The position numbers were made by a program, and so were the translations under genes. A DNA stretch of 64,000 nt from a virus. Below are positions 1 through 64,000 of the stretch, one piece after another. The stretch covers positions 1-64,000 of IMG/VR virus record IMGVR_UViG_3300035698_007036; one strand, 5' to 3'. The notes under the pieces are model-generated. The model saw nothing but the letters and a program-made list of their open reading frames with translations, ran no database searches and was not told the origin of the DNA. Every line of letters starts with the position of its first letter. Position 1 is the first letter of the stretch.

Positions 1-17
1 GTTCAGGAGAAGAAGAA

Positions 18-638
18 ATGAAATACAACAAGGAAATAGTCAAGTCTGACGGCCGTCGCCTAGTAGGTGGCGGTCCCAGAGATATGCAGAGACGTCAGAA
101 GATGGATTCAGCAGTTGATGAAGCTACTATGACTTCTGTGTTAAGAGGGGAGATTAATAATTTAAGGGACGAATTAAGTAACCGCACTACAAGTAGAGAC
201 GTAGTAGAATTTACTGCTGAACAAGTAGATGAGGAAATAAATAAGGCAGTTAAGTTAGTCATAAGGGAGTTAAACGGTAAACATACGATTGTTGTCAAAG
301 AATTAGAATCCAAAATTACAAGCTTCAAAGAACGTCTTGATAGCAAGGATATGATAATTAGAGAACTGAAGGATACTCTAGCCTCAGGAGGTCAAAGAGC
401 AGTCGCTCCTGTGGAGGACGAAGTAGGAAGTCCAGACCGTCCTCAGATGGAGACAGTATTTATAGATCCATTAGAGACCGGGGCAGGGTCTGGCCTTGTA
501 TCCCACATAACTGTTGAGGATGTCTCAATAGAAGAAAAGGAAAAGATGGATGATAAGGTCGCCAAGCTGCGAAACATTTTAGGTAAATTACCTGTTAATA
601 ACAAACCTAAAATAAGATACAATATAGAGGAGGAATAG
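18..638 (+). CDS. Coiled-coil protein of unknown function, upstream of actin-like gene
   Basis: A 206-residue protein that I cannot assign to a named family. The ATG at 18 follows a good RBS (aggagaag). The N-terminal 30 residues are basic and Gly-rich. Residues about 40-120 are charged, helical and heptad-like, which suggests a coiled coil. A Pro/Asp/Glu-rich linker follows, then an acidic tail. Its stop lies 4 nt before the start of the actin-fold ATPase gene, whose RBS sits inside this gene's last codons, so the two are translationally coupled. That makes it a candidate partner or adaptor of the ATPase, by context only. It could equally be a minor virion protein. Reality of the gene is secure; function is unknown. 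Confidence 0.8.
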   Translation: MKYNKEIVKSDGRRLVGGGPRDMQRRQKMDSAVDEATMTSVLRGEINNLRDELSNRTTSRDVVEFTAEQVDEEINKAVKLVIRELNGKHTIVVKELESKITSFKERLDSKDMIIRELKDTLASGGQRAVAPVEDEVGSPDRPQMETVFIDPLETGAGSGLVSHITVEDVSIEEKEKMDDKVAKLRNILGKLPVNNKPKIRYNIEEE

Positions 639-642
639 AATT

Positions 643-1638
643 ATGAATTATGGCCTGGATGTTGGAACAAATATGATCGTAGCCGCCACGGTTGACCCAG
701 AGGGCAAGCCTCTAGTAAGGATGCAGAGGGACGCCTTCTATAGAATTGTTCCTAAGTCAGAAGTTAATAGAAATGGGATTAGAATGTCCCTTGAAAGGAG
801 AGGGGCCAATTTTATTGAAGACGGTGCCGACTTTATTATAGTTGGTGAGGATGCTCTTGAGATGGCCATAGAAAGAAATGATATTGCCAAGAGACCACTG
901 AAAAAAGGTGTCATTAGTCCAAGAGAAAAAGACTCCCTCCCAATGCTGAAACTTATTATTGAGAGTCTAGTAGGGAAGGGAAATGGTGACGATCAGTTAG
1001 TTTACTCCGTACCAGCCCGCCCAATAGACTCTGATTTTGATATAGTTTACCACAAGGAGATGCTTGAGTACTACATAGGGCAGATGGGCTATAAGGCCTT
1101 TGCCCTAAACGAGGCCTATGCTATAGGCCTTTCCGAGTTATTAGACGAGGGTCTGACAGGTATATGCCTCTCTTACGGTGCCGGTATGACGAATATAGCT
1201 GTCATTATTGATGGAGCCAGTCTTTTGGAATTTAGCGTTACTAGAGCCGGTGACTTCATTGACGAGTCTGTAGGTAAAGCCCTCGATATTTCCCCAAGTC
1301 TTGTACAGATGGAGAAAGAGGCAGGTGTGGACTTGTTGAAGCCTCAAGATAAGATTATGGAGGCTGTCGGTATTTATTATAATTCAGTTATAAACTATAC
1401 ACTACAGAATATAGCTTACGAGCTTAAGAGACAAAAGGACAAAGGTAAACTACCTATGTTCAGAAATCCAGTTCCTGTTATAGTTTCTGGTGGCCTGACA
1501 CAGGCCAATGGATTTGAGCAGAGGGTGGAGCAGATAATAAATGGCATGGATTTTCCTCTCAAAGTTGGTAAAATAGTGAGAGCTAAAGATCCAATGAGGG
1601 CAGTTGCACAGGGATGTTACCTGGCTACTACTCTTTAG
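643..1638 (+). CDS. Actin/Hsp70-fold ATPase (ParM/MreB/Alp-like)
   Basis: 331 residues, the usual size of bacterial actin homologs. The nucleotide-binding motifs appear in the expected order: phosphate-1 LDVGTN at residues 5-10 (Asp6 near the N-terminus), phosphate-2 YGAGMTN around 178-184, and the adenosine motif VSGGLT around 281-286. The C-terminal ending RAVAQGCYLA resembles the last helix of this superfamily. Actin-like proteins polymerise with ATP and move or position DNA or phage particles. Phage examples are the Alp/ParM-like filaments. No Hsp70 substrate-binding domain is present, so a chaperone role is unlikely. It is flanked by a coupled coiled-coil gene upstream and a peptidase downstream. 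Family assignment is firm; ability to form filaments is inferred. Confidence 0.85.
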   Translation: MNYGLDVGTNMIVAATVDPEGKPLVRMQRDAFYRIVPKSEVNRNGIRMSLERRGANFIEDGADFIIVGEDALEMAIERNDIAKRPLKKGVISPREKDSLPMLKLIIESLVGKGNGDDQLVYSVPARPIDSDFDIVYHKEMLEYYIGQMGYKAFALNEAYAIGLSELLDEGLTGICLSYGAGMTNIAVIIDGASLLEFSVTRAGDFIDESVGKALDISPSLVQMEKEAGVDLLKPQDKIMEAVGIYYNSVINYTLQNIAYELKRQKDKGKLPMFRNPVPVIVSGGLTQANGFEQRVEQIINGMDFPLKVGKIVRAKDPMRAVAQGCYLATTL

Positions 1639-1647
1639 GAGAACAAT

Positions 1648-2133
1648 ATGATAAATCTAAAAGCAAAAATCCCTGGAGCACCTAGCTTCAGATATCGGGA
1701 GTTTATTAAATCTGACACAGCCTTAAGGAAAGGGATAGATAATACTCCTACTAACGCACAATGGGGATCTATTGAGCGTTTAGCAGTTAATGTTCTACAA
1801 CCAGTCAGAGACAGATTTGGCAGTTTGAGAATAACCTCTGGTTTTAGGAGTATTGAGTTATGTGAGGAGATAGGAAGTAGTAAATCTTCTAATCACGCTA
1901 GAGGGGAAGCTTCTGATGTAGAGCCTGTTGATGTACACACTAAAATGATCGATATTGTAGAGTATATATACAGGGAGCTAGACTTCAGAACGTTGATAAT
2001 GGAGTATTTTCCAGACGGTTGGATACATGTGGATTACAGGATAGGCGGAAATGTTAAAAGATTGAAGTTAAAGGATTCCAACCACAATTACACCGATGTA
2101 ACGCTAGAAGAAGCCCTGTCTATTTACGGGTAG
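1648..2133 (+). CDS. Peptidase M15-family D-Ala-D-Ala carboxypeptidase/endolysin-like protein
   Basis: 161 residues with the M15A (peptidase_M15_3 type) zinc site. His83 and Asp90 lie in the S-x-N-H-A-R-G-E-A-S-D motif, and the third ligand His127 in WIHVDY. The protein probably cleaves peptide cross-links of peptidoglycan, as an endolysin or as a virion-associated lysin. There is no signal peptide and no separate wall-binding domain. An RBS (taggagaac) overlaps the stop of the actin-like gene 9 nt upstream. No holin is recognisable beside it, so lysis versus entry cannot be decided here. The 251-residue virion-type gene and other structural genes nearby leave a virion role open. Confidence 0.85.
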   Translation: MINLKAKIPGAPSFRYREFIKSDTALRKGIDNTPTNAQWGSIERLAVNVLQPVRDRFGSLRITSGFRSIELCEEIGSSKSSNHARGEASDVEPVDVHTKMIDIVEYIYRELDFRTLIMEYFPDGWIHVDYRIGGNVKRLKLKDSNHNYTDVTLEEALSIYG

Positions 2134-2173
2134 TGGTAAGAGTATTAAAAAATTTAAGGAGGATTTAAGAATT

Positions 2174-2398
2174 ATGAGCGAGAGACATACTGGAGTAGTA
2201 AAATGGTTTAACAATGAAAGAGGTTATGGTTTTATTTTGGATGGTAGTATTGACGAGGAAGATGCTACAGAGTACTTTGTACATTTTTCCAGCGTAAGTA
2301 TGGAAGGGTACAAGACCCTTAAAACCGGCCAGCCAGTAACCTTTGAGTTGAAAGAAACTGAAAAAGGAATTCAAGCGGTTAGTGTAGAACTAGCCTAG
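2174..2398 (+). CDS. Cold-shock domain protein (CspA-like)
   Basis: 74 residues, the length of a complete cold-shock domain. It begins with the typical G-x-V-K-W-F-N and has RNP1 (GYGFI) followed by RNP2-like YFVHF, the aromatic residues that stack on single-stranded RNA or DNA. Cold-shock proteins melt RNA secondary structure and can act as antiterminators. A strong aaggagg RBS precedes the ATG. A short acidic insert (residues about 25-32) separates the RNP motifs, as in several phage and bacterial variants. It sits among late-type genes rather than in an early cluster. It may help translation or transcription of very long structured mRNAs such as the tape measure message, which is inference. 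Confidence 0.92.
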   Translation: MSERHTGVVKWFNNERGYGFILDGSIDEEDATEYFVHFSSVSMEGYKTLKTGQPVTFELKETEKGIQAVSVELA

Positions 2399-2432
2399 CC
2401 AAGTATTTGGTTGCCCGCCATAACAATGACCA

Positions 2433-2465
2433 ACTGACTTTAAAAACATCAGGTTCCTAGTCAGT
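2433..2465 (+). promoter_or_regulatory. Imperfectly characterised inverted repeat in the leader of the zinc-ribbon gene
   Basis: ACTGACT at 2433-2439 and its exact complement AGTCAGT at 2459-2465 flank a 19-nt loop. The element lies in the 89-nt gap after the cold-shock gene and ends 23 nt before the ATG at 2488. No T-run follows, so a classical terminator is unlikely. It could be an mRNA structure or an operator. Confidence 0.3.
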
Positions 2466-2487
2466 GAGCCGTAAAAAGGAGGAAGTT

Positions 2488-3243
2488 ATGACATACAAAG
2501 AAAAGTTTGTTACAGTTATTAAAAACAACGGAAGAATTTTAAGAGACGTAAATGGAGCGGTAAGGATCCCTTTTGGTTCAGAGTATTCTATTTATATGAA
2601 GAATCTACATTCACGAAAAGCTGTAGTCAGTGTTAGTATAGATGGTGATGATACTCTAGACGGTAATCGTATAGTATTAGGTGCTGGAGGTACTACAGAA
2701 CTTAAGGGTTTTATGAAAGACAATGCTGTAAAGAATAGATTCAGATTCATCAACAAAACTGAAGAGATTGTGGAGCACCGTGGGGATAGGATAGATGATG
2801 GGGTTGTAAGAATTGAGTTTAGATTCGAGAGAGAGCTACCGGTTGTAGTTCCTATGGTCACAAATCACATTTTTCCCTACAGTGGTCCGTCTACAGATTG
2901 GTCTTATAGGAACAATAACTCTTCAGGATGTATTTCTGCCAGTGGTGCTACTTACGGGGCTTCTAATTGTTTTTTCTCTCAAACTAAAAGCTGTGCTCCT
3001 AAGCCTGACGAGGGAATTACAGTAGCAGGATCCCTCACTAACCAACAATTTTATTATACTAGTGTGGGCGACCTTGAGCCAGTATCAGGGGTTATAGTGC
3101 TAAGATTAAAAGGATCTACCACACGTGGAAAAAAGGTTATGAGACCTATAACCACTAAAACGAAGATTACTTGTCCTACTTGCGGGAGAAGTTGGAAGTC
3201 CGCAATGAAGTATTGTGGCAACTGTTCAACCTACATAGGGTAA
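2488..3243 (+). CDS. Conserved phage protein with C-terminal zinc ribbon, probably virion-associated
   Basis: 251 residues from the ATG at 2488, which has aaggagg six bases upstream. A GTG at 2464 in the same frame has no RBS and would read through the Shine-Dalgarno itself, so I reject it. Residues 1-115 are a predicted beta-rich domain with a pattern (FGSEYSI, NRIVL, HRGDRIDDG) that I believe recurs in large phages, but it has no function known to me. The middle is Ser/Gly/Asn-rich and the C-terminus has a zinc ribbon (CPTCGRSW, then YCGNC). The ribbon suggests protein or nucleic-acid binding. Function is not assigned. Confidence 0.8.
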   Translation: MTYKEKFVTVIKNNGRILRDVNGAVRIPFGSEYSIYMKNLHSRKAVVSVSIDGDDTLDGNRIVLGAGGTTELKGFMKDNAVKNRFRFINKTEEIVEHRGDRIDDGVVRIEFRFERELPVVVPMVTNHIFPYSGPSTDWSYRNNNSSGCISASGATYGASNCFFSQTKSCAPKPDEGITVAGSLTNQQFYYTSVGDLEPVSGVIVLRLKGSTTRGKKVMRPITTKTKITCPTCGRSWKSAMKYCGNCSTYIG

Positions 3244-3283
3244 ACAACAAATGGTGGGCAGCCATTTATTAAGGGGATTTAGA

Positions 3284-3700
3284 ATGCGACTAGCAGAATT
3301 ACTTATGAGAAGAAAATATATAGAACGTAAAATAGAGCAACTACAGTCTGTTTTATGTAACCTAGTGCAGAGTGATAAGACGTCTCAAAGCGAATTAAGT
3401 CTATTAAGAACGGCGTTATACGAGTCACTGGAAAAAAGCCAGCATTATTCGATGCAGATAGACTCTGCTAACACACAGATAGAATTGTCAGTAGGAAATA
3501 CTCAAGTGACGTTAGACAAGGCTATACATATCAGAAGAACTCTTAAAAGAAAACTTGACAGTGCTAGTGATTTAATAAATAATAGTAGTGGTAATGTAGA
3601 TATACATAGCTTTCTGACTCAAAGAGACGCTTTCTATGAGGAATTTTTAATGTTAGACAAGACAATAAAAATGTTGGAATGGAGTGCCACTCTTGATTAA
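3284..3700 (+). CDS. Helical protein, DIP1984/septicolysin-like N-terminus (weak)
   Basis: 138 residues from the ATG at 3284, which follows aagggga at a good distance. An in-frame ATG at 3251 lacks an RBS. The opening MRLAELLMRRKYIERKIEQL recalls the DIP1984/septicolysin family, a group of small helical proteins of uncertain function. The rest is mostly helical with a heptad-like pattern. The similarity rests on the N-terminus alone, so I call it only as a resemblance. It overlaps the next gene by 17 nt. Confidence 0.7.
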   Translation: MRLAELLMRRKYIERKIEQLQSVLCNLVQSDKTSQSELSLLRTALYESLEKSQHYSMQIDSANTQIELSVGNTQVTLDKAIHIRRTLKRKLDSASDLINNSSGNVDIHSFLTQRDAFYEEFLMLDKTIKMLEWSATLD

Positions 3701-3941
3701 GAAACTTTGGGTAAAATGGGACGGACTAGATATAGAGTGTATGTGTGACGGTCAACGTAGGAAGTGCGTGGCTAAACCTGGAGAGGTATTAGAGTGTAAG
3801 GAGTATGTGGTTAAATTTGTGGAAGTTGGTAGAAGCGAAGGTGAGGCTGAAAAACAAGTTAAGGATTTCGGCGATGCCGTTAAGAAATTCGAACGCGACC
3901 TTCAAAAGAGAATTAAACAAATGAACAAATTCGTGAGGTGA
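3684..3941 (+). CDS. Small protein of unknown function
   Basis: 85 residues starting at a GTG inside the end of the previous gene, with a ggaatgga stretch upstream acting as a poor RBS. A TTG nine bases later is an alternative start. The N-terminal half looks beta-rich (LWVKWDGLDIE, YVVKFVEV) with three cysteines. The C-terminal 35 residues form a charged helix. It ends with TGA, four bases before the next ATG. No family is recognised. Confidence 0.6.
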   Translation: MPLLIKKLWVKWDGLDIECMCDGQRRKCVAKPGEVLECKEYVVKFVEVGRSEGEAEKQVKDFGDAVKKFERDLQKRIKQMNKFVR

Positions 3942-3944
3942 TTC

Positions 3945-4226
3945 ATGGGCCTATTCAATAATTATTTAGATAAGTACTTGACAAAATTAAGAAAGATGCT
4001 TATATTGTATTTAGCAGGGAAGAGGCTTCCAGTTATTCTTAATTGTAAAGTATATGACGATGTCATCAAATTTAATAAAGATGTCTACGGTGATATACTT
4101 ACTTCTAATTGCAATATAGAGAAGATAGAGAAGCACATTCAAGACGAGGCCGCTGTCATGACCAGTTGTGCCAGGAAAGGTATTATGAAGAGAGGTAATG
4201 TATTTGTCTTATCACCATGGACTTAA
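3945..4226 (+). CDS. Small basic protein of unknown function
   Basis: 93 residues. The ATG at 3945 follows gaggtgattc and the previous stop by 3 nt, so it is probably translationally coupled. The N-terminus has a hydrophobic stretch (MLILYLAGKRLPVIL) that is short for a membrane span and amphipathic. Three cysteines occur with no CxxC spacing. No family recognised. Confidence 0.6.
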   Translation: MGLFNNYLDKYLTKLRKMLILYLAGKRLPVILNCKVYDDVIKFNKDVYGDILTSNCNIEKIEKHIQDEAAVMTSCARKGIMKRGNVFVLSPWT

Positions 4227-4238
4227 AGGAGAGTTAAT

Positions 4239-4883
4239 ATGATTATTGGAATTTGTGGACGTGCACAAAACGGCAAGGATACGATAGGTAAGATGTTAGC
4301 AGATGCTCTATTTGACAAAACAGGTAATAAGTATGTCTTAATGGCATACGCCACTGAACTTAAGAAGAGAGTCCAAAAGGACTTTGACTTGAGTTATGAA
4401 CAATTGTGGGGAAGCAGTAAAGAGGTTCCAGATCATAGATACCCCAAGAATAGAAATAACCATATTGCTGGTCGTAGAGATACTGACGAGATTAAGGAAA
4501 ACTACTGGACCCCACGGGAGATCTTACAAGAGTATGGGCAGTTCTTTAGAACCATAGATTATGATTTCTGGGTCAAAGCCTTGTTTAATACGATAGATGA
4601 GAAGGCTTACAAGAATGTTATACTGACCGATGTAAGACACCCCAACGAAGCCGATCCAGTGAAGAAGCGTAATGGTTGTACAATAAAAATAGAAAGAAAT
4701 GTAGAGACCTGGGTTCACAACCAAAATCATATTTCTGAAACGGCTATGAATAAATACAAAGTAGATTTTGAAGTTAAGAATTTTGGAGATTTAAGTGACC
4801 TGCGACAAACAGCAATAGCCTTGGCTGATGCTGTAGTAAGCAGTGTCAACACCACAAAGGAAATAAAAATAATTGGAGGGTAA
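4239..4883 (+). CDS. Deoxynucleoside monophosphate kinase (T4 gp1-like)
   Basis: 214 residues with a P-loop near the N-terminus (GRAQNGKDT, residues 7-15) and the DVRHPNEA element near residue 130. Both are typical of the phage dNMP kinase family, T4 gene 1 type. The enzyme phosphorylates dNMPs to dNDPs with ATP, recycling host nucleotides or supplying phage DNA synthesis. The helical LID-like region rich in Arg (residues about 60-85) lies between the motifs. The RBS aaggagag is well placed. It is the only clear nucleotide-metabolism gene here besides the HD hydrolase at 6497, and both sit among virion-type genes. Confidence 0.85.
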   Translation: MIIGICGRAQNGKDTIGKMLADALFDKTGNKYVLMAYATELKKRVQKDFDLSYEQLWGSSKEVPDHRYPKNRNNHIAGRRDTDEIKENYWTPREILQEYGQFFRTIDYDFWVKALFNTIDEKAYKNVILTDVRHPNEADPVKKRNGCTIKIERNVETWVHNQNHISETAMNKYKVDFEVKNFGDLSDLRQTAIALADAVVSSVNTTKEIKIIGG

Positions 4884-4884
4884 A

Positions 4885-5421
4885 ATGGCTAAAATGGCTA
4901 AAATGAAAGATGTTACAGTGAGCATCGCAAAAGACAAGATTATGTATACCAATATTTCTAAGAGTGCTGATGGGTATAACTCTGCTCGTTTGGTGGCCAA
5001 GATGGGTGAAAAGGAGTATATGTCCATTTCTTACGAGTGGGAGGGCGAAGGAGTTCCTGGATTTGCTATGGATCTTATGAGCTCAATGCAGGCAGCTGAA
5101 ATTAAGTCTGGTGAGGTAGCGTCTAGTTGGGCTGAAGATTACAATGTCTGGGCTAAGAAGAAAGGCCTACCACCATGGATGAAGAAAGATGACAAAGATG
5201 GAGAAGACGAGGAAGACAATAAGGACAAGAAAGGTAAGAAGGACAAGAAGGAGAAGAAAGATAAGAAGTCCAAAGGTGCTGATGGTACAAAACCAGTTCC
5301 TGCTGACACTACTAAATCAAAATCTCCAGGAGTATGTTCTAACTGTGGTCTTGCAGATGCAGATTGTACTTGTGACGGTAAGAAACAGCTTCAGAAAACA
5401 AAAGAGAAAAAAGGGAGTTAA
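4885..5421 (+). CDS. Lys/Asp-rich protein with C-terminal Cys motif, unknown function
   Basis: 178 residues from the ATG at 4885, preceded by ggaggg at six bases. The TTG at 4873 overlaps the RBS and is rejected. Residues 1-95 form a compact domain with a conserved-looking ISYEWEGEG stretch and an aromatic pattern. Residues about 100-135 are almost pure Lys/Asp/Glu linker. The C-terminus carries CSNCG followed by CTC, a small zinc-knuckle-like Cys cluster. This modular layout resembles a binding domain tethered to a zinc knuckle. Function unknown. Confidence 0.75.
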   Translation: MAKMAKMKDVTVSIAKDKIMYTNISKSADGYNSARLVAKMGEKEYMSISYEWEGEGVPGFAMDLMSSMQAAEIKSGEVASSWAEDYNVWAKKKGLPPWMKKDDKDGEDEEDNKDKKGKKDKKEKKDKKSKGADGTKPVPADTTKSKSPGVCSNCGLADADCTCDGKKQLQKTKEKKGS

Positions 5422-5452
5422 CAAAAAGCTAAATAGGGGGCAATTAACAATC

Positions 5453-5869
5453 ATGGAAAAGGAAAAGATAAATGCTCATTTTGTTCCAGTACGAAGGCGT
5501 CATGGTGGCTTTACAAACAACCAGCCTAAAAGTCTTGTAGGGGTTACCAGTAGGCCTATAACTTACGAGTTTGGTTTGAGGTCCGTTGACAAAGAGAAAG
5601 AATTCCTTAGTTATGTAGACAGAATTACTGATATATTTCTCGGCGTAACTTTAGACAGAATAAGAATTAGAAATACAGGGACTAGTAGATATAAGCTAAT
5701 GTGCAAGATTTCCGTGTACGGGGAGTCTGAGGCCTTGTTTAGATGGAACAAGAATATGGCGTCAATTTTAACATTTGTAAATGAAGATTACCATAGTAAT
5801 ATAGAATATCCCAGCAAAACAGTGAAGACTGATAAGCAGGGAGGTAGGGAGGAAATGAATAATGGATAA
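5453..5869 (+). CDS. Unknown protein, first member of a tandem paralogous pair
   Basis: 138 residues from the ATG at 5453. The frame stays open much further upstream, back to an ATG at 5189, but that part overlaps the previous gene's Lys/Asp-rich segment and reads as biased Arg/Lys sequence, so I start at 5453. A tract of agggggc lies upstream. The C-terminal half (SVYGESEALFRWNKNM...FVNEDYH) matches the next gene position by position: small-S-V-x-G-x-S, then RW, then NM, then F-x-N-x-x-(H)Y. The two therefore look like a duplication. No known family recognised. Confidence 0.75.
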   Translation: MEKEKINAHFVPVRRRHGGFTNNQPKSLVGVTSRPITYEFGLRSVDKEKEFLSYVDRITDIFLGVTLDRIRIRNTGTSRYKLMCKISVYGESEALFRWNKNMASILTFVNEDYHSNIEYPSKTVKTDKQGGREEMNNG

Positions 5870-6239
5870 GGACCATATGGAAAGAGAGAGGATTGCTAGG
5901 AAGATTAACATATGTGACATGTATTACAGTACAAATACGAGTGCAGGAAATCCTTATAACGATGGGAGATGCCTATCTGGAACTTTCCGTTTAAATAGGG
6001 TTGGTATAAGCCAGGCAGAAGTTATGAGATACATATACCCTATTTCAAATGAGGTTCAGGGTGTGTGTGTAAGGCAGTGCAAATGGCTTACGCTTCGTAC
6101 TGGTAAGGGTATAGTACTCAGAATGTCTGTTGTAGGACATAGTAACGAGTTGGCCCGTTGGAAGGACAACATGGATAATATATTTATGTATTTCAATGGA
6201 GAGCATTACAGAGAGACTATAAAATTTATGGAGGCATAA
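5862..6239 (+). CDS. Unknown protein, second member of a tandem paralogous pair
   Basis: 125 residues. The ATG lies inside the last codons of its paralog (8-nt overlap) with a gggaggaaat RBS. The C-terminal half (SVVGHSNELARWKDNM...YFNGEHY) lines up with the upstream protein. The N-terminal halves differ more and here contain three extra cysteines. The overlap implies coupled translation and perhaps a heterodimer. No function can be given. Confidence 0.75.
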   Translation: MDKDHMERERIARKINICDMYYSTNTSAGNPYNDGRCLSGTFRLNRVGISQAEVMRYIYPISNEVQGVCVRQCKWLTLRTGKGIVLRMSVVGHSNELARWKDNMDNIFMYFNGEHYRETIKFMEA

Positions 6240-6241
6240 TA

Positions 6242-6481
6242 ATGCCAGTATCTGAAGGTGATTATAGAGAGCCTTACTGGGTTAAGATGCGTGATCGTTA
6301 TCCCATGAGTTACGACAAAAAAGATAGATTTAACACCATTAATCCAAGACACTCAATGGCTAGATATAATGGTGACCCGGATACAGGATGGAAACAAGCG
6401 GGATACAATCCTAATCAACAATCTACCAGAGTAGAGAAAATTAATTTGACTAGTGATACTATTACGCTAAGGCCGTATTAA
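6242..6481 (+). CDS. Small Tyr/Arg-rich protein, unknown
   Basis: 79 residues, hydrophilic, rich in Tyr, Arg, Asp and Pro and without a hydrophobic core. It probably folds on a partner or is a short virion peptide. It starts 3 nt after the previous stop, and its RBS-like gaggc lies in the upstream gene. No family recognised. Confidence 0.6.
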   Translation: MPVSEGDYREPYWVKMRDRYPMSYDKKDRFNTINPRHSMARYNGDPDTGWKQAGYNPNQQSTRVEKINLTSDTITLRPY

Positions 6482-6496
6482 CTGAAAGGAGTTTTA

Positions 6497-7081
6497 ATGG
6501 TAGACGCAAAGGTAAAGGAAGCAACGTTTAAGGAAGAATTGGCTTTAATTTTTGATGAAAGTATAAAAGAATTCACGAGGCTGTGTGTTATATCGGCTCC
6601 TGATTACTTCTTCACTGATTGTCCAGCCTCGTCAACAGGTAAATACCACCCATTAGATGAGTTAAGTTGGGACGGTACTATTATCCACACCAAGAAGGTA
6701 GTGACAACTGCTTATGAGATGTGTCGTGGATTAAACTGTGAGAACAATAGAGATGAGATTCTGGCAGCATGTATTATTCATGATCTAAGAAAGAAAGGTG
6801 AGACTAATAGTACTGGACATACACTTAAGAACCATCCTGATTTAGGTGCCAAGTTAGTTGATCAGGTTCAATCCGAAACTGGGATACTTACTGATGGGTC
6901 TTACCAGGTTATAAGAACCAGTGTAGGATACCACTATGGGCCCTGGAGTACTGACCCTTGGAAAAAGGATGTCAGTACTTATACACCGGAGGAACTTTGT
7001 GTATATCTGTCTGATTATATAGCCAGTAAAAGATGCGTAGCTGTTAACTACAGAAGGGGGAATGGTGACCATGGACTTTAA
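6497..7081 (+). CDS. HD-domain phosphohydrolase
   Basis: 194 residues with the HD-superfamily metal ligands in order: His in IIHTKKVV, the His-Asp pair in ACIIHDLRKKG, a further His in NHPDLGAKLV, His in GYHYGPW and the closing Asp in YLSDYIASK. HD enzymes hydrolyse phosphomonoesters or phosphodiesters of nucleotides; phage members often act on nucleotides or signalling nucleotides. Substrate is not predictable here. RBS aaaggag precedes the ATG. It overlaps the next gene by 20 nt. A role in nucleotide supply alongside the dNMP kinase, or in counter-defence, is possible but unproven. Confidence 0.85.
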   Translation: MVDAKVKEATFKEELALIFDESIKEFTRLCVISAPDYFFTDCPASSTGKYHPLDELSWDGTIIHTKKVVTTAYEMCRGLNCENNRDEILAACIIHDLRKKGETNSTGHTLKNHPDLGAKLVDQVQSETGILTDGSYQVIRTSVGYHYGPWSTDPWKKDVSTYTPEELCVYLSDYIASKRCVAVNYRRGNGDHGL

Positions 7082-7364
7082 AGTAGATGGCGACATAGGA
7101 GAGCTCAAGCCAGGAGCTACACCAAGAAGATGGGAACCTGAAGGAGGGGTGAACAAGCATAATGAAAGAATACATAGAGAAAGCAAAGTGATAGACAATA
7201 AAAATTTGCCTTTTACTTTCTCTAAACCAAGGAAGCCTGGGCGTCAGACAGTTTTGGCTTGTGTGGAGTGTGGACATAAAATTAGTGGTTCAATATACAC
7301 AGTAGGCCTAGTTTGCCCTGAATGTAATAAATTCGTTAGGGTTAAGGAGGTAGTTTATGCTTAG
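7062..7364 (+). CDS. Zinc-ribbon protein of unknown function
   Basis: About 100 residues. Two ATGs (7062 and 7071) share one aaggggg RBS. The second has the more usual spacing, so the first three residues are uncertain. The N-terminal 60 residues are polar and unstructured-looking. The C-terminus has a classical zinc ribbon (CVECGHK, then CPEC). It overlaps both neighbours. A nucleic-acid or protein adaptor role next to the packaging genes is plausible but not shown. Confidence 0.75.
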   Translation: MVTMDFKVDGDIGELKPGATPRRWEPEGGVNKHNERIHRESKVIDNKNLPFTFSKPRKPGRQTVLACVECGHKISGSIYTVGLVCPECNKFVRVKEVVYA

Positions 7365-7791
7365 ACGAAAATCCCCTTATGGGAGAAGAGGACGACCTCT
7401 AGGATACAAATTAACAGAAGAAAGTAAAAAGGCTATAAGTGAAGCAAAAAGGGGACAGAGGCATAGAGAAGAAACAAAAGATAAGATATCAAGGTCATTG
7501 ATAGTTCATTTTAGAAAGCAGAACCCTCTTTCAGAGGAAATAATAACAAGGTATTGTAGAATAAGTGATGATAGAACATGCGGATGGATAAATGATGTAC
7601 GTGAGGAGCTAGACGCATGTGAGGATATAATGACCCAGAGGTCTATGAGAAATTCTAGAAGAATAGAATTAACTTGTGGGGATTATATAGAGTATTTTAG
7701 TCATGAGATGACTCCAGAAATAATAACCTTGTTTGTTGAGCATTGTAAAAATAATGACTTAAATCCAGAAGAATACTTCGACAGTATGTAG
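7357..7791 (+). CDS. NUMOD3-motif DNA-binding-like protein next to terminase genes
   Basis: 144 residues. The N-terminal 50 residues carry a NUMOD3-like repeat pattern (LTEESKKAISEAKRG, then REETKDKISRSL). This modular DNA-binding motif is usually found with GIY-YIG or HNH homing endonucleases. No endonuclease motif is present and the rest is a helical domain. The gene overlaps the zinc-ribbon gene by 8 nt and precedes the terminase cluster, so a DNA-recognition role in packaging is conceivable. An alternative is a domesticated remnant of a homing endonuclease. Confidence 0.7.
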   Translation: MLRRKSPYGRRGRPLGYKLTEESKKAISEAKRGQRHREETKDKISRSLIVHFRKQNPLSEEIITRYCRISDDRTCGWINDVREELDACEDIMTQRSMRNSRRIELTCGDYIEYFSHEMTPEIITLFVEHCKNNDLNPEEYFDSM

Positions 7792-7799
7792 GAGACAAA

Positions 7800-8324
7800 A
7801 TGGCAGGAAGACCAAAGAATCCACCAAAACCTAAGAAAATGTTAAAAGAAATTATGCCTGTCAATCTCATCTTTGATCCAGAAGAGCTTGAGTTGTATAA
7901 CAATCTGGTGGATGTATATCTAAACGATTTCGACGAGAATGATTTAACGTCTGCTGATATGGATGATGTAATGGGGTTAGCTATCAATAAAGTATTAGAA
8001 ATGAGATTACTTAAGGATAGCAAAGGAGATTCGGCGAAACACATAGATGTTTCTAACGCCATGGAGAAGCTCAGAAAACAGTCAGAAAAGATGAAGGAAA
8101 ATTTATCTTCGAGACGTAGGGATAGAATAGATCCAAATAAGTATAAAGGTTTCTCTATAGTAAATCTGGCTGTAGCCTTTGATAATGAGCGTAAGAGAAA
8201 ACTAATGGACAAGCGTAATGACTTAAAAGTTAAGGAGCATGAGTCTTTAGAACAAAGAAAAGGTTATGTAGGAAATAAATACGATTCAGATGTAAAGGAT
8301 AGGGAGGAAGTAGAATATGATTAA
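7800..8324 (+). CDS. Probable small terminase-like protein
   Basis: 174 residues, starting MAGRPKNPPKPKK and continuing with acidic helices (residues 20-75), a basic helix pair and a segment with SRRRDRIDPNKYKGFSIVNL. Basic N-terminus plus helical oligomerisation region plus location just upstream of two terminase ATPase genes (8-nt overlap with the first) fits a TerS role: recognising phage DNA and loading it onto TerL. I see no unequivocal helix-turn-helix, so the call rests mainly on position and general shape. Confidence 0.55.
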   Translation: MAGRPKNPPKPKKMLKEIMPVNLIFDPEELELYNNLVDVYLNDFDENDLTSADMDDVMGLAINKVLEMRLLKDSKGDSAKHIDVSNAMEKLRKQSEKMKENLSSRRRDRIDPNKYKGFSIVNLAVAFDNERKRKLMDKRNDLKVKEHESLEQRKGYVGNKYDSDVKDREEVEYD

Positions 8325-9054
8325 CAGTAATTTAGAAAATCCAATATTGATACTCAACAGTTTCATTGGTACACAGCTGTCTCCTGTACAGACTGCTGCC
8401 TTTAATGCTATGTGGTACAATCAGCACAGTATAGAGTTTGGGTGTAGGGCCTCCGGAAAAACTTTTCTGTTGGCAGCGATGGCCATACTTTTACCTATAA
8501 TTTTTCCTAAAACAGATATAGCATCTTCAGTAGTGATATGTCCCACTTTTAGACAGTCTAAAATGGTATTTAAAGAAATACAAAAATTTTATAATAGGTC
8601 GGAATATTTTAGATCTTGCGTTATAGAGGAGCCTTTTAAAGATCAATTCGGTTGGTCTGTGAGGTTCAAAACCGGGGATAAAATAACTGGTTTAGCTGAC
8701 CTAAGTTTAAACGAAGAGACATTAGCACACCGCACCGTTTTAATAGATGAGGGTTCCAGTGTACCAAAAGAACGGATTTATAAAGTATTGGGGTTTGACG
8801 AGTCCGTCAAAACCATAAAGCCTATAGCACCTAAGACGGTAATAATGTCTACTGGAACACATACCAACAGCCATATGTATAAGTTAAGTAGCACCTTTAA
8901 TAGTTTTAGTTGGCCTGGAGGTTATTCTGTACATAGAACACCTGTATGTGACGCACCTATGGGTTGGTATGAGCTTGAAAATTTGAAGAATGTAGCAAAC
9001 CTTATTTCTAAAGAAGAATACGCAATGGAGTATGATGCTATGTTCGTTATATAA
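8317..9054 (+). CDS. Terminase large subunit paralog: ATPase domain only, no nuclease
   Basis: 245 residues. The Walker A is intact (GCRASGKT, residues 42-49), the Walker B is TVLIDEG (Asp144, Glu145), and CPTFRQSKMVFKE matches the APVFRQSKMIFSE stretch of the adjacent TerL at the equivalent place. It ends where the ATPase domain of TerL ends (EYAMEYDAMFVI against EYRMEYEAAMIAD) and lacks the RNase H-like nuclease domain. All catalytic ATPase residues appear kept, so this is not an obvious decayed gene. The RBS gaggaag and 8-nt overlap with the preceding gene support expression. It could be a regulatory packaging ATPase or a second subunit of the motor. Confidence 0.8.
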   Translation: MINSNLENPILILNSFIGTQLSPVQTAAFNAMWYNQHSIEFGCRASGKTFLLAAMAILLPIIFPKTDIASSVVICPTFRQSKMVFKEIQKFYNRSEYFRSCVIEEPFKDQFGWSVRFKTGDKITGLADLSLNEETLAHRTVLIDEGSSVPKERIYKVLGFDESVKTIKPIAPKTVIMSTGTHTNSHMYKLSSTFNSFSWPGGYSVHRTPVCDAPMGWYELENLKNVANLISKEEYAMEYDAMFVI

Positions 9055-9078
9055 AAATTAAGGGGGACCAATAAATCT

Positions 9079-10815
9079 TTGGCACACACTGATTATGAAA
9101 ACTTTGATCTAATTATGGATCAGGGGATGGACATGGTCAAGTTTTATAGGGAGAATCCATGCATTGCTGCCTACGATCTATTAAATGTTGATCTCGCACC
9201 AATACAACGAGTAGTTTTTGAGGACATGTGGTTTAGGAATTACGTTATTACCGTAGCAGGTCGTGGCTTCGGTAAGACATTTTTACTAGGCACTCTTGCG
9301 TCTTTAAGTTGCTTGTTATACCCAGGATATAGAGTTGGACTTATAGCCCCAGTCTTTCGTCAGTCTAAAATGATATTCTCTGAAGTTGAAAAGATATGGG
9401 CCAAATCGGAAATACTACAGGAAGCTACGGAAAAAAGACCTACCAGAGGATCAGATACCTGTTACCTCAAATTTAAGCCGTTCGGAGTTACGAACGGTTC
9501 TTTTATTGAAGCCCTACCACTCGGCGACGGTTCAAAAATTCGTGGATCGCGTTTCTATTTAATCCTTATTGATGAGTTAGCACAAGTCCCAGATAAAGTT
9601 CTTGATATGGTTATTCGTCCTATGGGTGCTACCACTCTAGAGCCTATGATGAATGTACGTCGTATCGAACGACAGAAGAGATTGTTAGAGATGGGACTTA
9701 TAACAGAAGATGATATGGAAGGCAATGCTGTGAATAAGATGGTGATGACTTCTTCCGGTTATTTCAAGTTTAATCACATGTGGCGTCGTATGAAGGATTA
9801 CTGGGCACAGATCGAAGAGCACGGTAATAAATCTCAATATGCTATATGGCAGGTGCCTTTCTGGGATCTTCCAGAAGGCTTTCTAGACAGGAACAATATT
9901 TCTGAAGCTAAACGTGTTATGTCAAATGCCGAATATCGAATGGAATACGAGGCGGCTATGATTGCTGATTCGGAAGGTTTTTTTAAGGCCTCGCTTCTTG
10001 AGGCTTGTACTATGGGTAGTAATTTCTCAATAGAATTACGCGGAGAGAAAAAAGCTAATTATGTTATAGGAATCGATCCTAATCAAGGGGGGGATGCTTC
10101 TTGTGGCGTAGTTGTAATAAAGATGGGTGGTATACATCAAGTGGTCAATGTCCTTGAACTTAAGAAAAAGACTACACAAGAACTCACTAAATCTGTGCAA
10201 GATCTATGTGATACCTACAACGTTGTACGTATATTTGTGGACAAGGGCGGCGGAGGTAAAGCTGTAATGGATCTATTGGAGGATGGTTATGATGGCTACG
10301 AGCCGATTATAGACAGAACCAATGATGATCACAAGCACTTACAGGGGCGGCACATTCTTGAAATGGTAAACTTCAATCCATCCTGGATATCGGATGCCAA
10401 CTTTACCACTTTGGCAATGCTAGAAGACAATAGATTACGTTTTCCAGAAGCACCAGTAATGTCAACTTTAGACACTATGGATGCAGCATTTGAGAGTATA
10501 CAGACAATGAAGTCCCAGATGCTTAATATAATAGTAACACAGACTGCTACTGGCGTATTACATTTTGATACACCAAAAAAAGGCCAGAACAAAGACTTGT
10601 ACTCTGCTATTATTCTAGCTGCCCATGGTGTTCGTATGGTACAGAAAGAAATGGAGGATGATGGAGAGCCTATTCTACATAATAATAGTGGGATGGTAAG
10701 AGGTCGTTCTGGTCAGAGTGCTTCTTGGGATCCTATAAATAGAAACAGTGGTCCTGTATTACCGGTTACTGGATCTAACCTACATTTAGCAGTATTAAAA
10801 AAGCGAATTAAGTAA
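9079..10815 (+). CDS. terL: Terminase large subunit (packaging ATPase and nuclease)
   Basis: 578 residues from a TTG start at 9079, with aggggga about 11 bases upstream. The next in-frame ATG lies 12 codons on without an RBS. The ATPase domain has Walker A AGRGFGKT (residues 60-67) and Walker B LILIDE (Asp165, Glu166). The RNase H-like nuclease domain has acidic residues Asp333 (VIGIDPNQGG), Asp388 (IFVDKGGGG) and Asp506 (NKDLYSA). The protein translocates DNA into the prohead and cuts concatemers, docking on the portal encoded 1.3 kb downstream. An ATPase-only paralog lies directly upstream. Assignment is firm. Confidence 0.95.
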   Translation: MAHTDYENFDLIMDQGMDMVKFYRENPCIAAYDLLNVDLAPIQRVVFEDMWFRNYVITVAGRGFGKTFLLGTLASLSCLLYPGYRVGLIAPVFRQSKMIFSEVEKIWAKSEILQEATEKRPTRGSDTCYLKFKPFGVTNGSFIEALPLGDGSKIRGSRFYLILIDELAQVPDKVLDMVIRPMGATTLEPMMNVRRIERQKRLLEMGLITEDDMEGNAVNKMVMTSSGYFKFNHMWRRMKDYWAQIEEHGNKSQYAIWQVPFWDLPEGFLDRNNISEAKRVMSNAEYRMEYEAAMIADSEGFFKASLLEACTMGSNFSIELRGEKKANYVIGIDPNQGGDASCGVVVIKMGGIHQVVNVLELKKKTTQELTKSVQDLCDTYNVVRIFVDKGGGGKAVMDLLEDGYDGYEPIIDRTNDDHKHLQGRHILEMVNFNPSWISDANFTTLAMLEDNRLRFPEAPVMSTLDTMDAAFESIQTMKSQMLNIIVTQTATGVLHFDTPKKGQNKDLYSAIILAAHGVRMVQKEMEDDGEPILHNNSGMVRGRSGQSASWDPINRNSGPVLPVTGSNLHLAVLKKRIK

Positions 10816-10833
10816 CCTGCTTATTATATAGAG
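10813..10833 (+). promoter_or_regulatory. Candidate promoter motif, copy 1
   Basis: The 21 nt starting at the TerL stop codon matches 18 of 21 positions with 28454-28474, ahead of the tail tube gene. The identical parts are TAACCT and TTATTATATAGA. The AT-rich part looks like an extended -10 region. Both copies sit in leaders after a long gene, which is why I read them as promoters. A third, shorter relative lies at 61005-61018. Confidence 0.35.
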
Positions 10834-10857
10834 TTGTGTTTAGGAGAAACAAAAACA

Positions 10858-11877
10858 ATGGAATTTAGAAATATACCGCTTTGGGACATATTCAAATGCT
10901 TGACTGTTATTTTCCTAATGACAGTAGCTTATGTTAAGGGTGATGAACTAATAGATAAGATATTTAGAAAGCCAGTGCAAGGCTCTACTATAACTGCACC
11001 GCAGATTGCAAGAATAGCTGAAAATTTAGTTCAGGTCCAAAACATAGCTAATCAGAAAAGATTTGATTCCTTGATGAAACAGATGAGGAATGACCAGTCT
11101 AATTATGCTGCTTCTACCGACGGTAAGATACGAGACGCTCTAAAGGCAGCTGAGGCATACGCTAAAGCTAGTGGTGCTCAGATAACCACTTTAGGACAGA
11201 CTGTGGCTCAACTAGACACCTCATTTAAAGAAACTATAGCTTCCATAAACTATGTTGATGAGGAGGTACCTACGAGATCCTACGAGGATTACGACTTAAA
11301 ACGTACAATGCCTGGTGGTGTAGAGCTGCCAGTGGGATGGGTTAAGTATCACCCAGATTGGAAAGATGACGACAAGTTAGTTCAGTATCATTATCCTTTA
11401 GAATATTACACTCGTATAATTCGTTCCCAGAATCAAAATGGAACGTTTGCGTATCATACAGAGGCTTGGATAGAAAACAATTTTGTTAAAAGCTCGAAAG
11501 GGATTAAGTATCCTGTAAGGTTAAAGGATGTACAATTTGAAGAACGGCCTTTGACCGTAAAGAGTTGGAGCTTTAATCCTCGTTTAGGTTTAGGGGCAGT
11601 GTTCTCTACCTCGGCTTTTTGTCCAGCCTTGGATTTGAGTATGTTTTCATACGGAAAAACCAATGTGGATATGGATTGGAGATTTTTAACTGTAGGTATA
11701 GGTGCTACAGGCCTTGGCAGTGACTCTGATACCTCAATAATAGGGGTATTCACACCTGTACAATATAATTTGGGAAAAGTCGTGCCTTTTATAGAAAACT
11801 TCTTTATAGGTCCTACTGTTTCAGTAAGCACAGAGAGCACTACTGGATATGGTGCTACAGCGTCAATACCATTTTAA
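10858..11877 (+). CDS. Membrane-anchored coiled-coil protein with beta-rich C-terminus
   Basis: 339 residues from the ATG at 10858, which has aggagaaac upstream. The in-frame TTG at 10834 lacks an RBS. Residues 10-27 form one hydrophobic span. Residues about 50-125 are helical and Ala/Gln-rich, probably an oligomeric coiled coil. After residue 215 the sequence alternates like amphipathic beta strands and ends in Phe, as outer-membrane barrel proteins do. It sits between TerL and portal. It might be an envelope protein acting in lysis or exclusion, or a minor virion protein. I do not recognise the family. Confidence 0.7.
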   Translation: MEFRNIPLWDIFKCLTVIFLMTVAYVKGDELIDKIFRKPVQGSTITAPQIARIAENLVQVQNIANQKRFDSLMKQMRNDQSNYAASTDGKIRDALKAAEAYAKASGAQITTLGQTVAQLDTSFKETIASINYVDEEVPTRSYEDYDLKRTMPGGVELPVGWVKYHPDWKDDDKLVQYHYPLEYYTRIIRSQNQNGTFAYHTEAWIENNFVKSSKGIKYPVRLKDVQFEERPLTVKSWSFNPRLGLGAVFSTSAFCPALDLSMFSYGKTNVDMDWRFLTVGIGATGLGSDSDTSIIGVFTPVQYNLGKVVPFIENFFIGPTVSVSTESTTGYGATASIPF

Positions 11878-11892
11878 AAGAGGGGGTATAGT

Positions 11893-12099
11893 ATGGCAGT
11901 AAATGATGGCTTTATGCAATCACCATGGTGGACAACAGTAACAGGTGTAGAACCGGACGACTACATTGCTGGTGACTATACTAGAGGAAGATCGTCAGGA
12001 GTTACTTACACTATGGATGATCTAATTGGAAGACATGACTACATTAAAACAACCGACCCTGCTACCGCTTCCGGTACTCCGGGGACAATATTAATATAA
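11893..12099 (+). CDS. Small protein upstream of portal, unknown
   Basis: 68 residues with a strong agagggggt RBS and an ATG at 11893. It is rich in Thr, Gly, Ser and Asp and has no helix-forming core, as in short surface or virion-associated peptides. It lies 12 nt before the portal gene. No family recognised. Confidence 0.6.
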   Translation: MAVNDGFMQSPWWTTVTGVEPDDYIAGDYTRGRSSGVTYTMDDLIGRHDYIKTTDPATASGTPGTILI

Positions 12100-12111
12100 T
12101 AAGGAAGAAAT

Positions 12112-14100
12112 ATGAATCCTAACAAAATAGCAGAAATTACAGCAGAGCTAAAAGAAAAATACCCTGATGTTGGTATTCGAAGCATCCAGGTTAATCCAGA
12201 AGACGGAACTTCAACCTTTTTTGTCAACCCGACTAGGAAGTCTCTAGCATTTTTGGATAAGCCAGGTCAAGCCGTAACGCCGCATATCTATAGAGAAAAA
12301 GCTGCTGCTGTAATTACACGAGACTTTGTAGAACGGACTGTATTGGATCTGGCACAGAAAGATCCATATACTGAGGACCCGAAAGATTCCTTTAAGAGGG
12401 CCGAGAAATACTATTATACTGAACCTATTGTGGGTACCACAGTAAATTTGCTGGCCAGTTTGGCATCTGCCGGATTTGAGAATGATATAGACGATCCAAA
12501 TATACAAAATTTTTATGATACTTGGGCATTTGATGTAAACCTTCCTCAGATAATAGAGTGGGTATTTTTGGACTTCTTTAAAGTAGGGCATGTAACAACC
12601 TACAAAGTCCTTTCCAAATACGAACCACGTGTTTCAAATATGAGCCCTACTCCAGGACAGAAACCAAAGAAAGTAGCACAAAAAGCCACAGGTGAGTTGG
12701 ACGACTTAATGCTACAGCATGAAAAACATTGCGAGGGGTTGATAAAAGGTGCCGTAAAGGATGCTTATGAAAACGGTATAAAAGACCCTGTCAAACTACA
12801 AGAGGTAGAGAAGGCGGCAAAAAAGAACATATGGTCCAAGGGTTTTATGCCTGTAGCTTATACGGTCCTAAATCCCCAATTAGTAACCATTGAAGGAAAT
12901 TTACTTTTCAACAACGTAAGTGTTAAACTCAAACCACCCAATGAACTTCGAGATCTCCTTAAAAAACCCTCAAGCGAGCAAACTGAAGATGAAAAAGAAC
13001 TGATAAAAGCACTACCTTCCGACTTAAAGTCGGCTGCAACAACAGGTAACGACTACTTGTTGGATCCTCGTTTAGTAGGGCAGGTTACTTACAGAAAGAT
13101 GCCTTATGAGCGTTATGCTAGACCTAGAACTTTGAGACTGTTTGACTCTATAGAGTATAAGCGTAATCTTAGGGAAGCCGACCTTAGTACTCTTGACGGT
13201 ATTTCTAACTATATCCTTAAAATTACGATAGGTAATGATGATTACCCGGTAACCGGACAAGAAGAGCTTGAAGCTGTAGCACAGTTATTCAATACACCAT
13301 CAAAATCATTTGATGTGGTTTGGAATCATACATTAAGTATTGAGAAGATAGTATCTCCGGAAATTGAGGCTATCCTCGGCAAAGAGAAGTATGCTCAGGT
13401 AAACGAAGATATTTCTGGTGGTCTAGGTATCACTCGTGCTATGATTGATGGTACTGGTGAGACGACAGCGGCTGAAATCTCATTACTAATTAAAGGTATT
13501 GGTTCTGAGATATCCTATGCCCGTAGGGAAGTGGAAAGGTGGATATATAATGAGTATAGGCAAATAGCTGAAGCCGCAGGTTTTGATAGATTTCCTAGAA
13601 TTAGATGGGATGAAGGTATTCTAAAAGATGATATCCTTTGGATGAACACTATGGCACAGTTAGTAGATCGTAGAATGCTAAGTTACCAGACATCACTCGA
13701 AGAGTTGGGTTATGACTATGAAACAGAACTTAAGAGGATGGAAGAGGAAATGCCGATTGTACAAAAGGGCACCCTCGGTATATTGGGATCTCCTTGGCAA
13801 CAGTCTAGCACCCAGACAACGCAGAAGGCTCCTAAAGGAACACCATCGAGTGGTAGACCTAAAGGTCAAACAAATACCAAAACTCAAAATACGAATCCAC
13901 AGAAAAAAGTAACACAACAACCCGGTAAAAAGCCAACACAAAATCAAAAGAAAACAGCGTCTATAGATCTGAACTTTGTTACTAACTTTAGCAAAGATCA
14001 GTTGGCAGCATTCCTTGGCGGGGCTAAAAGTAGGATGAACGCCAGTGAGTATGCTGAACTTCTAGAGGCAGTTCTTGAGGAGGTAAATAATAATGGCTAA
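12112..14100 (+). CDS. Portal protein
   Basis: 662 residues. The pattern fits large-phage portals: a helical wing segment (EPIVGTTVNLLASLASAGF near 100-125), a central region ending in RTLRLFDSIEYKRNLREAD, and a crown/stem segment with GLGITRAMIDGTGETTAAEI followed by a long charged helix. Residues about 565-615 are a Thr/Gln/Lys-rich, low-complexity tail before a final helix. The portal forms the dodecameric DNA gate of the head and anchors TerL and connectors. Position between TerL and protease supports the call. Its last 8 nt overlap the protease gene. Confidence 0.88.
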   Translation: MNPNKIAEITAELKEKYPDVGIRSIQVNPEDGTSTFFVNPTRKSLAFLDKPGQAVTPHIYREKAAAVITRDFVERTVLDLAQKDPYTEDPKDSFKRAEKYYYTEPIVGTTVNLLASLASAGFENDIDDPNIQNFYDTWAFDVNLPQIIEWVFLDFFKVGHVTTYKVLSKYEPRVSNMSPTPGQKPKKVAQKATGELDDLMLQHEKHCEGLIKGAVKDAYENGIKDPVKLQEVEKAAKKNIWSKGFMPVAYTVLNPQLVTIEGNLLFNNVSVKLKPPNELRDLLKKPSSEQTEDEKELIKALPSDLKSAATTGNDYLLDPRLVGQVTYRKMPYERYARPRTLRLFDSIEYKRNLREADLSTLDGISNYILKITIGNDDYPVTGQEELEAVAQLFNTPSKSFDVVWNHTLSIEKIVSPEIEAILGKEKYAQVNEDISGGLGITRAMIDGTGETTAAEISLLIKGIGSEISYARREVERWIYNEYRQIAEAAGFDRFPRIRWDEGILKDDILWMNTMAQLVDRRMLSYQTSLEELGYDYETELKRMEEEMPIVQKGTLGILGSPWQQSSTQTTQKAPKGTPSSGRPKGQTNTKTQNTNPQKKVTQQPGKKPTQNQKKTASIDLNFVTNFSKDQLAAFLGGAKSRMNASEYAELLEAVLEEVNNNG

Positions 14101-15238
14101 CAAACCTATATTTTTGGAAGCCCAAATTGAATTACACGAGGAAACGGCGGCACGAAGAGAAAAGGCCAGTGCCATTATAGATTTACCACAAGGTAAGAAT
14201 AAGCAACCAGATTTACTTTACTTCTCTGCTATATTTGTTTCTTCAGGAGAGAACTTGAATCATGCATATTTTCTCCCATCAGAATTGGTAAAGGCAGAAC
14301 ATACCATTATCAATAAGGCACTAGATGTAGAACATAGAGAAGAGGAGATTATAGGACATATTTACGAACGAGCTTTCATGACCAAAGATGGTAAGAAAAT
14401 GGAAATAAGAGAACTTGCCTCTATGGAAACAGCCAGTTTGAATCAGAAAGATTTACACGTAGCTATTGCCGGTATAGTGTATAAGAATAGATTTCCTAAC
14501 TTGGCAGAAGAGGTGGTTCAAGGTAAATGGAAAGTATCTATGGAAGCCTATTACCAGGATTATGATGTAAAAGTAGGGGATATGACATTGGACAGAAGAG
14601 AAGCTGAAATGCTCGGCTTGGCCAGTGTAGATGCAAGTGTTTTAGGTAAAACGGCTAAGGTTATAAAACAAGGTAAAGAAGTAGCAGAGGGTACGGTAGC
14701 ACGTGTCCTGAGAGGTATTACTTTTTCAGGGTGCGGTGTGGTCAAGAAACCAGCCAATCCACCATCCGTAATTATGGAAACCGCTAAAGACAACACAGGC
14801 AAAGAGATTATAATACTAGACTATGACAAAGTTGCCAAGCTCGATACGGAACTATTACAGGATGATAATAAAGTAACCTCGGTTAATGTAGAGGGGAGTA
14901 ATTCCATTATTCCTGTCGATGAGAAATCGGAATTAGAACACAAAGACACAGTTGGCATTTGTGTAAATTATAAAAAACGTATCCTAGATGCTACATTTGA
15001 GGGACCAGGTACTAAAGTTTTAAGAGAGCATTGGTGTACTAAATACGATGCTTCATGCACATCAGACTCTCGTGACACTACCGATCCTAAGTGCCTGTAT
15101 GTACAAGCCACCATGAAACAGGCTAGTGCAGCAATTAGAGAAAGAGTTACTAAAAGGAAGAATAGCGATAACAGGCAAGCTTTGTTGTCAGATCTCGACA
15201 AGGCAGTTACTACAGCTGATAGACTTCTTAAGGCTTAA
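14093..15238 (+). CDS. Prohead (capsid maturation) protease with Cys-containing C-terminal extension
   Basis: 381 residues. Residues 40-230 match the herpesvirus-assemblin-like fold of phage prohead proteases (U35/S78 group). The candidate catalytic His81 is in ALDVEHRE and the Ser149 in WKVSMEAYY, followed by the ITFSGCGVVKKPANPPS stretch common in this family. The enzyme cleaves scaffold and capsid precursors during head maturation. Residues about 280-381 form an extra domain with four cysteines and many charged residues. Such an extension often doubles as scaffold or targeting tail. The gene overlaps the portal gene by 8 nt. Confidence 0.85.
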   Translation: MANKPIFLEAQIELHEETAARREKASAIIDLPQGKNKQPDLLYFSAIFVSSGENLNHAYFLPSELVKAEHTIINKALDVEHREEEIIGHIYERAFMTKDGKKMEIRELASMETASLNQKDLHVAIAGIVYKNRFPNLAEEVVQGKWKVSMEAYYQDYDVKVGDMTLDRREAEMLGLASVDASVLGKTAKVIKQGKEVAEGTVARVLRGITFSGCGVVKKPANPPSVIMETAKDNTGKEIIILDYDKVAKLDTELLQDDNKVTSVNVEGSNSIIPVDEKSELEHKDTVGICVNYKKRILDATFEGPGTKVLREHWCTKYDASCTSDSRDTTDPKCLYVQATMKQASAAIRERVTKRKNSDNRQALLSDLDKAVTTADRLLKA

Positions 15239-15292
15239 CAGCTGGTTGCAACGAGCCAGTTAAAACAATAATCGTAAAGGAGGATTTAAATT

Positions 15293-15721
15293 ATGCCAGA
15301 TCTCGGTCAAGGTCAAACAGGAACTTTAAAAAGTATTCCTAAATTGACAAGAATTAATGGTGATGACAATTCAAAAGCTATTTATCGTAACATGGGTAAC
15401 AACCATGCGTATCCATTTATTTGGGCGACTACGGTAACTATGGCTTCTGGTGTGTCAGAAGTAACGTTAGCTAGTGGTATTAAATTTCATGGATATGACT
15501 TGGCTACTTACGGTAGTGTTTCAATAACACCTTGCTATAATGCCGGTGCCATCTATGTAACCAAAGACACTACAGCTAACACCATCACTTGTACAGCAAC
15601 AACTGTTGGAGCAGATGATGGAAGTTCTACTCTCGATGTTATGTTTATGTTGGGAGCAGATATGGTAATCGGAGGTATTTATTGTAGAGGCAATACTGGT
15701 GCTATGCCATCACTACCATAA
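15293..15721 (+). CDS. Probable head decoration/virion structural protein
   Basis: 142 residues with a strong aaggagga RBS. The sequence is beta-rich and Gly/Thr/Ala-rich, typical of small virion surface proteins, with two cysteines far apart. It is placed between the prohead protease and the scaffold, where large phages commonly keep decoration proteins. Family not recognised; structural role is inferred from composition and position. Confidence 0.65.
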   Translation: MPDLGQGQTGTLKSIPKLTRINGDDNSKAIYRNMGNNHAYPFIWATTVTMASGVSEVTLASGIKFHGYDLATYGSVSITPCYNAGAIYVTKDTTANTITCTATTVGADDGSSTLDVMFMLGADMVIGGIYCRGNTGAMPSLP

Positions 15722-15829
15722 TCAATGAATAAAAAGTTTGGACATGGAAAAGGGACTCTTAATGCCAAGACATATTGGCGTCAGGTTGGTGACATCATAA
15801 ATGATAATTTTATAGAGGAGGATTTTTAC

Positions 15830-16582
15830 ATGGATGAAAAAATGATTCAAGAGATCAAGGCTACAGTAGATAGCTTCTTTTCAGAAAAAGAAGAAGCCGA
15901 GGTCCGCAGAAAAACAGAGGAAGCTTTACAAAAGTCCGCTGAAACAATTAGCGAGTTGACAGTAGCTTTGGAGGAAAAGAATTCTAAATCCGAAGAAGTT
16001 GCTACAAAAGTCAAAGAGCTCGAAGAGGAAATAGCGGAACTTAAGTCCGGGCTTGAGGCGGCTCAGACAGAAAAAGCTTCTACTGAAGAAAAGCTGACTA
16101 AAGCTACCACAACAATTGAGGAAATGAAAAAGGATCAAGCCACAGAATTAAGGCTTGCCGATCTTGAGAAGGCAGGAGTAGCTAGCGGTAAGGAAGCTCA
16201 GACTGCCAAGATCCGTGAAATGAGTGACGAAGAGTTTGCTGCTTATAAAGAAGAAAGAATTGAACTCAGAAACGCGGTAATCGCAGAACTTGACTCTAGT
16301 GATGATGGGTCATCAACTGCAGAAGAAGAGGCTGCAGCCAAACTTGCTTCCGAAGAAGAAGAGGCAGCAGCAGCAGAAGCAGCAGCAGCAGAAGCAGTGG
16401 CTGCAGCAGCGTCCGCTTCAGCGGAAGAAGGTGTTAAAACTATTCCAGCAAAAGTTGATCAAACCCAATCCATTTCCGCCGCATTGAATTTCGAAACAGT
16501 ACCATCTAAGGATGTTACTAAGAGATATGAGGAAATGGGCCAAGCAATGGCCGACCTAATGACTGGTAAAAAAGATAAGTAA
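15830..16582 (+). CDS. Probable scaffolding protein
   Basis: 250 residues from the ATG at 15830, which has gaggagga upstream. The in-frame ATG at 15725 lacks an RBS and would add 35 residues. Residues 10-150 form a continuous heptad-patterned coiled coil rich in Glu/Lys. Residues about 165-205 are Ala/Glu repeats encoded by GCA/GAA runs. A C-terminal helix follows (SAALNFETVPSKD...). High charge, coiled coil and position between protease and capsid genes fit a head scaffold that is later cleaved or released. No sequence family was recognised. Confidence 0.7.
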   Translation: MDEKMIQEIKATVDSFFSEKEEAEVRRKTEEALQKSAETISELTVALEEKNSKSEEVATKVKELEEEIAELKSGLEAAQTEKASTEEKLTKATTTIEEMKKDQATELRLADLEKAGVASGKEAQTAKIREMSDEEFAAYKEERIELRNAVIAELDSSDDGSSTAEEEAAAKLASEEEEAAAAEAAAAEAVAAAASASAEEGVKTIPAKVDQTQSISAALNFETVPSKDVTKRYEEMGQAMADLMTGKKDK

Positions 16583-16600
16583 TAAGGAGGAGATAGGATT

Positions 16601-17236
16601 ATGTTTATTCCAAGACATCCCGTAGTGGAAAATCAGTTTTGTAGTTATGGAGCCGTACTAGGTGGTTCTGCTGGTATAGGTGGAGTTGTAGCCTATGCAG
16701 GTTCTGTTGTTTACCTTAATACAACAGCTACGAATCAAGAAGCGATTGTTTTTAAGATGGCTCATGGTGCGACTGAAACACCTTTCGGATTTTCTATGCA
16801 AAAGGTAAAGACAGGTTATCATCAAGTACATCCAGCAGGATTTATGATGCCTGGAGATCTAGGATCTTCAGATGTTATTGCACAGGCCACTTATGGTGCA
16901 ACTGGTGCTGTTACTGGTACCAAGGAAGTACCAGTTGGTGTAGCACATCTCGGTATTTGGGACACAGTACATTACACCTGTTCCGGTGGTACTGGAACTC
17001 CTACAGCTCTTACGCCTGGTATGCTTTTGTATGCCTCAGCTGACGAAGCTAAGCTTACCAGCAGTGTTGCAGCTTCCGGTGATGATACAGCGGCCACTAA
17101 TTTGGCCGGTGGCTTTAGAGTACTTAACGTTACCACTGTATGTGCCCGTGTAGTTAAGGGTGCTTCTGTTGCTAAGGTTACTGCTAACGTCAATAATACT
17201 ACGTTATATCCAATTAGAGTCAAACTTTTGGTCTAA
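16601..17236 (+). CDS. Probable head decoration/vertex protein
   Basis: 211 residues with a strong aaggagga RBS. Residues are beta-rich, Gly/Ala/Thr/Val-rich with few charges, as in capsid cement or decoration proteins. The N-terminal PRHPVVENQFC is followed by a long glycine-rich stretch. Its place is directly before the major capsid gene, in the 79-nt gap of which I see only weak hairpins. The exact family is not recognised. Confidence 0.65.
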   Translation: MFIPRHPVVENQFCSYGAVLGGSAGIGGVVAYAGSVVYLNTTATNQEAIVFKMAHGATETPFGFSMQKVKTGYHQVHPAGFMMPGDLGSSDVIAQATYGATGAVTGTKEVPVGVAHLGIWDTVHYTCSGGTGTPTALTPGMLLYASADEAKLTSSVAASGDDTAATNLAGGFRVLNVTTVCARVVKGASVAKVTANVNNTTLYPIRVKLLV

Positions 17237-17314
17237 TTGGTTTTTTGTTTCAAATTGGATTAAGGCACGGATAGTGCTTCCAAAACTAATAAATACTTAG
17301 GAGGAGTTGTTACT

Positions 17315-18388
17315 ATGGATAGACAAGAAATGATGGAGCTCTACAGAGCTACCGCCGAAATTAATACTGCCGAGGGAGTTGCAGCGTACCGTGCGTTTGC
17401 TGCTGCCCTAACAACTCCAATCTTACAGAAGATCGAATTAGAGTCTATCATGAGACAGTTGTTTTCTGTCGAACGATTGGGTCCTGGTGCTCAGGCTTCA
17501 TACCCAGTTGCTGAAGACTTTGAAATCCCAGTGTGGGTTCTTCCAGGATTGGGTTATGTGGCACAGAACTTCATTGAAGGTATTGGTGAAGAAGTGTATG
17601 TTCCTACATTCGCAATCAATGCTTCTGCGGATTGGAAACTAACGTATGCTAGAGATTCTCGTATTGATATTCCGACACGTGCGGCTGCGAGAGTTGCTAA
17701 AGATTTGGCAAATTACGAAGAAGAGTGTGGTTGGAGAGTTATTATTCCTGCCGTTTCAGCACCATTCTCCGGTAAAGGGCTGTTGGGCTCTCGTCCAGCA
17801 CCTATTTATGAGATTAATCCTGCATCTACCGGTGCTGGTTATCTCTCTAAAGAACTCATTAACAAAATGATCGTGGGATTCAAAAGAATTGGTCGTACAT
17901 TGACTGATCTTTATGTCTCTCCAGAAGACGCAGCCGATATCCGTGAGTGGACCGATACTGATATCGATCCCGTAACCAGACGTGAGATTTTCCAGGCATC
18001 TGGCATGGGTTCCATTTGGAATGTAAGACTTCATGAAATTCAGCATCTAGGTGCTACCGGTCTTTACAACATCAACGGTAGTACGTCTGCTTATGGTAAG
18101 TTCCTTGCCGATTCTGGTACTGAGGCTTACAATGCTTATACTCTTGACAATCCTAATGTTACCGCAGCTGATGGTACGATTGATACATTAGGTGAGACTC
18201 AGGTATTTGGTTTCGATATGGGCAGTAACGATTCTCTAGTTATGCCTATTCGTAAAGAGTATGAAGCTCATGACGATCCTACTCTGTTGAGAGTCCAGAA
18301 ACAAGGTTTCTTTGGGTGGCAGGAAATTGGGTTTGCCTGTCTCGACAGTAGAATGATGGGTATGGGTGTTATTGACAGAAGCCTGTAA
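17315..18388 (+). CDS. Major capsid protein (HK97 fold, large-phage type)
   Basis: 357 residues. Features include a helical N-terminal arm, an SYPVAEDFEIPVWVLPGLG stretch typical of the E-loop/start of the P domain, a spine-helix-like RAAARVAKDLANYEEECG, and an A-domain ending with QKQGFFGWQEIGFACLDSR. This matches capsid proteins of several large phages. A strong aggaggag RBS precedes the ATG. Codon choice is noticeably more GC-ended and regular than its neighbours, as expected for the most abundant protein. It lies after the decoration gene and before a strong hairpin at 18406. Confidence 0.88.
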   Translation: MDRQEMMELYRATAEINTAEGVAAYRAFAAALTTPILQKIELESIMRQLFSVERLGPGAQASYPVAEDFEIPVWVLPGLGYVAQNFIEGIGEEVYVPTFAINASADWKLTYARDSRIDIPTRAAARVAKDLANYEEECGWRVIIPAVSAPFSGKGLLGSRPAPIYEINPASTGAGYLSKELINKMIVGFKRIGRTLTDLYVSPEDAADIREWTDTDIDPVTRREIFQASGMGSIWNVRLHEIQHLGATGLYNINGSTSAYGKFLADSGTEAYNAYTLDNPNVTAADGTIDTLGETQVFGFDMGSNDSLVMPIRKEYEAHDDPTLLRVQKQGFFGWQEIGFACLDSRMMGMGVIDRSL

Positions 18389-18405
18389 TATTTGAATAGT
18401 GTATT

Positions 18406-18428
18406 GTGCCCCGCCTTGTGCGGGGCAC
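18406..18428 (+). terminator. Strong hairpin after the major capsid gene (no U tract)
   Basis: A perfect 9-bp GC-rich stem (gtgccccgc at 18406-18414, gcggggcac at 18420-18428) closes a 5-nt loop, 17 nt after the capsid stop. No T-run follows, so it is either a partial terminator or a 3' stability element that raises capsid mRNA level relative to downstream genes. The next gene starts 15 nt later. Confidence 0.65.
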
Positions 18429-18442
18429 TAAAAAGGGGCTTA

Positions 18443-18757
18443 ATGATTCATACATTTTTTAATACACTATTGGCGGTTATTTCTGTAGAAGCAATAACCA
18501 ACATTTTAACCAAATCGGAGCTTTTTCTTCCAGTTAGGAGATTTATGTTCGAGAGAAAGAACATAAAGTTGTCCAACTGGATTCATAATTTATTAGACTG
18601 CGGTTATTGTACTTCTGTTTGGGTTGGATGGTTTATAGCAATACTGTATTTGAATGATCTATTATGTAACTTCTTTATTATTGGAATAGTGTTACATCGT
18701 ATGTCAAATCTATTACATCATGTGATAGATAGAGTTTGGGGCAAAGAACCTATATAA
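18443..18757 (+). CDS. Small integral membrane protein
   Basis: 104 residues from the ATG at 18443, with aaaggggc upstream. An upstream in-frame start at 18392 would translate the hairpin and is rejected. Hydrophobic segments lie at about residues 4-20, 47-66 and 70-85. A CGYC motif stands at the start of a span (CGYCTSVWVGWF), as in small phage and bacterial membrane proteins of unknown function. It could be an envelope protein linked to superinfection exclusion or lysis. No holin family is recognised. Confidence 0.65.
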   Translation: MIHTFFNTLLAVISVEAITNILTKSELFLPVRRFMFERKNIKLSNWIHNLLDCGYCTSVWVGWFIAILYLNDLLCNFFIIGIVLHRMSNLLHHVIDRVWGKEPI

Positions 18758-18794
18758 AGGACAAGGCAAGTAAACAGAAAAGGAGAAGAAAATT

Positions 18795-19271
18795 ATGAAC
18801 GGATACGTAATGAATAAGTCTAGTTTATGGGCACACGCTATGAAACGGTCAGTAGGCCCAGGTCAGAAAGTTCCTTTGAACGAGCTTTATGACCAATATG
18901 GAAAGAAACATAACTTACAATCTGGCGAAGAGTTTGTGGAGTGGTTAAAGACTATCAAATTAAGGGACAACACCAAATGGTCTGTAGTTTTAGACACTGA
19001 TAAAAACACAGCTGAGCAGATTGAAGCTGAAAATGTTCAAAAAGAACTAAAAACTATAACCACTGCAGAGGATATTTCCCCAAAAAAAATGACAGTTTCC
19101 GATGTAGCGGCTTTGTCAGTTAGAAAAGCAAGAGAGATTTTACCGCAGATAAGTGATATAAAACTATTAAAATACTCTCTCCAAGAGGCTAATCAACTGG
19201 CAAACAAGGATAGTTTGTGTAGGCTGGTCAGAAAAAGGATTCAAGAATTGGAGATTTCAGGTTTTAGATAA
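18795..19271 (+). CDS. Protein of unknown function, head/neck region
   Basis: 158 residues with aaaaggagaag upstream. The N-terminal 55 residues look like a small globular helical domain. A linker with TTAEDISPKKMTV is followed by a helical domain that ends RKRIQELEISGFR. The gene is placed just after the capsid and before virion proteins. It is hydrophilic and without cysteine motifs. No family is recognised. Confidence 0.65.
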   Translation: MNGYVMNKSSLWAHAMKRSVGPGQKVPLNELYDQYGKKHNLQSGEEFVEWLKTIKLRDNTKWSVVLDTDKNTAEQIEAENVQKELKTITTAEDISPKKMTVSDVAALSVRKAREILPQISDIKLLKYSLQEANQLANKDSLCRLVRKRIQELEISGFR

Positions 19272-19303
19272 AGAAAATATAAGTAAGTGAGGAGGGGACG
19301 TAA

Positions 19304-20593
19304 ATGGCTAGAAGTTTATTCCGACAACTAGAACAAATTAGACGTTCTGCGGCGTATGACGATGCCATATCCAGTGTTAATACATCGGCAGTGGCTGAGC
19401 CAACCGTTTCTGGGTCTTTAGAAGGTGATTTAAATATCATACGTACCTTAATTAAGGGTCTTAAAGGTACTACCAATTGGTATGATGACTTGGGGAGTTA
19501 TTTTGATCCTACTACCACTGATTCAGGTAATACAGCCCTTAAAGATCTTACTCTAGACAATTTATCAGGTAACACTTTAGACGCTGTTACTGTGATTGTG
19601 GCTGTTACCGAGGACAATTCTGGAGCTGGTTATACGGTTTCTACAGTAAGTTCGGGTGTGCTTGTTCTAACGTCAACGCAATACGCCACCCCTGAAGACA
19701 GGCGTGGTCTAACAATTTATGCCTCTACCTCCAACACTGGAAGTTATTACGATGAAGGCGGTGATATTAGAGTAACTCGTATCGATGTTCTTAACGGTTC
19801 GAACGACTCAGAAATACAAGATGGTAGTGGTAATGTTGTTTACGCGTTGTTTCATGATGGGGCAGATTTTGGTGCCACAGGTTCCGAGACTGATGTTTAC
19901 GCAAGATTCTATGCTAACGGTTCACCAATTACTATGGTGTCAGGAGTTACAAATGTTGAGCTTGTTTATCCTCAAAGGAAAGTCATGTCTGAGATGGAAG
20001 AATATGACTGGATGAGGACAGATTTTGTTAGTTCTTGGGAAGGTGATGTTGAGCTAACTGAAGACATTTCCAATTTGTGGAGTTTCACAGGAGCATCTGA
20101 CAGCGATACCTCCCCGCAGCCCTGGAATAATACTACCATTAATTATCTACTTTCTTCGGATCCCACAGATCTCAAGAGTGCCATTGACTTGATTAATGAT
20201 GGTGTTGGTAGTAGAAATTATACAGAAGATAATTATGTTACTGACGGTGAATCAATTACAGCCTCTATCGACTCTTTGGATCAAGAGGTGGCAGATTTAA
20301 CAACAGCTATTGCTACAGTTTCCAGTAACAAGTATGTGGAGTCTGTTTCTGGTGCTATCACTGCCGGTGTTGTTCATTCGCTTCCATACTCTATAACTTT
20401 TACACCTAGCTCAACAGCTGGTCGAGAAGGAAAGAACATGGATATATTTGTAGATGGTCAGTTGCTTGCAGCTGACACTGGTGCTAACGGTGCTAATGCA
20501 GATAGGGATTATGGTGAAACCACTACCTCCGGTGTTACCTTCAGATTTAATATTCAAGCAGATAGAAATATCACTTACATTGTTAGACAGTAA
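19304..20593 (+). CDS. Virion structural protein (beta-rich, fibre-like)
   Basis: 429 residues with aggagggg upstream. It starts with a helical MARSLFRQLEQIRR stretch. The central residues 120-250 are Thr/Ser/Gly-rich beta sequence with several D-G-x-N/T turns. A short coiled coil (ITASIDSLDQEVADLTTAI) precedes a C-terminal beta domain. This mix is typical of trimeric virion surface or fibre proteins. Position between capsid and connector genes suggests a head-associated or neck fibre. No named family is recognised. Confidence 0.65.
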   Translation: MARSLFRQLEQIRRSAAYDDAISSVNTSAVAEPTVSGSLEGDLNIIRTLIKGLKGTTNWYDDLGSYFDPTTTDSGNTALKDLTLDNLSGNTLDAVTVIVAVTEDNSGAGYTVSTVSSGVLVLTSTQYATPEDRRGLTIYASTSNTGSYYDEGGDIRVTRIDVLNGSNDSEIQDGSGNVVYALFHDGADFGATGSETDVYARFYANGSPITMVSGVTNVELVYPQRKVMSEMEEYDWMRTDFVSSWEGDVELTEDISNLWSFTGASDSDTSPQPWNNTTINYLLSSDPTDLKSAIDLINDGVGSRNYTEDNYVTDGESITASIDSLDQEVADLTTAIATVSSNKYVESVSGAITAGVVHSLPYSITFTPSSTAGREGKNMDIFVDGQLLAADTGANGANADRDYGETTTSGVTFRFNIQADRNITYIVRQ

Positions 20594-20664
20594 CAATTAA
20601 AAATCTAAATGGAGTTTAGAACCCTTACGAATAATACTTAGAGTTAAGGGGCGGAAAGGAAATT

Positions 20665-21024
20665 ATGTTAGAGGATAGAGCTGAAAGGAATAAGTTAAGA
20701 AGTGTGGTTTTAAATGCTGAAAAGAGAGAGATTATAACCAAAGAAGAAGCTGGTTTTGTGGTCTCTCTTATTGAAAGATTTAGGCTTGACATTGAGAAGA
20801 AAGTCAAAGCTCTGCACATGTTACAGGGTGAGATAGGCCAACTTAAGTCCAATGAGCAAGTAATCATTAATATGATAGAGAATATGGTGGCAGCGGCAGA
20901 AAGAGATATAGCCCGCCAGGAAACAATGGCTAGACTGAAAGAGTCTAGAGAGGTTGAAAAGGCGAGAGAGGCCGAGCGTAAGCAACCAGTACCAGCTGAG
21001 CAGGCCGACACAATAGACGACTAA
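20665..21024 (+). CDS. Coiled-coil protein, unknown
   Basis: 119 residues, almost entirely helical and charged, with heptad-like spacing from residue 1 to 110 and a short Pro/Ala tail. RBS ggaaagg precedes the ATG. No cysteines and no catalytic motif. It could be a chaperone or a minor structural protein. Family not recognised. Confidence 0.6.
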   Translation: MLEDRAERNKLRSVVLNAEKREIITKEEAGFVVSLIERFRLDIEKKVKALHMLQGEIGQLKSNEQVIINMIENMVAAAERDIARQETMARLKESREVEKAREAERKQPVPAEQADTIDD

Positions 21025-21033
21025 CCAAGGCTG

Positions 21034-21089
21034 CTTTAAGGTCGTTATATTAAGATATAAGGACGGGAAATGAATTAAAAACCTTAAAG
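21034..21089 (+). promoter_or_regulatory. Nested hairpins covering the RBS region of a small gene
   Basis: CTTTAAGG at 21034-21041 pairs exactly with CCTTAAAG at 21082-21089. Inside, TTATAT at 21045-21050 pairs with ATATAA at 21055-21060 around a 4-nt loop. The 3' arm of the outer stem abuts and partly includes the aaagggg RBS of the gene at 21102, so folding would hide it. This could regulate translation. Confidence 0.35.
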
Positions 21090-21101
21090 GGGCACAACTA
21101 C

Positions 21102-21245
21102 ATGGCTAACAACTCGATACCCAATAATAAGGAAAAAGCTCCGGCAGTATTGCTATATCCTTATTCTGGCTCTAGGGTTTTAGCCTTTTTTTGTGCTCTT
21201 TTGGAGGGGGCTAATGTGACCTCAAAAGTCATTGGAGGAAGATAA
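21102..21245 (+). CDS. Very small protein (47 residues), unknown
   Basis: ATG at 21102 with aaagggg about nine bases upstream; TAA at 21243-21245. The next ATG (21249) lies four bases later and its RBS (ggaggaag) is inside this gene, indicating coupling. A hydrophobic middle (residues about 15-20 and 26-34) may touch membrane or partner. It is below common length cut-offs and easily missed. Reality rests on RBS and tight packing. Confidence 0.5.
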   Translation: MANNSIPNNKEKAPAVLLYPYSGSRVLAFFCALLEGANVTSKVIGGR

Positions 21246-21248
21246 ATT

Positions 21249-21890
21249 ATGATAATTTTACGTAGACCACAAGCACCCTCCCCCATAATATTGTTGGCAG
21301 AGGAGCCTCTGGGTACTAAAGATGGGGTTAACCAAACATATGAAACGCAGTATGTTTATAGACCTGGCAGAATTGAAGTAATATATAATGGGCAGGTTTT
21401 ACACAGTCCTGATGACTTCGATGAAACTAGTTCACAAGGATTTATATTTAATCAAATAGCTCCGGATTCTTCTGACGAATTAAGAGTTAACTACGAAGTC
21501 GATGCTTGTAATGCAGACCCAGCCAATCATTCAGATCTACCTCATTTTTTTACTCAACTGGTAGACACACCTAGTAATTACAACACATCCGGAGGGCTTT
21601 ATGTAAAGGTTAAGGAGGATAGAAGCGGATTAGAGTTCGTGGCCGATACAACAAGGGCAGGTACCAGTTTTCTATCCGTCGGCGTTACCTCTGTTATAGT
21701 TACGTTTGATGACCCCCTTGCTTCTGCTAGTTATGCTTTAACTGTTACTTTAGAGAACACAGTTGATGTAGCTCCACTTTTCTACTCAACCACGACAATT
21801 AGCCGAGCCTCCACTGGTTTTGAGGTGGCATTTTCAGGAGCAATGGATTCAAATAATTATATTTTAAATTGGCAAGCTATCCCAGTGTAG
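21249..21890 (+). CDS. Virion/fibre protein, beta-rich
   Basis: 213 residues. The N-terminus contains a pattern (YVYRPGRIEVIYNGQVLHSP) common in phage tail fibre adaptor domains. Residues 140-213 form a beta-sandwich-like end, with a pattern (VIVTFDDPL...YALTVTLEN...) resembling H-type lectin or fibre-tip domains. Exact fold is uncertain. RBS ggaggaag is well placed. Together with the following genes it forms a likely receptor-binding cluster. Confidence 0.6.
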   Translation: MIILRRPQAPSPIILLAEEPLGTKDGVNQTYETQYVYRPGRIEVIYNGQVLHSPDDFDETSSQGFIFNQIAPDSSDELRVNYEVDACNADPANHSDLPHFFTQLVDTPSNYNTSGGLYVKVKEDRSGLEFVADTTRAGTSFLSVGVTSVIVTFDDPLASASYALTVTLENTVDVAPLFYSTTTISRASTGFEVAFSGAMDSNNYILNWQAIPV

Positions 21891-21965
21891 TTATACAGGT
21901 AGGTTAAAGACCATACTGTATTGTGCTATTTATAATTCTATTTTATACTTATAAGGAACTTTGTA

Positions 21966-22490
21966 ATGATCCGAGTTGATATTAATGAGTCGTTTCCACT
22001 TACAGCGATGATACTTGACGAGTGTTCTGGCGAAATAGTGTCAAGTGCTGTAGTACAATATAATGTATGTAATGTGACTGACGTTACGACTGTCTCTGGG
22101 GTATTCGAGGAGTCTGTTGTAGAGCCTGGAGTTTATAAGGCTATTGTTTCTATCGGCGTAGCCGGTACTTATAGAGCATATGCCACTTGTTCCGGTTACA
22201 ATGTTGGAACTGAAGATATAGTAGTTAATGCTGAGAGTATCTATGAGCTCACAAAACAGAATAGGTACTACAACATTTCAGCAGAGGATGTTCTTAGAAC
22301 CAACCCTATTTCTACAGCCTCGCAGACAGCGAGAAATGTACCTGTGAACCAGACCGATTACATAATTAATAGAGTTAAATTAAACACGGACAGTGACTGG
22401 TCAGGCTCTACTGTGGCTTCTGGGACCATTTATGCTCATTATAGACTTGTCACAGACTCACTTCCATATAAAATGGGTGGGCCCTACTAA
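21966..22490 (+). CDS. Virion protein with Ig-like beta domain
   Basis: 174 residues with ataaggaac upstream. Residues 1-90 look like an Ig-like or carboxypeptidase-regulatory type beta sandwich (VEPGVYKAIVSIGVAGTYRAY). The rest is a beta-rich, Thr/Ser-rich domain. Its stop overlaps the next start (TAATGATG). Likely a fibre or surface protein acting with its neighbours. No family name is recognised. Confidence 0.6.
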   Translation: MIRVDINESFPLTAMILDECSGEIVSSAVVQYNVCNVTDVTTVSGVFEESVVEPGVYKAIVSIGVAGTYRAYATCSGYNVGTEDIVVNAESIYELTKQNRYYNISAEDVLRTNPISTASQTARNVPVNQTDYIINRVKLNTDSDWSGSTVASGTIYAHYRLVTDSLPYKMGGPY

Positions 22491-22936
22491 TGATGAATAT
22501 TAAGTACATATCTTCAGCTGGCTATGATTTTTGGTCAGAAGAGTGTACAGGTTCCGGTACTACTGGAAGTGGTGTGGGTTATGGTTCTATACAACTGGAA
22601 TACGGTTGGCAGCTAGTGGCTATACCAATTGAATACGGATATTGGAGTTCCGCTTCTAACACACATGTACATGATGAAGTTACTGTGGCAAAATTTGAGA
22701 ACTATGTTTTAGACCAATTAACAAGTCTTTATGGTGCAAGCATAGTGGAAGTAGCTAATACCTATCCTGGTGATTTACAAGCGTTCTATAGTTATGTTGT
22801 AGGTTCTACACCAGAGACAAGCCCACATAACTGGCAGCTTATTTACAACGATACTGGTAACAAAGAGATTAGTGGTTTTTGGATAAAAGTAATAGGGCCT
22901 GCTGCCCCTTATATTATAACCTGGGGAGAAGTGTAA
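22490..22936 (+). CDS. Virion protein of unknown function
   Basis: 148 residues. The start shares the A of the previous TAA, so translation is coupled. It is aromatic-rich (many Tyr and Trp) and begins MMNIKYISSAGYDFWSE with a Gly/Thr/Ser-rich loop. The next gene starts immediately after its stop. Position argues for a surface protein of the fibre cluster. Family unknown. Confidence 0.6.
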   Translation: MMNIKYISSAGYDFWSEECTGSGTTGSGVGYGSIQLEYGWQLVAIPIEYGYWSSASNTHVHDEVTVAKFENYVLDQLTSLYGASIVEVANTYPGDLQAFYSYVVGSTPETSPHNWQLIYNDTGNKEISGFWIKVIGPAAPYIITWGEV

Positions 22937-25228
22937 ATGGCATTAAGTATAACCATTGATGGTTTTGTTTATAAAGGTGATAGTTCATTAAGTTCGTCAG
23001 ATGTGGCTTATCAGGCCTACTTTTATAAAGTTAATGCAGGCTCCTCTACCTCTAAATGGAATGATAAAAGAATAGTAGAAAATACAGGATATTACAACAT
23101 AAATATAGGAGATGGGGATTGGCTAACACAAGACGGTTCGGCTTCAACCAATGATATAGTTGTAATAGTTTTTTGGGACCCAGCCGCAGATAGCAGGTTG
23201 GACGTTTGTACATTGCTAAATGAATGGTCTTGCTTTAGAATAGTACTAGATGGTTCCAGTACTTACACAACACAAGCTCAAGTGAAATCTAACATCTGCC
23301 CTAACTTAAGTTGGTCATTAGGTTCTGATGGTCTGGTGGGGGTGAATGTCATAGCTAGTAATAGCAGTAACGATACACATCAGTGGGATTTTATGAGTAC
23401 CACGTTTTACCAGAGAAATCTTTGGTACACCTCATTGATGACCGTAAATGTAGTGAACAACAGTGTTTATAGTTGGGGAGACACAAATCAAGATACTGTA
23501 TCTGGTGCAGGAAACGGTAGCCATAGTTATGTTGCAGCTGGGGATTATGACGTGGAGCTGGTTGTTGAGGATGAATGTGGTTGTACAGTAACTGGTACAG
23601 ATCAAGTAAGAATAGAATGGAATGCCCCAGTCCCAAATATAGAGCAAGTTCCTGCAGCCCCGGATCCAAATGTGCCAGTGTCCTTTAATTATATTGGAAC
23701 AGACCCTGACAGTGGTATAACAAGTATAGATTGGACAATAAACGATACAGGTGTCTATGGTACCACTAATACCACCACTACAGTAAGCAGGGATGACAAC
23801 GTACCGCATACAAGCGGTCAAGGTACAGACTGGTGTAGCGAGGTAACCTCCTCTGGTGCGTACACCAATCCTGGATCACATGTAGTAGCCATTGTAGTTC
23901 ATTGGTGGGATGGTTTCGCATCGCAGACTATAAACTACAGTGAAACATACAGCCAGGGAATTTTTAGTGGTCCAACAGTTGATTTTACACAGGTTCCAGT
24001 AGAGGCCACAGTAGCCAGTGGAATCACATTCGTTAATACTTCAACAAGCACCTCACGTGTAGGCACAGGATTACCAGACTGTGGGGAATATGACTGGACA
24101 TGGACAGTAGACGGGACGCCTACAGAGTATAACGATAAGATTTATACTTATGAACTTGAAGTTACCCCTGGGTCTGTAGATTCACAAGTTAAACTATGTG
24201 CCAATTGGAGTGACGGTTGGGTTTCCCACGAAACTTGTGTTGAGAAAGAAGTTGTGTTTAATACTGCTGCAACAGTTTCAGAACAAGATTGTTTTTTCAA
24301 TTTAAATATTGTAGGAACTTCTAGCGACGGTTCCACAACAGGTTATAGTTGGACAATAGCTTCCGGAATTTCAGATACCGGTCCGTGGACTGAGACTTGG
24401 GCAACACCAACTGGTGTAGAACAGAATGACAAGAAGGTTTGTTTCACATCTGTAGGGTGGTATAATATAACAGGTTATGTATATGGCACAGGGACCACTA
24501 CAAGTGATTCTGAAACACTTTACATTGATGTTGTATGTCCGGCAACCACATCAGGTATAGAGGTTATATCGCACCTTTGGAATGGTACAGGGGTACTTGA
24601 CGTAGGCGGCGATTGGGTACATACCCAATATGGAACAGAGACTGCCGAATCTAAGCATACTGGAACAAATGGTCTAGATGCTTCAGGTATGAAGAAGACC
24701 AGTAAGATTTGGTTCACCAACCCAGATGGTGCTGTAGACGCCAACGTCTATGATGCTTTTGTAATGTGGATAAACGTACGATCTTGGCAAGCTGGAAAAG
24801 ATATAACTGTAGAGCTCCATACTCTAGGAGGAAACAGTGTCTATGTATATTTAAGTAGATACTTGACCGAGGATGCTACAGGGGTATGGCAAAAAGTTTC
24901 CATTCCGCTTACTCACTTCGGTAACACTGGTAGTTTCAATGTAGATAGACTAAGGTTATGGCCAGATGGTAACATAGGACTATGGTTAGATGATATATAC
25001 TTCAGTATTGGTGCTATGATAGGTGTGGCTGTATGTGATCCTGATATGTATGGTGAGGAGTTTGGCCAATACGGTGTTACGGCTGATACATTGGTACCAA
25101 GTGGACAATCAGGTGCTGGGTTAATTCCTAGCGGTAAAGTAGGAGCAGGTTTTGTTCCAAGTGGCCAAGCAGCACAAGGGTTTGTACCTTCTGGAAAACC
25201 AGTATTTCCAGGACCAAGTAATTTATAA
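22937..25228 (+). CDS. Large PKD-like / carbohydrate-binding adhesin
   Basis: 763 residues, starting at the base after the previous stop with RBS ggggagaag. After an N-terminal region (1-130), PKD-like Ig domains follow; the clearest (residues about 177-215) has YSWGDTN then SHSYVAAGDYDVELVVED. Two or three related domains reach about residue 530. Residues about 541-689 look like a CBM11-type jelly roll (FVMWINVRSWQAGK, DDIYF). Residues 719-758 are four 10-residue repeats of the type hydrophobic-(V/I)-PSG. It is best read as a receptor-binding or decoration fibre that contacts cell-surface sugars. No enzymatic motif is seen. Confidence 0.72.
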   Translation: MALSITIDGFVYKGDSSLSSSDVAYQAYFYKVNAGSSTSKWNDKRIVENTGYYNINIGDGDWLTQDGSASTNDIVVIVFWDPAADSRLDVCTLLNEWSCFRIVLDGSSTYTTQAQVKSNICPNLSWSLGSDGLVGVNVIASNSSNDTHQWDFMSTTFYQRNLWYTSLMTVNVVNNSVYSWGDTNQDTVSGAGNGSHSYVAAGDYDVELVVEDECGCTVTGTDQVRIEWNAPVPNIEQVPAAPDPNVPVSFNYIGTDPDSGITSIDWTINDTGVYGTTNTTTTVSRDDNVPHTSGQGTDWCSEVTSSGAYTNPGSHVVAIVVHWWDGFASQTINYSETYSQGIFSGPTVDFTQVPVEATVASGITFVNTSTSTSRVGTGLPDCGEYDWTWTVDGTPTEYNDKIYTYELEVTPGSVDSQVKLCANWSDGWVSHETCVEKEVVFNTAATVSEQDCFFNLNIVGTSSDGSTTGYSWTIASGISDTGPWTETWATPTGVEQNDKKVCFTSVGWYNITGYVYGTGTTTSDSETLYIDVVCPATTSGIEVISHLWNGTGVLDVGGDWVHTQYGTETAESKHTGTNGLDASGMKKTSKIWFTNPDGAVDANVYDAFVMWINVRSWQAGKDITVELHTLGGNSVYVYLSRYLTEDATGVWQKVSIPLTHFGNTGSFNVDRLRLWPDGNIGLWLDDIYFSIGAMIGVAVCDPDMYGEEFGQYGVTADTLVPSGQSGAGLIPSGKVGAGFVPSGQAAQGFVPSGKPVFPGPSNL
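25091..25210 (+). repeat. Four 30-nt repeats encoding (x)(V/I)PSG decapeptides
   Basis: Four consecutive 30-nt units encode LVPSGQSGAG, LIPSGKVGAG, FVPSGQAAQG and FVPSGKPVFP, at residues 719-758 of the adhesin. The DNA copies have diverged, so the repeat is old or codon-shuffled. It resembles a flexible or beta-turn linker near the C-terminus. Confidence 0.8.
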
Positions 25229-25240
25229 TAGGAGGAAGTT

Positions 25241-26209
25241 ATGGCCGTTAATTTAACATTTACTGTCGGTAATATAGATGCCGTAATGGAGATTTACGAC
25301 AGAATACAGATCATGAGATTTATAGGGACTTCTCCACCTTCGAGTACTATAGATCTTATTGAGTATACTACCATCTCTGGCAGGGATAGTGTAAATGATA
25401 GAGATAATGTATCTGATATAGTACTCAATAGTAGATACAGTCAGTATTATTACACAGACCCAGTTGGTGTAGCCGATGATTGGTATATTTCAAGATATTA
25501 TAATGACGCAGATAGTAGTTCTTCGGCCTGGGCCGATCCTATATTGGGCGAGGCCGGCGACATTTATTATAACCCAATGTTTCCTCCAGAAATAGAATAT
25601 GGTACAGCTGACCAAATGGTAATATCTAGAATAAGGACCTTGATAGGGGATCCCAAAGGATTAAGACGTGAGTACGGTGACGAGGCTCAGTCATCAATTC
25701 ATTCAGATGGTAAGACTTATGAGATGGATGAAAAAGGTTGGCCCTCTAGCATAATGATGAACAACATTCAGTATCCAAGAACCAACGATTATAATTTAAG
25801 TAATCCATCAATTAACGGTTACAGATTTTTAAGGTTTACAGAGGTAATTAACACTACAACTTGGTCAGGTTGTCAAGAATATGGTGTAGACATTTGGTAT
25901 TACACGTTTAGGTTTAGCGACAAAGAAATAATGGATGCTTATGATAGATGTCCACCACCTCCAGGCCTGTCAACAGCCAATTCTACCTCAGAGGCGTACA
26001 TGACTTACACTTCTATAGATTTAATAATGCAAGAAGGATGGGAAGACGCTATAGAGGACGGTGCCAAGATTGCTGATGAGGGTTCTACGTATGATCCATC
26101 ACCTGGCCTGGGCTACAGAAAGACTTTATTGGCAACGTTACAAAAAAGGCTGGATACTTTAATAAACGCTCTAGTATTAAAAGGTATAGAGGGCGTAAGA
26201 GTAGACTAA
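25241..26209 (+). CDS. Conserved large-phage virion protein, probable head-tail connector
   Basis: 322 residues with aggaggaag upstream. Residues about 125-190 carry MVISRIRTLIGDPKG, REYGDEAQSSIH and a following DGKTYEMDEKGWP segment. I believe this pattern recurs in structural proteins of large phages. A helical C-terminus (LLATLQKRLDTLINAL) follows. It is the first of four genes placed before the tail tube gene, where head-completion and tail-joining proteins are found. The exact role (adaptor or stopper) is inferred. Confidence 0.65.
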   Translation: MAVNLTFTVGNIDAVMEIYDRIQIMRFIGTSPPSSTIDLIEYTTISGRDSVNDRDNVSDIVLNSRYSQYYYTDPVGVADDWYISRYYNDADSSSSAWADPILGEAGDIYYNPMFPPEIEYGTADQMVISRIRTLIGDPKGLRREYGDEAQSSIHSDGKTYEMDEKGWPSSIMMNNIQYPRTNDYNLSNPSINGYRFLRFTEVINTTTWSGCQEYGVDIWYYTFRFSDKEIMDAYDRCPPPPGLSTANSTSEAYMTYTSIDLIMQEGWEDAIEDGAKIADEGSTYDPSPGLGYRKTLLATLQKRLDTLINALVLKGIEGVRVD

Positions 26210-26220
26210 ACTAAAATAGG

Positions 26221-26877
26221 ATGCTAACTATGAAAAACAGGATTCGACCAAAAACTAAAAGAAGATTTCAGGAACGTATACGTGATGTTATTAAAGGGTT
26301 GAGCCGTAAAGTATTAGTATATAAACAACCTATAAGAACAGAATGCCCTAACTGTTACTTCGATAAGCTAACAGGTAAATCTTCTGGTAAATGTAGATGG
26401 ACAGCTGTAACAGCTGTTGTAGAACAAGATATTTGGGCTGCTGCAAATCTACCTACTGAAGGTTCGTCCGGAACAGCCCCGTCTGACTGTTCTGTACAGA
26501 CCACATACAGGTATAAATACTTTGTTAAAGGTCGTTGTCCAGTTTGTTTAGGTAGGGGTTATCTAGAAACTCAGCGTAGGAGATGGGTAGATGCTTTAGT
26601 TACCTGGGATCCTTCCGCAAGGGGTACTGGTAACGAAATGATCTATACTCCGGCAGGTACTGAAGGTTCTACTATAATCCAACTGAAAACAGATCCAGCT
26701 TACTATGATTTATTCAAGAACTCTAATAAGATTATAATAGATGGTATAGAGTGTAGAATGTCAAGACCTCCGGTATTAAGGGGATTAGGTAACCAGGCCA
26801 TATTAATAATAACAGCCTTCACCACGGAGAAACCTAGTTTGGATACAGCTGAAATAATAAAGGATTATTCTACATAA
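26221..26877 (+). CDS. Zinc-binding head-closure/connector-like protein
   Basis: 218 residues. ATGs at 26221 and 26230 are both possible; neither has a strong RBS. Residues about 40-120 hold two CxxC pairs (CPNC and CPVC) separated by an insert with further cysteines, giving a zinc-finger-like split site. The C-terminal part (IIIDGIECRMSRPPVLRGLGNQAILI) looks like the beta-barrel of head-closure proteins. Gene position supports a connector role. Its stop TAA overlaps the next ATG. Confidence 0.6.
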   Translation: MLTMKNRIRPKTKRRFQERIRDVIKGLSRKVLVYKQPIRTECPNCYFDKLTGKSSGKCRWTAVTAVVEQDIWAAANLPTEGSSGTAPSDCSVQTTYRYKYFVKGRCPVCLGRGYLETQRRRWVDALVTWDPSARGTGNEMIYTPAGTEGSTIIQLKTDPAYYDLFKNSNKIIIDGIECRMSRPPVLRGLGNQAILIITAFTTEKPSLDTAEIIKDYST

Positions 26878-27518
26878 TGATAAGAGCAATGAAAACTGTA
26901 GAGAAGACCATAGACTCTCTCATAAAACAAGAACTTGAAAAAGAGTTCGAGAATAGGATGCCCGAGATAAGGGGCCTAATATTAGAAGAGTACCATATGG
27001 AATTGGAGTCAGCCGTTACAGACAGAAAAAGTAGAACCAACCCTGGCTTACCTAAATACGTAGAGGCTTTTGAAAAAGAACTAAGTAATTTTAATATGTT
27101 AAATATAAAATCTGCCGGATTAGTAATTAGCATGCCATCAGTAGATAACTTTGATTGGTCTTCTGGTACACTAAGAGTTATAAAGCATGTACTGGAAGGC
27201 ACGGCTGGGATTTATGTAGAGATAGATGCTGAGCAGTATGAACAAATGTACGGTAAGAGGCCTATAGGTTTACAGGCGTTCGATGAAACCGGCCGCAAGA
27301 AGGATATGGTTTACATAATAAGATATACCTCTACAGTTCGGAGAAAAGAGAAAGAGGCATTTGGTAAACGAGAACTTGTAAGATACCCATTCTCTAATAC
27401 ACCTCCGATAGACATATTTAAATCGGCAAATAGTCATGTGGAAAAAAATATTAAAAGTTGGATAGACGACGCACTTAAACGTGCTTTAAAGCGTCTTAAG
27501 ACGGAATATAGGGGATAA
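26877..27518 (+). CDS. Neck/tail-completion-like protein (HK97 gp10 type by position)
   Basis: 213 residues with a 1-nt overlap with the previous stop (TAATG). A helical charged N-terminus (residues 1-85) is followed by a mixed alpha/beta core and a C-terminal basic helix (IDDALKRALKRLKTEYRG). The ending resembles HK97 gp10-like tail-completion proteins. No decisive motif is seen, so the role is inferred from position. Confidence 0.55.
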   Translation: MIRAMKTVEKTIDSLIKQELEKEFENRMPEIRGLILEEYHMELESAVTDRKSRTNPGLPKYVEAFEKELSNFNMLNIKSAGLVISMPSVDNFDWSSGTLRVIKHVLEGTAGIYVEIDAEQYEQMYGKRPIGLQAFDETGRKKDMVYIIRYTSTVRRKEKEAFGKRELVRYPFSNTPPIDIFKSANSHVEKNIKSWIDDALKRALKRLKTEYRG

Positions 27519-27524
27519 TATACA

Positions 27525-28448
27525 ATGAAAAAGTTAAGAAAAGAAGACCTTTCCCTCTATTACTATTTGAGAGATAGAGTGCTGTGCGACTTCGTAGAGG
27601 AGGAAGAAAATGTAGCCCTCTCATATGTAGAAGAATTATCTTGTAGATATGAAAGTGAAGTTTACATAGCTCTTACAGAGATGGTACCTTCCCCTACAGA
27701 AAGAGGACGAGGTTGGGTGTGTTTCGATACCACATTCAGTGGTACTGGTCAATGCATAGGTTCTTATGTTACGACTTCTGGTACCAGAACAGACGGGGAA
27801 CCCACAAGTATAGGGACCCCAGAACAGTCTTATAGGATTACAGTGTATGATGCGTTGGGTATTGCTATCCCAGATACTGAATATATGGTAGATTATATAG
27901 ATGGTAGAGTCATAACATCTGGAACTGTAACCCCTGCTGCCATAGATTACGAATTTCATTATGTGTCACTAGTAGATGAATGGGCCGCAATTGAAGCAGC
28001 TGATCCCCCAGTTGTGGTTATAGATATGTATGGAACTGACAAGGCAGGCTTTCAGCTAGGCTCCGGGAAAAAGACCATAAGAAAAGTAGATATACATATA
28101 TTCGCCTCTGATACAGCAGAAAGAAATGACCTGGTAGAGGTTATATATGATGGGCTTTACCTAAAGAGTGCTCCACTGTTCGCCTTTCCAAATGGAAGTG
28201 CGTTAGATTATGATGGGACATTTTTAGGTCGTAAGGAAGAAGCAAACAAATTAAAAACTTTGTTTGATAGGTCTAGAGAGACAGGTGTAATAGGTAATAT
28301 GCTATTTGATAGTGTAGTGTCAAGGCATGTAAGTTTACCACTCTTGATGACAAGGAGTACTGACGAGGTTATGCTTAGTGATTTAAATGCGTACCGATCA
28401 AAGATAAGTTTTGATTTGGTAACATACGTAAATCCCGAAGAATTATAA
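27525..28448 (+). CDS. Tail-terminator/completion-like protein
   Basis: 307 residues, starting 6 nt after the previous stop. N-terminal helices (LYYYLRDRVLCDFV) are followed by a beta-rich domain with FEHYVS-like strands and a KKTIRKVDIHIFASDTAERNDL stretch typical of tail-terminator folds. It is the last gene before the tail tube and is separated from it by a 174-nt gap. Function inferred from gene order. Confidence 0.55.
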   Translation: MKKLRKEDLSLYYYLRDRVLCDFVEEEENVALSYVEELSCRYESEVYIALTEMVPSPTERGRGWVCFDTTFSGTGQCIGSYVTTSGTRTDGEPTSIGTPEQSYRITVYDALGIAIPDTEYMVDYIDGRVITSGTVTPAAIDYEFHYVSLVDEWAAIEAADPPVVVIDMYGTDKAGFQLGSGKKTIRKVDIHIFASDTAERNDLVEVIYDGLYLKSAPLFAFPNGSALDYDGTFLGRKEEANKLKTLFDRSRETGVIGNMLFDSVVSRHVSLPLLMTRSTDEVMLSDLNAYRSKISFDLVTYVNPEEL

Positions 28449-28622
28449 TTAACTAACCTCGTTATTATATAGATGGGCGTATTCACATTCGTCCGGATAG
28501 GGATTGCCGCCTATTGGGTCGCCTCAACCTGATTACAGGCATAAGGAAACGAATTTCAGATACCAACCTGATAATTGAATTTGTTCAAAAAAAAATAAGG
28601 ATAATGGGAGGAATGAGTAATT
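28449..28622 (+). promoter_or_regulatory. Longest intergenic gap; candidate promoter copy 2 and leader of the tail tube gene
   Basis: This 174-nt stretch has no credible gene (a 19-codon frame from 28473 lacks an RBS). It contains the motif copy at 28454-28474 that matches 10813-10833. A direct repeat of CAACCTGAT (in tcaacctgattac and ccaacctgataat) and a weak TTGAA/TTCAA hairpin near 28579-28592 followed by an A-run are also seen. The strong gggaggaa RBS ends the gap. A late promoter for the abundant tube protein is the simplest reading. Confidence 0.45.
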
Positions 28623-30278
28623 ATGGCTAGAAATAGAATAATTTATGCTTCTCAAAGTGTCTGGGTTAATGGTGATGTTCTTTATCGTGTGCAGTCTCTA
28701 GGAAGCACAACGACCTTTACCAACGAAGACATCTTTGAACTTGGTCATCTTGACATCGTAGATGTCGTTGATGATGTACCGGCCGTTGCTGTGACTTTGA
28801 ATACAAATGATTTCGGTGATGTCGGAACCTTTGCTACTTTGGCTCAAGTTGTACCCACTAAGCGAGACATGATTGCAAATGCAATTGATGGTAATGCTAA
28901 TTTAGTAGTGGTAGAATCTGACGGAATTTCAGAAGTATCATATTTGCATGGAGTTTCAATTGCAGATTTTGCTGTTGTGTGTGGTAACCTTCCGGGCGTT
29001 ACTCTTTGGGCACCGGTCCAAGATGAATGTTCTCTTGGAGCATTAACCAGTAATATTGACCAAACTTTGTTTTTGGACGAAGTTTATATTAACAGCTTGG
29101 AGTTTAGTTATACTACTGGTGCCAACTCAACTGAGAACTACGGTGCTGAAACTGACCAGAAAATGTGGTTATTGAATGCCGCACGTTTTGTGAATTATGA
29201 TACGGCATCCGGTACAGGCGGTCTATTGTCAGCTGAGGATATTGTTAATGGATATATTGATCTTACAATCGCTTCAGGTACTACTATTGCTACGCTTTCA
29301 ACTGGAACTGATGCATCATCAGGCTTCCTAAGAAAGGATCTTGATGGTCAGCCAGCATGTACTTGGTATAATGATGATCTTGTAGAAATCACCAATTTTG
29401 AAGTAGCAGTAGGAATTGCAGCAACGACTACTACTTTTGTTTATGAATCTTCAGCTACTACTGGTGGATATCATAGACTTTGGTTTCCAACCGCTCCTAC
29501 AGCAACTACAACTCTTGCAATAGGCGATAAAGTAGAGGCCATTTATGCTGCTGATGCGTACGGTACTGGTACTTCCAATAAGTATTTTGAATTATTGTCA
29601 AGTACTCAAAGACCTGATATGATAGGTGCCCTTAGACAGGGTCAGATAGAGGCTTATATTGTGGATCCTACAGATACTGTATACAATGCCGCCTGGAGAT
29701 TGACAGGTGTAACTATCAGTTCGGATCTTACTCGTGAGCCTTTGGCAGAACTTGGACATCTTGGACCTTATGATCGTCCATTAACAGTTCCGATTCCAAT
29801 TACCGTAACTGTCGATTCTACGGCCGGTGATTTGGAAAACTGGGCTAAAGTAGCTAAACAGCTTGCCGCTTATACTGGTAACACTCTCGATGATATCAGT
29901 TTGGCAGATCTTATGGTGGTCGAGGACCTTAAACTAGTTGTTATGGTTTACGGTCAGACTGATGAAGAAGCCGGTGGTACTGGTGCAAATAGGACCATTG
30001 GGACCAACTCACCACTTGTAGGTCAGAACTATTTTGTAGACGGTTCTTTGAATGATGGTGGTGCTGTTTACGCAGAAGGCGGGCGTGAGTATCCACTGAA
30101 GACCCTTGTTGTAGAGCATCTTAAAATGACTGATGAAGGTATGACGTTGGATATGGGAGCTAATGCTACCCAGACATTTGGTTTTAGATCTACCAACGAT
30201 CTTTATGTTGTTAAGGGTTATGTGCCTGTAACAAAAATTGCAAACAGTTCTGGTAGAAATATCAGACGTAATGCGTAG
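28623..30278 (+). CDS. Major tail tube protein with two tube-domain motifs (T5 pb6-like architecture)
   Basis: 551 residues. The tail-tube motif E-L-G-H-L appears at residues 39-43 and again at 376-380, each followed by ten or so residues with a VAVTL or ITVTV strand. The two 50-residue windows align (IFELGHLDIVDVVDDVPAVAV against LAELGHLGPYDRPLTVPIPI), a clear internal duplication. T5 pb6 has a fused double domain and makes trimeric instead of hexameric rings, so a similar pseudo-hexamer is inferred. Codon use is strongly biased as for the capsid gene. No sheath gene follows. A hairpin lies 14 nt after the stop. Confidence 0.78.
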   Translation: MARNRIIYASQSVWVNGDVLYRVQSLGSTTTFTNEDIFELGHLDIVDVVDDVPAVAVTLNTNDFGDVGTFATLAQVVPTKRDMIANAIDGNANLVVVESDGISEVSYLHGVSIADFAVVCGNLPGVTLWAPVQDECSLGALTSNIDQTLFLDEVYINSLEFSYTTGANSTENYGAETDQKMWLLNAARFVNYDTASGTGGLLSAEDIVNGYIDLTIASGTTIATLSTGTDASSGFLRKDLDGQPACTWYNDDLVEITNFEVAVGIAATTTTFVYESSATTGGYHRLWFPTAPTATTTLAIGDKVEAIYAADAYGTGTSNKYFELLSSTQRPDMIGALRQGQIEAYIVDPTDTVYNAAWRLTGVTISSDLTREPLAELGHLGPYDRPLTVPIPITVTVDSTAGDLENWAKVAKQLAAYTGNTLDDISLADLMVVEDLKLVVMVYGQTDEEAGGTGANRTIGTNSPLVGQNYFVDGSLNDGGAVYAEGGREYPLKTLVVEHLKMTDEGMTLDMGANATQTFGFRSTNDLYVVKGYVPVTKIANSSGRNIRRNA

Positions 30279-30291
30279 TAAGGAACCCGGA

Positions 30292-30317
30292 TCAGGTGGG
30301 GCTTAGGTCCCACCTGA
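30292..30317 (+). terminator. Strong hairpin after the tail tube gene (no U tract)
   Basis: A perfect 9-bp stem (tcaggtggg at 30292-30300, cccacctga at 30309-30317) with an 8-nt loop lies 14 nt after the tube stop. As at the capsid gene, no T-run follows. It may reduce read-through or protect the upstream mRNA end, so that the tube protein is made in excess over the chaperone and tape measure genes. Confidence 0.6.
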
Positions 30318-30346
30318 CTTAATCTATTAAAGGAGGAATTAAAGGT

Positions 30347-30610
30347 ATGGCTACTGAGAAGCTAACAGCTGCAGATAGAAGCAGGGAAAAGTTGAAGGGT
30401 CAAATCAAGACGGAAATTACAGCCCTTTTCGAAAACGCACTAGATTTTGCTCACGTGGCATGTCCGCCATCAACTTATCCCCAATTAAGATCAAAGATAT
30501 TGAGAGTAGGTAACAACTGTATTCGTAACTTGGGCAATAAGCTCAAGCAATATGATATTGAATACAAGGCTACAATTGAAGATATAATAGAAATTAAACC
30601 CAAAAAATAA
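30347..30610 (+). CDS. Small helical protein between tail tube and chaperone genes
   Basis: 87 residues with an aaaggagg RBS. Helical and charged, with a single CPPSTYP turn in the middle and a Lys-rich end. The place between tube and chaperone genes suggests a tail assembly factor, but I recognise no family. Confidence 0.6.
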   Translation: MATEKLTAADRSREKLKGQIKTEITALFENALDFAHVACPPSTYPQLRSKILRVGNNCIRNLGNKLKQYDIEYKATIEDIIEIKPKK

Positions 30611-30650
30611 GAATTACGGACAATAAAAAAGGTAAAGGAGAATTTAAGAA

Positions 30651-31388
30651 ATGGCTGAAGAAAAAAGAGATGAAAGACGTAGTTTTACAGGACCTGATGG
30701 AGAGGATACTATCTTCATTGCACCACCGAGTGCTGAAGATATTCGCGGAGCGGATTGGCAATATAGTAAAACATATACCAGATGTCTTGTAGAGGGCATT
30801 ACCACAAGTGCAGAAATGATGGACATTCTGACAAGAAGAGGTATCATTGGTCAGGAGTTTGAAAAAAGGGCCAAGGAACTAGCAGTCAATCTAAATGTGA
30901 AGATAAATGATCTTGACGTCGTTGAATCAATGGATGAAAAGCGTGATCTTTCTCTTGAGATAGCTTCCGCTAGAGAAGAGCTTTACCAGTGGAATCAACG
31001 TCTGAACGGTCCCATGAATAATACTTGTGAAAGTATTTCCGACGATGCTCGTTTGGAATTCCTCACATCCTGTATGATACAGAAGGAGGATGATAGTAGG
31101 GTATGGGTCTCTTACGATGCTTTCCTAACGGATAGAACTAACGCCCTACCTATTAAAGCGAGATTCGAGGTCATGCTTTATTTACAAGGACTCAATTCGG
31201 ATTTCATAGACCAAACACCAGAAGCCAAAGCCATGAAGGAAGTTGAAGAGGACATAATGGCACGGGCAGAGGAGGCACTAAAGACGGCTCAGGCTATTGA
31301 GGATGAAATGAATAAGGAGGCCACAGTTGCTTCAGAGCCTAAGAAGGTAGTAAAAAAGACCACAAAAAGAGCTCCTAAGAAAAAATAA
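30651..31388 (+). CDS. Tail assembly chaperone-like protein (G-type product)
   Basis: 245 residues with an aaaggagaa RBS. The N-terminus (FIAPPSAEDIRGADWQYSKT) and following helical region are typical of large-phage proteins between the tube and tape measure genes. A long coiled-coil-like central part and a Lys/Ala-rich tail follow. In siphophages this position holds the chaperone that coats the tape measure protein. The frame ends in AAAAAATAA, two bases before the ATG of the next gene, which is in the -1 frame, so a frameshifted longer product is possible. Confidence 0.65.
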   Translation: MAEEKRDERRSFTGPDGEDTIFIAPPSAEDIRGADWQYSKTYTRCLVEGITTSAEMMDILTRRGIIGQEFEKRAKELAVNLNVKINDLDVVESMDEKRDLSLEIASAREELYQWNQRLNGPMNNTCESISDDARLEFLTSCMIQKEDDSRVWVSYDAFLTDRTNALPIKARFEVMLYLQGLNSDFIDQTPEAKAMKEVEEDIMARAEEALKTAQAIEDEMNKEATVASEPKKVVKKTTKRAPKKK

Positions 31389-31390
31389 AT
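31379..31390 (+). promoter_or_regulatory. Candidate -1 programmed frameshift site (A-run at gene junction)
   Basis: The last codons AAG AAA AAA TAA contain six A residues (31380-31385). Slippage by -1 on AAA would continue as AAA ATA AAT ATG into the next gene. The heptamer is GAAAAAA, not a canonical X-XXY-YYZ. A 6-bp hairpin (gctaaa at 31423-31428, tttagc at 31433-31438) lies 38 nt downstream, further than usual. The next ATG has no good RBS of its own. Confidence 0.35.
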
Positions 31391-32422
31391 ATGTTTTCGC
31401 ATGAAGAAGCTGAAAGACTATTGCTAAAGATATTTAGCGGCAAAGAGATGGTCCTTGTCGAGAAAGACGACAGGGACATCTTTGTCCTATTTAAGCATCC
31501 CACTAATGATATAAAGATGCGAGCAAATATTATTTACGATGATGCTTACAAGAGAGCTATAGATGGTGGGATGCTTTCCATAGAAGATATGGAAGAGCTT
31601 ATTGAAAAACGAAATTTATACACAGAATCCGATAAGCAGAGAGTGTCAAAGCTCGAAAGTCAGTTAGAGGCTCAGGGAGTTTTATTGGCAAGGACCGTTA
31701 AAGTGGCCGCCAACCAAGAAAGAATAAAAGGGATCATAAAAAAGATAAGAGATGAATTAAATGAAATAAGGTTCAAAAAGAATTCAAAACTAATGATGGC
31801 CGCAGAAAATAAAGCGGAGGAAGTAAGGTCGTCTTATTATTGCTGGGCCTGTACCTATAAGTTTGAAGAAGATGAACGTTACTGGGACACCTACCAAAAT
31901 TTTAATAATGAAACCTCTATAGTATTTAAGGACAGAGTTTTATTATCCTTCATGCAGTTCTATAGCGGTATACCTACTACTGAGATGCGATTCCTGTCTA
32001 GGCACAACATGTGGCGTATTAGGTACATAACTAGTCAGAAAACCACAGAACAGCTTTTCGGCGTACCGACTTCCGAATACACTAATGACATGATCAGTCT
32101 GACTTACTGGTCTAATTTTTACCAAAATATATTTGAAATGGCTCCAGAGAGTCGTCCTCCTGATTCCATAATAGAGGATGATGAGTCTTTGGATGCGTAC
32201 ATGGGTGAGTATTACAGTGAGCGGAACCGTGAGGACGCAACCAGGCGAAGCACAATAAAAACTAAGGGCAAACTTTCGGCTTTTGACAAAGAAGAAGTCA
32301 TTGTGATGAAATCGAACGAATTATATCAAGAAATAGACTATGATAAGCCAAGGGAAGCACAGCGGCTCAAGGATAAAGACCTTTCTTCTATCAAGAAGAA
32401 AGCCAGGAAACGGCGTAGATAG
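31391..32422 (+). CDS. Second tail-chaperone-position protein (T-part candidate)
   Basis: 343 residues, starting 2 nt after the previous stop with no clear RBS, so expression is by reinitiation or -1 frameshift. An N-terminal helical domain is followed by a coiled coil (KLESQLEAQGVLLART) and a domain with an aromatic-rich core (SYYCWACTYKFEEDERYWDTY). The C-terminal 70 residues are Lys/Arg-rich. In siphophages the frameshifted chaperone extension lies exactly here before the tape measure gene. The N-terminal M could be internal to a fusion product. Confidence 0.6.
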   Translation: MFSHEEAERLLLKIFSGKEMVLVEKDDRDIFVLFKHPTNDIKMRANIIYDDAYKRAIDGGMLSIEDMEELIEKRNLYTESDKQRVSKLESQLEAQGVLLARTVKVAANQERIKGIIKKIRDELNEIRFKKNSKLMMAAENKAEEVRSSYYCWACTYKFEEDERYWDTYQNFNNETSIVFKDRVLLSFMQFYSGIPTTEMRFLSRHNMWRIRYITSQKTTEQLFGVPTSEYTNDMISLTYWSNFYQNIFEMAPESRPPDSIIEDDESLDAYMGEYYSERNREDATRRSTIKTKGKLSAFDKEEVIVMKSNELYQEIDYDKPREAQRLKDKDLSSIKKKARKRRR

Positions 32423-32488
32423 GTTAGGAATCAGGATTAGGGTTTAAAAAAGAAGTGAGTATTTACGATACTTTTGGAGGTGCTGGCT

Positions 32489-35400
32489 TTGGGAGAAACT
32501 TATGATGTTAATTTAAAAACCACCGTTGATAGATCTAGTGGGGCGGGAAGTAAATCCGCAGGCATTTCCCCTAATGATGTTAAAGAATTCATCAAAGCAA
32601 CAAAAGACAATGAGAAGGCTACAAAACGCTTACCTAAAGATATAGCGTTAGCCATAGCTCCAATTTTGAAAGGGGCTTTTAAACAGCAAGGTGTTAGTAA
32701 GGATTCGTCTGGACAATCAATAGACGCTCTTGCTACTAAACTAGCCTCACAAATAGGTAGACAGCTCGCCAAACAGTTGGCTATTCATGCCAAAGCTCCA
32801 GCAGTAACCCAAAAAGCCACAGCCACGTCTAACAAATCTGACAAAAATACTAAAGCCTTAAAAGACAGTATAGACAAACAGACTACCAAGATAGTTAGTG
32901 CTATTTTGAAAGGCATTTCTGCGACGTCAGGCAAACAAAAATCAATTATATCTCCGGATTTTGGTAAACAGATAGCCACTGAAGTAGCCAATGCTGTAAG
33001 AAAAGTTATGGCTAGCAATGTTAGTCAGGCCAAAGAGTCAATTGACTCCGGTAAATTGGCCAACGTTATCTCTAAGCGGGTGTCTTCTGCTATAGACAAG
33101 ACCAGCCTGAAAAACACTGAGCCAGCTAAACTGATTAAGTTTTTAGCAGGCCAAGGACAAAACGGAAAAGACATTGTAAAAGTTTTAGAAGCTTTACAAA
33201 TGGAGATAAAAAGACAGAGCAAAGCCGGAAGTCTTCAAATGCCCAAAGAATTAGTTACAGGAATAAACCAGATAAAAACGGCTTTAGACAAAGTAGCTAA
33301 TCAAAAAACAACTGAACAAGATGGTAAGTCAGCTAAGGAGATAACCAAAGCAGCTGGCGACCTCGCTAAAGCTGTAGATAAGTTAACTTCTGTGGTAGGT
33401 GCTTTAGAGAGTACCGCTAAGAAAGCCAGTGCTGCCAATAGATCTGTTGACAAGATGGCAACTGGCTTAGCCAATTCAGGACAAACAGTGGGTAGGGTAG
33501 TTAAACCTATAAAGCAAAAGATAGAGGCTAAAATAGATAAGATAAATGATACCGAACTTAGAAGAAGTTTTAAAGCCCTTTTATCAGATGTAGAGAAAAC
33601 CATAGCTGCTAGCTACAAGTTAAAGATAACTCCTGAGATAGAAAAACTTATTAATCTTAAGAAAGAACTTGAAGCTAAAATTAGAAATATAGGAATTAGA
33701 TCTAAGGTGCCTGTTGAGGTAGAAGTAGATACCGTTAGTATGGACAAGCAACTAAAAAAGACGGAATCCAATGTTTTAAAGTTCAAGAAAAAAATAGAGA
33801 ATATAGAAATAGAAGGTCCTACAATTAACTTTAAAGCCGCCGCTTCTCCTAAAGGCGACTTCTCTGAGGTGTTAAAAAGAGTAGAGAAACGAATAGCGGA
33901 ATTTACTAAGCAAGAAGAAAAAGAGATAGTTGTTAAGATAGACCAGCAGAAGGGCTCTGTGAAAGGTTTCCAGGTCCAAGTAGAGAGTCTAAATAGGGTT
34001 TTGGATGAACTCAACAAAAAAGCTCAAGGCTCATCCCCTCTGAGTGGCTTTGAAGCTAATGATATAAATGCTGTAGCTAAGAAGATAGATGATCTGACTA
34101 CTAAAATGAGAAATGCAACGCTAGAATCAGCAAGATTGCAGGCTGAGTTAGCTGATATACAGTTAGACCCCATTACCAAAAGTGACGCTGAAAAAATAGT
34201 TAAGCCTTTAGTCGATGCGTTTAACCAAATAGAGGTCCTTTCTAAAAAGATAACCGGCAGTTTAGGTAAGGATGTACAGACTAGTTTTAAAGATGTAAAG
34301 ATCCGTTACAGTGAGGGTAATATAAAAGAAGCTCAGACTTCTGCTAAAGTGTTGAGTAAAGATCTCGGTGCCATAGGTCCGACGGCTCAGCAGGTTAAAT
34401 CTCTCGTAGATGATCTCGATAAGACTCTTGGGGCAGCGGTAAAGGGAGCATCAGAGCGGTATATTAAAGGTGCTAATTCTGTAGAGAAAGTAATGTATGT
34501 TCTTACAGATGCTATAATGGACTATGCTGGAAGTGTAAAATCAGCTCCTGATTTAAACAAGTCGGCCGATAGGCTGGTTAGAAGTATTGAAGATGCGGCA
34601 GATAAATTTGTAAGTTTAGGTAAGCAGGCTGCAGAGGCAATGAAGTATGTTGATAAATTTGAAATGCCACGTTATAATACAGGTGCTGGTAGATCTACTG
34701 ACCTAACAGCCCAAACAGCTAAACGCTTTCCTCCAATAGGTTCTGAAAAGATAAGAGCTAAAGAACTTATAAAATATACACAGACCACAATAAAACCACA
34801 TTATGAAGGTATACAGTCTGCTGGAACGCCAGGAATGGCTAGCGACAAGTCACAGTCAATGGTTGAACAAAGAGTAAGGGAGCTATCTAATTCCTTGGCA
34901 AAGCTTCAAGAAGATATGCTTAAAAATTTGGATAGAAACCTCGAGGGCACTTTTGCTAAATGGAAGGTAGTTAAGGATCCTGGACAGACTTCGAAAGACT
35001 ACGAAAAGATATTTAAGGTAACTGGTGGGGCCAACGCCAAAACTGCTGGAAAAGAATGGGCAGTTCAAATAGCCTCAGCCAAGAATCTTAGAGAGGCCAT
35101 AATAGATGCAAGTAAGGGCCTTAAGACATATAGTACTTCACTAGAACAGCAAGTTAGAAGAATGCCAGTTAAAAAACTTGTCAAATTATATGAGGACAGC
35201 CTTGTTGATTTGGAAGTTTTGGCCACACAAGGTAAGCCTGATGTTAGAAGGCAAAAAGTTGCCTCTTGGATACGCTCTACACCTAATGTGGAGTCTAAAG
35301 ATTGGAACCTGGACGATGATGAGAAGACTAAATTTAAGGAGATAAGAAAAACAGTATCAAGAAAGACTGGGCTTAAGGGTTCCGATATTTTAAAGGAAAT

Positions 35401-38400
35401 AGAAAAAAGCCTAAAGGGTTATGGTGATGACTCATTAGCTGAGCTTTACAAAAAGACATATGCTAGATCAGAAGCTCAAAGATCTATACAGGAGGGTTAT
35501 AAAAAGAAAGGTGCTGGTGGTGTAACTGTAACAGAGCCATTAGTACGTACTTTGGCCGTTCCGGCAGCTAAAATGGATATACAGGGCAATATAACTTTTG
35601 AGACCGCTTCTGGTGCTAAAAGAGGTGTGGCTGAATTTGCTACCTTTAGGTCTGGATTTGAAAAGATGTATGAAAAGCTTCAGTCAAAAGGTGGATCAGG
35701 TTACGATATAGCTGGAGAGTACGATAAACAAGTACGTTCTTTTGCTGTAAAAGTTCCAGCAGGTATGAACAGTCAAGCCAAAGAAACGGCTAAGAAGATG
35801 ATACTGGATCTAGCTTCCAAGGGAGGACCAGAAGATTTTTCCTTTATTATAGAGCAGTATAACGATGCTATAGTAAATAAGGGGGTTAAGCTCAGAAAAT
35901 CTAATGTCATAACGAGTGATGAGGAACTAACCAAGTTTGTTACTGAAAAGTCTTCCAGCATTAATAATAGCTTTAAGGACAACCCCATGGCTTTGGCAAA
36001 GAACATAGAAAACGTAATAGATGACTATGATAGGGCCGGAGTGACCGCACTAGACTTCGTAAGATCCATGGACAGTATAGATTTTGAGAATGTGTACGAC
36101 GTATATGATAAAGTTCTAAACGGACTTACTGTCGGTTTACAGCCATTGGAGAACTTAGCCAAGAATCCTAATTATTCAAGTAATATCAGGGACTACGAAA
36201 AAGCAATACGTCAGGTAGAGCAGTTAATGCCCGTTGTTGAACCAGGCCGTCCACGTAGAGGTGCCTACCAGGCAGGAGTAACTCATGTAACTTCAAGAAC
36301 TTCTGATGTATTTAGTGGAGAATCCCGTCTTACCCCAGAAGATCAAAAGAAACATATTACGGATATTAATTTAAGAGCCAAAGAGATGATGGAAGAAGCT
36401 AAAACACTTAGAAAATTAAGTGAAAAGATGCCTGAAACTTTTAAAGAGAGAAAGGGTCAGCCTCCATCTAGAATTAAAACTCTGACTTCATTAGGTCTTC
36501 CAGAATCTACCATTTCTGCTATTCTAGAAAGAGGTAAAGCAAGGGGCGGAGATACTAATGACTTCTCAAAAGGTACAGATTACTTAAAAGCTTTGGGTGG
36601 TACAACCGTTCAAATGCAGACCCAGCCCATACATGCTATGGCCCCTTTTGGGATGCAGGCAGGGCATAGAGGTAGAGCAGGTATGGGTTCTATAACCCGC
36701 AGTATGTCATTTGATAGAGAGATAAATAAGACTATATCTGACTTAAAGGGCACCCCTGTAAAGGGTACAGTTACTGATTTTCCAGCTGTGAGAACTACCG
36801 AAGAGCAGGAGTTAATAGCCGGAGGAAGATATGGTAGAAGTGGTTATGGTTTTAATGCGGCTACAGAATTTAAATCAGTAGCCGGTACTCATGAGGATAC
36901 TATTCAGGTAGCAGGTAAGATTGCTGATGCTTTAACTAGTAGAATAAAGACTGTTATGTTTCCAGCTTCTGGCGGACGCTTGGGCAGTCCAGGAGCTGCT
37001 GGTGAAAGGGAATCTTACGTAGGGGATATAACCCCTAAAATGATAAGCGACACTTCCTCAGAAATAGTTAAAGTTTTGGGAATGTCAAAAAACTATGAGG
37101 GTAGGGCTGATCAAGCTTTAATAGAAGAAGTTAATAAAACAGTTAGTGTAGTAAGAGGTGAGAATGTAGAAGTGCAGGCAGCAAAGATTGCTGAAGTATT
37201 TTTAAATCACTTTGGAAGAAAATTTATGACACGGTCTGGTACCAAAGGTGTTGGTATAACACCTACAAATCTAAATGAGAAGGATGCTAAATTTCAACTT
37301 AAAGTCGGTAAGAAAAAAGGCCTTGGTGTTTATGAAGATCCAAAGTCTATGGGTGAATTAGCGTCAGTAATAATGCTTAAAAATAGAAAAGAACTTGAAA
37401 GTAGTTTTTTCAACAAAGTTGGTGCTGGTCAAGGTCCCAAAGACAGTAAGGAAATTAGATCCGAATTCGAGAAAACCAGAAAAGCTATTTTAGATTCTGG
37501 TAATAAATTTATGATAGAGGCCTTAAGAAACAAGGACCTTGGGGTAGCCACTGAGGGCGAGGCTAACACTAACCAAGCCTTATTTACTACGTTTAAAGAC
37601 ATGATGGCTAGCCCAGCTATTAATCAGCAGTTTACTGGTAATAGTGTTGCTGATATATCTAAACTTAAAGACTTTTATATGAAGACTGGTGGAGACAAAG
37701 CAAGTTTAACTAAAATGAAACCGATAGAGGTTAGAATAAATTCCTCAAGTGTTGGTAGAAGAGGGTTACAGTCTGAAGTACTGGAAGCCGTCTTAGGCAA
37801 CGTAGTAGGAAAAGCCAAGCACGGATCCACAGTAATTGAATCAGATATACCTAATGAACAATACCAGAACTTACTGACCGGTGGTAAAGATCAAAGTGGC
37901 CAATACAAATCCGGCACGTTAAGTAAATATTCCAAAGCCTTGGGCTATAAAAAAGCTCTTGATAGTACCAAAGACCTTGAATCTGAAATATCTGACATAT
38001 ACGGAGTCGATGGTTTAGGCAGGAAAGTTTCTGAGGAGGCCTCTACTTTAAGTGAGTTAGCGTCGTCTGGAGCAGGTTCTAAGGTTTTAGGAGAACAACG
38101 AGCAGCCGTTGAGAAGGCTAAAACAGCCTTAGACGAGGCCGAAGCTAAAGTAGCCGAGGCTATGAACCTAGAAGAGACTTCTAACTTCTATTCCAATGTT
38201 ATTGACGAGTTTGGTAAGAAGCGAAGAGGCCTCATTTCTACACAACATTTTATTCAGATAGCTGAAGAACCAGGTGAGCAGCAAGATTGGAAAGCTGGAC
38301 AAGTCAAAGATCTTAAGAAAGGAATAAAGCTAAACCAGTTAGCTTACTCCGCATACGGTACTATTTTTGGCGAGCAATCAGCGGTAATTGATGAGATAAG

Positions 38401-41400
38401 GGAAAACCTTACTGATGCGTCTCAACAAAATTGGGAATATATAAAAGCGTTACAGTACATGAGCAACGATCAATCCGATGCCACTGACAAATATAAAGCA
38501 AGTTTAGAAAACGCACTCAAGAGTACTGGCAAGCAGGTAAAGTTAGGTGATCTTAAATCTTTTACCAGGTCTACAGGTACACTTACAGGAAAAAGAGACG
38601 ATCCTTCAAGCCTTAAAAATACTATAATGGATCATGAGAAATATTCTACACCTTTCTTAGTAGAGATACCAAAAACTAATTCACCAATAGATAAATTAGG
38701 TAAAGAGTTTGAAGATTTTTATGTACCAGGTCCACAAGCCAGAAGTGTTTATCCAGAGAATTTAGTAGCAGGCGAATATGGTATTGATAAAGTATCTAGA
38801 AGGATACAGCATGTAATAAACTCAGCTAAACAAGTAGAAGATTTTTCTAAAGACCCTATGGGGTCTATAGATCAAAATGAATTTATAAATATGGTAAGGC
38901 AGAACTTGTTCGAGCTTGAGCAACAGGCTATGGGATTTGAAAGAACTATCAATCCTCAAAATGCCCAGTTCAACATAGGTGAACTACAGGGTATGTTTAG
39001 TAAGCTAAGCACACTCCTATCAAATGATGCCGCCATACCAGTTTCTAAAGGCTTTAAACCAGAAGCGTTTAAAAATGTAAAGATGACTGAACAAGAAACA
39101 ATGCAACGTTTTATTGTTGAAAGAATGAAAGAAGTTGATCGAGGAGATACTTACAACTCTGGTATAAATAAAGGACAAATAAAGACCATACAGGGGGCTT
39201 ATGTAGAGTCCATAAAAAGGCTAGTTGATATGTACGTAGGAGTTTCTCCAGAGGTTAAGCAAGGATATTACAAAGCCGAAGACGTTAAGATGTTAATAGC
39301 TAACGATGATCTAACATCTCCATTAATTGAAGCTATGATGAAAGGTGAACCAGAAGGCATTGTAGAAGGCCTTGGGACACAAGCTAAGTACTTTAAATCA
39401 AATAATGTAGGCCAATTAAAAGAAAGAGTAGACAAATATCTTAATTGGCATGGCGAAAAGGTTAATGCTTATCCGGCTATAAATAGACGTCTGGGCGATC
39501 AAGTTGAACCTAAAAAGAAAAAAGAGGAAATGAAAGTCATTGCTGGCACCTTAGGAATAGGGGATAAGCTTAAGAAGGAGACCCTTCTTAAGAGAGCCGG
39601 TACATTAGAGAAAGCTAAAGTAGACTATCAAAATGAATTAGCTCAAATGACTTTAGGTAAAAAGGGTGCCGTACAAGAGACTTTGTTTACCAGGAGAATT
39701 CCTGCGGCCTATGGTAAGGCTGTAGCCGCAACTGTTGATAGAACAGAAGAAATGAAAACGTTTCTAGTGGAGATGGATTCTATTTATGATGAATTGTCAA
39801 CAGCTACTCGACTCAATGATGTTGTAACTCCCAATAAAGCTACTGAACTTGCCAAGACTATAGATTCTGCTCAGAAAGAGCTTGAAGACATAAGAGTACG
39901 ACATGTTGAAAGGGTAGATAAAGCAAGACAAGGTTCTAATTTACCTGTTCTAAAACAAAACGAGCTTATGATACCTGAAGCTTCTGCTAGGTTGTTGCCT
40001 GCACAGTTCCCCAAACCATATAAATTTGGAAAAATGGGATCAGTTACTGAAGACAAGGGAACATCAGAAACTGGTAAGAACTTTGATGAGTTAATCAAGT
40101 ATAGAAATAGATTAGAGAGCTATATAGCTAAGAATCCAGGTTCTGATATAGTAAAAGGAATGAATGAATTTATGGAGAAAGAACTAATTCCTTACGTGGA
40201 GAGTGTTCGTTTTCCATTCACTGGTATATCATCAGTACTTCCTTCCAAAGGACGTGTAACAAAGAAGGGTGATTTTAGAGGTATAGGGGATCAGACTGTA
40301 ATAGTACCAGGTGCTCCGGAAATGTCACCAGAAGATTTTAGTAATTTTCAAAAGCAAATAGAAAAAATACAAACAGTAAGAGGATCATTGTCCAAAACTA
40401 GAGAAGGCCTCTTGTCTAAACCTGGTGGTTCCCCTCAGTCTCCAGAAGTCAAAAGTTTAACCACCACTATTAACAGGTTAGATAAGGCTATAGATGACGT
40501 CATTCCTAAATACTTAGCCCATCAACAGAAGCTTGATTTCGACGGTGACTCTCTATTCGTACATACAGCAAAGCTGAAGGAAGCCAGAGCAGAAATTAAG
40601 CAACATTATGAGACTGTAATACAAACACCTAGTAAAGACGGTATGCCTGCCAGTTTTCTAGCATCCCACAGCGGAAAATTTGCTTCTGACGCTATCGAGC
40701 CCTTTGTGCAAAATGCTGTTTTAGCCGATATGAAGATGGGTTTTGATAAGAAGCAAGGAGGCAAAGGTGAAGAATTCCTTAGAACTCCAACTTTTTCTGA
40801 AGACCTTAGCTACATATCTACTGAGAAACAATTAGACTTTCTTAAAACCCGTATGGGTGACTACGGTGACATAATAAGAGAAGCCCTCGATGCTGTACAG
40901 GCTCCAGAAGGTTTGTCCACTGAGATTTTAAAATCAGTAAGAGAAATTTCCGGAAAAGACGGTGTTACGTCTGGTGATGTACTTACAGCTATACAGGGGA
41001 TTACATCTAATAAGCCAGCATCAGCAGATGCTTATGTTAAAGCCGGTTTAGAGAAACGTACAGGAGAAGAAAAGTATAAGGATTTCATTAGTGCTCAAAC
41101 TTATAAAATACATACAGGACCTGAAGTAGAGTCCTTAACTAGAATGCAGAGAGTTATAGAGACATATGCCGGATTTGGCAAAGAGGGCCTTATAGGTAAG
41201 GGCTCTGAGTCTAGGGCACGCCCTGAATTTGAGGAACGCTGGCCATCAGATATGCCTGGTTTATTTGGACCAAGGGGTGGAGTACAAGAATTTAATACCA
41301 TGTTAAATGAAATGTCTCGTTTTGGTCAGCAGGCTGGTATGGACGTTAAGCACGCTGGTGCCAACCCAGTAATACAAGAGATAGTGAGTCTTTTGACAAA

Positions 41401-44400
41401 GGGTGGTAAAGAGGCTGACAAACCTTACGGCGGTGTTGATGAGCTGTTAGATAAAGTTTCTTCAGGTGATAAAACCTTAGGTGGTCTACAAGACATACAA
41501 GATGCTATAAATGATGCGGTTGATAAAAGAGTAGGTGTGTTAAGCACAAAACAGCTAAGGGGCCAACTTTCTAAGCTTGTGACACAGCGTGGTGATGACC
41601 CTTCAGCCATAGGTGAGATGGATAGGCCTGAGCTTATAAGTACAGTTAAGAAGCAAGTAGGCTTAGAACCTTTTTTCAAGGATATGGCAGACATAATTTA
41701 CAAAGAGGCCCTGTCTGGTATACAGCAACAGTTGGCTAATATGACCCCTGAAGCCCATGATAAGACCACAACAGGTTTCAAAGGCACAGACGAGCAATTT
41801 GCCAAAGACACTCTTGCCCAAGAGATGCGTGGTGGTGGTATAAACATTGCTAAACATATTACTAAAGCCCTTCATCCTTTATATACATATAGAACTAGCG
41901 GTGCCAATTTAGGATCAGAACAGCAAAAAGCTGTACAAAGAGTTGGCGGCGTTAATAGTCCTGACTTACAACCTGGTAAGTTAAGTGAAGATAGATTTAA
42001 TAGTATGAGAAAGAAAGCCATCCAATCCCAGTCTGTAACTGCTAATTTAAGCAGGGATTTACAGACTGCTGTCCAATATGCAGAGAGGGGAACTTATTCT
42101 GAGTTGGTATATAGTGGTCTAGAGTCTCTACATAAACAATCCAAAGATGTAAAAAAGGCTGCCTCGACTTTTGATGATTATAAACCTACCCTAGGTGCTG
42201 TAGGAGATGCTGGGGCTGCTGCCGAGCTAGCTAAGTACGGAACTTTGATGAATGACTTTACGGATGCCCAGTTAACGTCATCTAGCGTTCTGACCGGTGA
42301 AATGGCTGAAAGTATAAAGGGTATAATAACTACAGGACCTACGGATATAACCAAAAGTAAAGATTTAAATAATATGAGAGACGAGATAGAGAGGCTCTCG
42401 AAGTTAGCAGGAGTTCCAAGACTAAGTGATGTTTCTGAAAATGAAATAGATAATTTAACTGGAATATTTGGAGAATTTGTAGATAAAAATGCATCGCCTG
42501 ACATAAAAAACGATGAGGCACAAAAGACAAAGCTTGTAAATAATCTTAAAGAAAAGACTAAAGCACTTCACCAGTTACAAAAAGTTATAGATGCTTTAAG
42601 AGTTAGGGCTGTAGAATCAGAAGCTATCTTAAATTTGATACCTTCTAATGTAGACATTGGTGGGGTAATGGTAGGGGCTAAGTCTTTTGATAGACCAGGT
42701 CCGGAGACCATAAAGGACGAGGGTGGGAATGTTGTAATAAAAAAAGCATATGAAAGAGGAATCATAGGAACAAGTGCTCCAATAGATACTGATATGTTAG
42801 ACCAGGGACAATTTAGATCATCAACAAGTTCTCCTCAATTCTATAGTAATCGCGGCCCAGGTACACCAGGTGGTGGAGTCCCAGGTGAGTGTGTTCGTGT
42901 AACCAATTGTGACGGTCCTCTAGACGTCAGGGTGGTTGATATAGCTTCAGGAGTCAATATAGGGACTTTGGCGTCTGCCTCAGAAAGAGTTGGGGCAACT
43001 CTGCAAGATAAGATGGCGTCTAATAGAATAGCCACTGAACAATTTGTACAGGATTTGAGAAAAAACGCCTCCGACTTAAGTGGAGGAAAAGACGAACCTT
43101 GGACTCACGACAAATATGTAGAGGAAACTCAAGGTAGATATACAACCCAACAAGCCTACAGGGCTAGTGGTCTGGCTGGCGGAACTTTAGAAGATAAATC
43201 TGAATCCCTTTCAGCACAGCAGGCTCAGGTAATAAAAATAATTAAAGAGATGACAGGTGTACATCAGGCGAGAGGTATTAGTGAGATAAATGATACTCCT
43301 AATGAGCCAACGGGCGGTATAGCTGACGCTAAGTATGCTGCAAGAACTGAACTTGGTACACTACTACATTTAAAAGAGCAGAAACAGTTAGTTAAAGATT
43401 ATGGAGATAGGGCAGTAATAGAGAAAACTCTTAAAGTCAATCCGAATACTTCTGACAGTGGTATTAAAGAGGGTCTGACAGGCTCTATGCTTTCTAACTA
43501 TATTTCAGGGCATGTTGACGCCATACTTAAGAAAGAGGGTGCTGGCGGTGGGATAGGTGAAATAGATAAGTTTTCTGATATTGAGTCTGTAATAGATTTT
43601 AAAACCTCTGGCCAGAATTTTATGGACGCTTTAAATTCAGCCGGTTTTAAAGATACTCCTGAGTATACACCAGAAAAAATGAAGGCTTTATCTGATATAC
43701 CTAATGGTGAATTCTATGTAGAAAAATTAGAGAATGCTCGTCATCAGGTTAACGTCTATCTTGAAGGATTACGTCAGATGCTAGGCGGAACTGTTGAAGA
43801 TTTTGAGAATGTAACCGGTGAACTATCGTTTATTAATAACATGGATTCAGGAGACAGAATTAAAGTCAAGTTCAAATTTGACGAGCAGGCCTTCGAAAAT
43901 GATATGGCTGCTGTTAGAAAAGCAAGAGAATTGATAAGTGAGTATTTAGCTAATGCTGACAAAACATTAACCCCATCACAGCTACATACCAAGCCTGAAG
44001 ACATAAAATATCAGGGTGCGTTAAGATCAGCAGTTGGTTCTGGAAAAGTAGGCAAGTTTGCTTTTAAGGGGGCAGCATCTCCAGAATATTTAAGAAATGC
44101 TGAAGAAGAGAACATGGTTAGACAGAAATCAGGCTTCTCTATGGTTGGCGATGCAGATTTAAACAGAAATATAAGAAATGCCCAGTCGTTTATCACTGGT
44201 GATTTAAAACCAAAAGCCCACGGAGCTGCTATGGAAGCCTCCACTATGGCAGAGAGAGCCCGTGAGGAGACTAGAAAATCTGGTATAGACCAGACTAGAA
44301 GTGTTCGTATGCAAGCCGACAAGTACGGTGATCAAGGAGCTTTAGGGAATATAGATGATGAATTTTCCCGTGCCCAAAGAGGCCCTACTAATCAAAGAGG

Positions 44401-47400
44401 AGTTTCAGCCGTTTTCGTTGCCCTTAAAGCTATGCATGAACAAGCCATATTAGCTCAACAAGACGAAGGAATAGATTTTGAGATGGACGTCTCTAAATTG
44501 CCAGAGTCACTTGGTGGCCTTATAGATAAGGTGTCGCAAGTGGGCCCAGATTTTGGTGAGTATGTCTCAAAGGTCAACGAGCTTATAGATACTGGTGAAT
44601 TAAAACAATATGAGATAAACAAGTCTTATAAAATATATAGAATAGCTATGGGAAATTTCTATATTAAAAGAGCTGAAGCTGCTAAGAAGCAGATGGAAGA
44701 GCTTTACACTCAAGAAAAGAACACTGGGGAGCCAGCAGGTTCAAAGCAAGCTTATGATAGGTATAGAGCTATAGTAGAGGGTCTTCAGAAAAGGATCCAA
44801 GGTACTATAGGACAAAGAACAGACATTTATACTAAAGATAGAAGGTACTTTAGTCCTCAGTTAGCTAAAGAAGCTGGGACATACCTTACTCCAAAAGACA
44901 TTATGGATAAGTCTTCAGGACCTTTGGGCAGTAATGACAAACTTAAAGGTATGTTTGAAAGCATAATATTTGACATAGATAAGAAAGGTAGTAAGGGGAT
45001 AGATAAGGGAAGAAATATGGCCCGTTCCCCTGTAGAAAAAGTAAGAGAAGCCTTCAAAATGATGAGTAAACCTAAAGACAAAGAAGGTAAGGAATTAGAT
45101 ATAGATCTAGTCTCTCTTTTAAGAGACGGGGAAAGAATGAAAAGAGTAGGATCGGATCTTAAAGAAGATTGGGATTTTGCTGGGGTAGTAGATAATATAT
45201 CTAGGCTCAGAGCAGCCCTACAGATGTTTGTAAAGAACAACATAAGTGAAGATTTTAAGATTAATGAGCAACAGAATTTAAATGAGGTCATAAAACTTCT
45301 TAAGACTTTAGAAAACAATTATGTGAAGTTTGGTAAGAGTATAGGTAAGAGTAAAAAAGAATGGGGCGATATGGGGCTGGTCAAGGTACCGCCAATTCTT
45401 GCCCCTGTAGATCAAGAGTCTATGCATGAGAGAAATCTACAGCAAACTCGTAAATATTTTAAAAGAACAGAAGGTGAAGGTGGTGCTAAAATAGGCGAGC
45501 GTTTTACTTATCCAGTTAAAGTACTTGGCGAAGCTGGTCAGCAAATAAAAAATCAACAAATACATTTTTATAAATACGGTGAAGCTATAGATTATGCTGG
45601 TGATAAGCTTGGTCTATTTAAAGAAAAACAAGAAGATGTAATGAAGTTTATACAAGGTGGCAATAGGACTATGGGCTCTGCCATTATGCGTGCTGTTAGA
45701 TGGGGTGCAGCTTCTTCTATAGTGTATGGCGGATGGCAGAAGGTAATGGACTCCATAGATATGATGTCCGACGTTGAGACAGAGATAGCACAATTGAGAA
45801 TGGTGATGAGTCCACTTGAAACTGATTTTGATGCTATGGGCAAGTCCGCGTTTGGTTTCGCTAAACAATATGGAGTGCCTGTTAAAAGTGTTCTAAAATC
45901 TATGAAGGTGTTCGCTCAACAGGGTTTGAGTCAATCAGATGTTATTGAAAGAACACAGACTTCTACATTAGCATCAAATGTTACTACTCTTGAGGCTAAG
46001 GATGCTACTGAAGCTTTAACTGCCACTATGAAAGTCTTTAGAAATGAGATAGGCTCTTCTGCTCATGCCCTTGACGCTTGGAGTGAGGTTGAAGCTAAAC
46101 ACGCTATTACTGCTGGTGATATGGCTGATGCTATTAAGAAATCAGCATCGGCTGGTAAGAACGCTGGTTTTACGTTTGATCAGTTAAATGGTATTATCGC
46201 TTCTATAGGTTCTACCACAAGACAGACTGGTAAAGAGGTAGGCACCTCCCTAAGATTTATATTCAGACGTCTAGCCTCTGAAAAAGGACCTAAAGAGTTA
46301 GCAAAATTAGGCATCCCAGTACTTGAAAATTCTGGAGAATTGAGGAAAGGTTTTGACATACTAGATGATCTATCTTCTCAATGGGACGGGTTAACCAGAG
46401 CTCAGAAAATGAATGTTGCTCAAGCAGTCGGTGGTACTAGACAGTATAACCAACTACTTGTTTTAATGGATAATTGGGACGAAGCTCTGTCAGCTATAGA
46501 GGATAGTACTAACTCTAAGGGGTCGGCTGAGAGAAGAAACCTTGAGTTAATGAAGACTTACAGTAAGCAGGTTGAACAGGTTAAAGCAGCAGCATCCGAA
46601 GCAGGTGTTTCTTTGGGCAAATTAGTATTACCTACATTTAAAGCCGGGCTTACTGGCCTCAAGGGTTTTTTAGAATTTGTTAACAATATACCATCAGGTA
46701 TAAAATTGACCACCGCTGCTTTATCTGGCCTAATAATTTACTTTGCCAAGGGTGCTGATGCTATACAAGGGTTTCTTGAATACTTTAGAGGCGGTAAATC
46801 CATTATATCAGACTTCGGACGCTCCCTTTCAGACGAATGGAAGTTAACTCAATCTGAGGTTTTTGGTTCTGGGGAATTTGCCAGCTATGACGCCACTCTA
46901 AATGTAAAGAAGGTCAAAGTAAAAGATTTAATAGACTTTAAATCCATGGGCAATATCGATCCTGAGTCTACAAAGGATTTACTGGGGTCTAACATGGGAG
47001 ACTTTCATTCCTCAGTAGGTAAGTCTCTGTTCCTTTTGAAATCAGTTGCTACGGAATACAACAAGTGGTTAGCTGAAAGCTTTAAAGATACCAGTGATAC
47101 TGCTGATAAATATTTAGGAAAACCATTACAAAGAGCCGGACAAGTTGCTGATAAAGCCGGTCGTTCCCTGATCTCATCAGGACTTAAGTCCATTGATAAG
47201 GGTGGTACATTTGGTGCAATAACTGGTGCTGCTACAGGGGCATTGGGTGCAGGAGCTTCTGCTATAGGCAAGTCGTCCGAATTTGCTGGCGAGTTAGAAC
47301 AGACAATAACAAAGAAATTTGGTAGGCCCGCTGGTAGAATGTTCAATGAGATGGCCCAAAATTCTAAGGGGTTTTTAAGTGTAATAACGCCGTTAGCTGT

Positions 47401-50400
47401 CTCTTTGACAGCTGCCGGTGGTGCTGCTTACGTAATGTATAAACACTATAAAAATCTAGCAATGTCAGCACAAGATTATGAGAAGTCTATTTACGGTATA
47501 AGAAGGGCTAATGAGAGTGAATTAAAGACCGTAAAAAGTAGGATCAATGAGTATTCTAAACTTGAGAGGTCTATAGAGAAAGCATCACAGGTTACCGCTC
47601 CAGGAGTTAAAAAGAAGAGACAAGGGTTAGAAACTTATGAAAGTCCTCTAACAACTATGGCTGGAGTAATTTCTGATGTTAGGGATTTCTCTAATAGGTT
47701 AGGAGATACCAATACAGAATTAGTAGCAGGATATGATAAATTTGGTAATGCTGTAATAAGAACTTCTAACAATTTAAAAGAATATCTTAAAGTCCTAGAA
47801 TCCACTGCCCGTAAGGACATGGCCAAGGTGGAGATAGATGTAGCAGCCAGATTTGTCACCGATCTTACGAAGACTGGCGGCACTGAAAAATGGAAAGAGG
47901 AACTTAAAGCCCTTGCTTCTGAAATTCCAGTAATTGGTGAAATGGTGGCAAGTGGTATAAGTGTAGGTCCAGCTAAAGCATTAGAAACCATAACTGGTAA
48001 ACTGAATGACCTTATAGTACTTAAGAATAAATTTCCTATGTCCAATGCTTTCGATAAGGACATTAAGAAATACCAAGAGCAATTGTCTAAAGTAAGATCC
48101 TCCTTTAGTGCTACTTACGAAGACTTTAAAAGAGTTCTTGCTGGGATATCTACGGAAGGCATGTCTCGTGATGATGTATCTAAAATATTCAGTTCCCCTG
48201 AAATTCGCAAGGGTTACGAGCTAATGATAGACATTGAACCGAGATTCCAATTAAACGCTGTCAAGGGTAAAATAAAACCAGAAGATATAATAGGTTCTGA
48301 TGTACTAAGTAGAACTCTTAACTTCGATTTTGATGTAACTAAGGAACTTACTAAGGCCCGTCTAGAATCATCCTCTGTAATGCAGAGAGAGGGTAAAGCG
48401 TTGTCCGGGGACATATTACTCTTTATGGACGATGTAGCTAGTAAATACAATATGGCAGGAAGCCAAGCACAGATTTCACTTAAGGAAACAACCGATGGGG
48501 TTTTTGAATGGTTTGTTACATACTTCAATACTAAAACATTACGTGTAGAAGAACGCCCATTTGAAGGTGCCATGATGGATATGGTTGAAAACATTTTTCC
48601 TAAAAATAAAATTGAAGATGAACTTAGTGAAAGAATAGATTCTCTTAATGAATTTATGGCAGGGGCGTCTGCTGGATTAAGAGGTGTTAATCCAAAAGAT
48701 TTTAAGAAGGATTTTAATTTAGGTGAGCGTTTCTTCAGTGAGGTTCCTACCACTACACTAATCCAATCCGACAAAGGCTTTACGCCAGGCGAAGGGTTTG
48801 GAGTCTCAGATTTCCAAAAAGATTGGCAGAAGTCTGCACAGGACTATTTCTTTACTCCAATGAAAGATTATAAAAATCAAGTAGAAGAACTTCAGAAGCT
48901 GAAATTAAGCGGCCTCGAAGAGGCTGGGTCAGTTAGCTTATCTAAAGAGCTATATGAAAATCTAACCAGTTTACAAAATGTTCTAAAGAACAATCAAGTA
49001 GTTTTACAGTACAGAGCTGTCTTTGCTGACCTTACTAAAACTATGGAGGCAGGGACACGTGCTCTTAAAGAAGAATTAGCAGTAGAGAAAAGTCGTCAGC
49101 AGATAAGTAAAGATACAGCCGGTTATATGAAAGGTATATCATCAGGCCTTGACAATATGGATTTGGGGTCTCAGAAGTATTCAGATTTATCCGATAAACA
49201 ACGTGCTTTAAGAAGTTCAGGTACTTATAGGGATTTGGCCTCCAGAGCTAGTGAGATCAATATAGAAAGACAGCAAACCGAAAAGGGTGTGTACGATACT
49301 GATCGTGCTTTAGTGGCGTTAGATAGTATCTCAGACGTTTCTAAAGGCTTTGGTGCGTCTATGACTGCCGAGGAGATGAAAAAATATGTCGATATTATAG
49401 CCAAGACAGATGATGCTGGGGCACAGTCTATTGCTATAGAAACCAGTAAGGTTGTAGACAATACCGCTGCTACGGTGGAGAGATTAGATAAGCTTATAGA
49501 AAATCAAGGTGGCGGAAGATCTACAGAAGACACCATAAAGAAAGCAATACCTTTCTTTACAGCTTCTTTTGATGATAATGACAACATTGCAAATACCATG
49601 GAAAATTTAGCCGAAATGCGAGATAGTGCAGCTGCTAAGGGTAATACAGCAGATGTTGTGTCCGCTAATAGGGCTTTAGATGTAGTGACAAAAGAATTAG
49701 TAGACAAAGTAGGATACGAAAAAGCTGGAAAAACTGTTAAAGGTGGAATACTTCCCTCGATATGGGATCCTATAAAGCAATTTAAACCAGAGGAATTTTC
49801 ACAGAGAGCTTTTGGTGGCATGTCCTTCGATGATTTTTCTACTCAAATTAAATCAGGTATGACAGAAGACCAAGCCAAGGTGTTTGATAATAGTAAAGCA
49901 GTTAAAGAGTTAGTATCTTTACAGGCTACTGCTGGAACAGAACCACTTATAGACTCTAAGAATTGGATTAAAACTACTGCTGCTCTAGGTGTTGGAGCTC
50001 AAGGATTTAAGAGCTACGCCACAAAAGAGTTAGAACAACTCAGAACACAGAAAACTGAGACTGTTAATGCCATCGAGACTAGATCTGCTGAAGGTAAAGA
50101 CGTGGCCCAATTTGAAGAAAAACTTACAACGCTAAACGATAAGATAGGTGGAGCTGAAAAACGAGAAGATTACTCTAATTTAGTAAAGAATACTGCTATT
50201 GTTTCTGCTGCCATAATGGAGCTCTCTAAAGCTACTGGTAGTACAGAAGGTACCATACAGACCCTAGGAGCTAGTGCAGTTGCTGCTGCTGTTGCCATGA
50301 AATCTTTATCAGCAATTACTGGTACTGATATGCCAGCGGAAATTAAAGCATCCGCTGATAAAATGGCAACAGCTGGAAAAGGTTTTATAGATAAAAACAG

Positions 50401-53400
50401 TGCCACACCAGTAGAAAAAGTTGAGTTCATGGTCAATAGTAAGAAGTTTATGGATGCTTTTAAGAAAGAAATGGAAACTCAAGGCTTCAACGTCAACGCA
50501 TCCCAATTTCCAGGATTTGCCGATGGCGGTGTTATGACCGGTAGTGGTATGGTCACAGGCCCTGGAGGCCCTACTGACGATAGAGTTCCTTATGTCAGAG
50601 CAGGTAAACATGTAGGAAATCTTTCGCCTAAAGAGTTTGTAATAAAAGAGGCATCAGCCAGAGGTAAGTATGCGGAGCTAAATCATCTTAATAAAACTGG
50701 CGAGTTTCCTGATAAGAAAAATAGTATGTGGGATAATATAAAGGAACGTCCCATTAGTTCAGCATTACTAGGCCTTAGCGGCTTGTCCGGTATGGCCGGT
50801 AATATGCTTAAGAATCCGGCATTATTGTTAGCCGGTATGGGAGGCATTGCCTCAGGTACTGCCGCCGCCGCTCTAGGTTACGCCGAAGGCGGTTCTCTTG
50901 ATGATGCCTTGTTTGACACTCAGTTTAAATTACGTGCTTTAAAAAAGAGTGTTCCTCATAGACTTAAGGGTTTAGGTGTTGATCCTTTAAACAGAGGCAA
51001 GGCCACTATGAAGAGTTTGGCTCTAGATGACAAATTATCTAATGCCTTATTTGACGCTCAGTCCAAAGCAAGAGGTCTTAAGTCCAGTATGCCTCATAGA
51101 TTAAAAGGGACAGGGCGTGAAGCTTTAGGCAGAAGTAAGTCAGCCATAGAGACTTTTAGACGTGGTTCTGATAAAATCCCGAACACTATGTTTGATGCCC
51201 AGTTCAAAGCAAGAGGCCTTAAGTCCAGTATACCGCACAAACTGAAAGGCATGGGTCTTGATGCCATGGCCAAGGCAGGCCAGTTTGGGGACAAAATCTC
51301 GGATGCCATGTTTGATGCCCAGTTCAAAGCAAGAGGCCTTAAGTCCAGTATACCGCACAAACTGAAAGGCATGGGTCTTGATGCCATGGCCAAGGCAGGC
51401 CAGTTTGGGGACAAAATCTCGGATACCATGTTTGATGCCCAGTTCAAAGCAAGAGGCCTTAAGTCCAGTATACCTTACGGTCTAAAAGGATTAGGTCGTG
51501 ATGCCTTAGGTCGAGGCAAATCAGCCGTAGAAGCCCTTAAATATGGGCCAACAGGTGAGAAGATTTCCGGGGCCTTGTTCGACGCCCGGTCAAAGGCTAG
51601 AGGTCTTAGTAAAGCCATGCCTCATAAGTTCAAAGGTCTAGGTGTAGACGCTCTTAAAGGTATAGCTAGCAAAGGGGCTGGTAAATTAGCTAAAGGATTC
51701 GGCATTAAAGCCGGATTGAAGTTGGCAGCTTCAGTAGGTTCTAAGTTTATTCCAGGCTTGAATGTGCTATCTTGGGGGGCTACTATATATGACGTAGTAA
51801 AAATGATGTCTAAAGCTAAGCCAGCGGTAGCTGCGGCAAAAGGATTGTCTCTCGGGGGATCTCCTGATAGTATAATGGCTATGGTCAGCCCCGGAGAGTG
51901 GATAGTTCCGGCTGACAAGGTTAGAGGTAATTTGTCCAAGTTAAAGCAATTAAATAAGACAGGTATGTTACCAGGATATGCTGACGGGGGCCTTGTCGGA
52001 GGTAATACTTCACCTGATGCCCCATCGTCATCTACCGAGCCTTCTACTATTAAAGTAGATTTAAGCGATAGTAGTTTAAAAGTCTTAAGAACAGCTGTAG
52101 GTGCTGGAGCCGCTGCTACAGGTGCCGGTTATTTAGCTAGTAAATCCGAAGCAAAAACTAGATTGGCTACCGCATCAAAAGAAGCGGAAGAGCAGTCAAG
52201 AGTGTTTGCTAAAGTAATAGAGGATAATAGTGAAGCGGCCCAAGGGGTAATAGATGGCATGAGAACTACCTCTGTTGAATCTAACAGGATAATTAACCCT
52301 GTTCCAACAGAAGAGCGATCTCGCGTTCTAGACACCGGGGCTGAGAAAGAAAAAGTAGCCTCTGATATGAAAAAGATCAGAGATCGTATAGTTAAAGAGC
52401 ATGAAAGACTTAATGATGAGATGGCTGAAATAGCCAAAGAAGCTTCAAAAATAGAAATAGCAGAACAATTTAAAAGAGAGAAAGAAAATTTAGACAGGAC
52501 TTTAAAAGAGATAGACCTTACTAGTGGTATAAGAGCAAATTTAGAGAAAGCTACCTATCAACAAGACCCCACTAGCTTTTTTTCACCACCTAAAAAATCG
52601 GATCTATTAAGCGGTTTTTACAGGCCTCAAACTACAGACTTTGGTGTAACGAGAGAGTCTGAGATGACTCCGGAACAATCTATGGTTTATAGAGAGATAT
52701 CATTGTTTCCCGGTAAGATGCGATCATTTTTTGAGGCCATTTCAGTAGGTGATAGCTCTATACAGAAAAAAATAAGGGCGTACGCTGGAGTGTCTGCCGG
52801 AGATGCTTTTAAGAAGCTTGATGATCTAAAAAATAAGAGACAACAAGTAAGTGATGTATCGACTGATGTTCAGAAGAGAAAAGCAGAACTGGAATCTAGG
52901 AAATCAGACGGACTTTCTAGTGCCGAGTCTGAAGAACTTGACAAGTTAAATGATTCTGCCGAAGAGTTACAAGATACTTTTACGGATCTTACTGGTGAAA
53001 TAGGTACTTTACAGGCCACTATAAAGAAAGCCATAACTACAGAAACCATAAGACTGGCAAATAGATCGACTGCCAGAGAGGATTTGGCCAGAGAAGGAAA
53101 ATTTGCTGATCGTAAATATGGGAGAACTGGGGCTGTTACAAAAGCAACTACAGGTTTTCCTGGAGAAGTATCAACTTCCCAGAGCTACAAAGAGTTGTCC
53201 GTTATGCAGCAGGTTTATTTAGACATGAGCAACAAGCAAAAGAAGGGCTATGATGCTTTCTATAGAGGTCTTGAAGAGATAGGTCATATGGAGTCCAATT
53301 TAGCTAATGCTCAAGGAGAAAAAGTAAAAGCCATAGAAGAAGGGGATACGGATGCTGTAGCTAAATACGGTGCACAAATATCAGACTTGAAAAATAAAAT

Positions 53401-56400
53401 GTCGAATGCTAGAGACGTTACACAGGAATACGGTAACGCTTTAAGGAAAATAGTTGATGTAAAAAATGTCATTAGGGAACTTAGTTCAGCTTTGGATCAG
53501 TTAAAGGTTTCCGATGCTATAAGAAATTTTCCAGGTACGAGAGAAATGAATGATAAATACTCTAAGCTTTATGGTGGTGGCCATCCAGGAGCTCGTACAG
53601 ATGTATCAGCCATGGAACAAAGAAATGCTGCTGAAGTAGGTATCAATTTAGAACATCTTAAATCTACACAGTATGAAAAACAATTAGCAGCTATTCTTCA
53701 TGATTTGAGCTCTGGCAATTTGTCTGGTGAGGCCTATAATCAAAAAGTAATGGAAGCCATGGATATTGTTACGACTAAGCCAGGTAGAGATGAGTCCAGT
53801 ATTAGACAGCGAGAAGAGAATGATGCCCTTAATAAGCAGAAGGATGTTTTCGTCAATTTAGTTTCAGCTTTAGAAAGATTGAAGCAATCTGGCCGATTTT
53901 CTGAAGGTGAGGTATATAATTTTAGCAAGGGTCAAGCTGCATTGACAGGTGTGATTACCAGGGCTGCTACCCCAGTAACTAAAGATGAGAGAATGACACA
54001 TGTTGAGAAGCAATATAATTGGTGGGAAAAGATACCTCTTTTTAGGGACCAATATATGGCCGATAGAAAAATTACAGAAGATGGTGGAGATAATCAGTAC
54101 ATAGGATACACTCAAAAAGATATGAAAGAAACGCAAGGACGCCTACAAGATGCCATGAAAGAAGTTCCAACCATGGATGTTATGCAAGCACGTGCTGGAA
54201 ATTCAGAGATTGTAGACGAACTTAAAAAGCAAACTACTTTAATGGAGAAAAAAGTTTTTGAAGAAAAACATAGTCTCATTAATAGTCTTTTGGGTTCATT
54301 GACTGTTGGTACACAGAAAAAAAGAGAAGGAGGCCGCATCTTTGGTGCTGGAGGTCCTACTGACGACAAGGTTCCTGCTTACTTAAGTCCTGGAGAGTAT
54401 GTAGTTAAAGCTAGTTCTGCTAAAAAGTTAGGCTACGCCACACTAGAAAACATAAATAGTACTGGGGATGTTCCTAAATTTGCAGAAGGTGGCTCTCCAG
54501 AGGAAAAACTTGCGGACAAAATTAAGCGTGCAAGAGCAGCCGAAAAAGAAAAGGCTCTTCCTTGGAATCAAAAAGGTAATGATAAAATTAAAGAGATTTA
54601 TACATTACCTATAAAAGATGAATCGGTTGTAGGTCTCGAAAGACTATTTTCTTCAGGGTTATCAAGCATCTATGAAACTTCCGCAAATGGGACCAAACTT
54701 GATCCTTATTTACCGGCTGGAATAACTCATGAGGAAGTCACTAATAGACAGACTTTTGAGGCTAATAGAGCAGTGGTGACAAAATTTACTAAAGCTGAAG
54801 ATGACAGACGACAATATGCGAAAAGAGCTAAAAATAAGAATAATATTGAGGATTGGAGAGATACTATCGAGCGTAGAATTCCAGGTGAATTGGCTGTATC
54901 TAACAAATTTTTAGATATACCTAGTGCTGGTTATGGCCAGTTTGGGGTAACAAAGGACCGTATTGGTACAGAAGTACAGATGCTTATTGATTATCAGAGA
55001 CAATTAGAAAAACTTAAAGAAAATAAAGATACTCTTGACAACGCTATAAAAAATAAATATGGCAAAGATGCTGGATTGGATCTCTCCACCAAGTTGTGGG
55101 GAGGTATTGATTCCAAAACTGAGGAACCTGTACCTGGTACTATAGCAGAACAAACAGCACGAATTGCTGTTGCGTTGAAGGGCTTTAAAGATGGCAATAT
55201 GGATTTTACTGATAAGGTTAATAGAAATTTGTTACAATCCATTGTAGAAACACAAAAACAAAATATAGCCCCAGCTGCCAAGTTTATGGATTCAGTTTCA
55301 AAGGGTAATAAATATAAAGACGTGTTTGGTGTCAATAAATGGAAAACATACGCGACCGTAAATCCGGCCCGTTTTAATGAAATAGATAAATTATTGGCCG
55401 AAGGGCACATTGACGAGGCAAAAAAAGAATTTGAAGTCTGGCAAAAAAAGTTTGAGAAAAATGGAGGGCCAAGTGCTGATGATATATCTAGTAAGTATTC
55501 CAAGAGAAATTATATAGGGGAGGACGAAGGGCAAGCTATACTTGATAGGATGAAAGAGATTGGGGGTTTAACCGGAGATCCTGAGAGCTACGGTAGAGAA
55601 AAATATGGACTTCGTAGAGTAGAGCCTAAGAAAAAGAAATCCTTATTTGATTTATTCGATCAACAATTTGTAGGGGCTCCGACATCTTCTAGAGTTTTTC
55701 ATGCTGGCGGTATTATGCCGTTTACGGGTAATGCGTTTTTACAGAAAGGCGAGGTAGTAATACCACAATCGTTTGGCGACGGTGGCCCTGTGGCATCTAG
55801 TGTTAAAGCTCTAATGTCTAGAGATTCTAATGAGCTTAAAGGCACTGCCACTGTCAAAATAGACGCCTCAGATTTCCAGAGAGCTGTTGATGATCTTACT
55901 TCCCATAAAATGGAATTAAGTAGGACTGAGGTTACAGTAAATACAGAAGGAGTCAAAATACCAGTCGATGCGGAAGGCATCACTGTAAAAGTTGATACTA
56001 CGGATGCTAGGGTAAAGGTTGACACTGAAGGTGCTTTTGTTAAGGTAGACACTACTGGTGCTATGGTAGGGGTTGATACTTCAGGGGAGAAAGTTGGTGT
56101 AGACACTACTGGTGCTATGGTAGGGGTTGATACTACCGGTGTGTTAGTTGGTGTTGATACTACCAATGCTACAATTAAAGTTGACACGACAGGTATTAGT
56201 GTCCCAGTAAATACCTCCGGTTCGAAGGTAGCGTTAGATGTTTCTGGTATTCAGGAAGCTGTTGAGACCGCTTTAAGAAACGCTAATGGGTCAAGTTCTG
56301 TTGGTGCTGAGGAAGTAGCTAGAGTGGCTGAAGCACTAGCTGATATCACTAATAGACTAGATTCTAAAATAGCCAATTTAGAAAACGATATGAGTAATGT

Positions 56401-56620
56401 AACTATGGTAAATATAGATAGGGAAACTTTAAGCCCTGTAGTTTCAGAGATAGTGGGAGCCGAGATTGATCGTGTGAAGATGGATATTGTAGCCAATACT
56501 CAAACTATATCATCTTTGGAATCAGACATACTTAGACAGTCAAGATACGTTGAGGTAAAGATGAGCCAAAAGGATGACGATATTAACGATCTTAAAAACT
56601 GGACAAGGAGCATGGCGTAA
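32489..56620 (+). CDS. Giant tape measure protein fused to RNA polymerase-like and PD-(D/E)XK nuclease domains
   Basis: About 8,043 residues. The TTG at 32489 follows ggaggtg by about eight bases; an in-frame TTG at 32474 overlaps that RBS and is rejected. Order: helical coiled-coil N-terminus (1-1000 or so), a polymerase-like half with GKKG (2390-2393), R-x-P (2574-2576) and DFDGD (2683-2687), a Gly/Pro-rich linker with the only two cysteines noticed (3468, 3474), a RecB/Cas4-like nuclease (about 3620-3760), helical linkers, a TP901 tape measure core (about 4395-4675), hydrophobic spans (4738-4753, 4962-4984), GG...SPGE motifs, 40-residue tandem repeats, and a 9-residue repeat run before a final coiled coil. 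The C-terminal half sets tail length and may form the DNA channel; the N-terminal half would be delivered to the cell. Most siphophage tape measures are 600-2,500 residues. Confidence 0.9.
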   Translation: MGETYDVNLKTTVDRSSGAGSKSAGISPNDVKEFIKATKDNEKATKRLPKDIALAIAPILKGAFKQQGVSKDSSGQSIDALATKLASQIGRQLAKQLAIHAKAPAVTQKATATSNKSDKNTKALKDSIDKQTTKIVSAILKGISATSGKQKSIISPDFGKQIATEVANAVRKVMASNVSQAKESIDSGKLANVISKRVSSAIDKTSLKNTEPAKLIKFLAGQGQNGKDIVKVLEALQMEIKRQSKAGSLQMPKELVTGINQIKTALDKVANQKTTEQDGKSAKEITKAAGDLAKAVDKLTSVVGALESTAKKASAANRSVDKMATGLANSGQTVGRVVKPIKQKIEAKIDKINDTELRRSFKALLSDVEKTIAASYKLKITPEIEKLINLKKELEAKIRNIGIRSKVPVEVEVDTVSMDKQLKKTESNVLKFKKKIENIEIEGPTINFKAAASPKGDFSEVLKRVEKRIAEFTKQEEKEIVVKIDQQKGSVKGFQVQVESLNRVLDELNKKAQGSSPLSGFEANDINAVAKKIDDLTTKMRNATLESARLQAELADIQLDPITKSDAEKIVKPLVDAFNQIEVLSKKITGSLGKDVQTSFKDVKIRYSEGNIKEAQTSAKVLSKDLGAIGPTAQQVKSLVDDLDKTLGAAVKGASERYIKGANSVEKVMYVLTDAIMDYAGSVKSAPDLNKSADRLVRSIEDAADKFVSLGKQAAEAMKYVDKFEMPRYNTGAGRSTDLTAQTAKRFPPIGSEKIRAKELIKYTQTTIKPHYEGIQSAGTPGMASDKSQSMVEQRVRELSNSLAKLQEDMLKNLDRNLEGTFAKWKVVKDPGQTSKDYEKIFKVTGGANAKTAGKEWAVQIASAKNLREAIIDASKGLKTYSTSLEQQVRRMPVKKLVKLYEDSLVDLEVLATQGKPDVRRQKVASWIRSTPNVESKDWNLDDDEKTKFKEIRKTVSRKTGLKGSDILKEIEKSLKGYGDDSLAELYKKTYARSEAQRSIQEGYKKKGAGGVTVTEPLVRTLAVPAAKMDIQGNITFETASGAKRGVAEFATFRSGFEKMYEKLQSKGGSGYDIAGEYDKQVRSFAVKVPAGMNSQAKETAKKMILDLASKGGPEDFSFIIEQYNDAIVNKGVKLRKSNVITSDEELTKFVTEKSSSINNSFKDNPMALAKNIENVIDDYDRAGVTALDFVRSMDSIDFENVYDVYDKVLNGLTVGLQPLENLAKNPNYSSNIRDYEKAIRQVEQLMPVVEPGRPRRGAYQAGVTHVTSRTSDVFSGESRLTPEDQKKHITDINLRAKEMMEEAKTLRKLSEKMPETFKERKGQPPSRIKTLTSLGLPESTISAILERGKARGGDTNDFSKGTDYLKALGGTTVQMQTQPIHAMAPFGMQAGHRGRAGMGSITRSMSFDREINKTISDLKGTPVKGTVTDFPAVRTTEEQELIAGGRYGRSGYGFNAATEFKSVAGTHEDTIQVAGKIADALTSRIKTVMFPASGGRLGSPGAAGERESYVGDITPKMISDTSSEIVKVLGMSKNYEGRADQALIEEVNKTVSVVRGENVEVQAAKIAEVFLNHFGRKFMTRSGTKGVGITPTNLNEKDAKFQLKVGKKKGLGVYEDPKSMGELASVIMLKNRKELESSFFNKVGAGQGPKDSKEIRSEFEKTRKAILDSGNKFMIEALRNKDLGVATEGEANTNQALFTTFKDMMASPAINQQFTGNSVADISKLKDFYMKTGGDKASLTKMKPIEVRINSSSVGRRGLQSEVLEAVLGNVVGKAKHGSTVIESDIPNEQYQNLLTGGKDQSGQYKSGTLSKYSKALGYKKALDSTKDLESEISDIYGVDGLGRKVSEEASTLSELASSGAGSKVLGEQRAAVEKAKTALDEAEAKVAEAMNLEETSNFYSNVIDEFGKKRRGLISTQHFIQIAEEPGEQQDWKAGQVKDLKKGIKLNQLAYSAYGTIFGEQSAVIDEIRENLTDASQQNWEYIKALQYMSNDQSDATDKYKASLENALKSTGKQVKLGDLKSFTRSTGTLTGKRDDPSSLKNTIMDHEKYSTPFLVEIPKTNSPIDKLGKEFEDFYVPGPQARSVYPENLVAGEYGIDKVSRRIQHVINSAKQVEDFSKDPMGSIDQNEFINMVRQNLFELEQQAMGFERTINPQNAQFNIGELQGMFSKLSTLLSNDAAIPVSKGFKPEAFKNVKMTEQETMQRFIVERMKEVDRGDTYNSGINKGQIKTIQGAYVESIKRLVDMYVGVSPEVKQGYYKAEDVKMLIANDDLTSPLIEAMMKGEPEGIVEGLGTQAKYFKSNNVGQLKERVDKYLNWHGEKVNAYPAINRRLGDQVEPKKKKEEMKVIAGTLGIGDKLKKETLLKRAGTLEKAKVDYQNELAQMTLGKKGAVQETLFTRRIPAAYGKAVAATVDRTEEMKTFLVEMDSIYDELSTATRLNDVVTPNKATELAKTIDSAQKELEDIRVRHVERVDKARQGSNLPVLKQNELMIPEASARLLPAQFPKPYKFGKMGSVTEDKGTSETGKNFDELIKYRNRLESYIAKNPGSDIVKGMNEFMEKELIPYVESVRFPFTGISSVLPSKGRVTKKGDFRGIGDQTVIVPGAPEMSPEDFSNFQKQIEKIQTVRGSLSKTREGLLSKPGGSPQSPEVKSLTTTINRLDKAIDDVIPKYLAHQQKLDFDGDSLFVHTAKLKEARAEIKQHYETVIQTPSKDGMPASFLASHSGKFASDAIEPFVQNAVLADMKMGFDKKQGGKGEEFLRTPTFSEDLSYISTEKQLDFLKTRMGDYGDIIREALDAVQAPEGLSTEILKSVREISGKDGVTSGDVLTAIQGITSNKPASADAYVKAGLEKRTGEEKYKDFISAQTYKIHTGPEVESLTRMQRVIETYAGFGKEGLIGKGSESRARPEFEERWPSDMPGLFGPRGGVQEFNTMLNEMSRFGQQAGMDVKHAGANPVIQEIVSLLTKGGKEADKPYGGVDELLDKVSSGDKTLGGLQDIQDAINDAVDKRVGVLSTKQLRGQLSKLVTQRGDDPSAIGEMDRPELISTVKKQVGLEPFFKDMADIIYKEALSGIQQQLANMTPEAHDKTTTGFKGTDEQFAKDTLAQEMRGGGINIAKHITKALHPLYTYRTSGANLGSEQQKAVQRVGGVNSPDLQPGKLSEDRFNSMRKKAIQSQSVTANLSRDLQTAVQYAERGTYSELVYSGLESLHKQSKDVKKAASTFDDYKPTLGAVGDAGAAAELAKYGTLMNDFTDAQLTSSSVLTGEMAESIKGIITTGPTDITKSKDLNNMRDEIERLSKLAGVPRLSDVSENEIDNLTGIFGEFVDKNASPDIKNDEAQKTKLVNNLKEKTKALHQLQKVIDALRVRAVESEAILNLIPSNVDIGGVMVGAKSFDRPGPETIKDEGGNVVIKKAYERGIIGTSAPIDTDMLDQGQFRSSTSSPQFYSNRGPGTPGGGVPGECVRVTNCDGPLDVRVVDIASGVNIGTLASASERVGATLQDKMASNRIATEQFVQDLRKNASDLSGGKDEPWTHDKYVEETQGRYTTQQAYRASGLAGGTLEDKSESLSAQQAQVIKIIKEMTGVHQARGISEINDTPNEPTGGIADAKYAARTELGTLLHLKEQKQLVKDYGDRAVIEKTLKVNPNTSDSGIKEGLTGSMLSNYISGHVDAILKKEGAGGGIGEIDKFSDIESVIDFKTSGQNFMDALNSAGFKDTPEYTPEKMKALSDIPNGEFYVEKLENARHQVNVYLEGLRQMLGGTVEDFENVTGELSFINNMDSGDRIKVKFKFDEQAFENDMAAVRKARELISEYLANADKTLTPSQLHTKPEDIKYQGALRSAVGSGKVGKFAFKGAASPEYLRNAEEENMVRQKSGFSMVGDADLNRNIRNAQSFITGDLKPKAHGAAMEASTMAERAREETRKSGIDQTRSVRMQADKYGDQGALGNIDDEFSRAQRGPTNQRGVSAVFVALKAMHEQAILAQQDEGIDFEMDVSKLPESLGGLIDKVSQVGPDFGEYVSKVNELIDTGELKQYEINKSYKIYRIAMGNFYIKRAEAAKKQMEELYTQEKNTGEPAGSKQAYDRYRAIVEGLQKRIQGTIGQRTDIYTKDRRYFSPQLAKEAGTYLTPKDIMDKSSGPLGSNDKLKGMFESIIFDIDKKGSKGIDKGRNMARSPVEKVREAFKMMSKPKDKEGKELDIDLVSLLRDGERMKRVGSDLKEDWDFAGVVDNISRLRAALQMFVKNNISEDFKINEQQNLNEVIKLLKTLENNYVKFGKSIGKSKKEWGDMGLVKVPPILAPVDQESMHERNLQQTRKYFKRTEGEGGAKIGERFTYPVKVLGEAGQQIKNQQIHFYKYGEAIDYAGDKLGLFKEKQEDVMKFIQGGNRTMGSAIMRAVRWGAASSIVYGGWQKVMDSIDMMSDVETEIAQLRMVMSPLETDFDAMGKSAFGFAKQYGVPVKSVLKSMKVFAQQGLSQSDVIERTQTSTLASNVTTLEAKDATEALTATMKVFRNEIGSSAHALDAWSEVEAKHAITAGDMADAIKKSASAGKNAGFTFDQLNGIIASIGSTTRQTGKEVGTSLRFIFRRLASEKGPKELAKLGIPVLENSGELRKGFDILDDLSSQWDGLTRAQKMNVAQAVGGTRQYNQLLVLMDNWDEALSAIEDSTNSKGSAERRNLELMKTYSKQVEQVKAAASEAGVSLGKLVLPTFKAGLTGLKGFLEFVNNIPSGIKLTTAALSGLIIYFAKGADAIQGFLEYFRGGKSIISDFGRSLSDEWKLTQSEVFGSGEFASYDATLNVKKVKVKDLIDFKSMGNIDPESTKDLLGSNMGDFHSSVGKSLFLLKSVATEYNKWLAESFKDTSDTADKYLGKPLQRAGQVADKAGRSLISSGLKSIDKGGTFGAITGAATGALGAGASAIGKSSEFAGELEQTITKKFGRPAGRMFNEMAQNSKGFLSVITPLAVSLTAAGGAAYVMYKHYKNLAMSAQDYEKSIYGIRRANESELKTVKSRINEYSKLERSIEKASQVTAPGVKKKRQGLETYESPLTTMAGVISDVRDFSNRLGDTNTELVAGYDKFGNAVIRTSNNLKEYLKVLESTARKDMAKVEIDVAARFVTDLTKTGGTEKWKEELKALASEIPVIGEMVASGISVGPAKALETITGKLNDLIVLKNKFPMSNAFDKDIKKYQEQLSKVRSSFSATYEDFKRVLAGISTEGMSRDDVSKIFSSPEIRKGYELMIDIEPRFQLNAVKGKIKPEDIIGSDVLSRTLNFDFDVTKELTKARLESSSVMQREGKALSGDILLFMDDVASKYNMAGSQAQISLKETTDGVFEWFVTYFNTKTLRVEERPFEGAMMDMVENIFPKNKIEDELSERIDSLNEFMAGASAGLRGVNPKDFKKDFNLGERFFSEVPTTTLIQSDKGFTPGEGFGVSDFQKDWQKSAQDYFFTPMKDYKNQVEELQKLKLSGLEEAGSVSLSKELYENLTSLQNVLKNNQVVLQYRAVFADLTKTMEAGTRALKEELAVEKSRQQISKDTAGYMKGISSGLDNMDLGSQKYSDLSDKQRALRSSGTYRDLASRASEINIERQQTEKGVYDTDRALVALDSISDVSKGFGASMTAEEMKKYVDIIAKTDDAGAQSIAIETSKVVDNTAATVERLDKLIENQGGGRSTEDTIKKAIPFFTASFDDNDNIANTMENLAEMRDSAAAKGNTADVVSANRALDVVTKELVDKVGYEKAGKTVKGGILPSIWDPIKQFKPEEFSQRAFGGMSFDDFSTQIKSGMTEDQAKVFDNSKAVKELVSLQATAGTEPLIDSKNWIKTTAALGVGAQGFKSYATKELEQLRTQKTETVNAIETRSAEGKDVAQFEEKLTTLNDKIGGAEKREDYSNLVKNTAIVSAAIMELSKATGSTEGTIQTLGASAVAAAVAMKSLSAITGTDMPAEIKASADKMATAGKGFIDKNSATPVEKVEFMVNSKKFMDAFKKEMETQGFNVNASQFPGFADGGVMTGSGMVTGPGGPTDDRVPYVRAGKHVGNLSPKEFVIKEASARGKYAELNHLNKTGEFPDKKNSMWDNIKERPISSALLGLSGLSGMAGNMLKNPALLLAGMGGIASGTAAAALGYAEGGSLDDALFDTQFKLRALKKSVPHRLKGLGVDPLNRGKATMKSLALDDKLSNALFDAQSKARGLKSSMPHRLKGTGREALGRSKSAIETFRRGSDKIPNTMFDAQFKARGLKSSIPHKLKGMGLDAMAKAGQFGDKISDAMFDAQFKARGLKSSIPHKLKGMGLDAMAKAGQFGDKISDTMFDAQFKARGLKSSIPYGLKGLGRDALGRGKSAVEALKYGPTGEKISGALFDARSKARGLSKAMPHKFKGLGVDALKGIASKGAGKLAKGFGIKAGLKLAASVGSKFIPGLNVLSWGATIYDVVKMMSKAKPAVAAAKGLSLGGSPDSIMAMVSPGEWIVPADKVRGNLSKLKQLNKTGMLPGYADGGLVGGNTSPDAPSSSTEPSTIKVDLSDSSLKVLRTAVGAGAAATGAGYLASKSEAKTRLATASKEAEEQSRVFAKVIEDNSEAAQGVIDGMRTTSVESNRIINPVPTEERSRVLDTGAEKEKVASDMKKIRDRIVKEHERLNDEMAEIAKEASKIEIAEQFKREKENLDRTLKEIDLTSGIRANLEKATYQQDPTSFFSPPKKSDLLSGFYRPQTTDFGVTRESEMTPEQSMVYREISLFPGKMRSFFEAISVGDSSIQKKIRAYAGVSAGDAFKKLDDLKNKRQQVSDVSTDVQKRKAELESRKSDGLSSAESEELDKLNDSAEELQDTFTDLTGEIGTLQATIKKAITTETIRLANRSTAREDLAREGKFADRKYGRTGAVTKATTGFPGEVSTSQSYKELSVMQQVYLDMSNKQKKGYDAFYRGLEEIGHMESNLANAQGEKVKAIEEGDTDAVAKYGAQISDLKNKMSNARDVTQEYGNALRKIVDVKNVIRELSSALDQLKVSDAIRNFPGTREMNDKYSKLYGGGHPGARTDVSAMEQRNAAEVGINLEHLKSTQYEKQLAAILHDLSSGNLSGEAYNQKVMEAMDIVTTKPGRDESSIRQREENDALNKQKDVFVNLVSALERLKQSGRFSEGEVYNFSKGQAALTGVITRAATPVTKDERMTHVEKQYNWWEKIPLFRDQYMADRKITEDGGDNQYIGYTQKDMKETQGRLQDAMKEVPTMDVMQARAGNSEIVDELKKQTTLMEKKVFEEKHSLINSLLGSLTVGTQKKREGGRIFGAGGPTDDKVPAYLSPGEYVVKASSAKKLGYATLENINSTGDVPKFAEGGSPEEKLADKIKRARAAEKEKALPWNQKGNDKIKEIYTLPIKDESVVGLERLFSSGLSSIYETSANGTKLDPYLPAGITHEEVTNRQTFEANRAVVTKFTKAEDDRRQYAKRAKNKNNIEDWRDTIERRIPGELAVSNKFLDIPSAGYGQFGVTKDRIGTEVQMLIDYQRQLEKLKENKDTLDNAIKNKYGKDAGLDLSTKLWGGIDSKTEEPVPGTIAEQTARIAVALKGFKDGNMDFTDKVNRNLLQSIVETQKQNIAPAAKFMDSVSKGNKYKDVFGVNKWKTYATVNPARFNEIDKLLAEGHIDEAKKEFEVWQKKFEKNGGPSADDISSKYSKRNYIGEDEGQAILDRMKEIGGLTGDPESYGREKYGLRRVEPKKKKSLFDLFDQQFVGAPTSSRVFHAGGIMPFTGNAFLQKGEVVIPQSFGDGGPVASSVKALMSRDSNELKGTATVKIDASDFQRAVDDLTSHKMELSRTEVTVNTEGVKIPVDAEGITVKVDTTDARVKVDTEGAFVKVDTTGAMVGVDTSGEKVGVDTTGAMVGVDTTGVLVGVDTTNATIKVDTTGISVPVNTSGSKVALDVSGIQEAVETALRNANGSSSVGAEEVARVAEALADITNRLDSKIANLENDMSNVTMVNIDRETLSPVVSEIVGAEIDRVKMDIVANTQTISSLESDILRQSRYVEVKMSQKDDDINDLKNWTRSMA
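39650..41365 (+). other. RNA polymerase-like segment in giant protein (DFDGD family)
   Basis: This segment has the main conserved elements of beta-prime-type two-barrel polymerases in order. GKKGAVQETLFTRR (from residue 2390) resembles the beta-prime switch-2 GKxGxxRxxLLGKR. VRFPFTG (Arg2574) resembles the NRAPTL element. LDFDGDSLFVHTAKLKEAR (2682 onwards) resembles ADFDGDQMAVH plus its helix, where the three Asp bind catalytic Mg. MDVKHAG (Asp2952, Lys2954, Gly2957) resembles the DxxKxG element of QDE-1-type enzymes. Same-family single-chain enzymes are YonO of SPbeta and the crAss-like phage virion polymerase. A beta-like barrel could lie upstream near residues 1756-1960, but I cannot confirm it. 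Confidence 0.72.
43350..43790 (+). other. PD-(D/E)XK (RecB/Cas4-like) nuclease domain in giant protein
   Basis: The five signatures of RecB-like nucleases occur in the right order and spacing: His3627 in LGTLLHLK, Asp3677 in SGHVDAIL, Asp3703-x-Lys3705 in VIDFKTS, and Gln3753/Tyr3757 in ARHQVNVYL (the QxxxY motif). Family members cut or trim DNA ends. All catalytic residues look intact. No Cas4 four-cysteine iron-sulphur cluster is present. The domain lies about 650 residues before the tape measure core. Confidence 0.78.
45671..46510 (+). other. TP901-type tape measure core in giant protein
   Basis: Residues about 4395-4675 match the phage tail tape measure TP901 domain: AMRAVRWGAASSIVYGGW-like start, QTSTLASNVTTLEAKDATEAL, ITAGDMADAIKKSASAGKNAG, and RQTGKEVGTSLRFIFRRLAS followed by the QAVGGTRQYNQLLVLMDNW end. 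This is the best evidence for the tape measure role. Confidence 0.9.
50516..50710 (+). repeat. GG...SPGE-type motif copy 1 in giant protein
   Basis: The segment GPGGPTDDRVPYVRAGKH, then LSPKEFVIKEASA and an N-K-T-G ending, is one of four related units. Others are near 51853-52005 (SPGEWIVPADK), 54327-54493 (GGPTDDKVPAYLSPGEYVV) and 55703-55785 (AGGIMPF...KGEVVIPQ). Such units recur in tape measure and tail-associated proteins of many phages. Function unknown; a structural beta-hairpin is likely. Confidence 0.7.
50900..51680 (+). repeat. Six 40-50-residue tandem repeats (FDAQxKARGLKS...) in giant protein
   Basis: Six consecutive units start with (A/M)(L/M)FD(A/T)(Q/R) and continue with KARGLKSSxPHxLKGxG. 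Units 1, 2, 5 and 6 have diverged, units 3 and 4 are nearly identical. Two strictly 120-nt-periodic DNA copies lie inside (see next feature). The repeats are basic and helical; they could coat the tail lumen or bind DNA. Confidence 0.85.
51188..51474 (+). repeat. 120-bp tandem DNA repeat, nearly perfect
   Basis: The 120-nt unit 51188-51307 recurs at 51308-51427 with one base changed (gcc to acc at the end of each unit) and continues as a 47-nt partial copy to 51474. In-frame 40-residue period. Identity at silent positions shows that the duplication is very recent or is kept uniform by recombination. Slippage here would change protein length by multiples of 40 residues. Confidence 0.95.
55937..56260 (+). 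repeat. Twelve 9-residue (27-nt) repeats, VDTTGAxVx-type, in giant protein
   Basis: Twelve contiguous units of the pattern V-D/N-T-x-G/D-x-x-V-K/G/P run from VNTEGVKIP to LDVSGIQEA. Hydrophobic positions alternate, as in beta-solenoids or beta-prisms. The 27-nt DNA units have diverged but share GTTGATACTAC stretches. The run is followed by a coiled coil and the C-terminus, near the tail tip end of the tape measure. Confidence 0.9.
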
Positions 56621-58623
56621 TGGCTGAGCAATATATACAAAATAATTTCTGGAACACTTACGGGAGTACCACTAACTTATACACTGTTAGTTGTGAACAA
56701 GAAAATACTACAAGCGTAGCAGCAGATGTACTAAAATACTACGGTATAGAAGTTAGAAACGATGAGGTAGGTGGTAAATTACCTGATATAGATATACGAC
56801 ATATGAATGCTTTAGACCTAATCAAACTATCGCTCTTAGAAGCTTCCTGTGATGCTGAGGTTGGGAAGCCTTATGAGATGTTTATGGATTATGAAAACAA
56901 TCAAGCAGAATTTAGACAAGTAGGATATAACTCTGGAAATATATTTGATGTTTACTACACTATCCAGACATCTTCCTATAATGAATATTGTAGTGGTGTA
57001 ATGGTCACAGGAAGGGATCCTTTGCCTAGACGTAAGACTGAAGCAGATGGACTAGAATGGAGACCTATATGGGGCACTGATCCTGAACTTAGGCACATAT
57101 ATGATACAACTGATATGGTTAGCAATTGTAACAGATACGAATTTTTTCAACAATGTACTATAGCCTTTAGAGACCCCCATTTAAATACAGCATATGCTGA
57201 TGGTATTGATAATTTATACGAGACGCAAACTCCGTATGAGAAGATACAAGGTTACGTTATACAAAGAAATAGTAGCTCTCTCTATATGACTGCAGATGTC
57301 ACTATAGTAGACTCTAATAAGACACAGATACCTATTAAGCTAACCAATGATACTATAACGCCTGATATAGGTACGCTCTTTAAGCCAATTGCAGTTAGTA
57401 CCGACATGCTTGAGACTGACTGTTGGACAGAGTTGACAAGCGTACCATCAGAATTTGAACAAATAGGTGTAAAAGTAGAAATACCTGAAACATTTAGATT
57501 TACAACCAAATATGGACAAGTCGTAGATAATTTTGTTGATATTGTAAAAGTTTACGTTGTTGGTGTAAGATTGACTCAATGCCAGAGTTGGCCTAATGAG
57601 GACAAAGCCGGTATAGCTGATCCTTCAGCCAGTAATTCAGAGATTTGGATAAGCATGAATGACTTTAAGGCGGAGATATTTGGCATGCAACCAGGGGTAA
57701 ATTATGTGGTTGGGTATGACCCAAGCCCAAATGCACAATTCAAAACACCATATATAGTTTTTGCCGATGCTTCATATGATACTGATAAAGCTATATATGG
57801 CACAGGGTGTACGTGTAATATAAGGCCTACTTCACCGGTAGCCAGCTATACCGATGACTTACTTAATATAAAGAGGACTATACTACCTACTGGAGGCGGC
57901 GGAGGGATAATGGTTCACGATGTTTGGGCTATAGTAGAACTTAACTGTCCATCTATAACTATAACAGATCCGAAGGGACATGCCAAGGATGTAGCTGAAA
58001 ATCTGGATTATAATTTGTTTCCAGTAATAGTAGTAGATGAACCCCCACCAGTAGCTTTTAATGGTACAATAATAGACCAAACTGTGGGTATAAAAGACAA
58101 TGATCCTACTAAATCGCAGAATTTCACAGATACTCCTTATGAATTAGCTATGGACCAGATGGCTAAAGGTGGAGGTTTACAACTACATCTTTCTTTTTTA
58201 GAGGCTGAAGAGTGTAGGAAACTGTCGGTGTCTTTACATACTTATATGAATAGAGGAAATAATATAGAAACGGTATCTATCTGTGGGCCCAATTGTGAGC
58301 CTGTATTAGGTGGCTACGGTGCCCACGGTATAGTAAATAATATACAATATCAGTATAGTGATAGAGGGTCTTACACCATATCTGTTACGGAAGGTCCAGG
58401 TTTAATAGGGGATTTTGGAAGCTCTTCTACAGGTGTTAATTTAAAAGATGTAGAAAGCAAATCTTCACAAGCTACAGTTATAGATGATTTAGGTAACGGC
58501 GTGTATTTTAAAGTAAGGGTGGACGGCTTCGGTGATTTTGTAGCCTTCAATATGTCACAAGATGTAATAAGGGTTGGTGATGTTGTACAAGTTACTATTC
58601 ATAATATACCAATAGAGGATTAA
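56620..58623 (+). CDS. Tail hub / tail-tip protein (gp27/Tal-like)
   Basis: 667 residues. Its ATG shares one base with the giant gene's TAA. The N-terminal region (residues 1-160) resembles the first domains of phage hub proteins: a helix with ALDLIKLSLLEASCDAEVG followed by a beta barrel. A middle Ig-like part and a C-terminal OB-like segment (RVGDVVQVTIHN) follow. Four Gly residues precede the MVHDVWAIVELN strand. No peptidase or lysozyme motif is visible, so a tail-associated lysin role is not supported. Position right after the tape measure supports the hub call. Confidence 0.65.
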   Translation: MAEQYIQNNFWNTYGSTTNLYTVSCEQENTTSVAADVLKYYGIEVRNDEVGGKLPDIDIRHMNALDLIKLSLLEASCDAEVGKPYEMFMDYENNQAEFRQVGYNSGNIFDVYYTIQTSSYNEYCSGVMVTGRDPLPRRKTEADGLEWRPIWGTDPELRHIYDTTDMVSNCNRYEFFQQCTIAFRDPHLNTAYADGIDNLYETQTPYEKIQGYVIQRNSSSLYMTADVTIVDSNKTQIPIKLTNDTITPDIGTLFKPIAVSTDMLETDCWTELTSVPSEFEQIGVKVEIPETFRFTTKYGQVVDNFVDIVKVYVVGVRLTQCQSWPNEDKAGIADPSASNSEIWISMNDFKAEIFGMQPGVNYVVGYDPSPNAQFKTPYIVFADASYDTDKAIYGTGCTCNIRPTSPVASYTDDLLNIKRTILPTGGGGGIMVHDVWAIVELNCPSITITDPKGHAKDVAENLDYNLFPVIVVDEPPPVAFNGTIIDQTVGIKDNDPTKSQNFTDTPYELAMDQMAKGGGLQLHLSFLEAEECRKLSVSLHTYMNRGNNIETVSICGPNCEPVLGGYGAHGIVNNIQYQYSDRGSYTISVTEGPGLIGDFGSSSTGVNLKDVESKSSQATVIDDLGNGVYFKVRVDGFGDFVAFNMSQDVIRVGDVVQVTIHNIPIED

Positions 58624-58634
58624 AGGAGCAGAGT

Positions 58635-59225
58635 ATGGCTATAGAAAGAGTAAAAATAAGGGCTAGAATAACTATAGGAAGTTTAGTAGTCGAGACTCCT
58701 TACATACAATCTTTCAATGTGAACGTCGCTAGAGGTCAGATATCTACTTTTTCAGCACAACTAAAAGTACTGGCAGCAGAAATAGTTGATAAAATAACAG
58801 GTTCTGGTATAATCATACAGGCTGGTGAAAATTCACCAAGTAAAACAATTTTTTCTGGTGTAGTAAAGAGGGCGAAGATAACCCCAGTTTTTGACGATCC
58901 CTCTTTTATTTTAATGAGTCTGGATGGTCAAGACGTTTTAAGTTATCTTTCAGGTAAGAAATATACCAGGCGTTGCAGAGCAACTGCCGCAACATGGGTC
59001 AGTTTAGATAATGTTTTAAGACCTGGGCTTAGAACTGGTAAATTTAGAGCTCAGGGGTCTATGTCAACTACTATAGTTCCTGTAGATGGTCTTATGAATA
59101 ATCAAAATCCGGTGACAACTACCCCCTCAACTATTCTTGACAGGGCTGCCTCCAACATGTCAACAACGGGAGATGTGATGACGATGTCTCAAATTGTTAC
59201 TATTTTAAATTACGATCCTGACTAA
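58635..59225 (+). CDS. Tail hub-barrel protein
   Basis: 196 residues with aaaggagca upstream. It begins ERVKIRARITIGSLVVET and has FSGVVKRAKI followed by ILMSLDGQDVLSYLSGK, a pattern seen in gp27/hub barrel domains (D4-like). It probably pairs with the 667-residue protein before it to form the hub ring. The C-terminus is Thr/Ser/Met-rich and looks unstructured. Inference from pattern and position. Confidence 0.6.
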   Translation: MAIERVKIRARITIGSLVVETPYIQSFNVNVARGQISTFSAQLKVLAAEIVDKITGSGIIIQAGENSPSKTIFSGVVKRAKITPVFDDPSFILMSLDGQDVLSYLSGKKYTRRCRATAATWVSLDNVLRPGLRTGKFRAQGSMSTTIVPVDGLMNNQNPVTTTPSTILDRAASNMSTTGDVMTMSQIVTILNYDPD

Positions 59226-59241
59226 GCTAAAAGGAGACAAT

Positions 59242-59628
59242 ATGGCAGAACAATCAAGCACAACAGCTGTACACTTACTAGCTGGTATGAAAGCCGAAAT
59301 GAGTATACCAAGACTGGCCGCTAATCCCAAAGCACCTTTTGCGGCCCAGGGCGAATATATGACTGAACATGGAACTAAAATAACTTTACAAAATGGATTT
59401 TATGTAGAGGATACTTCAGTAGGTGAAATAACTTCTGTATCATCAGACAAAATTGCCATAACTTATTGGCACAAGAAAGCCGAAAAAAACACAGTGTGGT
59501 TCATAGCAGCCAATAGATTACAAAAAGCTCGTTTTGATGTCATAGCAGTATCAATCCACGACCATTCAAATATTGTACAAGGTGGTCCTGCTTATGGTAC
59601 TTATTTTAGTGATAGTGAGGAGGACTAA
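59242..59628 (+). CDS. Tail spike-like / distal tail protein
   Basis: 128 residues with a good aaaggaga RBS. Residues 35-95 form an OB/beta-rich core. The C-terminus (HDHSNIVQGGPAYGTYF) is a His/Gly-rich segment that resembles endings of baseplate or spike proteins in large phages, where His may bind metal. Exact role uncertain. Confidence 0.55.
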   Translation: MAEQSSTTAVHLLAGMKAEMSIPRLAANPKAPFAAQGEYMTEHGTKITLQNGFYVEDTSVGEITSVSSDKIAITYWHKKAEKNTVWFIAANRLQKARFDVIAVSIHDHSNIVQGGPAYGTYFSDSEED

Positions 59629-59631
59629 AAG

Positions 59632-60216
59632 ATGGCTAATGAGTGCTGTCAGATTGTTAGCGATCTAGATCTTGGTTTAGAGGCATGTATAATTTCTATA
59701 AATGTCAGTAGTAATACTGAAACATTTTGGTTATGTAACGAGGTCAAACTTGGCCCTACTATAGGCACTGTATCTATATCAGCCTATGCTAACAGTAGAG
59801 TGTACGTGGGATGTCCCAGTAAAGCTGGCGTTTCTGTAAATTGGATGAGGCGTTATGATTGTGATGATAACGTTGTACACTTTTTGAATAATGGTCAGGG
59901 ACAGTCTTATATATCAGGAGAAACTGCAGGATTGGTTGAGATAATTAATACTACTGGCCGAACATATCCTGTAATCAGTGCCAGTGCTTCGTCGGGACCG
60001 GCTTCAACTTATATGAAGACTGACAGGGAGGATGGTTTTGGGTTAACGTACTCTGGAGACCCTTGGAATTTTGATACATCCGATTTGGAAACCATTGTAA
60101 TAGATAATTTCGGAGTGGCGGCTGGAAATATGTATTTACAGAATTTTGATCTAACCCTAACCCCAGGAACTTTACCAGTGGCAAATTTCTCATTTATGTT
60201 TTTTATTGACGATTAA
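59632..60216 (+). CDS. Distal tail structural protein, unknown family
   Basis: 194 residues, starting 3 nt after the previous stop with an RBS-like gaggaggac. Beta-rich and Ser/Gly-rich with eight or so cysteines in the first half (for example NECC, RRYDCDD) and an aromatic C-terminus. The many cysteines suggest disulphides or metal binding unlike the giant protein. Position in the tail-tip cluster suggests a structural role. Confidence 0.6.
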   Translation: MANECCQIVSDLDLGLEACIISINVSSNTETFWLCNEVKLGPTIGTVSISAYANSRVYVGCPSKAGVSVNWMRRYDCDDNVVHFLNNGQGQSYISGETAGLVEIINTTGRTYPVISASASSGPASTYMKTDREDGFGLTYSGDPWNFDTSDLETIVIDNFGVAAGNMYLQNFDLTLTPGTLPVANFSFMFFIDD

Positions 60217-60228
60217 GGGGGATGTACT

Positions 60229-60516
60229 ATGGCAGATGAAATGCAACCGGGAGTACAATATAAACTAAGAGCTGGTTCTCCCATGCCCACAACTGGTGGA
60301 AAGTTTGTATGGCATACATTTAAAGTTGAAAAATTTTTAGTAGAGAATTATATTTGTACTGAAGATCTACCAGGAAGCGACGATTTTAGAGGTCAGGGTG
60401 GGGATTACATTTCGGCCAGTTTTTCTAGAGTAGGGGTGAGAGGTGGCACAGTTTTTCAGGGTAAGAAAACCAAAAGCCCTACATTTATTGAAGAAGATGA
60501 TCCAGAAATGGGTTAA
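60229..60516 (+). CDS. Small tail-region protein
   Basis: 95 residues with an aagggggat RBS. An SH3-like beta sequence (VQYKLRAGSPMPTTGGKFVWHTFKVEKF) is followed by a Gly-rich loop and an acidic end. No family recognised; a distal-tail partner is likely by position. Confidence 0.55.
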   Translation: MADEMQPGVQYKLRAGSPMPTTGGKFVWHTFKVEKFLVENYICTEDLPGSDDFRGQGGDYISASFSRVGVRGGTVFQGKKTKSPTFIEEDDPEMG

Positions 60517-60531
60517 TAAAGGGAGTGTGTT

Positions 60532-60786
60532 ATGGCAGATAGTCCGGTGGATTTCATAGAATGTACGTCGTTAAACATATCTTATGATGTTATGGGTATA
60601 GCCACGTTAAGTTTTACTGTTGTTCATAATTATTATTCTGCTAGCATGCTATCAAGTTATAAAGAGATAGGACCTGTTGGTGGTCAGACATTCAGTGGTT
60701 ATATAACTGATGCTTATATGAGTGCTATATTAAAAACTGACGGTTGGTATGAGACTCAAGTAACTCTTATAACTACAACTAATTAA
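60532..60786 (+). CDS. Small tail-region protein
   Basis: 84 residues with gggagtgtg upstream. Beta-rich with a hydrophobic core (LSFTVVHNYYSA, GWYETQVTLITTT). The opening FIECTSLNISYDVMGIATLSFTV resembles a strand-turn-strand unit common in tail-tip domains. No named family. Confidence 0.55.
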   Translation: MADSPVDFIECTSLNISYDVMGIATLSFTVVHNYYSASMLSSYKEIGPVGGQTFSGYITDAYMSAILKTDGWYETQVTLITTTN

Positions 60787-60798
60787 GGAGAAACTGAT

Positions 60799-60999
60799 AT
60801 GGCATGTGGCGGGTGTGCGAGAAGACAAGCAGCAAAAAGTGCTAACGCAGCTAACCCAGTTATGGGTGGATATAGATATCTTACCGATGTTCAAATAAGA
60901 GCAAGACTTGAGGCTTATAAAAAAAGATACTGTAATGAATGTAGTAAAAGATACGAATGTGACTATTCTTCGTACATAACATGTAAGAATATCACTTAA
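60799..60999 (+). CDS. Small Cys-rich protein
   Basis: 66 residues with a good aaggagaaac RBS. It contains six cysteines: CGGC near the N-terminus and CNEC, C and C near the C-terminus (residues about 49-62), arranged like a zinc-binding or disulphide knot. The middle is a basic helix. Possibly a small structural clamp. No family recognised. Confidence 0.6.
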   Translation: MACGGCARRQAAKSANAANPVMGGYRYLTDVQIRARLEAYKKRYCNECSKRYECDYSSYITCKNIT

Positions 61000-61004
61000 T
61001 AATG

Positions 61005-61018
61005 TAACTTATATAGAT
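61005..61018 (+). promoter_or_regulatory. Partial relative of the candidate promoter motif
   Basis: TAACTTATATAGAT resembles the 10813 and 28454 motifs with an internal gap (TAAC and TATAGAT shared). It stands in a 40-nt leader before the gene at 61040. The match is weak by itself. Confidence 0.2.
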
Positions 61019-61039
61019 ATAGAAAAGGAGGAAGTTGTT

Positions 61040-61708
61040 ATGGCCATTATTATAGGATTTGCCACCCAGGTAGGGGGAGATTTTGTTGGGGCCTGTGCGA
61101 CATCGGTAAGTTGGGGTTACAGCCCTAATGTACAGAGACTTTATTGTCTAGGACCACCGGCTCAGGCAGCGTACAGTATTGAAAAACCAACAGAAAATTT
61201 AACTATAGCGATTTACCAAGAAACTGGTGGACCTTCTACCCATGATGTCTCTGCCAGTGAATCTTGTGACGATCTTATTACCATTTCGGCAGCAGTTGAT
61301 CCAGGCTCTTGCGTTGGGTCAGTAGATGGAGTTTCAGGCGTGTGGTATTTAACTAGTTATGGTTATTCTAAAGGTGACCCACTTCTACCAGGTACGGAAA
61401 CCTGGACCATGACAAGATGGGTTGACGGGGCAGACCCAATTTTGTCCCCTGCTCCAACACACTTTATTAGGAATGCTGCGGAAGCACAGGCGTCTGTAGA
61501 GACGGGAACCATTTGCGGTGTAAATTGGGATAGTAATTATGCTATTCTGGAGGGTCGAACTGGAAGTGTTTCAGCCGGGTCACTTGGCCAGTCTAATTCC
61601 ACTTATTATGGCGTAGCAACATCAGTAGGCGGAGCAGCTGCTCCAGCTGGGGATACATATAACGGCAGTGCCAGTTGTCCTGTTACCCCATTATGGACTG
61701 GTGTTTAA
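61040..61708 (+). CDS. Tail-tip / virion structural protein
   Basis: 222 residues with an aaaggaggaag RBS. It starts MAIIIGFATQVGGDFVGAC and is beta-rich with five cysteines and much Gly/Ser/Ala. The C-terminal GLN-type stretch (SLGQSNSTYYGVATSVGG) looks like a fibre or tip adaptor. No named family. Confidence 0.6.
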   Translation: MAIIIGFATQVGGDFVGACATSVSWGYSPNVQRLYCLGPPAQAAYSIEKPTENLTIAIYQETGGPSTHDVSASESCDDLITISAAVDPGSCVGSVDGVSGVWYLTSYGYSKGDPLLPGTETWTMTRWVDGADPILSPAPTHFIRNAAEAQASVETGTICGVNWDSNYAILEGRTGSVSAGSLGQSNSTYYGVATSVGGAAAPAGDTYNGSASCPVTPLWTGV

Positions 61709-61726
61709 TTAGAAAGGATTAAAGGC

Positions 61727-62161
61727 ATGGATAGTTTTAGCATATCAGAAATATACACTTTGGAATTAAGATGGAAAGACGTGTTATATGAGACGGACAA
61801 TATATGTAAATTTGTAGGTGCTTATTTTGCTGGTCCTGCCCTAAGTAACGCTGAAAAGATAGGCTGCAATGATAGTATTAGGTTGGATTTTTTTAAACAG
61901 TATACTATTGTTATAAGAAATGCATATGTAGCAAGATTTTCTTGGTCTGAGGTAGTTTACGCTGTGGATGGCACTGTTGCCCTTAAGGATGCCAAAATGG
62001 AACATGACAAGTTGAACAAGGTACCTAAGCTGACGGCCCCGGATTACATAGTAATAGACACACATGACCATGAGTCTGATATCCACGTTTATAATTTAAA
62101 TTACACATCTTATGTTGTAAATGAGAATCATATCATGTACAATTTCATTAAGGGGAGATAG
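61727..62161 (+). CDS. Tail-region protein of unknown function
   Basis: 144 residues with an aaaggatt RBS. Mixed alpha/beta, aromatic-rich. Two His-Asp pairs occur near the end (VIDTHDHESDIHVYN), which may bind metal but do not match a known enzyme. It overlaps nothing; the next gene begins 3 nt after its stop. Confidence 0.55.
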   Translation: MDSFSISEIYTLELRWKDVLYETDNICKFVGAYFAGPALSNAEKIGCNDSIRLDFFKQYTIVIRNAYVARFSWSEVVYAVDGTVALKDAKMEHDKLNKVPKLTAPDYIVIDTHDHESDIHVYNLNYTSYVVNENHIMYNFIKGR

Positions 62162-62163
62162 GG

Positions 62164-62505
62164 ATGGCACCAAGAGGACGAAATAGATTTTGTGGTAGAG
62201 ATGATTTTTGGGAGCATGTCTATGGTACTACAGCGTCTGGTAATCTACCAGATTGGAAGAAAGATGACCATGAGGGACATTGTTGGGCACAGTGTCCGTA
62301 TTCTACCCAAAGCAGTACATTAAGAACAAGGCTTTTGTTAGAGTTAGGAGACTCTGATCCTTTACCAACTAAAGTAGATCATACCGATAGTGGCAAAGTC
62401 CATTATATGAGAACACAAAGTAAAGGAAGTGCGTGGGGATTTGAATGTACATATGACAATTGCCCTTACTATTTGTCTAATGGGCGAAGATACTTTTATG
62501 TTTAG
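62164..62505 (+). CDS. Small Cys/His-rich tail-region protein
   Basis: 113 residues. Six cysteines and several histidines (HCWAQCPY, then CTYDNCPYYL) give a zinc-binding look. It starts 3 nt after the previous stop with ggggag upstream. Trp/Tyr-rich. No known family. A metal-stabilised tip component is a guess. Confidence 0.55.
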   Translation: MAPRGRNRFCGRDDFWEHVYGTTASGNLPDWKKDDHEGHCWAQCPYSTQSSTLRTRLLLELGDSDPLPTKVDHTDSGKVHYMRTQSKGSAWGFECTYDNCPYYLSNGRRYFYV

Positions 62506-62516
62506 GAGGAAATAAA

Positions 62517-63488
62517 ATGGCGTTAAACGTTGACACACAAGATCTTACGAATTATCCTGGAACTGTTAAGAGGGTTTCTATCGACACAAGTTCCATCGTG
62601 CCCGCCGGTTATGAGGGGGACGAGAAAATCGTTATGACAGGATCAACTACGGCTTACAGTGACAACACAGCAAGAACTGCTATTCAGTCTCTTTATATAA
62701 CTGATTTTAAAACAGGTTGGTTAAAGAGTTCTGGTTTTGCTGGCTCTGGCGGAAAATTCGATTTGGATTTAACTCATTACAGTTTTATGTTGAAGTTCGA
62801 CAGTACCGCAAGTGGTACTGATAGCTTAGGTTACTATCAAGTGGATTTAGATTATGGTACAACGCCCATCTCAGGCGAAGCTATTGCGGCTGATATGGAA
62901 ACAAAAATTAGGGCCTTGACAATGGCAACTGCAGATACTGGGTTCTCATTGGCTTACAAGAATGCTTCTGTAGAATTTATGAACAGTAAGTTTTATATAA
63001 TTTCTGGAAGTATTGGTGAGTACTATACTGGTTCTAATAGGACATCTGTTAGAGTTAAAGCCGCGAACACTAACGACTGTACATCAGAACTAGGATTTGA
63101 CATGAATATGAACAGTGAACTAATGGCGGCTGTTTCTGTTAAAGAGGCTGCTCTAGGTGCTAATTATACATTAGGTACTACACCGCTTACTATAGGTGCT
63201 GGTACTGGTGTGGCGGCAGGTGATGCTATGATGATCACTGACGGTACCAGTACTGATTATTTTACCGCTCTTACTGGAACAACCGATACATCGGTTGTAG
63301 TAGCAGTCAGTGCAACCAATGATTTTGACGGTATAGCCAGTAGCTATGCCACTGTTTCTGGGACTAAAGTACAGCTTCTTAGAGAGCAGGATCCGGACTC
63401 TGGGCCTACATCGTGGTATACAGATATGGATTCCATCGCTCGTTGGGCTATTAAAACAATGATAAATCAGATTGATTATAGCTCTTAA
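62517..63488 (+). CDS. Virion structural protein, Thr/Ala-rich
   Basis: 323 residues with an aggaggaaa RBS. Beta-rich with long Thr/Ser/Gly/Ala stretches (AALGANYTLGTTPLTIGAGTG), and a C-terminal helix with SIARWAIKTMINQID. Codon use is regular, as in the capsid and tube genes, so it may be made in high amounts. Position suggests a tail or fibre subunit. No named family. Confidence 0.6.
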   Translation: MALNVDTQDLTNYPGTVKRVSIDTSSIVPAGYEGDEKIVMTGSTTAYSDNTARTAIQSLYITDFKTGWLKSSGFAGSGGKFDLDLTHYSFMLKFDSTASGTDSLGYYQVDLDYGTTPISGEAIAADMETKIRALTMATADTGFSLAYKNASVEFMNSKFYIISGSIGEYYTGSNRTSVRVKAANTNDCTSELGFDMNMNSELMAAVSVKEAALGANYTLGTTPLTIGAGTGVAAGDAMMITDGTSTDYFTALTGTTDTSVVVAVSATNDFDGIASSYATVSGTKVQLLREQDPDSGPTSWYTDMDSIARWAIKTMINQIDYSS

Positions 63489-63498
63489 GGAGAATTAA

Positions 63499-63993
63499 AT
63501 GGCTGAGTTTTTTATACGTAATAGTCTTAATCCTAGTAAAGTTGTTCTTTGCGGTATAACATACCGACAGGTTACACCTAAAGGTAACGACGGCGAAGCT
63601 ATATGGGTTGTAGAAATAGCTACAAATGAACTGGATATCAATGACGATACTATAGCTTCGGAGTATCTTAATTTAGTAGACCTGTCCTACCTTGAAGATG
63701 AGATAACTGAAGCGGTGGTAAGGATTTCTACCAAGGTAGATTGGTCACCTCTAATAACAGATACTAGAGCTCCGTATGTTGAATCAGTTTTTCCTGCTGA
63801 GTATGAAGTTCCATTAGAAACTTCTATAGAGGTGGTAATAAGGGAGATATTACCAGCGGCTGGTATAGATATTGATTCCATAACTATGAGTGTAGCCGAC
63901 TTTGATGTGTCAAACGAATTGGAAATAACTGGAGATCCTTATGATTACAAAGTAAAATGGTCACCATTCATAAGGGTACAGGACGAATATTAA
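63499..63993 (+). CDS. Ig-like-domain structural protein
   Basis: 164 residues, complete in the window (TAA at 63991-63993), with an aaggagaa RBS. The C-terminal half is an SbsA/Big-like Ig domain (TRAPYVESVFPAEYEVPLET followed by an IREILPAAGID segment). Such domains decorate phage fibres and tail surfaces. An RBS (ggagagt) for a further gene follows at the window end. Confidence 0.6.
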   Translation: MAEFFIRNSLNPSKVVLCGITYRQVTPKGNDGEAIWVVEIATNELDINDDTIASEYLNLVDLSYLEDEITEAVVRISTKVDWSPLITDTRAPYVESVFPAEYEVPLETSIEVVIREILPAAGIDIDSITMSVADFDVSNELEITGDPYDYKVKWSPFIRVQDEY

Positions 63994-64000
63994 GGAGAGT

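Follow-up and report, generated by a model that had tools for sequence, protein, structure and literature searches.

Packaging motors are usually viewed as rings of identical TerL subunits. In the case of the D6E TerL, isolated ATPase domains form pentamers, and without the nuclease, kcat is 458 instead of 7.8 per min, a ~59-fold increase (PMC5727402), so that an ATPase-only protein could, in principle, be both active and oligomeric. The fingers of D6E (R158) and phi29 (R146) are located between alpha3 and beta4 (PMC5727402). Another comparable system is defined by location: the gap between the small terminase (TerS) and TerL genes of Pseudomonas phage JBD26 holds the Tab and anti-Tab morons, with a 1-bp overlap between anti-Tab and TerS (PMC10884400), and is, accordingly, a known moron slot.

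The DNA analyzed here is a 64,000-nt stretch (hereafter, the window) of a 119,536-bp virus record (IMGVR_UViG_3300035698_007036), in which a gene for an ATPase-only TerL paralog lies between a probable TerS and a complete TerL (Table 1). This protein has in common with the TerLs of T4 (gp17), P74-26 and D6E the fold, the P-loop with its cis arginine, the Asp-Glu of Walker B, the coupling motif, and the FRQxK and MEY stretches, and differs from them in the absence of the nuclease domain, the IRG finger loop and TerL residues 180-205, and in adjoining a complete TerL. The likeness to Tab and anti-Tab consists in the placement of an accessory gene in the TerS-TerL gap and in the overlap with TerS, which is seen for anti-Tab and the window gene alike; Tab itself, in contrast, is an 83-residue protein without similarity to proteins of known function that blocks tail assembly (PMC10884400). 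There is little room for doubt that the window gene is a real gene that comes from a TerL ATPase domain, lacks the nuclease along with the residues specified below, has a counterpart with matching losses in a related phage and occupies an accessory slot. A limited search of the open-access literature found no earlier description of such a gene.

The ATPase-only gene and its neighbors

The ORF starts with ATG, 9 nt downstream of AGGGAGG, overlaps the upstream gene by 8 bp, and appears to be translationally coupled to it. The upstream gene is labeled TerS because of its fixed position before TerL in 104 distinct relatives; comparison of its 174-aa product with Pfam and PHROG yielded no convincing match. 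The GC content and codon usage of the ATPase-only gene are like those of its neighbors, and a search for direct repeats flanking the gene found none. The encoded protein is alignable to TerL across the entire ATPase domain (29% identity to the window TerL over 281 alignment columns, BLASTP E 1e-25; E 9e-8 for the TerL family phrog_2) and is the only TerL-like match in the whole record besides TerL itself. It ends at the equivalent of TerL residue 295, whereas the match of TerL to the RNase H-like nuclease model (PF17289, E 4.8e-9) covers residues 330-472, thus beginning 35 residues beyond that end point, and the C-terminal nuclease is absent from the ATPase-only protein. The ORF and the alignment thus bear out the sequence-only reading, which had described a gene with Walker A, Walker B and the FRQSKM stretch of TerL that lacks the nuclease, stops at the equivalent boundary, overlaps a probable TerS gene (a TerS by synteny) and sits alongside a complete TerL. 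The idea of a split TerL was ruled out, the adjoining TerL being complete.

Table 1. Coordinates of the ATPase-only genes, the neighboring genes and the residues discussed in the text (window positions except for the last line).
Feature	Position	Strand	Basis or remark
Probable TerS, 174 aa	7800..8324	+	Synteny; no domain match
Ribosome-binding site (AGGGAGG) for the ATPase-only gene, located within the upstream gene	8301..8307	+	Sequence
ATPase-only TerL paralog, 245 aa	8317..9054	+	ORF, TerL alignment, fold model
Walker A, P-loop R44 to T49 (RASGKT)	8446..8463	+	R44, G47, K48 invariant in alignment
FRQSKM stretch, residues 78-83	8548..8565	+	FRQ.K common to both ATPase-only proteins
Walker B Asp144-Glu145	8746..8751	+	Invariant
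Coupling motif S178-T179-G180	8848..8856	+	S and G retained; central S replaced by T in both ATPase-only proteins
Complete TerL, 578 aa, ATPase and RNase H-like nuclease	9079..10815	+	PF03237, PF17289, phrog_2
TerL R155, aligned with P74-26 trans-finger R139	9541..9543	+	No counterpart in the ATPase-only protein
TerL residues 180-205, alpha3-beta4 side	9616..9693	+	Gone from both ATPase-only proteins
Second ATPase-only gene, 235 aa, related contig L174	3995-4702		

The structure of the ATPase-only protein predicted by AlphaFold2 from 59 aligned sequences has a pLDDT of 88.5 and a pTM of 0.88. In the PDB, this model best matches the T4 gp17 and P74-26 TerL ATPase domains; next in order come HK97 TerL and a TerL in complex with the defense protein Avs3. 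By both alignment and model, the protein is an ASCE-type ATPase domain, the N-terminal domain of TerLs, and has Walker A, Walker B and the P-loop arginine.

Directly before TerS, the window carries a 144-aa gene with a NUMOD3 motif (7357-7791, +), which is typical of homing endonucleases; similar genes precede TerS also in the related contigs L019 and L174.

ATP-site residues kept and lost

Across 45 TerLs of the phage clade, 70 columns of the ATPase domain are at least 97% conserved; the window ATPase-only protein keeps 36 of these compared with 34 of the 208 variable columns (Fisher p 2e-8). Apart from the motifs in Table 1, the kept residues include Q25, G47-K48-T49 and the C-terminal MEY. 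Two segments are lost, namely most of TerL 145-159, including the invariant loop KIRGSRF that precedes Walker B, and the whole of TerL 180-205, as a 26-residue deletion. The TerL R155 within the first segment aligns with the arginine that is mutated to alanine in the P74-26 entry 4znj (‘mutant R139A’ in the structure library); although this alignment as a whole scores poorly (E 0.14), an RG motif just before Walker B is common to both proteins. The deletion falls in the D6E/phi29-type finger stretch. As judged from these alignments, both known trans-acting arginine positions (P74-26 R139 and D6E R158) are missing in the window protein. An alternative alignment (A5), in which the KITG of the window protein is paired with the KIRG of TerL, is unlikely given a predicted hairpin (strands 113-117 and 122-126), and the R155 arginine is missing under this pairing as well as without it. 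A substitute finger might be provided by R139 of the window protein itself, an arginine at the start of the Walker B strand, or, in the second ATPase-only protein, by its R158 equivalent. Furthermore, the 180-205 region is also short in the MaeS-like TerLs, so that its loss need not abolish function. The statement of the sequence-only reading that the ATPase residues are intact therefore holds for the cis residues but not for the trans ones.

This pattern bears on the possibility of a working second motor subunit that forms a mixed ring with TerL and hydrolyzes ATP via the finger of a TerL neighbor, the nuclease being dispensable in some of the subunits. The intact cis residues, the fold kept in the model and the coupled arrangement in one operon with TerS and TerL are in line with such a subunit, which is nevertheless hardly probable because the trans-finger loop and TerL 180-205 are lost in both ATPase-only proteins, interface-type conserved columns are lost as well, and the relatives manage without the gene. 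Recruitment of a TerL-derived ATPase to a non-packaging task, such as DNA or RNA remodeling, would account for the loss of TerL-specific interface residues and agrees with the presence of helicase-type ATPases and NAT10 among the weaker matches, but is rather improbable given that, in both phages, the gene is part of the packaging module or close to it and that the TerL-specific FRQxK and MEY stretches are retained.

Distribution, a second gene and origin

The arrangement of TerS, an ATPase-only gene and TerL is rare. None of the 104 distinct TerS-TerL junctions in relatives contains a window-type ATPase-only gene, and TerS and TerL abut in all of these but one; few bases are present at the junction in the closest relative found (L004, TerL 83% identical). 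The exception is L019, where an insert of 898 bp codes for a 294-aa protein (4120-5004) that matches a CapR domain and, weakly, an REase and is probably a mobile endonuclease with CapR-type zinc domains. Pattern search of viral_contigs and genome_contigs with the window protein found no relatives, and in annotated phages, the only similar genes are those with a TerL annotation or the size of a TerL. When 121 related records, which are often fragments, were searched in full, one further ATPase-only gene came to light, in G049/L174, and a pattern based on both ATPase-only proteins retrieved nothing new but the full-length TerL of a 296-kb virus (L245). Thus, looking for the same gene pair elsewhere, as the sequence-only reading had proposed, produced a single related phage that has an ATPase-only gene, at a different site. 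As is characteristic of a moron, the window gene is an extra gene in an otherwise conserved module and is absent from relatives.

Several shorter ORFs that match the ATPase profile were dismissed. Those of less than 400 aa in L106, L126 and L127 are interrupted TerLs, not ATPase-only genes, and the others are truncated by contig ends. In L106, TerL is broken by an in-frame TAA near position 4359, and in L126, it is split across several frames with inserted DNA; sequencing error, an intron or recoding may be behind these breaks. In 12 other relatives (L026, L028, L029, L032, L034, L037, L039, L042, L043, L047, L048 and L241), TerL open frames span ~920 to 1450 aa, with in-frame interruptions at residue 67 (Walker A) and/or approximately residue 95 (FRQS|K stretch), as expected of inteins located at ATP-site motifs; the window TerL, unlike those of many relatives, is uninterrupted. 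The L241 contig (JAGLZA010000033.1), from a candidate division WOR-3 MAG, is also the sole match to the window TerS in species-representative bacterial and archaeal genomes, possibly a hint at the host, possibly a binning artefact.

The second ATPase-only gene is present in two contigs that are almost identical (99.9% over 2861 bp) and represent one related phage. An HD-domain gene and a 107-aa gene are its immediate neighbors, and the TerS that accompanies TerL is three genes further on. It resembles the window gene in the domain boundary, the 26-residue deletion of TerL 180-205, the missing R155 equivalent and the location in an accessory slot near TerS; the model of its product is very confident (pLDDT 94.8) and has the same structural matches. 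Unlike the window gene, it is inserted at another site, encodes a protein much closer to its own TerL (46% identity) and keeps the R158 equivalent. On either side of the gene, there is a 13-bp direct repeat, GGAGAGGAATTAA (L174 3983-4702), which includes the ribosome-binding site, as if the gene had been inserted through this repeat; in relatives, the empty site has a single similar copy of the repeat before the 107-aa gene. Relatives have, in this slot, genes read as HNH-type endonucleases, a uracil-DNA-glycosylase-like gene or small unknowns. Because both sites hold unrelated accessory genes in relatives, both ATPase-only genes can be considered to occupy accessory-gene slots.

The scarcity of the gene, the missing nuclease, the lack of a close relative among those found and a long branch (4.48 changes per column) are also what would be seen if a TerL gene had been duplicated or imported and what is left of it were decaying. 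Such decay is unlikely, in agreement with the sequence-only reading, because the frame remains open at 29% identity (the chance of 245 open codons at the base composition of the gene is P ~1e-8) and has a ribosome-binding site, the ATP-site residues are kept, the fold model is confident, and the second protein keeps the same subset of conserved columns. The two ATPase-only proteins share 28 kept conserved columns, compared with 20 expected (p 2e-4), a count that does not amount to a codon test and that common ancestry would raise too.

In the phylogenetic tree, the two ATPase-only proteins are joined, inside the TerLs of the clade (91/95). However, constraining each of them to group with its own TerL is not rejected (p-AU 0.45 and 0.51). 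Alone in the tree, the window protein forms a long, unplaced branch. Shared replacements are weakly in excess (10 compared with 4.3 expected) at the loosest threshold and non-significant at stricter ones. The trees are compatible with either one origin of the ATPase-only genes or two separate duplications within the clade.

Possible roles at the packaging motor

The best reading of these observations is that the window gene encodes a TerL-derived accessory (‘moron’-like) protein that would bind ATP and act either on the motor or on a factor that recognizes it. A modulator or competitor of the packaging motor ranks first, given that the finger is missing and that the gene is rare, fast-diverging and located in an accessory slot; a decoy ranks second, with a regular motor subunit less probable and decay unlikely. 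That the protein acts on a packaging motor at all is a tentative proposition, with the chances falling slightly short of even. Under the modulator scenario, the protein would be expressed, bind ATP and dock on TerL or a TerL partner, TerS or the portal; from the trans-finger mechanism, an ATP-binding TerL domain without a finger would be predicted to sit at an interface between subunits and prevent firing of the next one. Because donation of a finger is seemingly impossible for such a protein, the outcome would be modulation, with the firing of the ring delayed, capped or blocked, rather than driving of DNA. The target could be the phage's own TerL, for control of timing or length, or the TerL of a competing phage, for interference. 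In its most specific form, which is possible but somewhat unlikely, this scenario involves a finger-less ATPase, arisen once or twice in the clade, that enters or caps the ring as a dead-end subunit and thereby acts as an intrinsic brake or else poisons the packaging ring of a competitor. Of the two functions suggested by the sequence-only reading, a second motor subunit is thus weakened by the loss of the trans arginines and the absence of the gene from nearly all relatives, and a regulator is favored.

The decoy scenario, in which a mimic of the ATPase half of TerL occupies TerL sensors (Avs-type STAND) or anti-packaging factors and spares the real TerL, shares part of its evidence with the modulator, namely, the rarity, fast divergence and accessory location of the gene. 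The presence of the Avs3-bound TerL (8dgc) among the structural matches of both models and of the defense pair Tab/anti-Tab in the TerS-TerL gap of Pseudomonas phages (PMC10884400) points in the same direction, but the former match reflects only the fact that the ligand of Avs3 is a TerL, and a mimic of the ATPase domain could equally trigger the sensor, so that this explanation is unlikely.

If the window protein is indeed an ATP-binding, finger-less paralog of TerL, it would be either a regulator within a hetero-subunit ring or a mimic deployed in phage-phage or phage-host conflict, and in either role, would be a natural tool for determining the number of firing subunits that the motor needs.

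Elsewhere in the window, a 331-aa protein (643-1638, +) has a full-length match to the actin-like Volactin (PF25216, E 1.7e-57), and a 24-kb ORF of 8048 aa with a PhageMin_Tail domain (32474-56620, +), probably the tape-measure protein, takes up more than one-third of the window.
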